Virus record (IMG/VR): IMGVR_UViG_3300043409_001534
Location: 1 to 37,265 of that record
Strand: one strand, 5' to 3'
DNA: 37,265 bases
Source: a virus
Shown: positions 1 through 37,265 of the stretch, one piece after another
Position numbering within the stretch: the first letter of the stretch is position 1
Layout: each line of letters opens with the position of its first letter
Notes under the pieces: model-generated
What the model was told of the DNA's origin: nothing
The model's input: the letters and a program-made list of their open reading frames with translations, nothing else
The model's database searches: none
Program-made: the position numbers and the translations under genes

Positions 1-3000
1 CCTCTCTGATCAATGAGTTAGCGTTATGAGAAACAGCAGTAGTGCCAAGAGCGCCCCTTTCGGCAGATAAAAAGTTAAGGCTGTTTTTACTTGAATATTT
101 AATAATTTCACTATCAATAACAATATACCCAGAAGTTGGAAATGGAACAAGGTCAAAACTAGAAGCAGACACAGTGTTAGCCGAATTACTTAGATTTGAC
201 ATAAGAGTTACAACACCAAGAGTGGTGGGTTCTGGCGCTCTCCAAATAGGTTGAGTCTCATTAGTGTTGGCAACAACTCCAGATATTTTTACAATTACAC
301 TGTTAATTTGCAAAGTTTTTTGAATAGAAGCATCAACAATAAAATCTTCATCAGAAATAATTTTTTGCACATTTGCATGTTGATCTATTGACGGTTCAAA
401 AAATTCGTAGTAGTTGTCATATCTAATATTGTCATTCTCATCAATAAAAATTCTTCCAAGATCACCAAAAGTGATGTTTTGAATGGCCTGATAAATAGAT
501 TCATTTATGCTATATAGGAAAGCAAATTTTTTTATTTCTTTTATTTGTGTTTCACGGTATCTTTTTAAAACATTTGTTGGCGATATACACTTATTATATA
601 TAATAAATTCATCAACATAAAGATTTATACCAGAAACATTGACTGATGAAGTTGGCTTAACTACTCCAACACCAGAAGTAAATGACGCACCTCTCCCGCC
701 AAATGTTAAAGAATTTGTCCCAAAATTTGGTTGATAACTACTTGTTAAAGTAGAACTACCATGCTGTACTCCATCAACATAATATTTAAGAACATTGTCA
801 GAATAATCGTAAGTAGTGACAACATGATTCCATCCAGTAGATTCTGGCATGGCTGTGGAACTTGTAATAGTAGTGGTAGCAGTTGCACTATTGGATGTAT
901 TGAGAGTTTTTATTTTAACGCCATGATTTGTTGAAGAAATGTAAAAGAATTCAATGCCAGCCGTTGATGAACTATTTGACCAACTACTTATATACTCCCC
1001 AGAAGCCCCTAGACCGCCCTGTGGTGACTTGAATATGTACTCAATAGACCAATCACGATTGATATTAGTAGAATTTGATGTTACATCCCAAGAAACGTCA
1101 TATGGCAATCTAATAAAGGAATCAACCGTTGATCCGCCAGATATGGCGTTAGACAAATAAACACTTTTATCATCAGTGTTCCAATCCATAGACGACCCAT
1201 TGGTGAAATTAACAAAAGTACTAGGAACAGCACTATTCCTATGCCTATTCCTATTAGAACCAGTAAACCCAGCATCTCTAGAACCAATACTATCCAAAAC
1301 AACATTAGTTAACAATTCAGTAGGCCCAATTGTAGTTCTACCAGATGTAGTAGTAAGATTGAGATCAAAAGCATCTGCATTGCCAGTGTGATAAAACTCT
1401 AAACGAATTTTATAAGGGACACCAGCAGTCCAACTATAAGTAGTTGAAGTATAAGTAAGAGATGTTACTGTGTACCACTCGTTCAAGATTAGATTGTCAT
1501 CAATATACAACCTATAACCACCCTCATCAATCTCAACACCAATTTCTTCATCCACAGCAGTAGCAAGAGGTATGAAATAGCCGTCAAAAACACCTTGATA
1601 GAATTTATTATTCAAAGAAGCATCGTCATCACTCAAAAGATATGACACAAGTTCAATTCCATCTTTAACCCCAACATAAGACGGCGAAACAGAAGAAGCT
1701 ATACCAAGAGCTTTATCCAAATCAGATAAAACTTTCTCATTAACATCCAACTGCAAATCTTTAATAGTATATTCAAAACCAGAAGGTGGTTGATAAACCC
1801 TATACCTCAACCCCGGATAAACATAAGAGTTACCAGTATTTCTAGTATCATCATTAAATTTTAAATGCAGAACACCGTTCTCAACCGATGGGCTGTCCTG
1901 AAATCTATTATATTTTATAATCTTATGATTAGGAATATTGCCGAATGACAACAGATCTTCCACAGCATTACCGACCGTTGTAGTATCTTTAAAAAATCCT
2001 CTCTCTAAAACTTTATCATTCAAGAATTTGAACCTATCCTGCAAAGATAATTGCACACTCATATCGGTAGTTGAAGAAGAAGCCTCTTCAATAAAAAATG
2101 TCCCAATACTGACATAATCAAAAGGATCAAACGTTATAACAGCGCCAGAGGCATGCGCCACAGCGGTTGTCCCATCATAACCACGGCTAACAACTTCAAG
2201 CCCCCAAATATCGCTACTTATAATAACTTTTCTTTTAACAAGAATTTTTTCTTCATAAAACAAATTTTTATCTACAGTAACCACATAATAGTTAGTTTCA
2301 AGATTAGTATTAGCAGTATCCCCGTAAGGAAATTCATTCAAATTGCTAACATAAATAGTAGTAGAACTGTTTGTGATTGATGAAGTCAAATATGATTCAA
2401 CAATATTATCAACAGATTCATAAGACTTAACACCATAAGAAACATCCACTTTAACATCTTTTTGCAAATATTTACCGTAATCAGAGTTAGTATTCAAAAT
2501 ATTAAACTTCTTACTATTGTTATCTATACTTATAGTTGAAGAAGTTTGAGAAGTTCCAGCAATAGGAAGAGATGTCTCATGAAGGTCACGAATACGATCC
2601 TCTGCTGTGTCCATAACATAATCAGAAATATCCATTTGATATAAAGGAGAAACAGACACAAATCTTGCGTAGTCGGTTGGATTCTTAGTTGAAATCACCG
2701 TCAACAAAACTCTAGACACATTTGTGTAAGTATTATTCAAATTAATAGTTTTTTCAAATTCATTAATATTAGTATTAAAAGACAATGTTTCATTAAGCAA
2801 AGTTGCTGACGTGCTATCAAAAACAGCGAGGGTGAAACTTGCGATTTGACCAAAATTTTGAGATGTAACAATTTTAATTTTATTAATAGTCGTAGCAGTG
2901 AAAGAAATATCTAGAGTAGGGTTTGTGGTAAAAGTTGAATTAGAATTACTTTTACTTGCAGACCACCACCCATACTTCAAGTTATCTTGATCGTCGCTAG

Positions 3001-3295
3001 GCATAGCACGATACTTGCCATTAGCAGTAATTGTTTTATTCAAATTATCCTTAGCATCACAGACACCCCATGCGAAAGATTCATATTCAATTCCATCCAA
3101 AGCACGTTGTTTGCCAAAATATGTGCCAAGAGGAGTGGATACATTGTCGCTATTTGTAGTAATTGAAACATTGCTTAAATGCCGACCATCTTGAAAATCA
3201 ATAACAACCTTGGGCTTAACAAATTGCGAATATGAAGCTATAGCAGACTGAAAAGAATTACTTAATTGTTTTCCATCAACATCAATAGTTTGCAT
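1..3295 (-). CDS. Tail-tip / minor tail protein with PA14-like and LamG-like domains (partial, C-terminus off the left edge)
   Basis: The minus-strand frame starting at ATG 3295 has no stop down to base 1, giving at least 1098 residues. The start abuts the stop of the upstream gene and has an AGGAG 7 nt before it. Residues about 1-230 look like a beta-rich minor-tail N-terminus with a discoidin-like stretch (WWSASKSN). Near residue 390 is a tail-type RGYDGTTAVAHASG module, repeated near the left edge as ERGALGTTAVSHNA. Residues about 555-640 match a PA14-like pattern (DGYF, EGGYRLYIDDNLILNEW, YKIRLEFYH). Residues about 700-915 match a LamG/concanavalin-like domain (GWNHVVTTYDY, LKYYVDGVQHG, VDEFIIYN). 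Both folds bind carbohydrate in other proteins, so receptor or surface-glycan binding at the tail tip is inferred. Its place after tape measure and minor tail genes fits that. Confidence 0.8.
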   Translation of the reverse strand, partial: MQTIDVDGKQLSNSFQSAIASYSQFVKPKVVIDFQDGRHLSNVSITTNSDNVSTPLGTYFGKQRALDGIEYESFAWGVCDAKDNLNKTITANGKYRAMPSDDQDNLKYGWWSASKSNSNSTFTTNPTLDISFTATTINKIKIVTSQNFGQIASFTLAVFDSTSATLLNETLSFNTNINEFEKTINLNNTYTNVSRVLLTVISTKNPTDYARFVSVSPLYQMDISDYVMDTAEDRIRDLHETSLPIAGTSQTSSTISIDNNSKKFNILNTNSDYGKYLQKDVKVDVSYGVKSYESVDNIVESYLTSSITNSSTTIYVSNLNEFPYGDTANTNLETNYYVVTVDKNLFYEEKILVKRKVIISSDIWGLEVVSRGYDGTTAVAHASGAVITFDPFDYVSIGTFFIEEASSSTTDMSVQLSLQDRFKFLNDKVLERGFFKDTTTVGNAVEDLLSFGNIPNHKIIKYNRFQDSPSVENGVLHLKFNDDTRNTGNSYVYPGLRYRVYQPPSGFEYTIKDLQLDVNEKVLSDLDKALGIASSVSPSYVGVKDGIELVSYLLSDDDASLNNKFYQGVFDGYFIPLATAVDEEIGVEIDEGGYRLYIDDNLILNEWYTVTSLTYTSTTYSWTAGVPYKIRLEFYHTGNADAFDLNLTTTSGRTTIGPTELLTNVVLDSIGSRDAGFTGSNRNRHRNSAVPSTFVNFTNGSSMDWNTDDKSVYLSNAISGGSTVDSFIRLPYDVSWDVTSNSTNINRDWSIEYIFKSPQGGLGASGEYISSWSNSSSTAGIEFFYISSTNHGVKIKTLNTSNSATATTTITSSTAMPESTGWNHVVTTYDYSDNVLKYYVDGVQHGSSTLTSSYQPNFGTNSLTFGGRGASFTSGVGVVKPTSSVNVSGINLYVDEFIIYNKCISPTNVLKRYRETQIKEIKKFAFLYSINESIYQAIQNITFGDLGRIFIDENDNIRYDNYYEFFEPSIDQHANVQKIISDEDFIVDASIQKTLQINSVIVKISGVVANTNETQPIWRAPEPTTLGVVTLMSNLSNSANTVSASSFDLVPFPTSGYIVIDSEIIKYSSKNSLNFLSAERGALGTTAVSHNANSLIRE

Positions 3296-3808
3296 TTATA
3301 TCTCCTGAAAAGATACAGAACAATTCCAATAATATTCATTATTGTTTAAATCTCTTCTTATTAGAGTCTCAGAGTAATCCATAACTAATACATTATACTC
3401 TTCATTCGTATGAACAGTAAGACCATTTGTATTTAAATTTCTAATTTTTAAAGTATGACTTCTAGGGTCTGAACACAAGGCTTTAACGACATCTCGACCA
3501 GCATGAAAATCAACAGTATTGTCTCTTTTGCCCGGAAGAAATGACCATTCAATATTAAAACTTGCTTTATTTTTTGATGTTTTAAAATAAACAGTTCTTG
3601 CACCTAAAGAATTAGTATTAACACTATATTTAGGACTCTGAGTAAGGGAAAAAGACCTATTATGTTCACTTAGAGGAATATTATCTAAAATAAAAAAAGG
3701 TTTAATATCTCTAGAATCTTCGCTAGTTCCAGCCCTCAAAATATCTATTGAACTAACAAGAACTTTTACACTTGTAGATATACTTGATGATGCGTTATAA
3801 CTAGCCAT
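3296..3808 (-). CDS. Minor tail protein (distal tail region), 170 aa, paralogue of the next gene
   Basis: A 170-aa protein whose ATG overlaps the stop of the upstream gene (TAATG). It carries the signature of a common siphovirus minor tail family: EHNRSF near residue 50, FNIEW and LPGK, then VDFHAGRD, a YSETLIRRD segment and a YYWNCSVSFQEI end. The same landmarks occur in the same order in the neighbouring 131-aa protein, so the two are probably a tandem duplication. This copy has an extra N-terminal segment of about 45 residues. The position between tape measure and the large tail-tip protein is where distal tail proteins are encoded, so a structural role at the tail end is likely. The exact role (Dit-like or other) is not shown by the sequence. 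Confidence 0.7.
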   Translation of the reverse strand: MASYNASSSISTSVKVLVSSIDILRAGTSEDSRDIKPFFILDNIPLSEHNRSFSLTQSPKYSVNTNSLGARTVYFKTSKNKASFNIEWSFLPGKRDNTVDFHAGRDVVKALCSDPRSHTLKIRNLNTNGLTVHTNEEYNVLVMDYSETLIRRDLNNNEYYWNCSVSFQEI

Positions 3809-4203
3809 TACAACTCTTCCATAGTTAAATCAACATCGTAATATCGGCATTGACTTTGCAAAACATTTTTTAACATATTTTCACTATAACTAGTAATTAA
3901 ACAATTATAATTCTTATAAATATCTTTTTCATCACCCTGAATGGATAAAACCACCACAGCGCCCGCATCAACAAGGCCACGCAAAAAATCTCTACCAGAT
4001 AACTCGTCAACGGTTTGAGAGGCTTTATTCGGCAAATACAACCAAGAAAAATTAAAAGAATTCTTTTTAGGTTTATAGAATCTCCTCATATCGCCAGAAG
4101 CAAGTTCAACATCATTATTGTTAAAAACCAGAGATCCGCTAAAAGTTCTATTGTGCTCAGTTATTTCTGTACCATTAATTTTAATTAAAGAATTAAGAAT
4201 CAT
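3808..4203 (-). CDS. Minor tail protein (distal tail region), 131 aa
   Basis: A 131-aa protein directly after the tape measure gene; its ATG overlaps the tape measure stop (TAATG). Landmarks are TEHNRTFSG near residue 17, FNFSWLYLPNK, TVDELSGRDFL, TSYSEN and a YYDVDLTMEEL end. The F-x-W-x-Y-LP, GRD, SYSE and C-terminal acidic pattern is one I associate with actinophage minor tail proteins (from memory, not searched). It is a clear paralogue of the following 170-aa protein. It probably forms part of the distal tail or baseplate hub together with that paralogue. Confidence 0.7.
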   Translation of the reverse strand: MILNSLIKINGTEITEHNRTFSGSLVFNNNDVELASGDMRRFYKPKKNSFNFSWLYLPNKASQTVDELSGRDFLRGLVDAGAVVVLSIQGDEKDIYKNYNCLITSYSENMLKNVLQSQCRYYDVDLTMEEL

Positions 4204-7200
4204 TACAGCCCCCTAGCTAAGCCAGAATAGCTTTTAACAACACGGTTCTCCATACCAGCAGACTTCTGATTACTTGGAAGAACAGTCATATTATACTGCT
4301 TAAGCATTGATTGGAACCACTTATCTTCACCAATAAAGTTCTCAACATAAATATTGGTAGTAGTAACAGAAGAAGATCCACCACCAACACCAGTAGGAGT
4401 ATCATAATTGGGCTTCTTAAATCTCATATCGTTAAGCATAGACAAAGTAGCCATACCCACATTAGCAACAGCCTTAGAGTTGATAACATACTCTCCACCG
4501 TGAAGCATTGCTGGAACAGATTGAGAACCAAACCCAGGAACGTTATATCCGCCCTTACCAAATTTACGAACACGACCACCATTAGCATAACCATCCCCCT
4601 CTAGCCCCAACATGCCTTTTGGATCCCAGTATCCAGCAAACATTCTTTGTACACCTACATCAGTCATCGTTCTTGCTTGATTATATAAATACTTCCTTGC
4701 GTTTACTTGACCCATGCCAAAAGTAGCCAAGTAAGCGGACATTACTGCACTATTAACTTTATCAAGAAGAGCAGTATGCTGATTGATAGTTAGATCTGGA
4801 TAAGTTTTCTTTATATCTGCTTTAATTTGAGCTCTTGCTGCTGTTGCATATCTAGTCATAACAGTCTCAGACGGTCTAGCATTACTAGCTGGCGGGGTGT
4901 CATCACTACTATCGTCACCACTATCGTCACCACCACTAGTATCAGCGTTGTCTCTCAAGAAATTAATAGTAGCCAATTGTTGTACAACATCACTAAGTTG
5001 AGCAGCCAAACCATCCACAACGCTACCAACAGCCCCCACAGTCGTTGTGATTTCACGCACAAGAGTTGCATTCGCATTCGTGATAGCAGTTTCAAAAACA
5101 GTGAACGGGTTATTATCTTCAAGAACTTTTTTGATAGCAGCCATTGCAGTTGTAACAGGTCCAGTAGCAATAGTGCTAAAACCATCAGCAGTAGTGGTTA
5201 TACCACCAACAATACCAGCAAAAGCTTCATTTATTGCAGTATTATTAACCATCTGACCTTCAACACCAGCAAGCATTCCGACAGTTGCACCAATAATAGA
5301 ATTATCAGCAGCCGAGCCGTCAAGCAAGCCATACTTTGACTGGGCTACGTCAACAAGTTCATCCAAAGAAGTAGCAAAAACACCAGTGCCTGGGTTAGGA
5401 AGCTTCAAGTCAGTTGCCATAGCAGTCAGCATGCCTGCGAAAATAGTGCCATTAGTAGTAGCCATAGTTGTAGCAGCAGTGTTTAATAAACCAATTTGTT
5501 CTTCATACTGCTCAACGGTCTGAGGAGGGAACTTCGTTATTTCCTTAGCAGCATCAGAAAATAGTTTAATTTGCTCATCAAAGAATTTCTCTGCTTCAAC
5601 TTTTGCTGCCTGAATAGCATCTTTCAATGCATCAAGATTTTCTTGAGCAAGATCTTTCCTTCTAGACTCATCAACCTTGGTTAAACTCTCATTAAAATCA
5701 ATAGTATCTTTGCCATCTTGAAGAGTAAGAACTCTAGCGTCATCAATACGACCCTCATAAATAGCCAGAGCACGATTCCTAACATAATTTTGACTCTGCA
5801 AAGCCCTCTCGTCAATAATCCTACGACGATCAGCCTCATACTCTTTTGTTTTAGTTAAAGACTCCTCCGCTTTAGCAAGTTTATCAAGAGTTTCAAGTTG
5901 AGTATCAAAAACAGCCAGAGAAGCCTCTTTCTGCTTTTCAAGAGCCTCAGTTAATTCGTCAACAGCAGCACTCATCGCCTCTGCAACCTCAGCCAAAACT
6001 AAATCAACAAATTGTTGTCTCAAATCATCCAACATTTCTTTTAATTTACCAGAAGCGCCATCAATAACTTCATTCAAACCAGAAGCGATAGGATCAGTAA
6101 AAACATCGGCAAACTCTCTACCCGCAACTTCTGCTTCATCAACAAGTGCGCCAGTAGCAGAATCAGAAAGTTTCTTAGTGCTATCAATTATTCTATCAAA
6201 AGCGCCCGTAGCAGCATTACCAATTGCATTCAACGCTTTATTACCTATATTTTGAACACCATCTAAAAGCCTAGAAGCACCATTAGCAATCTTATCAACA
6301 ATACTACCGATACCACTAAAAGTTTTATCTACAAGATTAGCACCCGCCTCAATAGTATCAAGAAGCGCGTTTCTTATCTGCTTAAGACCAGGAATATGCT
6401 TCATAAAACCAGTGATAGTTTTAATAAGATCATGGAACTTCATAATAACCCACTTGATAGCTGCACCCATGATGTTACCAAGACCTTTAGCAATACCACC
6501 AAAAATTTCAAGACTCTTCTTGTAAATAAAGAAGTATGAATTCATCCAAATACTAATAAGTTTAATAAGAAGTTTTACAGCAACCCCAACAAAAAGAACA
6601 AGGCCTTGAAGCATCTGGAATAGACCCTTCTTCCAATCACCCTTAAATACATTAATAAGACCTTGAATAAATGTGACAATACCTCTAATTAAGTTTACAG
6701 AGCCAGTAAGTAAAAAGTTTAAAGCAGGAACAACATATTTTTCAAAAAAGTCTTTAACAGCAGTAGCAATTTTTTTGGCTTTCTCACCAAAACTTTCAAA
6801 CTGTTTCCCAGTCCCAACAGAGCCAGCCATTAAATCCATAAAAGTTTTGATAATATCTTTAAACGGTTTAATCACCATACCAAGAACATCTTTAAGAAGA
6901 CCAAAAGCTTCCTTGAAACTCTTCTTAGCGCCATCGCCAGCCGAACCAAGGCTCTTGAAATTTTTTACAAGAACAAGAATCACAGCGACAGCAGCAGTAA
7001 TCACACCAATAATACCCATACCCATCATAACAATTTTAAATATTTTTGTAATATTAACAGCTTTCATCATTGACATAACAAAAGTTTTTGCTGCACTAGC
7101 ACCAGACAAGAATTTACCCTTCAACCCTAAAGCCTGACTATCCGCCTGAAGCAATCTATATTGTGTTCTCGCAGCAGTAATAGATTTCTTTAATGGTCCA

Positions 7201-10200
7201 ACACCAGTAACAGTTTTAGCAAGATTAAAAGCTTTAACTTTAAAATTACCTAACATAGTAGCAAGTTTTCCAGCGCCAGCCCCCGGACCAGTTGTCATCA
7301 CTTTATTAAATTTCTGCATTCCCGACCAAAGTTTTGCAGTACCAGCCTTCAACGAAGTAACTGGATGCTTAAACGCTGTAACCATCCCACTTGCAAGAGA
7401 TTTAGCGTGAGTTGCAATACCAGTACGAGCCGATGTGAAACCTCTACCAATTGCACCTGTAAATCGTGTAAACCCTGACTTCAATGCTGCGCCAGGATCT
7501 GTAAACATTGATGCTGCTGTAAGCTTTAAAGAAGTACCCATTTTTGCCATTGTTGTCTTCAACGCCCTGCCAGCAGACTGGATGCCAACCATCTGTTTAC
7601 CAACAACAGTCTTTAAACCACCGCCAGCAATCATTCTCTCTGTACGAGGAGTAACAAGTTTCCCCTTTAAAGTAGCAACCCCAGCATCGGAATAGGATAC
7701 ACCTCTAGCACCACCAGCAGTAACTCTCCTAGCAAGAGCATCTTGGAAATTAGATTCACCACCAGACTGCTTGAAAATTTTTGCTCTACTAATAAAACCA
7801 CGTGAACCCCTTCTTGAAAAAGAACTATTAGTACGAGCCTGCGACATTCTTGCTCCGTTATTAGTCGCTGATAGCGCATTGGCTTCAAGATTAGCCAAAG
7901 AAGAACCAGAGACACCTAGCGGTAATGCTCTATCTTGAAATGTCTGAGCAAGATCCATTGCTCGACGCTTGACGGGGGCCATCATCATTCTCCCGCGTGG
8001 ACCACGAACGGGCGGTACCATCCCCGTAATCCCCTGATTTGCAAGAAGCGTACTTGTAGTGCCAGCCAAATTCCCAATAGCAGGTGTAGATGCCATTTTA
8101 AGTTTGTGAGCCATAACTTTAGAGGCATTGATACTGCCACCAGTCGCATCGGCACCAACAAGGCCTGATCCACCTGCTACAGCTGCCTTATGAGCAGTAA
8201 CAGCAGCAGTTGCCTCAATAGCAGCAGTGCTGTTTTTTTGCAAAACACCAGTCAAAAGACCAACTCGCGTTGCCATCTTTGAAACAGGACCAGTACCAGA
8301 AGCAAGATTTGCTGTAAACAACGCTGCGCGTGAAGAAGACGTTGAAAAAGCACCACCAACCATGACAATTGGTTTAGTTAAATTCATTAAAGCGGGAGAC
8401 ATCGCCAGCGTCTGCGCTGTAAACACAGTACTCATAGGCATCATGCTAAAGAAAGCACCCATCAAAGTAAAGACAGCAGTCTTTGCCAAACCAAACGCAT
8501 ACAACAATGGACCTATAGCAGCAACACCAGCAATAGCAATAGCAATAAACGTCTTAGTCCCTCCACTCATGTTTTTAAAACCTTTAGAAATACTAGCCAT
8601 AGTTTTATCAATAAATTCAATAGCAGGCCTAAGCCCCCTAATTAATTCGGCAGCAATTAATTGAAAATTGACTCTAATCCTAGAAGTTGCCTCGCTAACA
8701 GATTTTAATGCAATATCAACTTCTTGCTGTGCCAATTCGGCAGCATCTTCAACGCCAACAAGTTGAGCAACCATAACTTTACCAACTTGACTATTAATAG
8801 TAGCAATTAAGTCTTCACCATCTCGTCTTTTTTCTAAAACTAATTCACCAACAGCAGTTCTAATATCCTGCGCTTCTTTTTTGTCAGCAGCAGTTATAGT
8901 TTTAGTTACTGTTTTACCATCTTCAACAAGTTCAATAATATTTTTACTAAGATCCCTACTAAGATGCATTGTAGAAATTCTTGCAATATTACCAAGATCA
9001 CTATAACCTTTAATCAAAGGAACAGCAGAGCCTTGTTTTCTAAGTTTGTTTGCCGTATCAACTATTTTTTTCAAAGATTGATCCGTTGTATTACCAGTCT
9101 TGTCAAGTTGCGCTAGTTCTGCGTTAAATTCTGCTATGTCAGCAATAGATTCAGCCATTCTTGGACCCTGACGAAGAACGAACAACTGGGTCATAAACTC
9201 CATAGCCCCTTCAACGCCAGCGCCCTCATCTCTAACCTTGGCAAACGCTTGAGCTAGATAATCAATAGAGTTAATACCAATATGTGTTGCTTGAGCAAAA
9301 TCAAATCCAAGAACTTGAGTAAGATCAGCAAGCATTTTCTTACTTTCCTCTGTAGGGTCATTTAATCTCTGCAAAGAAACTTTAATAGCGTTAGCAGAAG
9401 AAGCAATATCAAACCCAGCAGCTTTCATCGGTGCCAACAAGCCCATTGTTTCAACCATTGAAAGACCAAACTGCGTAGCAGCAGCGCCAGCTTCAGGAAG
9501 CGCTTTAGCAATATCATTTAATGACAAAACTGTTGTATTCTCAATCAAGTTAAATTGAGCAAGAGTACCATTAACAATCGCTAAAGCAGCATTTTCTCTA
9601 TCAACAGCATTTTTAACATCGTCATGAGCTCTAGCATTAGCATCCAACATCTTAGTAGCTTGAAAATATATAGTTTGAATTAAATCTTTACCTTGAGATA
9701 TATCAACATCACCAAGTTTTTCTGCCATTAAAACAGCTTCTGTTAATGAAGTAACAGCAAGCTCTGTATTCAAACCTAATTGAGCAAAATCAACACCAAG
9801 ACTAACAATAAGAGCTTTATTATCACCAAAAGTTTGCGCTAAACTAGTGAAAGTATCCTCTAATAACCGAAACTCTGCAACATTTTCTTTGGCCATCTGC
9901 AACTGCTTGTCGCTCGCAGTGGCTAATCTTTCAGAAGCGTTTGCACCACTAACTTGCATTTTGATCAATGCACGATCAACCGTCATTGAAACACCTTCAA
10001 GAATCTTATCAAGCTTAGTTAATTCTTTATCAACAGCAGCAAAAGAACCTAAAGCAATACGACCAAAAGCAAGGATGGGAAGAGTAAGACCAGTCATCAA
10101 CTGACGACCAGTCCATTGAGCGTCTTTACCAGCTATCTTCATTTGGAAAGAAAGAGAGCTTAAATCACTAACTAAAGTTTTTGCTTTTACACCCTTTAAT

Positions 10201-10547
10201 GCTTGATTGTAAACACCTAAAGAAGCAGCAGCCTGTCTTGTGTAATTAGTAGACTTAAGTTGACTACTTGTAACAGCCTTGTAGTCAGCAGTAGATCTTC
10301 TTAGTTCGTTACCAAGAGCAGACTGATTTCTGATAACTTCAGTAAGAGATTTAGCGTGAGCTTTAGCACCATCTTTACCGACACCTAAAGCAGTGTTTAA
10401 ACTCTTCTGTCTAGCATCAAATCTACCAGCACCATCGGCGCTTTTCTGAAGAGTAGCATTAATGTTTCTAAGACCAGCACTTAACGCAGTTAGCCCAGTC
10501 AAGCCATTGACTTGAACATTAATAAGTATGTCATTAGGGTTAGTCAT
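4203..10547 (-). CDS. Tape measure protein (2114 aa)
   Basis: A very long helix-rich protein that sets tail length and is threaded into the host at DNA delivery. I chose ATG 10547 (MTNPNDIL): the 12-nt longer TTG start has no SD, although ATG 10547 has no clear SD either. The N-terminus is coiled-coil-like. Residues about 240-480 resemble the phage minor tail/TP901-type tape measure core, with repeated short hydrophobic helices. Membrane-like segments lie near residues 670-710 and 1160-1190, with another near 1300. An Asp/Ser-rich linker (GGDDSGDDSSDD) precedes a C-terminus with GGRVRKFGKGG and VPAMLHGGEYVIN, a motif common at tape measure C-termini. No lysozyme or peptidase motif was recognised. 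At about 0.15 nm per residue the tail would be roughly 310-320 nm long. Confidence 0.95.
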   Translation of the reverse strand: MTNPNDILINVQVNGLTGLTALSAGLRNINATLQKSADGAGRFDARQKSLNTALGVGKDGAKAHAKSLTEVIRNQSALGNELRRSTADYKAVTSSQLKSTNYTRQAAASLGVYNQALKGVKAKTLVSDLSSLSFQMKIAGKDAQWTGRQLMTGLTLPILAFGRIALGSFAAVDKELTKLDKILEGVSMTVDRALIKMQVSGANASERLATASDKQLQMAKENVAEFRLLEDTFTSLAQTFGDNKALIVSLGVDFAQLGLNTELAVTSLTEAVLMAEKLGDVDISQGKDLIQTIYFQATKMLDANARAHDDVKNAVDRENAALAIVNGTLAQFNLIENTTVLSLNDIAKALPEAGAAATQFGLSMVETMGLLAPMKAAGFDIASSANAIKVSLQRLNDPTEESKKMLADLTQVLGFDFAQATHIGINSIDYLAQAFAKVRDEGAGVEGAMEFMTQLFVLRQGPRMAESIADIAEFNAELAQLDKTGNTTDQSLKKIVDTANKLRKQGSAVPLIKGYSDLGNIARISTMHLSRDLSKNIIELVEDGKTVTKTITAADKKEAQDIRTAVGELVLEKRRDGEDLIATINSQVGKVMVAQLVGVEDAAELAQQEVDIALKSVSEATSRIRVNFQLIAAELIRGLRPAIEFIDKTMASISKGFKNMSGGTKTFIAIAIAGVAAIGPLLYAFGLAKTAVFTLMGAFFSMMPMSTVFTAQTLAMSPALMNLTKPIVMVGGAFSTSSSRAALFTANLASGTGPVSKMATRVGLLTGVLQKNSTAAIEATAAVTAHKAAVAGGSGLVGADATGGSINASKVMAHKLKMASTPAIGNLAGTTSTLLANQGITGMVPPVRGPRGRMMMAPVKRRAMDLAQTFQDRALPLGVSGSSLANLEANALSATNNGARMSQARTNSSFSRRGSRGFISRAKIFKQSGGESNFQDALARRVTAGGARGVSYSDAGVATLKGKLVTPRTERMIAGGGLKTVVGKQMVGIQSAGRALKTTMAKMGTSLKLTAASMFTDPGAALKSGFTRFTGAIGRGFTSARTGIATHAKSLASGMVTAFKHPVTSLKAGTAKLWSGMQKFNKVMTTGPGAGAGKLATMLGNFKVKAFNLAKTVTGVGPLKKSITAARTQYRLLQADSQALGLKGKFLSGASAAKTFVMSMMKAVNITKIFKIVMMGMGIIGVITAAVAVILVLVKNFKSLGSAGDGAKKSFKEAFGLLKDVLGMVIKPFKDIIKTFMDLMAGSVGTGKQFESFGEKAKKIATAVKDFFEKYVVPALNFLLTGSVNLIRGIVTFIQGLINVFKGDWKKGLFQMLQGLVLFVGVAVKLLIKLISIWMNSYFFIYKKSLEIFGGIAKGLGNIMGAAIKWVIMKFHDLIKTITGFMKHIPGLKQIRNALLDTIEAGANLVDKTFSGIGSIVDKIANGASRLLDGVQNIGNKALNAIGNAATGAFDRIIDSTKKLSDSATGALVDEAEVAGREFADVFTDPIASGLNEVIDGASGKLKEMLDDLRQQFVDLVLAEVAEAMSAAVDELTEALEKQKEASLAVFDTQLETLDKLAKAEESLTKTKEYEADRRRIIDERALQSQNYVRNRALAIYEGRIDDARVLTLQDGKDTIDFNESLTKVDESRRKDLAQENLDALKDAIQAAKVEAEKFFDEQIKLFSDAAKEITKFPPQTVEQYEEQIGLLNTAATTMATTNGTIFAGMLTAMATDLKLPNPGTGVFATSLDELVDVAQSKYGLLDGSAADNSIIGATVGMLAGVEGQMVNNTAINEAFAGIVGGITTTADGFSTIATGPVTTAMAAIKKVLEDNNPFTVFETAITNANATLVREITTTVGAVGSVVDGLAAQLSDVVQQLATINFLRDNADTSGGDDSGDDSSDDTPPASNARPSETVMTRYATAARAQIKADIKKTYPDLTINQHTALLDKVNSAVMSAYLATFGMGQVNARKYLYNQARTMTDVGVQRMFAGYWDPKGMLGLEGDGYANGGRVRKFGKGGYNVPGFGSQSVPAMLHGGEYVINSKAVANVGMATLSMLNDMRFKKPNYDTPTGVGGGSSSVTTTNIYVENFIGEDKWFQSMLKQYNMTVLPSNQKSAGMENRVVKSYSGLARGL

Positions 10548-10596
10548 GTATAATACCAACTATAATTATGTCATTAAAACAACATAAAAGCAAAAC

Positions 10597-11222
10597 TTAT
10601 CCTTCATAGCCAAGACCAATCGGAAGGAATCTAAAGTCCGAAGCAGCAAGAGTTTTTGGAGGCTCTATCGGAGCTGGATCATACCAGTCATCATCAAAAT
10701 CCACATCTCCGCCACCCCAAGCCATAGAACTAATTTTAATTTGTTTAGTAAACTCGTTAGTACAAGCTCTATATAAAATAAAAAGTTCTTCCAGAGTTAT
10801 ACTTTCTTCTAACTCTAAAATACTTTTCCATGCACCTGTCTGTACAAAAACTTCTGCTTCATATTTCAGTAAAGGCAATTCACTCCAAGGAATAGCCTCG
10901 GCATCATCACCTTTACTGCTTATGAGTTTGGGTCGTTACCCATAGCAGCAGTCATAAGGTCACCGTATGAACGCAAGTCCAAAATGTCCTCTAAAGCTTC
11001 TGCATCAGCAGCTAGTTCTGGATCTGTTGCCATCAAAGCAATAGAAGCAGATTCAACCATACGGTCAATATCCTCATCAGACATTTGACCATCTTCACCA
11101 GGTTTCATGTTATTTGCAACTTTCATAAATTTTCTTAGTTGACGAATTGTTAAAGGCTTAATGATTCTCTTCTTGCCATCAGCAAAAACAATTTCAGCGC
11201 CATTGCGTATATCTTTGTTCAA
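10597..11222 (-). CDS. Tail assembly chaperone, long form made by -1 frameshift (GT-like fusion, about 208 aa)
   Basis: Long product of the two-frame tail chaperone gene. The upstream frame runs 11222-10920. A heptamer C CCA AAC lies at 10932-10926, three codons before the zero-frame TAA. The -1 frame is open from 10935 to a TAA at 10597. Slippage on the heptamer joins 99 zero-frame residues to 109 -1-frame residues, beginning LISSKGDD. The -1 extension has no convincing start of its own: its first initiation codon is a TTG at 10878 and it lacks an SD. This is the lambda G/GT arrangement: two chaperone forms, made in a set ratio, bind the tape measure during tail assembly. It lies between major tail and tape measure genes, as expected. 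Confidence 0.85.
10920..11222 (-). CDS. Tail assembly chaperone, short form (G-like, 100 aa)
   Basis: A small acidic helical protein encoded between the major tail and tape measure genes. It starts at TTG 11222 (NKDIRNGAEIVF); an AAGGAG 6 nt upstream supports this rare start, and the next Met is 33 codons further in. The start of the protein (EIVFADGKKRIIKPLTIRQLRKFM) resembles the tail-chaperone family in which a substrate-like first segment precedes a helical body. The unshifted product ends PNS-TAA at 10920. A terminator hairpin lies just upstream, so expression should be lower than that of the major tail protein. Confidence 0.85.
   Translation of the reverse strand: MNKDIRNGAEIVFADGKKRIIKPLTIRQLRKFMKVANNMKPGEDGQMSDEDIDRMVESASIALMATDPELAADAEALEDILDLRSYGDLMTAAMGNDPNS
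10926..10932 (-). promoter_or_regulatory. -1 ribosomal frameshift slippery site CCCAAAC
   Basis: Read on the minus strand, the zero-frame codons are GAC CCA AAC TCA TAA. The bases C CCA AAC match the X XXY YYZ rule exactly (X=C, Y=A, Z=C). After slippage the ribosome reads CCC AAA, then CTC ATA AGC, entering the open downstream frame. I see no obvious downstream stem by eye. Confidence 0.85.
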
Positions 11223-11244
11223 AATAAACTCCTTGTTGTAAAAG

Positions 11245-11280
11245 GCAAAAGCCTCAAGTATATTTTACCACACTTGAGGC
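11245..11280 (-). terminator. Intrinsic terminator after the major tail protein gene
   Basis: A perfect 9-bp stem, GCCTCAAGT (11251-11259) with ACTTGAGGC (11272-11280), has a 12-nt loop. On the minus strand it is followed by TTTTGCCTTTT. It sits between the major tail protein stop (11307) and the chaperone SD (about 11230). It probably damps transcription into the chaperone and tape measure genes, leaving more major tail mRNA. Confidence 0.8.
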
Positions 11281-11306
11281 TCCCACTTTTAAAAAATTTA
11301 ACTATT

Positions 11307-11897
11307 TCACGTCTGGTCAATAATTTTGCCGTATTCATATCCTACGTCACTACTAACAGGAAGAATTCTGAAAGAAACAGCAAAAACTGTAGCCTCTGCT
11401 CTCTTCATGCTGATTGTTGACGATTCCATAGAAATGGCTCGCTTTGTATTGAACTTACGTGTCTTAGTAGTTGAAGCATCCGATCCGACAGCATTTCCAA
11501 GAATCTGGATAGCCTTCTCAAAAGGATACACATTCTGGACACCGAACAAGAAAGTTCTAGTTCCAGAACCATCAAGGTTGGATGTGATATCTGCTCCACC
11601 AGTTGCGCTATCATAACTCCATGCTAGAGCAAGGTTATTCAAAGTGGCTTCAGCAAGAGTCGTCTTGACCATTACCTTAACTTTTGATTGAATAACCTTA
11701 GCAGCATCTCCGTACTGATCAATTTCAATGTCAACCATATCTGGCTCCCAAGAAATTTCAACTCCACCCTGAGTACCGCCGACCGAAGTCAACGAATCAA
11801 AGTCCGTATTTGTCATTGATGTGTTTGACGCACCAATTTTAACCATAGCTTCACCAACAACAATGTTGGCCGTAGTAACTGTATTTGCACCGGGCAT
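11307..11897 (-). CDS. Major tail (tube) protein
   Basis: A 196-aa beta-rich protein with a strong SD (AGGAGG, 7 nt before ATG 11897), as expected for a gene expressed at very high level. It starts PGANTVTTANIVVGEA and contains GGVEISWEPDMVDIEIDQ, VKVMVKTTLAEATL and a C-terminal FRILPVSSDVGYEYGK stretch. This is the pattern of siphovirus tail-tube proteins with an Ig-like or split beta-barrel fold. The order tail terminator, small gene, this gene, chaperone, tape measure is the standard siphovirus tail order. It polymerises into hexameric rings around the tape measure protein. Confidence 0.85.
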   Translation of the reverse strand: MPGANTVTTANIVVGEAMVKIGASNTSMTNTDFDSLTSVGGTQGGVEISWEPDMVDIEIDQYGDAAKVIQSKVKVMVKTTLAEATLNNLALAWSYDSATGGADITSNLDGSGTRTFLFGVQNVYPFEKAIQILGNAVGSDASTTKTRKFNTKRAISMESSTISMKRAEATVFAVSFRILPVSSDVGYEYGKIIDQT

Positions 11898-11908
11898 ATT
11901 ACTTCCTC

Positions 11909-12103
11909 CTATTCACAGACAAAAATTCTTTTGCCTCGTTTGTCTCGCCATTTGGCAATCTTTTGGGCATGTTCGGGTTTAACAGAACCTGTTTTCCGAC
12001 CAATACCTAAACCTTTGTTCCATTCAAACTCATATATTCTAGAATCAACTTTCGCTATGTAGCCAGAATTTTTCCCGATATATGTGATTGTAATGTATTC
12101 CAT
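11909..12103 (-). CDS. Small protein of unknown function (64 aa) in the tail cluster
   Basis: A 64-aa, Lys/Arg-rich protein (EYITITYIGKNSGYIAKV start; HAQKIAKWRDKRGKRIFVCE end). The beta-rich first half resembles small proteins of unknown role that sit next to major tail genes in other phages. The start has no SD. Instead an extended -10 (TGG-TATGAT) ends exactly 6 nt before the ATG, so a separate leaderless mRNA may begin here. It lies between tail terminator and major tail protein. I do not recognise a specific function. Confidence 0.65.
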   Translation of the reverse strand: MEYITITYIGKNSGYIAKVDSRIYEFEWNKGLGIGRKTGSVKPEHAQKIAKWRDKRGKRIFVCE

Positions 12104-12109
12104 CCCTAT

Positions 12110-12118
12110 ATCATACCA
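12110..12118 (-). promoter_or_regulatory. Extended -10 promoter, leaderless start of the 64-aa gene
   Basis: On the minus strand TGG-TATGAT is followed by six bases (ATAGGG) and then ATG 12103. No convincing -35 is seen, but an extended -10 can work without one. The spacing puts the transcription start at or next to the A of the ATG. Confidence 0.4.
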
Positions 12119-12120
12119 TA

Positions 12121-12540
12121 TTATCTTTTAACATGATGAATAACAAATTCCAAAGTCATCTGATACCATCCATCCCTTTCAGAAGGGGCTTCCAAAGAAG
12201 TATCAGTAAGTTCTGTAGAAAGAATTCTACAATTTGTTCCTGCTACACCGTTAGACTGCGCTATTTCATCACCCTTACTAAGTAATTCAATAATTCTTTC
12301 CCCAAGATTTAATACTTTATCCACATCAGTGTCGTAAATAGAATATAAAACAGCATCTCTACGATACCAAAATGCTTCAACATCGGGTATAACTGGGGTA
12401 TAGTAATACACCATAAAAGGAGGACTAGCATTCCCATAACCAATAGTAGGAAATATGTCAATTGTGCGACCAGCAATAGACGTAATAGTCGCATCATTTT
12501 TTATAAATGAATTTATATCATAAACACTAATAGTCGCCAT
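12121..12540 (-). CDS. Tail terminator / tail completion protein
   Basis: A 139-aa protein starting ATISVYDINSFIKND, with PPFMVYYYTPVIPDVEAFWYRRD and a repeated I-x-x-x-L helical middle (DKVLNLGERIIELLSK). It ends in a beta-rich GWYQMTLEFVIHHVKR. This layout (N-terminal helix, central strand pair, helix, C-terminal strands) fits the tail terminator family such as gpU and HK97 gp10-adjacent proteins. It caps the finished tail tube before head joining. It lies between the HK97-gp10-like gene and the major tail gene, in the usual place. The assignment rests mainly on layout and order. Confidence 0.65.
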   Translation of the reverse strand: MATISVYDINSFIKNDATITSIAGRTIDIFPTIGYGNASPPFMVYYYTPVIPDVEAFWYRRDAVLYSIYDTDVDKVLNLGERIIELLSKGDEIAQSNGVAGTNCRILSTELTDTSLEAPSERDGWYQMTLEFVIHHVKR

Positions 12541-12542
12541 GA

Positions 12543-13121
12543 TTACACCAATTTAACCTTTGAATAAGATTTCTTAAGTTCTTCAATAAGAATCTTTCTT
12601 GCCTTAGCCTGAATAGTAATTCTAGGCCTACCAGATTTAGTACTAAAATGAAAAGGATTAAGCTGAGGAATCCTCAATGGACCAAGAAATTTTTGCCCCT
12701 GCTTCCAACGACCACTAGAACGAGAAACCATATAACGACTAGTAGATCCATCCCCGCGAGGAGCCTTCTTCTTTATTGTAAATGCCCTACGACCAATTTT
12801 ACCCATCTCCGCTCGCATAAAAATGTTGGTAGCATACTTAGCATTAAAGCCTCTTTTGAAAGTACCAGATGTACGAAAACCACCACGGGACAACTCTGTT
12901 TTAATTGTAAGTTTTGCACCTGCTTTACCGTATTTTTTATAATAAACTTCAATAAAACGACCAGGCTTACCTCTTCTTCTTATATCAAGCAAAACAAGAC
13001 TAGCAGCACGCCCTGTCGCTTTATCATTAATAGCAGCAATTTTATTTGGCATAGTAACAATTTTTTTCTCTAATGAAGCAATATTAGTAAAAGTGCTAGT
13101 AGGAATTCTTACACTAATCAT
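12543..13121 (-). CDS. HK97 gp10-like head-tail joining protein
   Basis: A basic 192-aa protein. I placed the start at ATG 13121 (MISVRIPTSTFTN), which overlaps the upstream stop by 8 nt. A further-upstream start at 13220 would overlap that gene by over 100 nt. Features are an N-terminal helix (FTNIASLEKKIVTMPNKI), TGRAASLVLLDIRRRGKPG, many Arg/Lys residues, and a C-terminal helix (KARKILIEELKKSYSKV). The position between stopper and tail terminator is where the HK97 gp10 family is found. Its role in those phages is head-tail or tail-completion assembly. Confidence 0.55.
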   Translation of the reverse strand: MISVRIPTSTFTNIASLEKKIVTMPNKIAAINDKATGRAASLVLLDIRRRGKPGRFIEVYYKKYGKAGAKLTIKTELSRGGFRTSGTFKRGFNAKYATNIFMRAEMGKIGRRAFTIKKKAPRGDGSTSRYMVSRSSGRWKQGQKFLGPLRIPQLNPFHFSTKSGRPRITIQAKARKILIEELKKSYSKVKLV

Positions 13122-13488
13122 TTTCCACAACCTTCTTTGCACCAATAGTAATATGATGAACTTTGCCATTAAACTGCATTTTCTTCTGAATAGAAATAAC
13201 TTCAAAAAATGACCCGTCAATTACATTGTTATATCTATCTTTTAAATTTTTTAATCTAATTGAATAAGAAACCTTATCAAGATATTCTTTTGGTACAAAC
13301 AAATCTAATTGCTCAAAGTTTGCAACATAAGGGTTATTTAAACTTTCAGATGAAGACTGTTGAGCGAAAACAGGGATGCTTTCAGAAAACACAAAACTAA
13401 CAGACCTTTGACCAGCAGCACTGACTTCAGTAGTTTTACTGTAGATATCAATTCTGTGATGAAATTTTAGAAAAGTACCATAAGCCAT
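13114..13488 (-). CDS. Head closure / head-tail stopper protein
   Basis: A 124-aa beta-rich protein starting AYGTFLKFHHRIDIYSK, with FVFSESIPVFAQQ, LDLFVPKEYLDKV and an IDGSFFEVISIQKKM strand pair, ending HHITIGAKKVVEND. The H-R-I-D-I-Y opening, a central modified beta-barrel and a DGSFFEVISI-type strand fit the head-tail adaptor or stopper family (SPP1 gp16-like). Its ATG overlaps the connector stop (TGATG). It probably seals the portal channel after packaging and docks the tail. Identity is by pattern and order only. Confidence 0.6.
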   Translation of the reverse strand: MAYGTFLKFHHRIDIYSKTTEVSAAGQRSVSFVFSESIPVFAQQSSSESLNNPYVANFEQLDLFVPKEYLDKVSYSIRLKNLKDRYNNVIDGSFFEVISIQKKMQFNGKVHHITIGAKKVVEND

Positions 13489-14414
13489 CAGACAATATAA
13501 TCCATAATAAATAGCATATAATCCATCAACAAAACATCGGCTTCAATATTACCTGTGCTTTCATAGAAATTAGGATTCATAGTGAAACTTGTAGTATCCA
13601 TACTGATACTAGAAATACCATGCCTTCTGTACTCTGAGTCATCATTCATTAAATCACTTATCAGTAGCTCAGTAGCCTGTTGAACATTCAATGGAACATA
13701 TTTCCAACCAAAATCGGCTTCAATTTTATAATCACAATTAGATTTAAATTTAGTCCCAAAAATACTCTCCATATTACCTTGAATAATAGTTGATCTATAA
13801 CGAATATAATATGAAGAATTAAAATTACCAGATTGACGAATTTTTTCTAAATTAAGTAAAGCATTATTTGAATAATCATGAATAATCTCAGCATCAACAT
13901 CGCCATAGTTTACAGTTACTTTTTTCAATTCAACGATCGGTAATGGCAAATGAAGGTTCTTATGATTGTTTCCGTCAACAATAATGTCTTTATCGGGGAA
14001 ATAATCAAATGTTTGACCACAATAAGTATTAATAATATTTCTTACTTTAAGTTCATAAGAATCAAAAACATCTTCAAAACTGTCAATCAAATCAGGATAT
14101 GAATTAAAGAACGTATCAGAATCTAGGTATGGTGTGTAAACATTAATATACTGAGATTGAGTATACGTTGACCCGGACATTGCGTAAGTGAATTGAACAT
14201 CGTGAATACCAGCAGAGTTGAGTGTGTATATACCACTAGCAGCCTGACCCAGAGTCACCGTGTATACCCCAGCACTAGAGCGAGTCGCTGCTACATTTGA
14301 AGAAACAGAACCGCCAAAATCATGATAAACATTGACGGTAACAATATTAGATGTGGGATCAGACGGAAGTGTGATAGTCAAAGTTTTACTTGTATTTATT
14401 TTTACATTATCCAT
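13488..14414 (-). CDS. Head-tail connector (adaptor) protein with an added N-terminal Ig-like domain
   Basis: A 308-aa protein. Residues about 1-95 form a beta-sandwich-like segment (KTLTITLPSDPTSNIVTVNV, AGVYTVTLGQ, GIHDVQFTYAMSGSTYTQ). From about residue 95 the helical adaptor begins (FFNSYPDL, ELKVRNIINTYCGQTFDYFP), followed by beta hairpins and a C-terminal helix with LNVQQATELLISDLMNDD. The second part fits gp6/gp15-type adaptors that ring the portal exit. An Ig-like N-terminus is an addition to the usual 100-180 aa family member. A GAGG in the stop region of the upstream Cys-rich ORF serves as SD, 7 nt before ATG 14414. Confidence 0.6.
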   Translation of the reverse strand: MDNVKINTSKTLTITLPSDPTSNIVTVNVYHDFGGSVSSNVAATRSSAGVYTVTLGQAASGIYTLNSAGIHDVQFTYAMSGSTYTQSQYINVYTPYLDSDTFFNSYPDLIDSFEDVFDSYELKVRNIINTYCGQTFDYFPDKDIIVDGNNHKNLHLPLPIVELKKVTVNYGDVDAEIIHDYSNNALLNLEKIRQSGNFNSSYYIRYRSTIIQGNMESIFGTKFKSNCDYKIEADFGWKYVPLNVQQATELLISDLMNDDSEYRRHGISSISMDTTSFTMNPNFYESTGNIEADVLLMDYMLFIMDYIV

Positions 14415-14421
14415 TTAAACC

Positions 14422-14511
14422 TCAACAGTCGCATTCCTCGCATCCACAATCACAATGCTCAACGCAATCACATCCGCAATCACACGTTTTATTTTTCAAG
14501 TCGGTATCCAT
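14422..14511 (-). CDS. Tiny cysteine-rich peptide (29 aa), possible metal binder
   Basis: A very short ORF. Its ATG 14511 overlaps the endolysin stop by one base (TGATG), and its own stop lies inside the SD region of the connector gene (TGAGGTTTAAATG). That is a typical coupled arrangement. The 29 residues hold nine cysteines in a near-symmetrical pattern: CDCGCDC, a VEH spacer, CDCGC, EE, CDC. All partners are Asp, Gly, Glu or His. The composition resembles metallothionein-like or Zn/Fe-binding peptides; alternatively it may be a disulfide-rich peptide. No similar family is recognised. That it is translated is inferred from junctions and bias, not shown. Confidence 0.6.
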   Translation of the reverse strand: MDTDLKNKTCDCGCDCVEHCDCGCEECDC

Positions 14512-15323
14512 CAGCCAAACATTTTTTTCCAAGTAGTAGGACCAACTACGCCATCAGCAGTCAAGCCGTTGGCTGTTTGCCACACCTTCAAGGATTCAAC
14601 AGACTTAGGGCCAAAATCACCATCGGATTTGGCACCAATCATCGCTTGAACCAATGATGCGCCCGTACCTTGAGAACCTAAACTCACGGGAGTTCCAGGA
14701 TAATCAAACTTCATTGGACCAGCCTCTACAGAACCGCCAGAAGGCTTTAAAATCTCTGTTGACGCTTGTACAGACCCATCAGGGGCATTATCGCCAAGAC
14801 AATATTGCCAATGCCATGCCTCAAATTCTTTAGAAGAAGAATCTGAACCCTGCAAATAAAAACCATACTTAGGCGCATTAGCGCACATCCACTCAAAACA
14901 TTTTCCACCCATTGAGGTAAGTCTGCCATTAGCGTCGTAGGCTAAATCAATTGCTAGTCCCCAGCCGTGATTAGAACCCTTAAGACCTGTAGGGTCTGGA
15001 GTAGCAGAAGGAGCTTTACCCTTCTTTAGATACCAAGTCTTACCCTCAAAGTTTCGGGTTACACCAGTACCAGTATTTTCAAGCACATAACGATCACGGA
15101 ACATCGCCAGCTGACTTGCAAAGGAGCGATAGTCTCCAACATTCTTTAATTTAAAACCTGCAACCAAAGCTGCATCATACATCTTATTAAATTGCGCAGC
15201 AACAGGCTTGTACATCTGTCCACCAGTGTTAACTTTTGCCAAAAGTGAAGGATCTAACTGTCCATTCTTATATTTTTTAAGAGCAGTTGGAACAACTAAC
15301 TTTATTGAAGGGTATTGACTCAT
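14511..15323 (-). CDS. Endolysin: M15-type peptidase plus peptidoglycan-binding domain
   Basis: A 270-aa lysin. Residues about 40-180 are a VanY-like M15 D,D-carboxypeptidase/endopeptidase domain: GSNHGWGLAIDLA gives His119 and Asp126 (H-x6-D), and AWHWQYC gives His171, the third zinc ligand. Residues about 200-270 are a PG_binding_1 repeat (SDGDFGPKSVESLKVWQ, LTADGVVGPTTWKKMFG). No signal peptide is seen, so a holin is needed for release. The start ATG 15323 has an AGGAG 11 nt upstream. The stop overlaps the 29-aa Cys-rich ORF. Two membrane-protein genes (holin candidates) lie immediately upstream. Confidence 0.92.
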   Translation of the reverse strand: MSQYPSIKLVVPTALKKYKNGQLDPSLLAKVNTGGQMYKPVAAQFNKMYDAALVAGFKLKNVGDYRSFASQLAMFRDRYVLENTGTGVTRNFEGKTWYLKKGKAPSATPDPTGLKGSNHGWGLAIDLAYDANGRLTSMGGKCFEWMCANAPKYGFYLQGSDSSSKEFEAWHWQYCLGDNAPDGSVQASTEILKPSGGSVEAGPMKFDYPGTPVSLGSQGTGASLVQAMIGAKSDGDFGPKSVESLKVWQTANGLTADGVVGPTTWKKMFG

Positions 15324-15347
15324 ATTTTATCGTTCTCCTATCTATAA

Positions 15348-15353
15348 ATTATA
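15348..15353 (-). promoter_or_regulatory. Possible promoter before the endolysin (TATAAT)
   Basis: In the 60-base gap upstream of the endolysin the minus strand reads TTGGTT, 18 bases, then TATAAT, about 25 nt before the ATG and just before the SD. This may be a promoter of its own for the lysin. The -35 is weak (three of six consensus bases). Confidence 0.35.
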
Positions 15354-15383
15354 CCTTGTTTATTGATATCAAACCAAACTTTA

Positions 15384-15620
15384 TTACTTTTTGCCCTCAA
15401 TGCCAGTAAAGGCTTCATCAATTTCTTTCATAGTTAACTGACCATCAAGAGAAGCTCTTGCCAATTTAATAAATACTTCAGAGCAGGCCGTGAACCCAGC
15501 AAGCAGGGCTGCCTTCCAAATAGGAATATCTCCAAGCATAGAAGCACCACCAATAATTGGTAGAGATGAAACAATAAATACTGCCCCTATTCTTTGGGCA
15601 ATAGTTTGAACTTTATTCAT
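15384..15620 (-). CDS. Small membrane protein, holin candidate (78 aa)
   Basis: A 78-aa protein with two hydrophobic segments (IGAVFIVSSLPIIGGASML, then IWKAALLAGFTACSEVFIKL) and a charged C-terminus containing DGQLTMKEIDEAF. The size, membrane segments and position directly before the endolysin fit a holin. An AAGGAGG 9 nt before ATG 15620 lies within the end of the previous small gene. The C-terminal DG-x-LT-x-x-EI pattern recurs in small phage membrane proteins next to lysins (from memory). Function is by context. Confidence 0.6.
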   Translation of the reverse strand: MNKVQTIAQRIGAVFIVSSLPIIGGASMLGDIPIWKAALLAGFTACSEVFIKLARASLDGQLTMKEIDEAFTGIEGKK

Positions 15621-15621
15621 A

Positions 15622-15801
15622 TTACTTATCCTCCTTCTTTACAAGAACACCAAATAGGTGAACTGATAAAGCAATAATACTAATATAAATACCATATTTT
15701 TTAACATCACCAGAAAGAGTGATTAGCACTAGTGCTGTTCCAGCAATTGTCCATGCTAAAGAATGACTTTCAGTAACCAATTTTTTAATAATATTTTTCA
15801 C
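15622..15801 (-). CDS. Small membrane protein, second holin candidate (59 aa)
   Basis: A short gene starting at GTG 15801 with a strong AAGGAG 6-7 nt upstream. The start overlaps the stop of the 522-aa gene (GTGA). The protein has a basic N-terminus (KNIIKKLV), a first hydrophobic segment (LAWTIAGTALVLITLS), a short polar turn (GDVKKYG), a second (IYISIIALSVHLFGVLV) and a KKEDK tail. A two-helix hairpin beside another membrane protein and an endolysin suggests a holin or antiholin partner. It could also be an unrelated membrane peptide. Confidence 0.7.
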   Translation of the reverse strand: MKNIIKKLVTESHSLAWTIAGTALVLITLSGDVKKYGIYISIIALSVHLFGVLVKKEDK

Positions 15802-17366
15802 TTTACTCTCCTTCCATTTCTGGATTCAGCCTTGCCAGATTGAGGCAATGGCATAGCTGATGCCAATACTGCGCCAGCTGCAACAACAATTCTTCTTTGG
15901 GCTACAGATATCTCTGAACCTATTGGAGCATAATTATCAAAAGCCCCATCAAAAACATTTATTTCCGCCTCAAAAGAAGATCTAACTTCCTCTGGGGAAT
16001 CTTGAACAGCATTAACAATTGCTTCACCCTGCTCATCAGTTAAATCACCAACAGAGACTTCAGCAAAAATTTCTGATGCCTGATCACCCGTAATAGAACT
16101 CAAGACCTCAGCACTTGTTGAAATACTTAACGCCTGAGTTTCATCAATCCCATTATCAATAATTGAATCAACTGCTTCTTGAACTTGATCATCTGTGACT
16201 GTATCGCCACCCAATACATCAATAAGACTATTAAAAGCCTGTTCGGACAATGCGCTATCTAAAATTGCACTAATAGCCGATGTGAATTCTTCATCCGATA
16301 GTTCCTCATCAAAGACTTGATTTACTAATTCTTCAAACCCCTCATCAGACAATGGTTGACTAAATATTGATTTAATAACTGAATCAAACTGTTCTGCATT
16401 AAGATCTGAATTCAACAAGTCCGAGGCTATACTCAGCAATTCCTCTTCCGATTCTGCATCACCCAAAGCCTCATCCACTACAGAGGCAATCTCTTCTGCT
16501 GTCAAGTTTTCATCAGTAATGTTATTTATTAAATCTTTGTTGTCTGTCGGCTCATCAACAATGGTATCTACAGGGATATCCACAGGGGGTTCAATGATTG
16601 TTTCTGGTGTTGTTATTTCCTCTTCTGGGACAGAAACCTGTTCTGGCTCAGTAGTTGTTATAAAAGTTGTCTCAGGCGGTTCTACGGTGGTCTCAGGCTC
16701 AATAAAAGGTGCTTCCGTGGTTGACGTTGTTGGTGTTTCCGTAGTTAAAGTTGTTGGAACTTCTGTAGTTGAAGTTGTCGGGGTTTCCGTAGTTGTTGAG
16801 GTAGTAGTATCTATTTCTGGTTCAGTGGTCTGTACGGTAGTACTGCTGGATGTTGTACTGTCAGGAATAGTAGTAGAGGCAGTAGTGCTAGTAGTGCTAG
16901 TGGTAGCAACGTCAGTAGTAGTAGTTTCTTCAATTGGACCTCCTATTGTAGTAGTTGTACTATTTTGTAATCCATTAAAGGATAACTCGTATTGAATATT
17001 CCAAACCCCAGAAGGATCAGATCGCCAAACATCAGGTTGATAACAGCATGTTGATGCTCTTAGACGATAATTACCTGCACCAATATCCATCTCAATATTT
17101 GATTGCAAACCATAAAAGTCGTCATTAGTGAATAGTAACTCACCAGTATCAACATTATAAAGCCAAAGTTGGGGATCTGACGGAAATGTATCAGATTGAT
17201 ATGTTCTCGCCAAAAAATGTGTTGGCTCTGAATAAGAAAAAAAGAAATCAGTTGGCTCTGTAATAATGTATGAATCTGATGCTTGGACTTTAAATGATGG
17301 GAAAAAAGATATAACAACTAAAGATATTGGTAAGAACCTTAAAACTTTTCTAGTCAAATTAAACAT
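15798..17366 (-). CDS. Secreted Thr-rich protein of unknown function (522 aa)
   Basis: ATG 17366 has a GGAG about 8 nt upstream. Residues 1-29 are a clear signal peptide (NLTRKVLRFLPISLVVISFF, with VQA before the likely cut). Residues about 30-130 are a beta-rich domain resembling pre-peptidase C-terminal modules (GNYRLRAST, DPSGVWNIQY). Residues about 135-260 are a low-complexity Thr/Ser/Pro/Glu linker (repeats such as TTSTTEVPTT). Residues about 275-460 are acidic helical repeats (LSDEEFTSAISAIL and related units). The end is a hydrophobic stretch (IVVAAGAVLASAM) followed by LPQSG and a basic tail. It lies between fibres and holins, so wall or membrane work during lysis, surface display and superinfection exclusion are all possible. 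Function is unknown. Confidence 0.8.
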   Translation of the reverse strand: MFNLTRKVLRFLPISLVVISFFPSFKVQASDSYIITEPTDFFFSYSEPTHFLARTYQSDTFPSDPQLWLYNVDTGELLFTNDDFYGLQSNIEMDIGAGNYRLRASTCCYQPDVWRSDPSGVWNIQYELSFNGLQNSTTTTIGGPIEETTTTDVATTSTTSTTASTTIPDSTTSSSTTVQTTEPEIDTTTSTTTETPTTSTTEVPTTLTTETPTTSTTEAPFIEPETTVEPPETTFITTTEPEQVSVPEEEITTPETIIEPPVDIPVDTIVDEPTDNKDLINNITDENLTAEEIASVVDEALGDAESEEELLSIASDLLNSDLNAEQFDSVIKSIFSQPLSDEGFEELVNQVFDEELSDEEFTSAISAILDSALSEQAFNSLIDVLGGDTVTDDQVQEAVDSIIDNGIDETQALSISTSAEVLSSITGDQASEIFAEVSVGDLTDEQGEAIVNAVQDSPEEVRSSFEAEINVFDGAFDNYAPIGSEISVAQRRIVVAAGAVLASAMPLPQSGKAESRNGRRVK

Positions 17367-17452
17367 TCAATCAACTCCACATCTATTATAGATTAGAGTT
17401 AATTATTTATATAGTTTAAAAGTTAATATTATAAATTAGTTTTTTTGTTCTT

Positions 17453-18808
17453 TTAAGTGTATGTTAAAAATACTGTACCTGAATAGACACTGTATGGGTT
17501 GTTATTTGTTGAAACTGTTAACCCTCGTAAGAACGCAACAGTAGTGCTATGTCCTGTTAAAGCAAATCCATAGGCTGTACCATCGCCCAGGGCTGATAAT
17601 TGGTTGGCGGAGAGAGCAGGTTGACCAGTACCATCGTTACCTGTTATAGAACTTGTTATTGTTCCTGTAATATAAGAAAGCGCACCCGACTTTGTAGGTG
17701 AAGTGTGCGCCCTGATGGTGAAGGTTCCTGAGTTTCCTCTGTTTGTTTGTGCAGAACCTGCTCGTTGAAGCCAGATTGAACCGCTATCAGGTGCCCAGCC
17801 GCGAGTTTTGTCTGAGAACGCTGTTGAGCCATAGAACCAAGCGCCATATAGTTTTGTCGTAGAAAAACCGACCATGCCTTCGTCTGATGTTGTTTGGCTC
17901 AACCACGCTGTGTTACCTATGTTGCGAGCATCGGCTCCAGTAGGTACGAACGAATAATCGCCAAGCGGTTTAGTGTAATGGTTGTTTGCTGCTGTACCTT
18001 GTAGTGAGTTTCCAGCAGCATCAATAGCAATAATGTAATAGGTAACAATCCAAGTTTCACCTGTAGGCGTGTTGCGTCTGTTTGTAGGAATAGCAAAAGT
18101 TGTTCCAGTAGTATTAGCACCGAACGAAACAAGATTTGTTGATGTTCCTCCGACAAATCCGCTTGTTGTACCATAATAGAGTTGATTAATCGTTGCTGAA
18201 GCGACACCAGAACCTGCATCTGTAATAGCACCCCAAGAAACGGTGTCTGTAGTTCCGCTAGTTGCTACAACTGTCGGTGTAGGTACGACAGGGTTTGTTA
18301 TGTCATATCTTAAAGTTGCAGCAGCAGTTGACCCTGTGCCTTGTGTTGAGTTCCCAGCAGCATCAGTTGCAATAATGTAGTAGGTAACACTCCAAGACTC
18401 TCCAGTATCACCTTGTCGCCTATTTGTGGGGATAGCAAAAGTTGTATTGCTTGCACCAAATGAACCAAGAGCCTGCGATGTCCCTGCAACAAAACCACTT
18501 ACTGAACCAGAATACAACTGATAGATGGTTGCTGAAGCAACACCCGAGCCTGCATCTGTAATAGCACCCCAAGAAACGGTGTCTACTTGGTTATTAGCAT
18601 TCATACTTCCTGAAGTTGCTCTTGTAGGTGTAGGAACTACAGGTCCAGTATTGTCAAACTGATGGACAAGAACATAAGTACTAGCGCCTGTCTGAAGATA
18701 CACCGCCTCCGCGCGATCGTAAGTTGATGCGCCTGTCTGAACAAATAATCCTTTCGTTCCTGTAAGTTCTGTGTAAGTTGATGAGCCTGTTTGAATGTGT
18801 ATTGCCAT
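17453..18808 (-). CDS. Fibre-like protein with Ig/fibronectin-type repeats (451 aa)
   Basis: I chose ATG 18808 because it overlaps the stop of the upstream fibre gene (TAATG); a TTG five codons earlier lies inside that gene. The N-terminus holds three short tandem units, each about 15 residues and built on QTG(A/S)STY. Then come two tandem beta-sandwich repeats of about 112 residues (DTVSWGAITDAGSGVASATI in both; AIPTNRR; VTYYIIATDAAGNS). A C-terminal beta-rich domain of about 160 residues ends TVFLTYT. The QTGASTY unit echoes [12 protein letters not shown] in the upstream fibre, suggesting a shared base. The likely role is a host-contact fibre or adhesin. Confidence 0.7.
   Translation of the reverse strand: MAIHIQTGSSTYTELTGTKGLFVQTGASTYDRAEAVYLQTGASTYVLVHQFDNTGPVVPTPTRATSGSMNANNQVDTVSWGAITDAGSGVASATIYQLYSGSVSGFVAGTSQALGSFGASNTTFAIPTNRRQGDTGESWSVTYYIIATDAAGNSTQGTGSTAAATLRYDITNPVVPTPTVVATSGTTDTVSWGAITDAGSGVASATINQLYYGTTSGFVGGTSTNLVSFGANTTGTTFAIPTNRRNTPTGETWIVTYYIIAIDAAGNSLQGTAANNHYTKPLGDYSFVPTGADARNIGNTAWLSQTTSDEGMVGFSTTKLYGAWFYGSTAFSDKTRGWAPDSGSIWLQRAGSAQTNRGNSGTFTIRAHTSPTKSGALSYITGTITSSITGNDGTGQPALSANQLSALGDGTAYGFALTGHSTTVAFLRGLTVSTNNNPYSVYSGTVFLTYT
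18213..18584 (-). repeat. In-frame tandem repeat of about 336 bp inside the fibre gene
   Basis: A 36-base stretch at 18213-18248 is identical to one at 18549-18584. The copies are 336 bases (112 codons) apart and in the same frame. They encode the same segment of two consecutive Ig-like repeats, with flanking bases also similar. This favours recent duplication and makes the copy number changeable by recombination. Confidence 0.85.
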
Positions 18809-20997
18809 TAATAAACAATCCAAATGTCGCCGACTGCTCCACCCGTTGTCGGCGCAGTTTGCGTGATCCTAATCTTTGATGATGTTGGGGTAGTCAAGTT
18901 TGTTTGCCCAATAGTTACAACAGCACCGACACTTCCGTTGCCTGCCGTGACTGCGCTTGCTGTAGAGGCAGTACCTGTTAATGAAGCAGTAATAGTTCCA
19001 GCAGCAAAGTTACCTGAACCATCACGCATCACAATTGTTGAAACAGTGTTTGCAGATGCTTGACCATTACCTGTGATGACACCGTTAATTACTGGAGTAG
19101 TCAATGTTTTGTTTGTTAAAGTTTCGGTGCCAGCAAGAGTAACCAAAGTACCAGTGGTGGGTAAAGTTACGGTTGTAGCAGCAGTCGCAGTTAAAGTAGT
19201 ATCAAAAGCGCCAGAGGTAGTTAAGTTTCCACCAAGAGTAATTGTTTTACCAGTATTGGTGACTCCTGTACCACCATACTGGCCAGCGATAACAGTACCA
19301 TTCCATGCGCCTGCAAATGCTGTAGCAGTAACGGTACCAGTTACATCCAATGCTGTTGCTGGGGCAGTGTTCAGAATACCTACGCGAGCCGTTGAATCAA
19401 TAGTTAATACTTCACTACCATTTGTGAAAATTGCGACATCAGACGCGCGAGTAGCGTGAGTATTCCCAAACAGATACATGTTTCCGCCAACATTTACTTC
19501 GTCGGGGATACCACCACTAATACGCAAACCATGTGATTCAGAAATGGAACCAATCAAACCTAGATTGGTCGTACCAGCAAGCAAGACACCAGCACTATTT
19601 ACCTCAACATGAAGGCGTGCTGCTGGTGAGGCAGTGCCGATACCAACACGATTGGCGGATGTATCAACAAATAGAATATTTGTATCTACCGCCAAATTAC
19701 CAGTAACCGCTAAAGAATCTAGAGTACTAACAGAAGTAATCCCTGTTTGAGCAGCATTGACTGACAGCGTGTTGCCAGACTTGGATAAACCAGTACCAGC
19801 AGTGATTTGACCTGCGCCAGAGAACTGTGTGAAAGAAAGTGATGTTGTACCAAGAGTTATCGCGTCGTTGGTTGTGAGCACATAGCCCATGTCGGCACTA
19901 ACCGTTCCTTCAGAAACAAAGACATACATTCCACTTGTAACTTTTGCTGATGTATTTGCATCTGTAGCCCTTGATGCTGCTCCAGATGCTACAACAACAT
20001 AGATACCGTTTTCTGCGCCTGTTGTTTGGTTTTTAAGTAGAACACGGTCGCCTGTTGCTACAACTACACCATCAATTGTTGAGGCGTTTATAAGGGCAGA
20101 AGCAATCGCAATGTTTACCGTTGATGCGACCCTAACTGAATCTTTAATATCTAGGCTTTGTGTAATGGCATCGGCGTAGGCTTTAGTGACAGCATCTGTT
20201 GAGTTTGTCGGAGTTGGAACTGTCACAGTTCCTGTGAAAGTTGTATTAGCTAAAGTTGCATTGGCAGCAAATACTAATGATCCAGTACCAGTTTCATCAG
20301 AAATAACTCCGAGCAGTTGAGCAGAAGTTGTTGCTGCAAATTGACTGAGAGTTGCAGTAGTCAAAGCAACATTGGAAATTGCACCACTGGCACCATTGAC
20401 AGTAGTGACAACTGTGCCAGATGTCAAATAAGTATTAGTATCCAATGACCAAGTATCCGCTGCGGTTTTCTTAAGCAATCCCGAAGTACCAGCAAGAGCA
20501 GCAATAGCTGCAAGGTCCGCATCATACGCTTGAACATTCGTACCAATGGCTAAGCCAAGTGTAGTTCGTTGCGCTGAAGCATCAGCGTCATCAACTAACG
20601 CACGCCCTGCTACTGTAAAATCAGCAAGCGCTGCTGTACCAGAACCAGTAAAGTAAGGTAATTTATTTGCTGCTGAAGTTAAACCAGCAATAGCAGTAAG
20701 ATTAGAATCTAACGGTTGAAAAGTACTGGCGGTTACAGCAATTGTTGGAGTAGCACCCTCACCAGAGTTGTTAGTAATAGTTATTCCAGTACCAGCAACC
20801 AAAGAAGAAACATAAGAACCCGTAGTATCTGTACCAAGAGAAATGTTGGACTTTAAAAAATCTACAGTAGAAGCCCCTGTTTTAAAATATAGTTTTCCAT
20901 CAACATAATTTAAAGCAAGTTCACCAAACTGCAAAGAAGCAGCAGATGGAACATTAGCGCCCGTACCACTATTTTTAATTTTTATGGTATTAGCCAT
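18808..20997 (-). CDS. Tail fibre / adhesin (729 aa), paralogue of the upstream fibre
   Basis: A long Thr/Ala/Gly-rich fibre. The N-terminus [13 protein letters not shown] with [19 protein letters not shown] is a common phage fibre opening. The body has [54 protein letters not shown] and a middle segment with [20 protein letters not shown]. Further on is [15 protein letters not shown], a motif seen near chaperone or knob regions of fibres, and it ends with a trimer-like GTVT repeat stretch. An AGAGG about 5 nt before ATG 20997 is the SD. Large segments match the 643-aa fibre upstream. The likely role is host recognition. Confidence 0.8.
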
Positions 20998-21006
20998 TGA
21001 AACCTC

Positions 21007-22938
21007 TTAGAAAGTTCCGCCATCAACCGTAGTCGTATCAAGCGTGATACCACTAATACTACCACCAGTGATACTCACATTGTTTGAGTTTTGAGTAGAA
21101 ATTGTTCCAAGACCCAAAGTTGTTCTAGCAGTAGAAGCATCAGCATCATCAAGCAAAGTTCTCATAAATGACGTTAATGTAGTTACAGAAGCAGTACCAG
21201 ACCCCGTAAAATAAGGCAGAGCATCAGCAGTACTAGTTAGACCAGCAAGAGCAGCAAGTTCTGCGTCATATGCCTGAACGTTTGTGCCGATTACTAAACC
21301 AAGAGAAGTACGAGCTCCCGCAGCATCAGTTGCATTTGTACCACCATATCCTAAACCTATTACCGAACCCTGCCATACACCAGTGCCGATTATACCAACA
21401 GAAGTAAGGCTTGATGCTGTAATGCCCGTACCAAGAGTTGTTCCATTAAGTACAGACGTACCGTTGATGTAATAAGCTTTGCCTGTTGCAATATTAAAAT
21501 GTTCTGAAGAAGTCCATGCATCTGTTGCATCAACCCAGTTCAATGTCTTATCCGTTGTTCCCTTAAGAGTGATACCACCACCGTCTGCACTTGCATCAGT
21601 AGGTGTCACAGTAGATCCAAGTTCTAAGTTTTTATCATCCACTGTAACAGTAGTTGAGTTAACAGTTGTAGTTGTTCCATTAACAGTCAAGTTACCAGTA
21701 ATTGTAGTATTACCGCCAACAGCCAAGTCTGTAGTAATGTTAACCGAATCTGGCAAACCGACAGTCACAGAACCTGTCGAGGCACTAACTTCAATCTCAT
21801 TCGCTGTACCAGTAAGACCAGTTACACCACTGTTAGTAACAGTAGGAGTAGCGCCCTCACCAGTGTTGTTGGTAAGAGAAATACCCGTACCAGCAACAAG
21901 TGAAGAAACATAGTTGCCAGTAGTATCTGTGCCAAGAGCAACAGAGTTCGCAGCAACAGTCGCAGTAAGAGTTGCGCTACCAAGATTAGTTATAGTTGCA
22001 CTACCAGTAAGGTCACCGCCCAAAGTGATAGTGAAGTCAGCAACATCAAGATTCAACTTGGCGTTAGCATCATCATAAGTAGCACCAATACCGCTATGAG
22101 TACCGTTAGTAAACAAAGCAGCAGCAGCATCTTGAGCTGCTTCATTGAAATCAGATACAGCAGTAGAAGCAATACTGATAGCAGTATTAGAAGCAGCAGT
22201 CAAACGACCATAAGTATCCACTGTGAAAGAAGAAGTGTGAGAAGCGTTACCATGTGACCCAGCAGATACGCCAGTAGTTGTCAAAGAAAGATCTATAGCG
22301 CCATCGCCAGCGTCATCATAAGCAGCAGAAATACCAGTATGAGAGCCGTTAGTTACTAGTTGACCACCAACAACATCTTGAATAGTTTCACTACTGATAG
22401 TGATACCAGCTACGGCACCATCTACATAAGCAGTAGTAGCAACAGCCGTAGTATTATTATTTGCCGTTTGAGTGGTCGCAATAGTACCAGTTGGCAAGGT
22501 AGGGGTTCCAGAAAATGTTGGGCTTGCCAGTAGAGCAAAACCAGAGATTGAAGCACCTGAAGGGATAGTTACTGTTCCCGTAAAAGTTGGAGAAGCAAGG
22601 TCCGCCTTGAGCGCGCCAGCTGTATCTACATAAGCAGTAGTGGCAACAGCGTTAGAGTTGTTAAGAGCAGTTTTTGTTGTAGCAGTAGCATTTGATCCAA
22701 GAGTTACAAGACCAGAAAAAGTTTTATTACCAGTAACAGTTTGGATGCCAGAAAGAGTGAGAAAACCGCCATCTCCACCAATAGCAATAACAGTATTAGC
22801 ATCACCATTACCAGCAGTTCCAAACCCGTAATAAAGAACATTGTCTACTTCATTAAATGCCAGTTCAGCATTCTTTAGGGAAGCAGGTGCACCAGCAGCT
22901 CCTGTAGCCCTTCTTTTGATTCTAATTGTATTAGCCAT
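21007..22938 (-). CDS. Tail fibre / adhesin (643 aa)
   Basis: A beta-rich fibre protein starting MANTIRIKRRATGAAGAPASLKN, with ELAFNEVDNVLYYG. It carries repeated strands such as TFTGTVTIPSGAS and TATTKTALNNSNAVATTAYVD (two near-identical copies), then [20 protein letters not shown], a TVNGTTTTVNSTTVTVDD segment and [19 protein letters not shown]. The last two blocks recur in the downstream 729-aa fibre, so the genes arose by duplication. Its ATG overlaps the stop of the upstream 96-aa gene (TAATG). Confidence 0.8.
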   Translation of the reverse strand: MANTIRIKRRATGAAGAPASLKNAELAFNEVDNVLYYGFGTAGNGDANTVIAIGGDGGFLTLSGIQTVTGNKTFSGLVTLGSNATATTKTALNNSNAVATTAYVDTAGALKADLASPTFTGTVTIPSGASISGFALLASPTFSGTPTLPTGTIATTQTANNNTTAVATTAYVDGAVAGITISSETIQDVVGGQLVTNGSHTGISAAYDDAGDGAIDLSLTTTGVSAGSHGNASHTSSFTVDTYGRLTAASNTAISIASTAVSDFNEAAQDAAAALFTNGTHSGIGATYDDANAKLNLDVADFTITLGGDLTGSATITNLGSATLTATVAANSVALGTDTTGNYVSSLVAGTGISLTNNTGEGATPTVTNSGVTGLTGTANEIEVSASTGSVTVGLPDSVNITTDLAVGGNTTITGNLTVNGTTTTVNSTTVTVDDKNLELGSTVTPTDASADGGGITLKGTTDKTLNWVDATDAWTSSEHFNIATGKAYYINGTSVLNGTTLGTGITASSLTSVGIIGTGVWQGSVIGLGYGGTNATDAAGARTSLGLVIGTNVQAYDAELAALAGLTSTADALPYFTGSGTASVTTLTSFMRTLLDDADASTARTTLGLGTISTQNSNNVSITGGSISGITLDTTTVDGGTF

Positions 22939-23228
22939 TAATAGTTACCTCCATTCACAGTCATCCCTGTAGATGGATGAACATGGTCTGACCTAGCAGC
23001 CAAAACAGAAGTTCCAACACTACCCACATTTGCTAACTCTAGTGGGATAGTATCAGAGAAATTTATAGTTGCTGGTATTGTAATTGTAGCAGAGCTTGTA
23101 TTCAAAACCGTAATGTCACCAGTTGTAGTATTATTTGACGTTAATTGTACAACAGTCACTTCACCAGAAGAAACGGTAACAATACTGGTATCTGTGGATA
23201 ATAAAAGAGTTGTTATATCACCCGGCAC
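22938..23228 (-). CDS. Small virion-associated protein with a DHVHP motif (96 aa)
   Basis: Starts at GTG 23228 with AAGGAG 9 nt upstream, overlapping the upstream gene by 11 nt. The protein is Thr/Ser-rich and beta-like. It ends with ANVGSVGTSVLAARSDHVHP followed by a Gly/Asn tail. The A-x-R-x-DHVHP ending is a recurring element of phage fibre and baseplate proteins (family knowledge). It lies between the BppU-N-like gene and the fibres, so it may be a fibre-attachment or baseplate part. Confidence 0.6.
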   Translation of the reverse strand: MPGDITTLLLSTDTSIVTVSSGEVTVVQLTSNNTTTGDITVLNTSSATITIPATINFSDTIPLELANVGSVGTSVLAARSDHVHPSTGMTVNGGNY

Positions 23229-23556
23229 GTGTAACCTCTCCTTGAACTGATGCTTTTCCAGCTATTAAAGTAGTAATAACTGTACTATTATTTTCTTGAA
23301 GATCATAATAATACACACCACTTCTAATATTAGAACTCACATTTGGTAGCAAAGAGAATTGCATAACCCCATTAGGACCATCTAGTATTTGCGTTGTGAA
23401 AGTAGCAACAATAGTGTCGGAAGTCTTAGTTTTCCGAACTTGACCTGAATAAGACCTAGTGGATATATTAATATTTGCATTAGCACTGTTACGAAGTCTA
23501 ACTTCATGTACGTAAGTATCACCTTGATAAATAATAATATTTCTTTCAGCAGCCAT
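23218..23556 (-). CDS. BppU N-terminal-domain-like baseplate protein (112 aa)
   Basis: A 112-aa protein with the layout of the baseplate upper protein N-terminal domain: IIYQGDTYVHEVRLRN, SYSGQVRKTKTSD, ATFTTQILDGPNGVMQFSL, VYYYDLQENN, TLIAGKASVQGEVTR. In other phages this Ig-like domain anchors receptor-binding proteins to the baseplate. A GAGG 7-8 nt before ATG 23556 gives the start. It is followed by the small DHVHP protein and the fibres, consistent with an adaptor role. Confidence 0.65.
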   Translation of the reverse strand: MAAERNIIIYQGDTYVHEVRLRNSANANINISTRSYSGQVRKTKTSDTIVATFTTQILDGPNGVMQFSLLPNVSSNIRSGVYYYDLQENNSTVITTLIAGKASVQGEVTRAG

Positions 23557-23646
23557 AATTACACCTCACTCAATAATACCTGAATTGCAACATAGTAGCA
23601 ATCATGTTTATTTATAAATAAATTTTAAAAATAAAATACTTCACTA
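23557..23646 (-). other. AT-rich spacer with a 16-bp palindrome
   Basis: A 90-base gap that is almost all A/T. It contains the perfect palindrome TTTATTTATAAATAAA at 23607-23622. It may hold a promoter for the fibre genes or be a chance product of low complexity; no clean -35/-10 pair was found. Confidence 0.35.
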
Positions 23647-24030
23647 CTAATCTAAACTTACAACAACCGATCCACTAGGGAATACAATTGAATCACCAGC
23701 AATCAAAGCACGATTTGACGCTAGGTTGGCCCAGTAAAGTAGATTACCTGATGTGATGGCATCAATAATTCCTATGGCAACAATATTTGCCGTAGGCATT
23801 GTGCTAAAAGTTATACTAGTATTATTAACAGTTGAACCACTAGATGAAGCACTAAATGTTATAACTTTACGCACATAAGAACCACCAGTAGCCTCTGTTC
23901 CACTACTACTATCAGACGGGCTGACAGTATATAAAGCAAGATAAACACTTGTCGGCTTAGTAAACGTTGTAGTACCAAGCGAATGATCAATCAGTTTGTT
24001 TTCCAAATAATTGGATGCGGATCCCGCCAT
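23647..24030 (-). CDS. Putative virion protein of the SNYLENKLxDH family (127 aa)
   Basis: Starts GSASNYLENKLIDHSLG, then TKPTSVYLALYTVSP, TGGSYVRKVITFSAS, FSTMPTANIVAIGIID, GNLLYWANL and a GDSIVFPSGSVVVSLD end. I recognise this pattern from a widespread family of small phage proteins found near fibre or head genes, whose function is not settled. The beta-rich character and neighbours suggest a structural or fibre-base role. The gene starts 3 nt after the upstream stop. Confidence 0.65.
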   Translation of the reverse strand: MAGSASNYLENKLIDHSLGTTTFTKPTSVYLALYTVSPSDSSSGTEATGGSYVRKVITFSASSSGSTVNNTSITFSTMPTANIVAIGIIDAITSGNLLYWANLASNRALIAGDSIVFPSGSVVVSLD

Positions 24031-24032
24031 AA

Positions 24033-24365
24033 CTAACTTTCCCCAGCGAGTTCTTCAAGCTCCAACTGATCAGGAAGTCTAAAATTGTCTAATGTTAAAA
24101 GATGATCTGCTTCTTCAATTGGAATCTGATGAATCCTTTGCTCTTGCGAAAACTGATATCCACTAGGCGTAACATAGCCATAACCAGAGGAAAAATAAAT
24201 AAATTTATACCCCGGTTGTGCTACTGCAATATCAAAGTCTCTCTCATTCTTTTCTTTTGCAACTTTAGGAGCAGCCTTCTTGAGAGTAGTAACTTTCTTT
24301 GCAACTGGCTTATCTTCAGTTGACTTAGTATTCACATCTGTTGATTTAATAATATTGTCGGTCAT
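24033..24365 (-). CDS. Protein of unknown function after the capsid gene (110 aa)
   Basis: I prefer ATG 24365 (MTDNIIKST) over a GTG six codons earlier; neither has an SD. A TGA-TACAAT extended -10 lies 8 nt before the ATG, so the mRNA may be nearly leaderless. The protein is Lys-rich to about residue 45 (KKVTTLKKAAPKVAKEK). A compact domain follows with PGYKFIYFSSGYGYVTPSGYQFSQEQRIH and an acidic LELEELAGES end. The place directly downstream of the capsid terminator would suit a decoration or virion protein, but I do not recognise one. Confidence 0.6.
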   Translation of the reverse strand: MTDNIIKSTDVNTKSTEDKPVAKKVTTLKKAAPKVAKEKNERDFDIAVAQPGYKFIYFSSGYGYVTPSGYQFSQEQRIHQIPIEEADHLLTLDNFRLPDQLELEELAGES

Positions 24366-24373
24366 AGTATAAA

Positions 24374-24382
24374 ATTGTATCA
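24374..24382 (-). promoter_or_regulatory. Extended -10 promoter after the capsid terminator
   Basis: Minus strand TGA-TACAAT, 8 nt before ATG 24365, directly downstream of the capsid gene terminator. It could restart transcription for the fibre and lysis genes. No good -35 is seen. Confidence 0.35.
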
Positions 24383-24404
24383 CATATTTTACTCAATATA
24401 TAGC

Positions 24405-24430
24405 AAAAAACCCCAGTTTTCACTGAGGTT
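24405..24430 (-). terminator. Intrinsic terminator after the major capsid gene
   Basis: On the minus strand AACCTCAGT-GAAA-ACTGGGGTT forms a 9-bp stem (one G-U pair) with a tetraloop, followed by a T run at 24410-24405. It lies 43 bases after the capsid stop. Terminators here are common in tailed phages to favour capsid mRNA. Confidence 0.8.
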
Positions 24431-24472
24431 CAATGCCGAACGTTTTAATTGTAACTATAACGCCCTAAGGTA

Positions 24473-25504
24473 TTAGAGAGTGCGAAGTTTAACATTCTTT
24501 GCAATCACATAAGAGTCAGCATTTTCAATATTAGATGCAACTCTCATGAACTGAGTGTACTCAATAGTGTCAGTCTTTGGCTTGAACTGGCGATACACCG
24601 TGATGTCACGATGGATACCGATAACACGGTTATTCGGGAACGTGAGTTCCACATAACCATGAGAACCAGCAGCACCAGAATAGTCACCAGTAACCGCTTC
24701 AGGCATCAAAGGAACTTCAACCAACGGAATACCGTATGGAGAAAGACCAGTTGAACCAGGACCACCATTACCACGGTATGAACCTTGTAGGAATGATGCG
24801 TCACCTGCTGTTGAGCCTGGGGATGGTGCACCAGCAGTTGCCAAAGTAGCAGAGTTTGGATTAGCCAAACTATAGATTGAGTCCTGAACAACACCTGAAC
24901 CAGAGAAAAACTTCAGTTCATTACGGCGCTGCAAGTACTTGCTTGGCAAGTTACGAAGAATGCGATCATATGTTGAACGCGAAACGTTGTTACCAGCCTC
25001 ATCTACAGTACGACCACTAGTCAAAGACAGCTTGACAAATCCGTTAAGGGCCTTAAGAAGGCCGTTGTTAGAAGATGTGTTACCATTGATGAACAAATCA
25101 TCCATATCATTAGCGGTTTGACGCGCCATAATCTGGGCAATATGATCTTCCAATGATGCTCCCTCAATGTTGTCTTCCAAAGACTCTGTGCTTAATGCCC
25201 AGTCAAGACGGAGCTTGACAGTGCTTAGTGAGACTTTTGTGAAGGTGACAGCAGCATTTGCGCTACCATCAGTTGCTTCAGTTGCTTTTGTGAGCAAACG
25301 AGTGCCAACGGAAGTCTTATCAATTTCCATTTGCGGAGTACGCATACGAACTAGTCTTGAGTTCTGCATGAGCACTGATTGATCAACCACGAAGTCAATA
25401 AAACGATTTGACTGCTCTGGCTTCATTAAACCACCAGAATCATTACCTACCACGCTGGTAGTTACTTCATCTGCTTTACTTAAAATTTCTTGTTGAGTTG
25501 CCAT
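24473..25504 (-). CDS. Major capsid protein (HK97 fold)
   Basis: A 343-aa protein with the strongest type of SD (AGGAGG, 9 nt before ATG 25504). Landmarks of the HK97-type capsid family are VVDQSVLMQNSRLVRMRTPQ, LRLDWALSTESLEDNIEGAS, IAQIMARQTANDMDDLFING, TYDRILRNLPSKY, GIPLVEVPLMPE and IGIHRDITVYRQFKPKTD. No delta-domain-like coiled coil precedes it. The scaffold function is supplied by the C-terminus of the upstream protease fusion. A terminator follows. Assembled copies form the icosahedral head. Confidence 0.9.
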   Translation of the reverse strand: MATQQEILSKADEVTTSVVGNDSGGLMKPEQSNRFIDFVVDQSVLMQNSRLVRMRTPQMEIDKTSVGTRLLTKATEATDGSANAAVTFTKVSLSTVKLRLDWALSTESLEDNIEGASLEDHIAQIMARQTANDMDDLFINGNTSSNNGLLKALNGFVKLSLTSGRTVDEAGNNVSRSTYDRILRNLPSKYLQRRNELKFFSGSGVVQDSIYSLANPNSATLATAGAPSPGSTAGDASFLQGSYRGNGGPGSTGLSPYGIPLVEVPLMPEAVTGDYSGAAGSHGYVELTFPNNRVIGIHRDITVYRQFKPKTDTIEYTQFMRVASNIENADSYVIAKNVKLRTL

Positions 25505-25521
25505 AGTATTATTCCTCCTAA

Positions 25522-27273
25522 TTATGACTGATAACCAAGTGCGCTAATTAAGCCTTGGGGTAAATAAACGTTGTTCCAGACAGAAGTAGATACGGACTTA
25601 ACAAGTTCCTCTTCATCAGCGTCATCTTCAGGGTCAACACTTTTCTTGATTGCACCAGATGTAGCAATTGTATTGACCTTTTCTTCTTGGTCAGCCAAAG
25701 ACTTCTCTGTTGCTTCTAACTTTGCTTGAAGGTCAGTTGCCTGAACTTCAAAACTCTTGGTAATGCTGTCAATCTTTTCTTGAACAGTAGCTTCCACTTC
25801 TTCTTTAATTGAAGTAGCGAAGTTAGCCAGTTTTTCGTCAACCACAGCACTAAGAGCATCTTTAAGGACTTCAATATCCATTTCTTCCTCCAATGTGTTA
25901 TCACTTACTTCAACTTTATATTCTGTTGAAGTTGTTTCTTCTACATCTTGAACAAGCCAATTAATAAATCTTTTCAAAAGCGAAAGTTTATTGTAGTCTT
26001 GTTCTTCCATGTTTAAGATCGTATCATATTGTACATCATTTTGCAAGACTTCTTCTTGCATTTTAGTAATATTTGTATCTTCTTCATCTACAAATTTTTG
26101 GATGTCATCAATATGGTCTGAGTTTTCAAGCATATCATCTAATGCTGTAATCATATCACTCATTTCATTTAAATCATCTTCTACTTCATCAATTACATCT
26201 AATTGACTGTCATCACTCTTATTCATATTGGTCTCCTTTTTCTTTCCAACAGTCTTTTTCTTTTTAGGCTTAACAGTTGCAGAAGGCTTGCCATATCCCT
26301 GTTGAGGGTTCTTAAGACCAGAATTCATATTAGTTGTTGCAACCTCACCTTCTTTAACAAGTTTATCAGGAATACTGCAACCACATGAGCAATTATCTTT
26401 TTCAATATCAAAGTCTTCATCAGACTTAGTTGTACAGTTATTCAATGTTTCAGTCTTGGATCTAGCCCAAGCCCATCCAGCATCGCCACCCCAGAGATTC
26501 CAAGCAATTCTTCCATTAGAAGGATAACCGTCTTCGCCTGGACTCCAGCCTTTACCTTGCTTATCCACTTCATGACGTGGAAAATAACTTGAAACTTTTC
26601 TGACAAATTGCTCTGAAGCATTACCACCAGCAGAAAGTTTTCTTGCAGAACCAATGCCAACGCTTGTTCCACCACGACCAAATTCTTTACGTTGTGATAA
26701 ACCAATAGCAGCAGTTTTTCTTACACTGTCTGGAATGGAGAGATCTATGTCACCACAATCTACTTTAAGAACATAATCAAAATTACCATTAGAATCCATT
26801 TTAACAATATCAATAACAGCAACTTGATTGGCGGGATTATCAACTAAACTAAGTTCACCAAGTTCATAATTTTTAATTACGTTAACTGGCTTACCTCTAA
26901 AAATCTTTTTAGTGTCCATTTGCTTTTCAAGAATTCTTCCACCAATAGAGAAAGCGCGAAGAGTTCCATCAAGAACTTTCTCCCAAGTATCCTGAGCGCC
27001 CTTTGAAATATAGGCTTCTACACGGATAGCATTATAAGATTCACCATCAGCGCCTTTAACAACAACTGGCTCATACTTAATAGCCTTACCTACGGCGATA
27101 GGAGAATGCATCTCCCTGATATTGCCAGACCAATTTTTAAATGCAACAAGAGATGCATTGAAGTCAATAATATCTCCAGCTTTATCAATATTATCTGCTG
27201 TAGCAATTCCTACTACAATACGTTCTTCTTTTTTGATAAAATCAATTGGGAACGATATATTAAAATTTTCCAT
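25522..27273 (-). CDS. Prohead protease fused to scaffold (XkdF-like), with an inserted extra domain
   Basis: A 583-aa fusion. Residues 1-150 are an XkdF-like serine protease: His56 in EMHSPIAVGKAI, Ser109 in RAFSIGG, and NYELGELSLVDNPAN. Residues about 190-275 are a separate module (EFGRGGTSVGIGSARKL, YFPRHEVDKQGKGWSPGEDG, RIAWNLWGGDAGWAWA) that I have seen inside other phage proteases without an assigned function. Residues about 290-305 hold a C-x-CGC motif. A basic Lys-rich linker and a long acidic coiled-coil region (to about residue 560) form the scaffold. The end is short and hydrophobic (LPQGLISALGYQS). It should guide capsid assembly and then be degraded. AGGGG precedes ATG 27273. Confidence 0.88.
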   Translation of the reverse strand: MENFNISFPIDFIKKEERIVVGIATADNIDKAGDIIDFNASLVAFKNWSGNIREMHSPIAVGKAIKYEPVVVKGADGESYNAIRVEAYISKGAQDTWEKVLDGTLRAFSIGGRILEKQMDTKKIFRGKPVNVIKNYELGELSLVDNPANQVAVIDIVKMDSNGNFDYVLKVDCGDIDLSIPDSVRKTAAIGLSQRKEFGRGGTSVGIGSARKLSAGGNASEQFVRKVSSYFPRHEVDKQGKGWSPGEDGYPSNGRIAWNLWGGDAGWAWARSKTETLNNCTTKSDEDFDIEKDNCSCGCSIPDKLVKEGEVATTNMNSGLKNPQQGYGKPSATVKPKKKKTVGKKKETNMNKSDDSQLDVIDEVEDDLNEMSDMITALDDMLENSDHIDDIQKFVDEEDTNITKMQEEVLQNDVQYDTILNMEEQDYNKLSLLKRFINWLVQDVEETTSTEYKVEVSDNTLEEEMDIEVLKDALSAVVDEKLANFATSIKEEVEATVQEKIDSITKSFEVQATDLQAKLEATEKSLADQEEKVNTIATSGAIKKSVDPEDDADEEELVKSVSTSVWNNVYLPQGLISALGYQS

Positions 27274-27312
27274 ATTACCCCTATGTTACAGTATTTTTAT
27301 TAAAAATACAAA

Positions 27313-27576
27313 TCATCCTACTGCATAAACACTTAAAGTGCATGAGGCAGTTGAAACTTGAAATGTAGTGTAATCGCCTGGGATACAATGATAAACATGT
27401 GAACCATTCGCTTGTGAACTAGGGATAACTATTTGATATATTCCATTCAACACAACAGTGGCAGCCGTTGTGGTGTTTTGATTCCAAAAATATATTGCAG
27501 ATGTATGATGATTAAGACTCTGCGAACCATCAGTGCTAATTACTGCTATATCTGAATAAACTAAACTTCCATTCAT
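27313..27576 (-). CDS. Small protein of unknown function between portal and protease (87 aa)
   Basis: An 87-aa beta-rich protein (NGSLVYSDIAVISTDG, TTAATVVLNGIYQIVIP, HVYHCIPGDYTTFQVS, ending CTLSVYAVG). A strong AAGGAG 6 nt before ATG 27576 suggests good translation. The position in the head cluster and the Ser/Thr-rich beta character suggest a minor head or decoration protein. I do not recognise the family. Confidence 0.65.
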   Translation of the reverse strand: MNGSLVYSDIAVISTDGSQSLNHHTSAIYFWNQNTTTAATVVLNGIYQIVIPSSQANGSHVYHCIPGDYTTFQVSTASCTLSVYAVG

Positions 27577-27588
27577 TATTTTCTCCTT

Positions 27589-29193
27589 TTAGGCATCATT
27601 GTTTGTGCCATTATCTTGATTTTGACCACGCTCGGCCTGTGCGCCACTTTCTCTTGGATCAACAGAGCCAGCAGCAGTGTCAGCAGAGGCTCTAGGCGGA
27701 AAGGCTGACTGGTTATTGCTATTCATTGCTGGGGCACCTGCGCCATCCTTCTTAACCTTTGTAGGGAAAGGAAGAACTTCATCACCATCTGTTCTTTCTG
27801 GATATCCAAGATGACCTCTAACCTCATTAGGTGTAATGATTTCAGTTCTCAAATACCTATCATAAATTCTAGACTGCATCTCGTCATCAACAAGATCAAT
27901 TCTTTTAAACTTCAAAATTATAAGATTAGTGAACTCACCAATAATTTTATTAATCTTCTTTTCAATAACCGCTTGATCTGGGCCAATGACTTGAGTCTTA
28001 AATGTTTTGTCAGCATCCCTAGACACAGCAAGGTTTGCATTGTCATAAACTCCAACTTTTGGCGCTGGAACTCTATTGGCAACTAGGATTTCATCTCTGT
28101 TTGATTTTCTAAACTTATCAAATGACGCATCTTGAATTCCCGCCTCAAGCTTCTCAAATTTAATATCAGCATCAGAACCGATAGAAGAAGGAATAGGAAT
28201 AACAAGAGTGCCATGATTTCTACCTTTAACTTCGTTTCTAAAATAGTTTACTAGTTCTTGTTTTGATTTAGCACTTAATTTTGCACCTTTTAAAATGATT
28301 GCATATCTAGGAATTGCTTTATTCTCAAAATAATCAATATTGTATTCTTTTGCATATTTATCACCAATAATAGCTGCTGCAGCAGAAACTGCTGCTGGAA
28401 TACCGTAGTAGGCATTATTTGGTGAATAAATTTTAAAATGAATTAATTCATTAGGGTTAGGATCTATATTGAGTGGATCTTTTGTTTCAGTGTCTTGGAA
28501 ATTTTTGAAGAAGATAGCACTAATTTTGTTACTCTTAGCAATCTGAACATAGCCATCTCTTTTTCTTCTAACCCTTACAAGAGTTGCAGGCACATGGCCG
28601 ATATATCCTACTGACCCGTCAATGTTTCTACCAATTTCAAGATAACCATTTCCAGTTGTCATGGTATCAAGCCATACTCTAACCATTGTTTCTAAAAATG
28701 TTTCTTCATCATTTAAATTTTCAAAGATGTCTTCAAGGCGCTGCTTTTCATCTTGCAGAGTTTTTCTGACTCTAGAAAGCTTTTCAGGGTCGCCTTGAGT
28801 TTTTTCAATTTTTCTTCTGGCTAATGTAGTTTCTTCAAACTCAAATCCAAGACCGACAGTATTCATCGCTCTAGCGTTAACAGCAGCATTGTGAATAGCG
28901 CTTTGATCATAAAGACCAGCAAGTGTGTCTAAATCATAAGGAGGAGTGACTACATCATAAAGTGAATAGCCATCCAATCTTTCTGGATCAATATACTTTG
29001 AACCAGTTTCACCTACGCCAACAAGTTTTTTTTGTAGGTTATAAAATTTTCTTTTCATTTTTAATGAAAGTTGAGAAGTCTTAACTTGAGTAAATGGATC
29101 ATTGCTTTCTATTTTTGATAAAACTTGAACGTATGATAGTTCATCTATTTCAACGCCTTCTTCTGGATCATCTACGTGTAGGTTTGTTACCAT
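27589..29193 (-). CDS. Portal protein
   Basis: A 534-aa portal. I chose ATG 29193 (MVTNLHVDDPEEG), which has GGAG 6 nt upstream; a TTG four codons earlier has none. Typical portal features are an N-terminal helix region (YDQSAIHNAAVNARAMNTVG), ETMVRVWLDTMTTGNGYLEI, the wing strand VGYIGHVPATLVRVRR, NELIHFKIYSPNNAYYGIPA, and the long stem helix region (GPDQAVIEKKINKIIGEF). A disordered, Gln/Asn-rich tail follows. It forms the dodecameric DNA channel at one head vertex. Terminase genes are not in the window. Confidence 0.92.
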   Translation of the reverse strand: MVTNLHVDDPEEGVEIDELSYVQVLSKIESNDPFTQVKTSQLSLKMKRKFYNLQKKLVGVGETGSKYIDPERLDGYSLYDVVTPPYDLDTLAGLYDQSAIHNAAVNARAMNTVGLGFEFEETTLARRKIEKTQGDPEKLSRVRKTLQDEKQRLEDIFENLNDEETFLETMVRVWLDTMTTGNGYLEIGRNIDGSVGYIGHVPATLVRVRRKRDGYVQIAKSNKISAIFFKNFQDTETKDPLNIDPNPNELIHFKIYSPNNAYYGIPAAVSAAAAIIGDKYAKEYNIDYFENKAIPRYAIILKGAKLSAKSKQELVNYFRNEVKGRNHGTLVIPIPSSIGSDADIKFEKLEAGIQDASFDKFRKSNRDEILVANRVPAPKVGVYDNANLAVSRDADKTFKTQVIGPDQAVIEKKINKIIGEFTNLIILKFKRIDLVDDEMQSRIYDRYLRTEIITPNEVRGHLGYPERTDGDEVLPFPTKVKKDGAGAPAMNSNNQSAFPPRASADTAAGSVDPRESGAQAERGQNQDNGTNNDA

Positions 29194-29194
29194 T

Positions 29195-29521
29195 TTATAC
29201 TCCAAAATGACGTTTTAAAACGTCTTCATAAGGGTCTGGGACTAAACCATCAGACAATCTTGCGCTTTGATCTTCAAATTCTGATTTACTAACTTTCCTA
29301 GCACCAGACACCCACGCTGCATGTCCAGCATCACTGCCAGTCCAATACAAAGCAGCTTCAGCTACTCTCTTTTCAATCTTTGGATCATTAATAATACCTT
29401 CTGCTGATAAAACACCATCACCATCAGTGAGTGGCAATCCGTCTGGCATCATCCAAATGCATACGCCAAATGAAGTATCGGGAACCCAAATTTTTTTACT
29501 ATCAACAATACCTGTTTCCAT
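29195..29521 (-). CDS. Protein of unknown function just upstream of the portal gene (108 aa)
   Basis: A 108-aa protein: GVCIWMMPDGLPLTDGDGVL, then EKRVAEAALYWTGSDAGHAAWVSGARKV, ending YEDVLKRHFGV. The stop lies one base before the portal ATG, so the two are co-translated. The start at ATG 29521 lacks an SD, but a TATGAT box lies 7 nt upstream, right after the terminator that ends the reductase gene. This could be the leaderless first gene of the head operon. I know similar small genes next to phage portals but no proven role. Confidence 0.65.
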   Translation of the reverse strand: METGIVDSKKIWVPDTSFGVCIWMMPDGLPLTDGDGVLSAEGIINDPKIEKRVAEAALYWTGSDAGHAAWVSGARKVSKSEFEDQSARLSDGLVPDPYEDVLKRHFGV

Positions 29522-29528
29522 TTAACAT

Positions 29529-29534
29529 ATCATA
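29529..29534 (-). promoter_or_regulatory. Possible -10 box of the head operon (TATGAT)
   Basis: Minus strand TATGAT lies 7 nt before ATG 29521 and about 34 nt after the reductase terminator. The place is right for a promoter driving portal, protease and capsid. No -35 is clear. Confidence 0.35.
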
Positions 29535-29567
29535 CACTATTTAAAATAAAAAAGCACGAATAAACAC

Positions 29568-29596
29568 AAAAAGCGTACCAACTTGGTACGCTTTTT
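29568..29596. terminator. Strong symmetrical (bidirectional) terminator
   Basis: AAAAAGCGTACCA, a 3-base loop (ACT), then TGGTACGCTTTTT: an 8-bp G+C-containing stem extended by five A-T pairs. It is symmetrical, so it can act on both strands. Here it ends the minus-strand ribonucleotide reductase mRNA (stop at 29618) before the head genes. Confidence 0.9.
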
Positions 29597-29617
29597 GCAG
29601 ATTATGTATTTGTTATG

Positions 29618-31549
29618 TTACTTAATTGGACAGGCTCCACCTTCACATTCCAAACTTTCAATTGAAAGACTATTTATGGAATCGGTAAAGGATACATTAT
29701 TTTTAATTTTTGAACTTAACTTTAGGTACATGGATTCAGTAATTTCCTCATAAGGAGCAAGATTAAAACCATGCTCGCTGTGTAGCAAGAAAGATACAGA
29801 CTTAATTCTATTTGTATAATTCTTAGATAACCATTCCTTGATTTCAGAAAGTTCTTCCTTCTTGTAGTACACAGTTACACTAACATTATTGTCAGCCCAT
29901 TCTGACTGGGCTTTAACAACCCATTCTAGTTGATCCACGGCTGTTAGTTGATTAGCCAAAGTAGCATGATCTGGGGTTTGACATGGGAACTCAATGACAC
30001 ACATTGAATGATTTTCTTTACCATCTAATCCAATATCATAAACAACGTTATACCCTTTTTCGCGACAGTATGAAGCAAGAGGATCATTGCTAACCATTCT
30101 TACACGACGAATATAGTATTTAGCATATGCTGGATGAATACCGGGCGTAACTCCAGCAAGAAGACTCAACGTACCACTTGGCTTTACAGTTGTAAGTTTA
30201 ATTGAAGGATTAATCCCCAAAGTATGAGACCAATCCTTATCAAATTCTTTCAAATGTACATAGCAGTCACTAACCCAAGAAAGCTGCTCTTTAGTGGACT
30301 GAAGCCAACCAGTAATACCCTGACCTAAGCGACGATTCCTTGTAATAACGTCACGACTCTTCTTGTACGGATAGTGCAAACTAGTAATTGCTTTTTGAGT
30401 CTTGTAAAGAAGTTTGCTTAAATCAAGAAGCTCTTCTTTTGATTCAATATTTGGCAAAAATATTTCAGCAAGATTACAAGGCTCACCATCTTCCAAACCA
30501 ATTTCACCACAAGGATTAGTGCCAATAACTTTTGAATCGTTTACTTTTTCACCAAGACGACCTGTCTTGCGAATAAGTTTACGGTTGATCAAACCATATG
30601 GCTCTCCAGAACCGTCATATCCCTTCCAGAACTCATCTGTCATCTCTTCATGGGAATCTGCAAAGATTGAGTTATTAGAATTTGCACGCCAGTTTGGGAT
30701 GTCATTACGACCCCAATTCTTTGCGCGCATAAAAAGAACATCATCTGGGTCACCAATAGCAATCTGCGCTGATCTACGTGAAGAACCAGCAACAACAATT
30801 TTACCAATAATATTTGCAATGTCTAAAGCATCAATAGAACGAATATTGTCTTTCCCAATTCTTTTATCAAGAATGTTGCAAATATCAGAAATACCTTCAA
30901 TTAAAATTTCTGGACCAGAGGCTGTTCCACCAAACGTTTTTAGTGTTGCACCAAATCCTCTAATCAAAAGAGTACTGTAGGTAAAAGATTCTCCAGTTTC
31001 AAAATAACTAGTAAGAACTTTAGCAAGAAGTGCTGACCACCCTTGTCGTGAGTCTGGAACAATAAAGTCAGCATCATTTGTTCTTTCATGCCTAATGAAT
31101 TCAACATTCTTGACCTTTGGCATTTTATAGACCATTGATCTCTCAACAGAAAATCCAACTCCACCGCCAACCATAAGGTGATCCATTAAAAACTTGAAGT
31201 CGTCAACGCATGAAATAGTTGTCATCCAACAATTTACCAAAGAAACACCACTCATTGTTTCAACAAGTGGAGTACCTAGTTGCCAAAGTGAACGACCAGC
31301 AAAAATTCCTTTAAGATTAAAAATATAATCAAACAGGCGCTCTGCCTCATTCTGTGTATATCCTGCACCAATAGATTGAGCGCCATTGATTGATCGACCG
31401 ATGGTTTCGTGCCATAGTTCTTTCCTACCTAAAGATTCAATGTCTCTAGAGTATGTCCTCTTGTACACTATTTCGCCAAGACCGTTAAAGCCCCAGGGTG
31501 GGGTCTTATCTGCATAAGAATTAATAAATTGTTCTGATAATATCGTCAT
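29618..31549 (-). CDS. nrdJ: Class II adenosylcobalamin-dependent ribonucleoside-triphosphate reductase (RTPR-type)
   Basis: A 643-aa enzyme that turns ribonucleotides into deoxyribonucleotides with B12 as radical source. NCW (Cys107) and Cys358 are the active-site redox pair. NPCGEIG holds Cys347, which forms the thiyl radical, and Glu349. The C-terminal CEGGAC (Cys635, Cys640) passes electrons from thioredoxin. The spacing Cys347-Cys358 equals that of the Lactobacillus enzyme (408-419). At 643 aa it is shorter than the roughly 740 aa of that enzyme. AGGAGG precedes ATG 31549. No B12 riboswitch is visible in the 78-base leader. The host must supply or salvage cobalamin. Confidence 0.93.
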   Translation of the reverse strand: MTILSEQFINSYADKTPPWGFNGLGEIVYKRTYSRDIESLGRKELWHETIGRSINGAQSIGAGYTQNEAERLFDYIFNLKGIFAGRSLWQLGTPLVETMSGVSLVNCWMTTISCVDDFKFLMDHLMVGGGVGFSVERSMVYKMPKVKNVEFIRHERTNDADFIVPDSRQGWSALLAKVLTSYFETGESFTYSTLLIRGFGATLKTFGGTASGPEILIEGISDICNILDKRIGKDNIRSIDALDIANIIGKIVVAGSSRRSAQIAIGDPDDVLFMRAKNWGRNDIPNWRANSNNSIFADSHEEMTDEFWKGYDGSGEPYGLINRKLIRKTGRLGEKVNDSKVIGTNPCGEIGLEDGEPCNLAEIFLPNIESKEELLDLSKLLYKTQKAITSLHYPYKKSRDVITRNRRLGQGITGWLQSTKEQLSWVSDCYVHLKEFDKDWSHTLGINPSIKLTTVKPSGTLSLLAGVTPGIHPAYAKYYIRRVRMVSNDPLASYCREKGYNVVYDIGLDGKENHSMCVIEFPCQTPDHATLANQLTAVDQLEWVVKAQSEWADNNVSVTVYYKKEELSEIKEWLSKNYTNRIKSVSFLLHSEHGFNLAPYEEITESMYLKLSSKIKNNVSFTDSINSLSIESLECEGGACPIK

Positions 31550-31627
31550 CGTTCCTCCTAGAAAAAATGTGTAAATTCAATGGTATCAATTTAATCAATC
31601 CGAGCAAAGACTAAATGCTTAGGCTAA

Positions 31628-32638
31628 TTAAAAGTTTTTTTCAAATTCCGTCAAGCGGGAGATCATCTTATCAGCGACATTCGCCCAAGACATCTCACCA
31701 TGAATTATTTTTGCGGAACGCAAGGTATATTTTTTAAAATCGTCATATTCGCTGACAACGTGCTCCATCAAATCAAGCAACTCGTCATAACTAGGAATAG
31801 CCCACTCTCCGACATCGCAGGCATACAGATGGTCATGGAAATCAGATTTACCCCATGTTGCTGGAAGAGGAATAGACATTTTAGCAAAATCAGCACAACC
31901 TGTTAAGTTTGTACAAATTGTGGGAAGTCCTGTAGCAATCGCCTCAAATGGAATCATTCCAAAACCTTCACCACTTGTAGGATAAACCATGCAGTGACAT
32001 TTGTGGTATAAACGCACAAGCTGATCAACGCTGAAGTTATCTGGAATACCAATAATCTGAGGATGGTTATGAGCTGGAACAATATGTCCATCTATATAAA
32101 CATCAGCAAAACAGAACTTATTGTATTTAAGAATTAACTGAAAGTCATCGTTGCCTTCATATAACTCTAAGAAAGCATCAACAACAAGCTGAGCGTTTTT
32201 TCTTTTAGAATCTCCACCAACATGAATAAAATTAAACTTACCAGTTAATTCTCTTTCATATATTGAAAAGTCATCAGATATACCATGAGGTATAACATGA
32301 ACATTGGGGTGAATGTTGTTCTTGATATAGATATCTTTAACAAATTCAGACGTAGCCCATATCTCTGAGCATCTTGACATATTATATTTCCAACTATCAG
32401 GAACAATAGTGGACTCCCAAGGAGTATATCCAATATTGTAATTATTATGTATCTGATAATAAACTGGTGGACAAAAATTTATATGAAAAGGTAACTCTTC
32501 TCTATTATAGAAGACACCGACACCTTTTTCTTGCAAAGCAAGAATTGAACTAACGGCAGCGTTTTGGTAGCCTTGACTAAACCAGCTTTCTCCGCTTAAG
32601 TCCGTGTTGTTGAGACTAAACCAGCTAACTTTCTTCAT
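31628..32638 (-). CDS. Glycosyltransferase, GT4-like (GT-B fold)
   Basis: A 336-aa GT-B enzyme. The N-terminal half includes YNIGYTPWESTIVPDSW and VIPHGISDDFSI. The C-terminal half begins FNFIHVGGDSKRKNAQLVVDA and holds the E-x7-E motif, PTSGEGFGMIPFEAIATGLP (Glu224, Glu232), which binds the sugar nucleotide in family GT4. A C-terminal helix follows (EMSWANVADKMISRL). The acceptor is unknown: phage DNA, virion protein and host surface glycan are all possible. The start ATG 32638 overlaps the preceding gene by 14 nt and has no SD, so it is likely translated by coupling. Confidence 0.88.
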   Translation of the reverse strand: MKKVSWFSLNNTDLSGESWFSQGYQNAAVSSILALQEKGVGVFYNREELPFHINFCPPVYYQIHNNYNIGYTPWESTIVPDSWKYNMSRCSEIWATSEFVKDIYIKNNIHPNVHVIPHGISDDFSIYERELTGKFNFIHVGGDSKRKNAQLVVDAFLELYEGNDDFQLILKYNKFCFADVYIDGHIVPAHNHPQIIGIPDNFSVDQLVRLYHKCHCMVYPTSGEGFGMIPFEAIATGLPTICTNLTGCADFAKMSIPLPATWGKSDFHDHLYACDVGEWAIPSYDELLDLMEHVVSEYDDFKKYTLRSAKIIHGEMSWANVADKMISRLTEFEKNF

Positions 32639-32864
32639 TTAAACTACTTATGTTTTGTTTTTCAATATCAAGACACTTCACGCCCTTACTAATAAGTTCT
32701 TTTGCTTGTTCTTTAGAAATTTCACAAGTGATTGGCGTATTACGATACGCACAACGAGTAGCTGCTAGATATAGGTCGCCCATTTTCATGATAGAAATAA
32801 GATCGGTTTCCATTATCACAAATGGTCCACAATCATCGGATTCGGCAACAGCGATTATATCCAT
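32625..32864 (-). CDS. Protein of unknown function (79 aa), first gene of the minus-strand unit
   Basis: I chose ATG 32864 (MDIIAVAESDDCGPFVI) because a perfect TATAAT lies exactly 6 nt upstream, giving a leaderless mRNA. A start 11 codons earlier would put the -10 inside the gene. The protein has a short beta-rich core (MKMGDLYLAATRC, NTPITCEISKEQAKELISKG) and three cysteines. No family recognised. It overlaps the glycosyltransferase gene by 14 nt. Confidence 0.6.
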   Translation of the reverse strand: MDIIAVAESDDCGPFVIMETDLISIMKMGDLYLAATRCAYRNTPITCEISKEQAKELISKGVKCLDIEKQNISSLNEES

Positions 32865-33032
32865 AAATAAATTATACAACCTTTTTTGTACTAGCATACT
32901 AGCATGCTAAGCGTGCTTATATGCTTTGTTTACTTGATTACCGCGTACTTGCTTATTTGAGGGTATCACATAAAAAGCAGAAAAAATCTGAAATCTATAA
33001 AATTTTTTTATTTTTGTGATAAAGTTCTGATT
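32865..33032. promoter_or_regulatory. Divergent promoter region with palindromes and an 8-bp tandem repeat
   Basis: The only long gap (168 bases), between the two divergent transcription units. Leftward -10: TATAAT at 32876-32871, six bases before ATG 32864. Rightward -10: TGA-TAAAGT at 33017-33025, seven bases before the thyX ATG 33033. In between are a tandem ACTAGCAT (32890-32897, 32898-32905), the perfect palindrome TAGCATGCTA (32900-32909) and the inverted repeat TAAGC-GT-GCTTA (32908-32919). These cluster over the leftward promoter and may be repressor operators. Promoters are inferred by eye; -35 boxes are weak. Confidence 0.5.
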
Positions 33033-33728
33033 ATGGAATTTGAAACAAGAAAAATACTAAACGCTGGGGAAATAAATCTTATTGATTGCCTTGGAGATGA
33101 CTTGAGCATTGTTAATGCTGCAAAAGTTTCCTTTGCATCTTATGAAGAAACTCTTAACGATAAATCTAAGGGTTTAATTAATTTTCTTATAAAGAACAAG
33201 CATTCAACACCATTTGAACATGTAATTTTTAAATTTTATGTTAAATGCCCAATATTTGTATCTAGAGAATGGTTTAGACATAGATGGTCCTCATTTAATG
33301 AAATGAGTATGAGATATCATGTTCCAGAACATATTGACTTCTTCTATCCAGAGTTTGGCACAATACGCAAGCAGGTAGGTAAGCCCGGGGCTTACACGTT
33401 TGAAATATTTGAAAATCAACAACAAGTTTTAGATGAAGTTACCTCAGAACTTGAATTTTTATATATGCACGCAGAAGAAACATACAGGCATCTACTTAAA
33501 AAAGGTGTAGCAAAAGAAATTGCTAGAACAGTACTACCTGTTGGACAATACACAGAGTTTATCTGGACTGTTAACGCTAGAAGTTTAATGAACTTTATGT
33601 GTCTCAGAAATGATAGTAATGCTCAGTATGAAATTGCTGAATATGCAAGGTCTATTGAAGATATCTTTGGTATGATATTACCAGCGACATACACCTCATG
33701 GGTTAATAACGGAAGAGAGTCAATATGA
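33033..33728 (+). CDS. thyX: Flavin-dependent thymidylate synthase
   Basis: A 231-aa ThyX that makes dTMP from dUMP using FAD, NADPH and methylene-tetrahydrofolate. The signature RHRWSSFNEMSMRY (RHR-x7-S, starting at Arg82) is intact. Other family motifs are HSTPFEHVIFKFYVKCPIFVSREW and ARTVLPVGQYTEFIWTVNARSLMNF. The length is usual for the family. It leads the plus-strand unit and its stop overlaps the next ATG (ATGA). No SD is visible; an extended -10 (TGATAAAGT) lies 7 nt before the ATG. Together with the class II reductase it supplies DNA precursors. Confidence 0.95.
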   Translation: MEFETRKILNAGEINLIDCLGDDLSIVNAAKVSFASYEETLNDKSKGLINFLIKNKHSTPFEHVIFKFYVKCPIFVSREWFRHRWSSFNEMSMRYHVPEHIDFFYPEFGTIRKQVGKPGAYTFEIFENQQQVLDEVTSELEFLYMHAEETYRHLLKKGVAKEIARTVLPVGQYTEFIWTVNARSLMNFMCLRNDSNAQYEIAEYARSIEDIFGMILPATYTSWVNNGRESI

Positions 33729-33898
33729 ACAACAAAGTATCTTTTATAGCATACCTTATACTAGTTACAACATTTTCTGTATTATTTAAATATGGTATTC
33801 ATATATCATTTAAAATTGACACAGGGTTTGTCGGTCCAGTTTTTATATTTCATGCACTTATCATAATTGCAGCATTAGTAAATGGTACTAAAAAATGA
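33725..33898 (+). CDS. Small membrane protein (57 aa)
   Basis: A short gene linked by ATGA overlaps to thyX upstream and to the next gene downstream. The protein has two hydrophobic segments (VSFIAYLILVTTFSVLF and VGPVFIFHALIIIAALV) separated by a short polar loop (HISFKIDTG), and ends NGTKK. It is a two-helix membrane peptide of unknown role. Its tight coupling to thyX supports translation. Confidence 0.65.
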   Translation: MNNKVSFIAYLILVTTFSVLFKYGIHISFKIDTGFVGPVFIFHALIIIAALVNGTKK

Positions 33899-34197
33899 AG
33901 ATTGTTCCATATAGTGCCAGTGAGCCTTTGGAAGATATAAATACGCTACATGTATTAATTAAGGCTGTACCATTTGAGCATGGATACGCTCCAGCAATGG
34001 TTATTGTTTCTCCAGATGATAATTACTCTCTAAACCTTGATGAACTTCATTGCTTAATGGATGGTATTGAAATAGCAGAGAGTAAAATTAGTGAAATTAT
34101 TGATTACATCATAAATGCTAAAACATTTAATTTTCAGAGAAATCTTGAAAAAATGGATGATGAGGAATATGATGACGAAGATGAGGATGATGAATAG
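33895..34197 (+). CDS. Acidic protein of unknown function (100 aa)
   Basis: Starts MKIVPYSASEPLEDINTLHV by ATGA overlap. It contains a compact alpha/beta part (NYSLNLDELHCLMDGIEIAE, KISEIIDYIINA) and ends in an almost purely Asp/Glu tail (EEYDDEDEDDE). Acidic tails often mimic DNA or keep a partner soluble. No family recognised. Confidence 0.65.
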   Translation: MKIVPYSASEPLEDINTLHVLIKAVPFEHGYAPAMVIVSPDDNYSLNLDELHCLMDGIEIAESKISEIIDYIINAKTFNFQRNLEKMDDEEYDDEDEDDE

Positions 34198-34481
34198 TGA
34201 TATTGGCAAGAGTTATACCAGATTTTCCTTATCCAGAAAGAGAATGTCCATATTGTTATCAAAAATTAACTGTTGTTAATGCTATTCACTATCAAGACAA
34301 ATATCATTATAAAGCATTGTATTTAGATCCTAATCCTAATTGCGTTATTTATGATGAAGGTGCAAGAACAGCATATGCAAGAATGTATTATTCATCGGAA
34401 GAAGCTTTTGAATACTATAGAGATGTGAAAATACCAGTGCAGCGTTGGACACAAGAAAACTTGTATACAATTTATCAATAA
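34197..34481 (+). CDS. Protein of unknown function with a CPYC motif (94 aa)
   Basis: GTG start at 34197 overlapping the previous stop (TAGTG). It starts ILARVIPDFPYPERECPYCYQKL; the C-x-x-C could be half of a zinc ribbon, but no second C-x-x-C is present. It is Tyr-rich (HYQDKYHYKALYLDP, ARMYYSSEEAFEYYRD). No family recognised. Confidence 0.6.
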   Translation: MILARVIPDFPYPERECPYCYQKLTVVNAIHYQDKYHYKALYLDPNPNCVIYDEGARTAYARMYYSSEEAFEYYRDVKIPVQRWTQENLYTIYQ

Positions 34482-34483
34482 TG

Positions 34484-34495
34484 TGGTAATATAGT
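34484..34495 (+). promoter_or_regulatory. Possible -10 promoter region before the 191-aa gene
   Basis: The 21-base gap reads TGTGGTAATATAGT. Either TGG-TAATAT or TATAGT can serve as -10; TATAGT is 7 nt before ATG 34503, which has no SD. Confidence 0.3.
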
Positions 34496-34502
34496 TGTTA
34501 CT

Positions 34503-35078
34503 ATGCCCGTAAAATCTTGCTCTGAAAATGGTAGCCCTGGATACAAGTGGGGAGATGAAGGTGTCTGTTACACCTATCCAAAAGGTAATCTTGTCCAAAA
34601 AAATAAAGCAAAAAGAAAAGCTTTTAATCAAGGTCTAGCCATTGGTGAAGCTAGTAACTTTAAGAAGTCAGATGATATATCTAAAATGGTAGAAGACTTG
34701 GCAGAAGAGGAAGCAATGCTGGCTGATGCTCTTATAGCAATTGCTACAATTTATGGAAAGTTTGACGAAGATGGTTCTGGTATTTGGGCTGGGTATGATA
34801 GTCCCGAAGAGAACGATGTTAAAGATATTGGTGTTAAATGCTCAAACTGTGTTCTTTATGAAGATCATGGAGTTTGCAAAATTATTGCTCAAAAAGTTGA
34901 GCATGAGGGTAAGTGCAGATTTGCCATTATACCTGATGGTGTTGTTCAAGTAGACAATTCAGATATGTCTGAAGAATACGAAAAAAATAATAATGTAACA
35001 AAATTTGACCTTTTAAGGTATATAATGCAGGGTCTATCTCCATTTGGAGTAGATTCTACTAACAAGGAGATAAAATGA
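34503..35078 (+). CDS. Protein of unknown function with a Cys-rich, possibly Fe-S or zinc, C-terminal half (191 aa)
   Basis: The N-terminal part, GSPGYKWGDEGVCYTYPKG plus KAKRKAFNQGLAIGE, is a segment I associate with small phage proteins near protease or head genes (from memory). Then comes ALIAIATIYGKFDEDGSGIWAGY. A Cys cluster follows: C-x2-C (VKCSNCVLY), a further Cys in HGVCKI, and GKCRFAIIPDGVV. Four cysteines in C-x2-C-x8-C-x12-C spacing could hold a metal or a HiPIP-like cluster. It starts without an SD behind a -10 box. It is separated from the head genes and lies on the opposite strand. Confidence 0.65.
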   Translation: MPVKSCSENGSPGYKWGDEGVCYTYPKGNLVQKNKAKRKAFNQGLAIGEASNFKKSDDISKMVEDLAEEEAMLADALIAIATIYGKFDEDGSGIWAGYDSPEENDVKDIGVKCSNCVLYEDHGVCKIIAQKVEHEGKCRFAIIPDGVVQVDNSDMSEEYEKNNNVTKFDLLRYIMQGLSPFGVDSTNKEIK

Positions 35079-35443
35079 TTATTCAACTTCCATATGATAA
35101 TGCTGAAGTTAGCAAGAAGGGCCATGACTCAATGAAGTCATGGCATGAAAACATGGCTAAGTCCCATGAAACTGCAGCTGTATGGCATCAGATGCAGTCT
35201 GAAGGCTTGTCAAAGGCAATGAATGAAGTTCCACTTGACCCGGAACAAAAGCCTGCTCCAAAAGCTGGTGCTCAAGGTGCTTCAACTGATTCACCTGATG
35301 CAACACCTACGCCATCCACGGAAGTCCCAATGGACCCCATGAAGAAGGCGGATCTTATTAAGATTCTTGAAGATCATATTGCAGAATTTGGACCATTGGG
35401 CATCGCACCTAAAGAAATTGTAAACATTCTTATTGGTGAATAA
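35075..35443 (+). CDS. Protein of unknown function (122 aa)
   Basis: AAGGAG 6 nt before ATG 35075, overlapping the previous stop (ATGA). The N-terminal half is helical, with His and Met (SMKSWHENMAKSHETAAVWH). A Pro/Ala/Thr linker (PKAGAQGASTDSPDATP) leads to a helical C-terminus (KADLIKILEDHIAEFGPLGI). Probably a DNA- or protein-associated small phage protein. No family recognised. Confidence 0.65.
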   Translation: MIIQLPYDNAEVSKKGHDSMKSWHENMAKSHETAAVWHQMQSEGLSKAMNEVPLDPEQKPAPKAGAQGASTDSPDATPTPSTEVPMDPMKKADLIKILEDHIAEFGPLGIAPKEIVNILIGE

Positions 35444-35649
35444 TGGATATAGGCTACGCTTCAATACTTGTAGCTGTTGTCACAACAATGGGTACTGTGA
35501 TTGTAACAATCATTCAGAAATCTAGAAAAGAGAACAAAACTGACCATAACAGGGTTGTTGATACCCTAGTGTCTTTAAAAGAAGATGTTAAAGATATTGA
35601 CAAAAAACTTGATGGCCATATTGAATGGCATTTAAATATTAAAAAATAG
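35443..35649 (+). CDS. Membrane protein with a coiled coil, DUF2746-like (68 aa)
   Basis: Starts MDIGYASILVAVVTTMGTVIV (one membrane segment), then a basic stretch (QKSRKENKTDHN) and an amphipathic helix with VSLKEDVKDIDKKLDGHIEWH. This layout, including the H-x-x-W-H end, resembles actinophage proteins of the DUF2746 type that are often called holin-like. It lies far from the endolysin, so a lysis role is uncertain. TAATG overlap with the preceding gene. Confidence 0.65.
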   Translation: MDIGYASILVAVVTTMGTVIVTIIQKSRKENKTDHNRVVDTLVSLKEDVKDIDKKLDGHIEWHLNIKK

Positions 35650-35650
35650 T

Positions 35651-35658
35651 GGTATAAT
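35651..35658 (+). promoter_or_regulatory. Extended -10 promoter GTGG-TATAAT
   Basis: TGG-TATAAT (TATAAT at 35653-35658) is a perfect -10 with the extended TGN, right after the stop of the previous gene. A TTTAAA 16 nt upstream may act as -35. Transcription should start near 35664-35666, just before the structured leader. Confidence 0.65.
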
Positions 35659-35743
35659 GGTCGCATGGGGCGATCCTTGGCTGTAGGTATTAGGAAACTT
35701 TATCTGTGGTGCAGGGGTCGCCTCACTGTCTTTGGAGGGCACG
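35659..35743 (+). ncRNA. Structured, G+C-rich leader (possible regulatory RNA)
   Basis: About 56% G+C by hand count, against a clearly AT-rich window. GGCGATCC (35669-35676) can pair with GGGTCGCC (35715-35722) in an 8-bp stem with one G-U, enclosing an inner GGTA/TATC hairpin. GGTCGC (35659-35664) is a near-copy of the third arm and could compete for the middle one if transcribed. An SD (GGAGGG, 35734-35739) follows for the next gene. No known riboswitch class was recognised. A 38-codon ORF from ATG 35665 also crosses it but uses codons unlike the neighbours. Confidence 0.45.
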
Positions 35744-36097
35744 ATGGAAAAAATTATACCGCAAATTCCCCCGCTTGTTGAAATCTTTTGGGAAGATCAC
35801 TATAGTCTAGGTGAAGAATGGTTTGAACCCGATGCTAAGCATGATATATGCATTCTTTCAGCAGTGGGGTATCTAGTTTCTCAAGATGATAAGTATTACT
35901 ATGTTGCTTGCACATATGAAATGGATTCAGGACATTATCAGTCTGGAACAGCCGTTTTGAAAAATTGCGTGGTAGACTTCCACATATACAGCAAGCCTGA
36001 TCAACCGTTTAAAAAACAACCAGAAAAGAGCAAAAATGCTAAGTCAATTGGAAGTAGAAAAACTAATAGCCAGAGTCCCAAGATCTTCCGCACCTGA
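35744..36097 (+). CDS. Protein of unknown function (117 aa) behind a structured leader
   Basis: I chose ATG 35744 with GGAGGG 4 nt upstream over a TTG four codons earlier. A beta-rich domain (VEIFWEDHYSLGEEWF, DICILSAVGYLVSQDDKYYYVACTYE, GTAVLKNCVVDFHIY) is followed by a basic disordered tail (KKQPEKSKNAKSIGSRK). The tail overlaps the next gene by 62 nt. Resembles small phage proteins of unknown role seen elsewhere. Confidence 0.65.
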   Translation: MEKIIPQIPPLVEIFWEDHYSLGEEWFEPDAKHDICILSAVGYLVSQDDKYYYVACTYEMDSGHYQSGTAVLKNCVVDFHIYSKPDQPFKKQPEKSKNAKSIGSRKTNSQSPKIFRT

Positions 36098-36464
36098 AGA
36101 TCATCGTGCAGCAGCTTCTGTTGCAATTGGGGCTAGAGACGACAAGTCACTTGTTGAAATTATTAAGTACTATGGTATCAATAAAGAACTTGCAGTAAAG
36201 TGGTGGACTTTTTTTGGATTTGAAGGTGACATAAAATTAGAGAAGAAGAAGCGTGGTAACAAGTCTTCATCTCTACAGGATTTTATTAAAGCAAATATTG
36301 GTGAAACACTGTCATCGTCAGATATTATTGAAAAATGTGGAATCTCTACACCAACGTTTTATAATTATATGAATGCCAATAGAGGACAGTTTAGAAGAGT
36401 TAGTCGTGGGTCATATCTGATTTTAGATCCAGGTAAGGAAAGGAAAGAGGCGAAGAATGTATAA
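36036..36464 (+). CDS. Helix-turn-helix DNA-binding protein (142 aa)
   Basis: Starts MLSQLEVEKLIARVPRSSAPEDH. Two helical parts follow: KSLVEIIKYYGINKELAVKWW and, from about residue 90, GETLSSSDIIEKCGISTPTFYNYMN, which has the spacing of a helix-turn-helix. RRVSRGSYLILD looks like a wing. Probably a regulator or other DNA-binding factor. The start lies 62 nt inside the previous gene in another frame with only a weak SD. Confidence 0.65.
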   Translation: MLSQLEVEKLIARVPRSSAPEDHRAAASVAIGARDDKSLVEIIKYYGINKELAVKWWTFFGFEGDIKLEKKKRGNKSSSLQDFIKANIGETLSSSDIIEKCGISTPTFYNYMNANRGQFRRVSRGSYLILDPGKERKEAKNV

Positions 36465-36738
36465 GTTTACAAAAGAAACAAAACATGATGAAATGAGAAA
36501 AATTAGTGAGGAAAAAATTGCTCTAATGACAGTGGAAGAAAAAGCTGTTTTTTGGGAAAAACTTACTAGACAATGGCATAGTAAATATGTGACATACTCA
36601 AATCAATACTTTAAGGCTTCTAGGGAGCTGGCTGATGTAGAAGAAGAACGTAAGAAATGGAAGATTGTTGCTATGAGTCTTGGCGCGTCAGAAGACGCTA
36701 TTGACGATGTTGAATTGGAGGTCAATAATGACTATTGA
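36457..36738 (+). CDS. Coiled-coil protein of unknown function (93 aa)
   Basis: A charged, helical protein (MYKFTKETKHDEMRKISEEK, then FKASRELADVEEERKKWKIV), ending DDVELEVNNDY. It overlaps the previous gene by 8 nt and the next by 11 nt. No family recognised. Confidence 0.6.
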   Translation: MYKFTKETKHDEMRKISEEKIALMTVEEKAVFWEKLTRQWHSKYVTYSNQYFKASRELADVEEERKKWKIVAMSLGASEDAIDDVELEVNNDY

Positions 36739-36886
36739 TGAGTATGTTACAGATCAAGAATATAATGATCTAGTGTCCGATAGGGATAGATGGCGGAATG
36801 ATGCAGAAAAATTATCTCAAATTATTTGCAAGCTTTATGTGTGGGAAAACAAATCTATTGATGAAGTTTTGAAGTCTTTTAAATGA
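36728..36886 (+). CDS. Small helical protein (52 aa)
   Basis: I chose ATG 36728 (MTIDEYVTDQEYNDL) because GGAGG lies 6-7 nt upstream; a start 16 codons earlier lies deep inside the previous gene and has no SD. A short coiled coil (LVSDRDRWRNDAEKLSQI) ends in VLKSFK. Unknown function. Confidence 0.65.
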   Translation: MTIDEYVTDQEYNDLVSDRDRWRNDAEKLSQIICKLYVWENKSIDEVLKSFK

Positions 36887-36966
36887 TAGAAGGTTTTCTT
36901 GCAATTGTAGGTGCTATTGCCTTTATTTTTGCTATTGAAGTTATTGCATCAAAAATGTTTAAGTAG
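36883..36966 (+). CDS. Single-pass membrane peptide (27 aa)
   Basis: A tiny gene starting by ATGA overlap with the 52-aa gene. The peptide is almost one hydrophobic helix (FLAIVGAIAFIFAIEVIA) with SKMFK at the end. Coupling to its neighbours and the clean membrane segment support it; function unknown. Confidence 0.55.
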   Translation: MIEGFLAIVGAIAFIFAIEVIASKMFK

Positions 36967-36973
36967 GGATATA

Positions 36974-37265
36974 ATGCCTCAAGATAATATTATTTTTGCA
37001 GCCTCCTTTTGGCGGACAAACGCACAACTTATAGAAGATTGTGTAAAACTAGGTTATCTAGATAAAGGCAAGTCAACACTAGACCCGACATATGGTCGAG
37101 GTAAATGGTGGACTAATTGGCAGCCCGACAATTTCACGTATCATGATCTTAAAATAGATCAGGTTGACTTCACTAATTTACCTTATGAAGATAACACTTT
37201 TGAACAGATATGTTTTGATCCCCCTTATGTGTGTATAGGAGGTCGGACAACCAGTGGGCCAAATC
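36974..37265 (+). CDS. DNA methyltransferase, N-terminal part (right edge cuts the gene)
   Basis: From ATG 36974 the frame is open to the window end (97 residues). STLDPTYGRGKWW (near residue 37) is the SAM-binding motif. After DFTNLPYEDNTFEQICFDPPYV comes the catalytic DPPY (residues 82-85) of N6-adenine/N4-cytosine methyltransferases. The motif order (SAM first, DPPY second) fits the N4/N6 gamma-type layout. It may protect phage DNA from host restriction or modify regulation. The SD is weak (AGGGA). Confidence 0.82.
   Translation, partial: MPQDNIIFAASFWRTNAQLIEDCVKLGYLDKGKSTLDPTYGRGKWWTNWQPDNFTYHDLKIDQVDFTNLPYEDNTFEQICFDPPYVCIGGRTTSGPN

Follow-up and report, generated by a model that had tools for sequence, protein, structure and literature searches.

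One important question raised by this locus is why a virus should encode, beside its lysis genes, a large Thr-rich protein with the features of an exported polypeptide. The envelope proteins so far described from phages are mostly small and come from Gram-negative phages. The gene under study (P0001) lies in a DNA of 37,265 nucleotides (IMG/VR record IMGVR_UViG_3300043409_001534; this whole stretch is hereafter named the window), a virus record in which genes for a portal, a head protease, a tape measure, a ribonucleotide reductase, a glycosyltransferase and a thymidylate synthase are present. The first-pass annotation had placed here a phage-encoded protein of exported type next to the lysis genes and had offered three roles for it: an outer partner in lysis, a surface-display or exclusion protein, or captured host DNA. 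The exported-type protein was supported by the present analysis, and the second of these roles is retained as the preferred one. The reading that we favour is that P0001 and a small membrane protein encoded next to it form a two-component unit displaying a variable adhesive ectodomain, with the masking of receptors late in infection as its most likely use (probability about 0.5). Display of the surface protein on the infected cell is by itself likely, and masking is put forward tentatively as the purpose of the displayed module. The anatomy is well supported by computation, and the purpose is a reasoned guess.

The gene is real and can now be assigned to a strand: its open frame runs on the minus strand from 17366 to 15798, and the plus strand is riddled with stops across the same interval. 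The layout of the protein (Table 1) was read from the sequence and from an AlphaFold model that took an alignment of 14 family members as input. The signal peptide, the beta-rich domain, the long Thr/Ser/Pro linker and the tandem acidic helical repeats described by the first-pass annotation all reappeared, the repeats being modelled as an alpha-solenoid. In the fold comparison the modelled beta domain was PPC-like and also akin to collagen-binding domains (5sv5, Z 9.1 with an rmsd of 2.1 over 88 residues; 1nqj, Z 9.4). P0001 itself gave no match to the Pfam PPC family in a sequence profile search, and one relative (L020) exceeded the cut-off of that family. Fold comparison of the solenoid returned generic designed-repeat and HEAT/TOG-like matches only, so that no known relative is claimed for it; weak Pfam matches to Glycos_trans_3N, DUF445 and GatB_Yqey, all below the curated cut-offs, were discarded. 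The search of solved structures by sequence gave a best match of only 0.068, the NCBIfam search nothing beyond weak matches below the cut-offs, and the defence-system library no match for the five proteins compared with it. Residues 107 and 108 of the PPC-like domain are adjacent cysteines, invariant in the 14 sequences of alignment A4; such a pair is unusual in an exported protein of this kind.

Table 1. Position and properties of the features of the surface gene and its neighbours in the window
Feature	Position	Strand	Size and remarks
P0001 surface protein gene	15798..17366	-	522 aa
P0001 signal-peptide-like segment	residues 1-29		basic, then hydrophobic; VQA/SD near residue 29; cleavage site by eye
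P0001 PPC-like beta domain	residues 30-135		AlphaFold model, pLDDT about 70-90
P0001 Thr/Ser/Pro linker	residues about 136-275		disordered in AlphaFold model
P0001 alpha-solenoid (helical repeats)	residues 276-470		modelled, mostly pLDDT >90
P0001 conserved juxtamembrane core	residues about 465-492		EINVFDGAFDNY..GS.I.V..RR
P0001 C-terminal end			short hydrophobic segment, then basic tail
P0003 two-helix membrane partner	15622..15801	-	59 aa, GTG start
Holin-like protein	15384..15620	-	78 aa, two hydrophobic stretches by eye
Endolysin	14511..15323	-	270 aa; VanY/M15 peptidase 3.1e-16, PG_binding_1 1.4e-09
Fibre-like gene directly upstream of P0001	17453..18823	-	judged fibre-like by eye; family matches all at 0.1 or worse
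Tail-fibre/virion structural-like protein	18808..20997	-	729 aa, several PHROG structural families

Two membrane proteins and then the M15 endolysin follow P0001, in the order first described. The second of these membrane proteins bears the PHROG label 'nuclease' (phrog_26427, E 5.6e-25), which is probably a mislabel because the protein, only 78 aa long, has two hydrophobic stretches and lies in the lysis cassette. Among the PHROG families the endolysin is closest to one of tail tape measures, and ORFs the size of a tape measure were matched by the endolysin profile in three related phages (L173-L187), hinting that M15-type peptidase domains are common to lysins and tape measures in these phages. 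Upstream of P0001, fibre-like and virion structural genes (partly assigned by eye) occupy 17453-22938 on the same strand; the PHROG matches of the 729-aa protein include a family of unknown function (the best, 3.8e-36), head decoration (3.3e-31) and tail fiber (3.7e-23). A glycosyltransferase is encoded farther along the window, on the minus strand at 31628-32638 (phrog_2170, 2e-42). The best promoter-like site (17456-17428, minus) falls just upstream of P0001 and is not taken as evidence, since the promoter and terminator scan gave a total of 8 against a mean of 11.5 for shuffled sequence. Rfam matches and tRNA genes were absent from the window.

The first reading had overlooked the role of the two-helix protein P0003, which proved to be the key to the anatomy. 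Its GTG start overlaps the stop of P0001 by four bases (GTGA), as read directly from the sequence. P0003 matched the partner profile with an E value of 8.5e-22, being itself among the sequences in that profile, and it matched phrog_29041 (6.7e-09), whose label, unknown function, carries no functional information; the Pfam search gave no match. When P0003 was compared by tblastn with all phage records (2.3 Gb), the sole match was the C-terminus of a protein of the same surface family in phage DSL-LC01 (2e-5). A profile of P0003-like sequences found the partner fused to the surface gene or directly downstream of it in 91 of 92 loci. The 92nd (L009) has, by eye, a divergent partner with a TLSG turn that starts 10 bases past the surface gene. 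Since two contigs contribute a second locus each to the 92, there are 90 distinct contigs, 49 with the fused and 41 with the separate arrangement. The gap was measured in 40 of the separate cases and ranged from -86 to +80 bases, the -86 values resting on the first possible start codon; it was zero or overlapping in 15. In a tree of the core from 57 non-redundant members, well-supported branches forced at least three changes between the fused and the separate state.

The linkage was equally close in the reciprocal direction. A search with the partner alone found 510 relatives in IMG/VR, and in all 80 loci kept from these an ORF positive for the surface-protein core lay immediately 5' of the partner (80/80, with a core profile made from the first set of loci). 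A comparison by eye showed that 13 of these 80 contigs had already appeared in the first set, giving 157 distinct contigs overall. The association of the two genes is thus near-obligate, and we are confident that they constitute one functional unit. Their recurrent fusion and splitting suggests that the two proteins form a physical complex.

Of the 125 members whose 5' end is complete, 122 have a signal-like N-terminus by a simple rule (not SignalP). The three failures were judged by eye: the start of L018 is apparently truncated or misread, and L146 and L151 have a confounding upstream hydrophobic stretch. No lipobox, the mark of u-spanins and of the Llp lipoprotein, was detected by a simple pattern in 46 complete non-redundant members. 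At the other end, 54 of the 57 non-redundant members have, C-terminal to the Arg-Arg pair, a 15-residue stretch with a mean hydropathy of at least 1.6. Many members have only some 15-17 residues in this short segment; the helix was modelled with low confidence, and the Arg-Arg that precedes it is invariant. The hydrophobic C-terminus and the basic tail reported for P0001 are present, and the LPQSG motif reported with them is a one-off: the nearest relative (L002) has LPQSA, and LPx[ST]G occurs in the tail of 2 of the 57 non-redundant members. Sortase anchoring (LPXTG) was rejected, as LPQSG sits beyond the hydrophobic stretch, on the wrong side. The model of a fused form (mean pLDDT 66.8) predicts the order solenoid, TM1 (a 23-residue helix), disordered acidic linker, small hairpin, TM2 and TM3, which would place the partner in the membrane beside TM1. 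A protein standing outside the infected cell would fit this combination of a signal peptide, a stalk, a solenoid and a hydrophobic helix at the C-terminus.

The C-terminal core is highly conserved and the N-terminus is exchanged. Among 66 proteins with complete N-termini, 127 pairs had a core identity of at least 90%, and 66 of these pairs showed no detectable N-terminal similarity (8 of 32 pairs at 97% core identity or more, 58 of 95 between 90 and 97%). The N-termini of 46 members gave Pfam matches to fn3 (5), PA14 (4) and PhoD_N (2), and once each to L-type lectin, LCCL, beta-helix, EPTP and PPC; the lectin match (L043, 6.5e-41) was recovered again in a second search. Such swapping indicates that the core behaves as a constant anchor beneath exchangeable adhesive modules. 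Similarity between the ectodomain and tail proteins of the same phage was limited to fibronectin-like segments in a few loci. In three phages of 94-98 kb the ectodomain had no relative among the other ORFs of that phage, and a receptor specificity shared with the tail proteins is thus not visible there.

With P0001 as query, 10 loci were found in IMG/VR and DSL-LC01 among phage records; with the C-terminal core, IMG/VR yielded 247 relatives (the top 80 were retained), so the observation made on P0001 is not due to chance. Eight matches at E <0.001 were obtained in BFVD with the C-terminal model; seven bear names that assign them to uncultured Caudovirales, and the eighth is unnamed. These Caudovirales entries and the DSL-LC01 protein WJZ48438.1 are members of the surface family; they are annotated as hypothetical, 'TerB_like', 'Fibronectin type III' or 'PA14 domain', and never as one family or as part of a pair. 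In 84,980 bacterial and archaeal genomes, patterns from P0001 matched 29 stretches and patterns from core alignment A2 matched 60, with none confirmed in either case, and the plasmid collection gave no match. With hundreds of relatives in IMG/VR and none confirmed by these patterns in cellular genomes, a recent capture of host DNA finds no support.

A WhiB gene was found in 28 of 50 related records, many of which are fragments; in a control of 14 genomes WhiB was found in Corynebacterium glutamicum only. This agrees with the actinobacterial style first noticed in the Thr linker. WhiB was not found in the window, and the actinobacterial host of this virus is therefore deduced from its relatives and from the linker style. 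Tyrosine integrases were found neither in the window nor in any of the 50 related records, DSL-LC01 included, a result that is weak for fragments and is limited to integrases of this type; it argues against a prophage conversion gene. DSL-LC01 has been called apparently lysogenic (PMC10611076). The family is real, widespread and previously uncharacterised, and actinobacterial marker genes are present in relatives of the phages to which it belongs; the matched gene pair appears to be carried by many viruses of freshwater actinobacteria. In three loci (L003, positions 1-3900; L014; L072), inspection by eye showed nucleotidyl-sugar, methyltransferase and glycosyltransferase-like genes a short way upstream of the surface gene, and it is conceivable that the Thr-rich stalk is glycosylated.

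Literature searches found no description of the pair in titles and the beginnings of abstracts, subscription papers being mostly outside their coverage. The portion covered of a report on isolated Nanopelagicales (freshwater) phages mentions no such protein (PMC10202952), and the terms holin, secreted, cell surface, signal peptide and threonine never occur in the main text of Kavagutti et al. 2019 (PMC6802176). The closest functional parallel is Llp of phages T5 and BF23, described as a receptor-blocking protein made in the infected cell, whose gene adjoins the receptor-binding gene, which is presumed to limit the loss of progeny on debris and which has unrelated variants in close relatives (PMC4728585). 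The likeness lies in a phage-encoded envelope protein near receptor-binding genes with unrelated variants among close relatives. Llp is, however, a lipoprotein of phages with a Gram-negative host, whereas the surface family lacks a lipobox, its ectodomain is large and modular, and a two-helix protein serves as its dedicated partner. Among actinobacterial phages the closest parallel is LysZ of corynebacteriophages, a membrane-anchored lysis protein of 177 aa with one TM segment (N-in/C-out) for which contact with lipid-anchored envelope glycans has been proposed (PMC13056207). The proposed contact of a membrane-anchored protein with glycans is the point of likeness; the members of the present family differ in their size (331-1546 aa when complete), signal-like N-terminus, predicted C-terminal anchor and partner, and often have no lysis gene nearby.

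The pair may work as follows. The signal peptide would export the large protein, and its juxtamembrane core and short C-terminal helix would dock in the membrane, where the two-helix partner, as a separate product or a fused domain, would complete the anchor. The stalk and the solenoid would keep the N-terminal adhesive or glycan-binding module clear of the membrane. Late in lytic infection this module would occupy the glycans on the surface of the infected cell, which, by a logic like that of Llp, would exclude superinfecting virions and spare progeny from adhering to the cell as it dies. In this scheme the export and topology of the surface protein, its docking with the partner and the timing are inferred, as are glycan binding and masking. 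A role at surface glycans is suggested because the exchanged ends are of lectin, PA14 and PPC type and no integrase was detected in the phages, and the fibre-like genes adjoining P0001 in the window speak for a display unit. Against it stand the shortness of the C-terminal hydrophobic segment and the low confidence of its model, the invariant Arg-Arg before the helix, which is unusual for the outer face, and the lack of a receptor specificity visibly shared with the phage tail proteins.

The main rival, rather unlikely in our estimate, is a lysis helper of the LysZ type, in which the anchored, exported module would bind wall or lipid-linked glycans and destabilise the envelope at lysis, as a Gram-positive counterpart of the spanins. 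The lectin and PA14 domains among the N-termini would suit it, and so would the gene neighbourhood. Among 90 well-flanked loci (3.5 kb or more on the downstream side, 1 kb or more on the upstream side), a lysis gene of any kind was near in 60, which fits a lysis role as well as it fits display. An endolysin was present in 55, and within 1.5 kb in 45, a limit of 380 aa being applied because the profile also matches ORFs of tape-measure size; a holin-like relative of the 78-aa protein was near 41 loci and a one-TM charged protein near 38. However, no lysis gene was recognised near the other 30 loci, where fibre-like, glycosyltransferase-like or methyltransferase-like neighbours were seen by eye, and the three 94-98 kb phages, read piecewise, each have one pair with the endolysin 9-19 kb off, so that the pair is not simply a part of the lysis cassette. 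Membership in a spanin or lysis cassette through constant linkage to endolysin and holin was rejected, given those 30 loci. Taken together, these counts indicate that the pair travels on its own, often though not always with lysis genes, and they weaken the role of outer lysis partner. The members also greatly exceed LysZ in length and differ from it in orientation, and a lysis factor would not normally be expected to have its working end replaced outright. Masking is modestly favoured because the pair is not tied to the lysis genes and its working end is swapped wholesale. As a separate observation, an 85-aa protein with one TM segment and a charged tail (L088, 6164-6421), which recurs as a neighbour of the surface gene (33 of 57 non-redundant loci), resembles the one-TM holin-like proteins described for actinophages.

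An alternative that we consider improbable makes the partner a holin or antiholin gated by the ectodomain, the surface protein sensing a superinfecting virion or host density and so setting the time of lysis. Actinophage lysis cassettes encode holin-like proteins with one to four TM helices (PMC9671378), some of them predicted to be N-in/C-in (PMC9671378, PMC13056207), and P0003 is likewise small, two-helix and, in many loci, placed beside an endolysin; recurrent fusion would put ectodomain and pore on one chain. Unlike those proteins, the partner goes with the surface gene, to which it is often fused, and not with the endolysin. A separate holin-like protein exists near 41 of the 90 loci and in the window, a fused chain, which can reach 1546 aa, would make a cumbersome pore subunit, and P0003 has no Pfam match. 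Least probable is a virion component, assembled into tails and with an N-terminus that is no true signal: P0001 comes directly after fibre-like genes in the window, as would suit such a protein, but the signal-like N-terminus is nearly universal in the family, and the conserved C-terminal hydrophobic helix and the constant membrane partner also speak against it. A bolder extension of the display unit is speculative and doubtful: lytic actinophages would exchange whole adhesive or lectin modules on a shared two-part anchor, as a virus-specific machine that redresses the cell and controls adsorption, aggregation and release, the ectodomain possibly gating the partner and coupling outside conditions to lysis.

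If the display reading is true, a large modular two-gene unit may be the means by which lytic phages that infect abundant freshwater bacteria alter the host surface during infection. The swappable N-termini would then constitute a natural library of modules of sugar-binding type, and hundreds of 'hypothetical' genes could be named with the constant C-terminal core as a clean marker.

Follow-up and report, generated by a model that had tools for sequence, protein, structure and literature searches.

The question raised by this locus is whether the short stretch in front of a 117-aa phage gene encodes a functional RNA and, if so, what that RNA might do. The window, that is, the whole 37,265-base virus record analyzed here (IMG/VR IMGVR_UViG_3300043409_001534), carries on its + strand, in this order, the stop codon of a 68-aa gene, the sequence TGGTATAAT, a hairpin, a GGAGG motif, and the ATG of the 117-aa gene (Table 1). 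A preliminary description had proposed a structured leader behind an extended -10 box, and the predicted fold bears this out: the minimum free energy over 116 nt was -42.3 kcal/mol (z -3.9), and one of 200 shuffles folded equally well. The 8-bp stem that it had drawn (35669-35676 with 35715-35722) pairs exactly, but makes up only part of a 60-nt hairpin, in which the helix totals about 22-24 bp and unpaired sequence is almost nil. The Shine-Dalgarno sequence of the next gene is left free just outside the hairpin, as had also been stated. A third near-copy of one arm (35659-35664), suggested earlier as the partner in a pairing switch, does exist, but lies 5' of the predicted transcription start (about 35665), and its pairing is inconsistently kept, both of which speak against the switch. 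In the window, the stem is followed by CTGTCTTTGG, with no T-run.

Table 1. Features of the hairpin locus in the window.
Feature	Position	Strand	Basis or remark
Gene for 68-aa single-TM protein	35443..35649	+	usual 5' neighbour of the hairpin among relatives
-35-like TTTAAA, weak	35631..35636	+	spacer to -10 of 16 nt
Extended -10, TGGTATAAT	35650..35658	+	pattern match
Predicted transcription start at stem base	35665..35666	+	inferred from -10 position
Hairpin RNA core, 60 nt	35666..35725	+	folding and covariation
Outer stem	35666-35679/35712-35725	+	folding, alignment
Asymmetric internal loop, G35680 / U35710-G35711	35680..35711	+	alignment
Middle stem	35681-35689/35701-35709	+	alignment
Conserved tip, UAUUAGGAAACUUUA: UU/U internal loop, 2 bp, GAAA	35688..35702	+	alignment
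GNRA tetraloop GAAA	35694-35697	+	caps the 2-bp stem
Shine-Dalgarno GGAGG	35734..35738	+	outside the hairpin
117-aa gene directly 3' of the hairpin	35744..36097	+	predicted small beta-barrel, kinship uncertain
Gene for 142-aa protein, HTH-like C-terminal part	36036..36464	+	homologue is the first gene after hairpin and promoter in layout B

Homologues of the hairpin were collected through its neighbours. Of the contigs returned for the 117-aa protein as query, three had the hairpin and many lacked it; a query with the conserved 94-aa neighbour (34197-34478) yielded 54 loci. The hairpin was sought in the fetched loci with a fuzzy pattern and then with a covariance model, R1, which placed it on the same strand, 1.5-2.5 kb 3' of the 94-aa gene, in 40 of the sources searched. 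Most of the loci without an R1 match stop short of the hairpin position; in L052, an inserted gene block shifts the hairpin beyond the fetched stretch, and it was recovered in a whole-contig search. Pattern scans added further contigs; those newly fetched with the hairpin-shaped pattern and scored with R1 all proved to be members. Homologues thus occur in about 40 IMG/VR contigs at the same junction, 3' of the 68-aa membrane-protein gene. One significant copy was present in each of the 15 whole contigs searched (these are genome fragments, so that the copy number is per contig), and a multi-copy element was rejected on this count. The hairpin was absent from 10 contigs in which the 117-aa protein is found in a different setting.

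The hairpin was identical to that of the nearest relative at 68 of 68 positions, whereas DNA identity in the adjoining genes was 79-82%. RNAalifold, run unaided on 38 distinct sequences, recovered this long hairpin, with 23 pairs. The preliminary description had named covariation among homologues as the check on its proposal; two-sided compensatory change was observed in 22 of the 23 pairs, in a MAFFT alignment (A6) that misaligns a few outer-stem columns, an error expected to reduce the pair counts, not to inflate them. Standard pairs filled 96.2% of the cells for these 38 sequences, compared with 72.5% in shuffles, and the covariation score was 0.763, compared with 0.288 in shuffles, which take no account of phylogeny, and at most 0.199 with slid partners, a control that preserves relatedness. 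The hairpin is thus conserved beyond chance, from its identity in the nearest relative to the strong covariation in distant ones, and the covariation demonstrates that it is a real, conserved RNA structure. G.U pairs account for 19.5% of the pairs, and the element is therefore read as RNA from the + strand.

Family cores are 57-64 nt long, with an outer stem of about 13-15 bp, a middle stem of mostly 8-9 bp, and between them an asymmetric internal loop that has a conserved G on its 5' side and whose spacing from the tip is nearly constant. Among the 37 distinct cores, the tip UAUU-NN-GHAA-NN-U-UA is nearly fixed. The NN/NN pairs that close it are mostly UC/GA and covary (UC/GA, AC/GU, AG/CU), and the loops are GAAA in 23 cores, GUAA in 7, GCAA in 6, and the pentaloop GUUAA in one (L074). 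A DNA-level palindrome or recombination hairpin of the attC or REP kind was rejected, as the G.U pairs would turn into A.C mismatches in the opposite strand, and is also opposed by conservation at the tip rather than at the base. The 38-codon reading frame that starts at 35665, named earlier as the coding alternative, likewise failed as an explanation: neither frame nor start codon is conserved in place of the stem, the ATG being missing in L056 and most other relatives.

The preliminary description had recognized no known class, and our searches agreed with it. Nothing in Rfam 15 reached the gathering thresholds, and relaxed searches gave only sub-threshold matches, mostly to eukaryotic miRNA-hairpin models. 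No hairpin was found by blastn in named phages, nor in the whole records of Streptomyces phages LukeCage and Moab, and no tRNA or tmRNA was found. A degenerate pattern gave no convincing member in cellular genomes, where five matches scored at chance level. A match in an unrelated genome, that of Citrobacter (L140, 23.4 bits), is an almost perfect palindrome picked out by the pattern itself, and was judged accidental. Set against Rfam 15, the named phages, and a partial search of the literature, the hairpin is best read as a new structured-RNA family.

We compared the surroundings of the hairpin in 41 members, with promoters and terminators taken as sequence pattern matches. Seventeen of these, the window included, have layout A, in which the 3' gene is the 117-aa gene or a homologue, and four (L053, L058, L059, and L105) have layout C, in which it encodes a 201-aa proteasome-like protein. 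In all layout A and C relatives except L094, 5-8 nt separate the end of a -10 box from the stem, so that transcription is predicted to start at the stem base. No relative with layout B has a -10 box at this distance; there, a T-rich run resembling an intrinsic terminator follows the stem, and in most cases a new extended -10-like sequence appears 35-43 nt beyond the stem, ahead of the 142-aa HTH gene. A T-run is also present in layout A relatives L062, L065, L070, L071, and L074. The tree built from ThyX and the 94-, 100-, and 68-aa proteins splits into a clade of layout A members and a second clade that unites layouts B and C, within which C diverges early; because of this topology, which depends on a midpoint root and has low support at some nodes, a promoter before the hairpin would be the simpler ancestral state. 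The hairpin persists while the genes 3' of it change (117-aa, proteasome-like, or HTH), and is retained while genes are gained and lost on both of its flanks.

Several features of these neighbouring genes were recorded. The start of the 142-aa gene overlaps the end of the 117-aa gene in the window, and homologues of the former lie 3' of the hairpin in both clades. The domain PF00227 (Ntn-hydrolase, proteasome-subunit-like) was detected in the 201-aa gene directly 3' of the hairpin in L059. An SNase gene is among the insertions beside the hairpin (L051); in the closest relative, an SNase-family gene (PF00565; L048 2547-2945, - strand) separates the 68-aa gene from the promoter of the hairpin. 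In L052 (7416-10077, + strand) and L137 (586-4510, - strand), both on contig IMGVR_UViG_3300010354_011858, which carries phage ThyX and RNR genes, the insertion consists of an AMP-binding acyl-CoA-synthetase-like gene and two cytochrome P450 genes immediately 5' of the promoter before the hairpin. A gene for a short-chain dehydrogenase lies shortly 3' of the hairpin. Together, these genes look like a phage-borne metabolic cluster inserted at the hairpin junction. The 117-aa protein was predicted to form a five-stranded small barrel (mean pLDDT 71), and its Foldseek matches were weak, with Hfq/Sm-like proteins among them (E 0.1 and above). An RNA-binding role for this protein is possible on this model but no more than a lead, since its gene is absent beside the hairpin in layouts B and C. 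The major capsid protein of the window is about 50% identical to those of Streptomyces phages of the Stanwilliamsviridae, and an actinobacterial host is likely because of this kinship.

What stays constant across members is the hairpin itself and the agreement of its ends with predicted transcript ends (5' in layouts A and C, 3' in layout B), for which a transcript-end hairpin with a recognized tip would be the simplest explanation. We favor, at somewhat less than even chances, a cis-acting hairpin of this kind, whose tip and internal loop would be recognized by a protein or by RNA polymerase. With the layout of the window, the mRNA of the following gene or genes would begin with the hairpin, its Shine-Dalgarno sequence left free, and would be shielded or regulated by it. 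In layout B, found in the sister clade, the hairpin would instead close the upstream operon as a T-run terminator. We infer from sequence that the hairpin is transcribed, where transcription starts, that it terminates in layout B, and that a factor binds. Hairpins at the 5' end are known to guard mRNA against decay that depends on RNase E or RNase J (review PMC3997798). Like the stabilizing stem-loops of the ompA, papA, and aprE type, our hairpin is predicted to begin within a few nucleotides of the 5' end and to leave the Shine-Dalgarno sequence free, but the family-wide conservation of the tip sequence and, in layout B, a position at the 3' terminus of the preceding operon set it apart from them. 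Intrinsic terminators resemble the G+C-rich hairpin and following T-run at the operon end in layout B; however, the window and several relatives lack a T-run, and terminators need neither the two conserved internal loops nor the fixed tip found on this helix of about 22-24 bp. A recognizing factor is assumed because neither plain mRNA protection nor termination needs a fixed tip sequence, and a role as 5' leader is not the shared one, since the downstream transcript in layout B would lack the hairpin.

The T-runs of the five layout A relatives would shorten the leader, and suit a free-standing small RNA better. Such an RNA would be made from its own promoter in layouts A and C, or be released from the tail of the upstream mRNA in layout B, and would act in trans, for instance by serving as decoy for a host protein; it is possible but clearly less probable than a transcript-end hairpin acting in cis. 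The predicted 5' end at the stem base and the T-run in these relatives would define a discrete 60-65-nt RNA, the hairpin is independent of the variable 3' gene, and there is a single copy per contig. However, the window and several relatives run directly into the Shine-Dalgarno sequence and start codon, and the hairpin offers hardly any unpaired sequence for antisense pairing. A narrower proposal appears unlikely: a free-standing hairpin RNA, about 60 nt long, whose target in trans would be a host protein such as RNA polymerase, a defence factor, or an RNase, and which would be kept as one copy at a fixed junction while its transcription switches between its own promoter and upstream read-through.

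An RNA-based antitermination element, in which the nascent hairpin would modify RNA polymerase shortly after initiation, either alone as in HK022 put or with a protein as in lambda nut, we regard as rather improbable. HK022 put acts through the beta' zinc-binding domain and suppresses termination, and lambda boxB carries a GNRA-like tip. Our hairpin lies directly behind a phage promoter in layouts A and C, as putL does behind PL, is of similar size (about 60-70 nt) with bulged helices, and shares with boxB a GNRA-like tip on a phage leader hairpin; in L074, this tip is even a pentaloop. Membership in the put class was nevertheless rejected, as put RNAs of about 70 nt comprise two stem-loops (PMC9378689) and all 37 distinct cores form one. 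The phages that carry our hairpin are moreover non-lambdoid, and in layout B it lies 3' of a gene, with a T-run and without a nearby upstream promoter. Compared with nut/boxB, the stem is much longer and occurs once per contig. No boxA-like match, with one mismatch allowed, was found within 60 nt of the hairpin in any relative, a search that might miss actinobacterial variants.

RNase III sites separate transcripts in the early region of T7, and the position of our hairpin between operons, together with its long helix and the nearly constant spacing between its asymmetric internal loop and its tip, would suit a processing site dividing two operon transcripts in the same way. This explanation is quite improbable given one copy per contig and a window promoter that already separates the transcripts; to our knowledge, a fixed GHAA tip is not a requirement of bacterial RNase III. 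A riboswitch or ligand-binding leader controlling the 117-aa gene, raised in the preliminary description and consistent with the 5' leader position in the window and the conserved internal loop and tip, is very improbable, because the 3' gene is not constant: the element is a single hairpin with no conserved alternative fold, unrelated genes follow it, layouts B and C have no adjoining 117-aa gene, many relatives place the promoter after the hairpin, and the 10 contigs noted above have the protein without it.

Our data add a well-supported RNA family, with covariation in 22 of 23 pairs and about 40 contigs, to little-studied uncultured aquatic phages, whose inferred hosts are probably actinobacteria. 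The covariance model allows further members to be found. That a transcript-end hairpin has a conserved tip suggests an RNA-binding partner, and the two natural layouts, with the promoter 5' or 3' of the hairpin, provide a ready comparison for learning its function.
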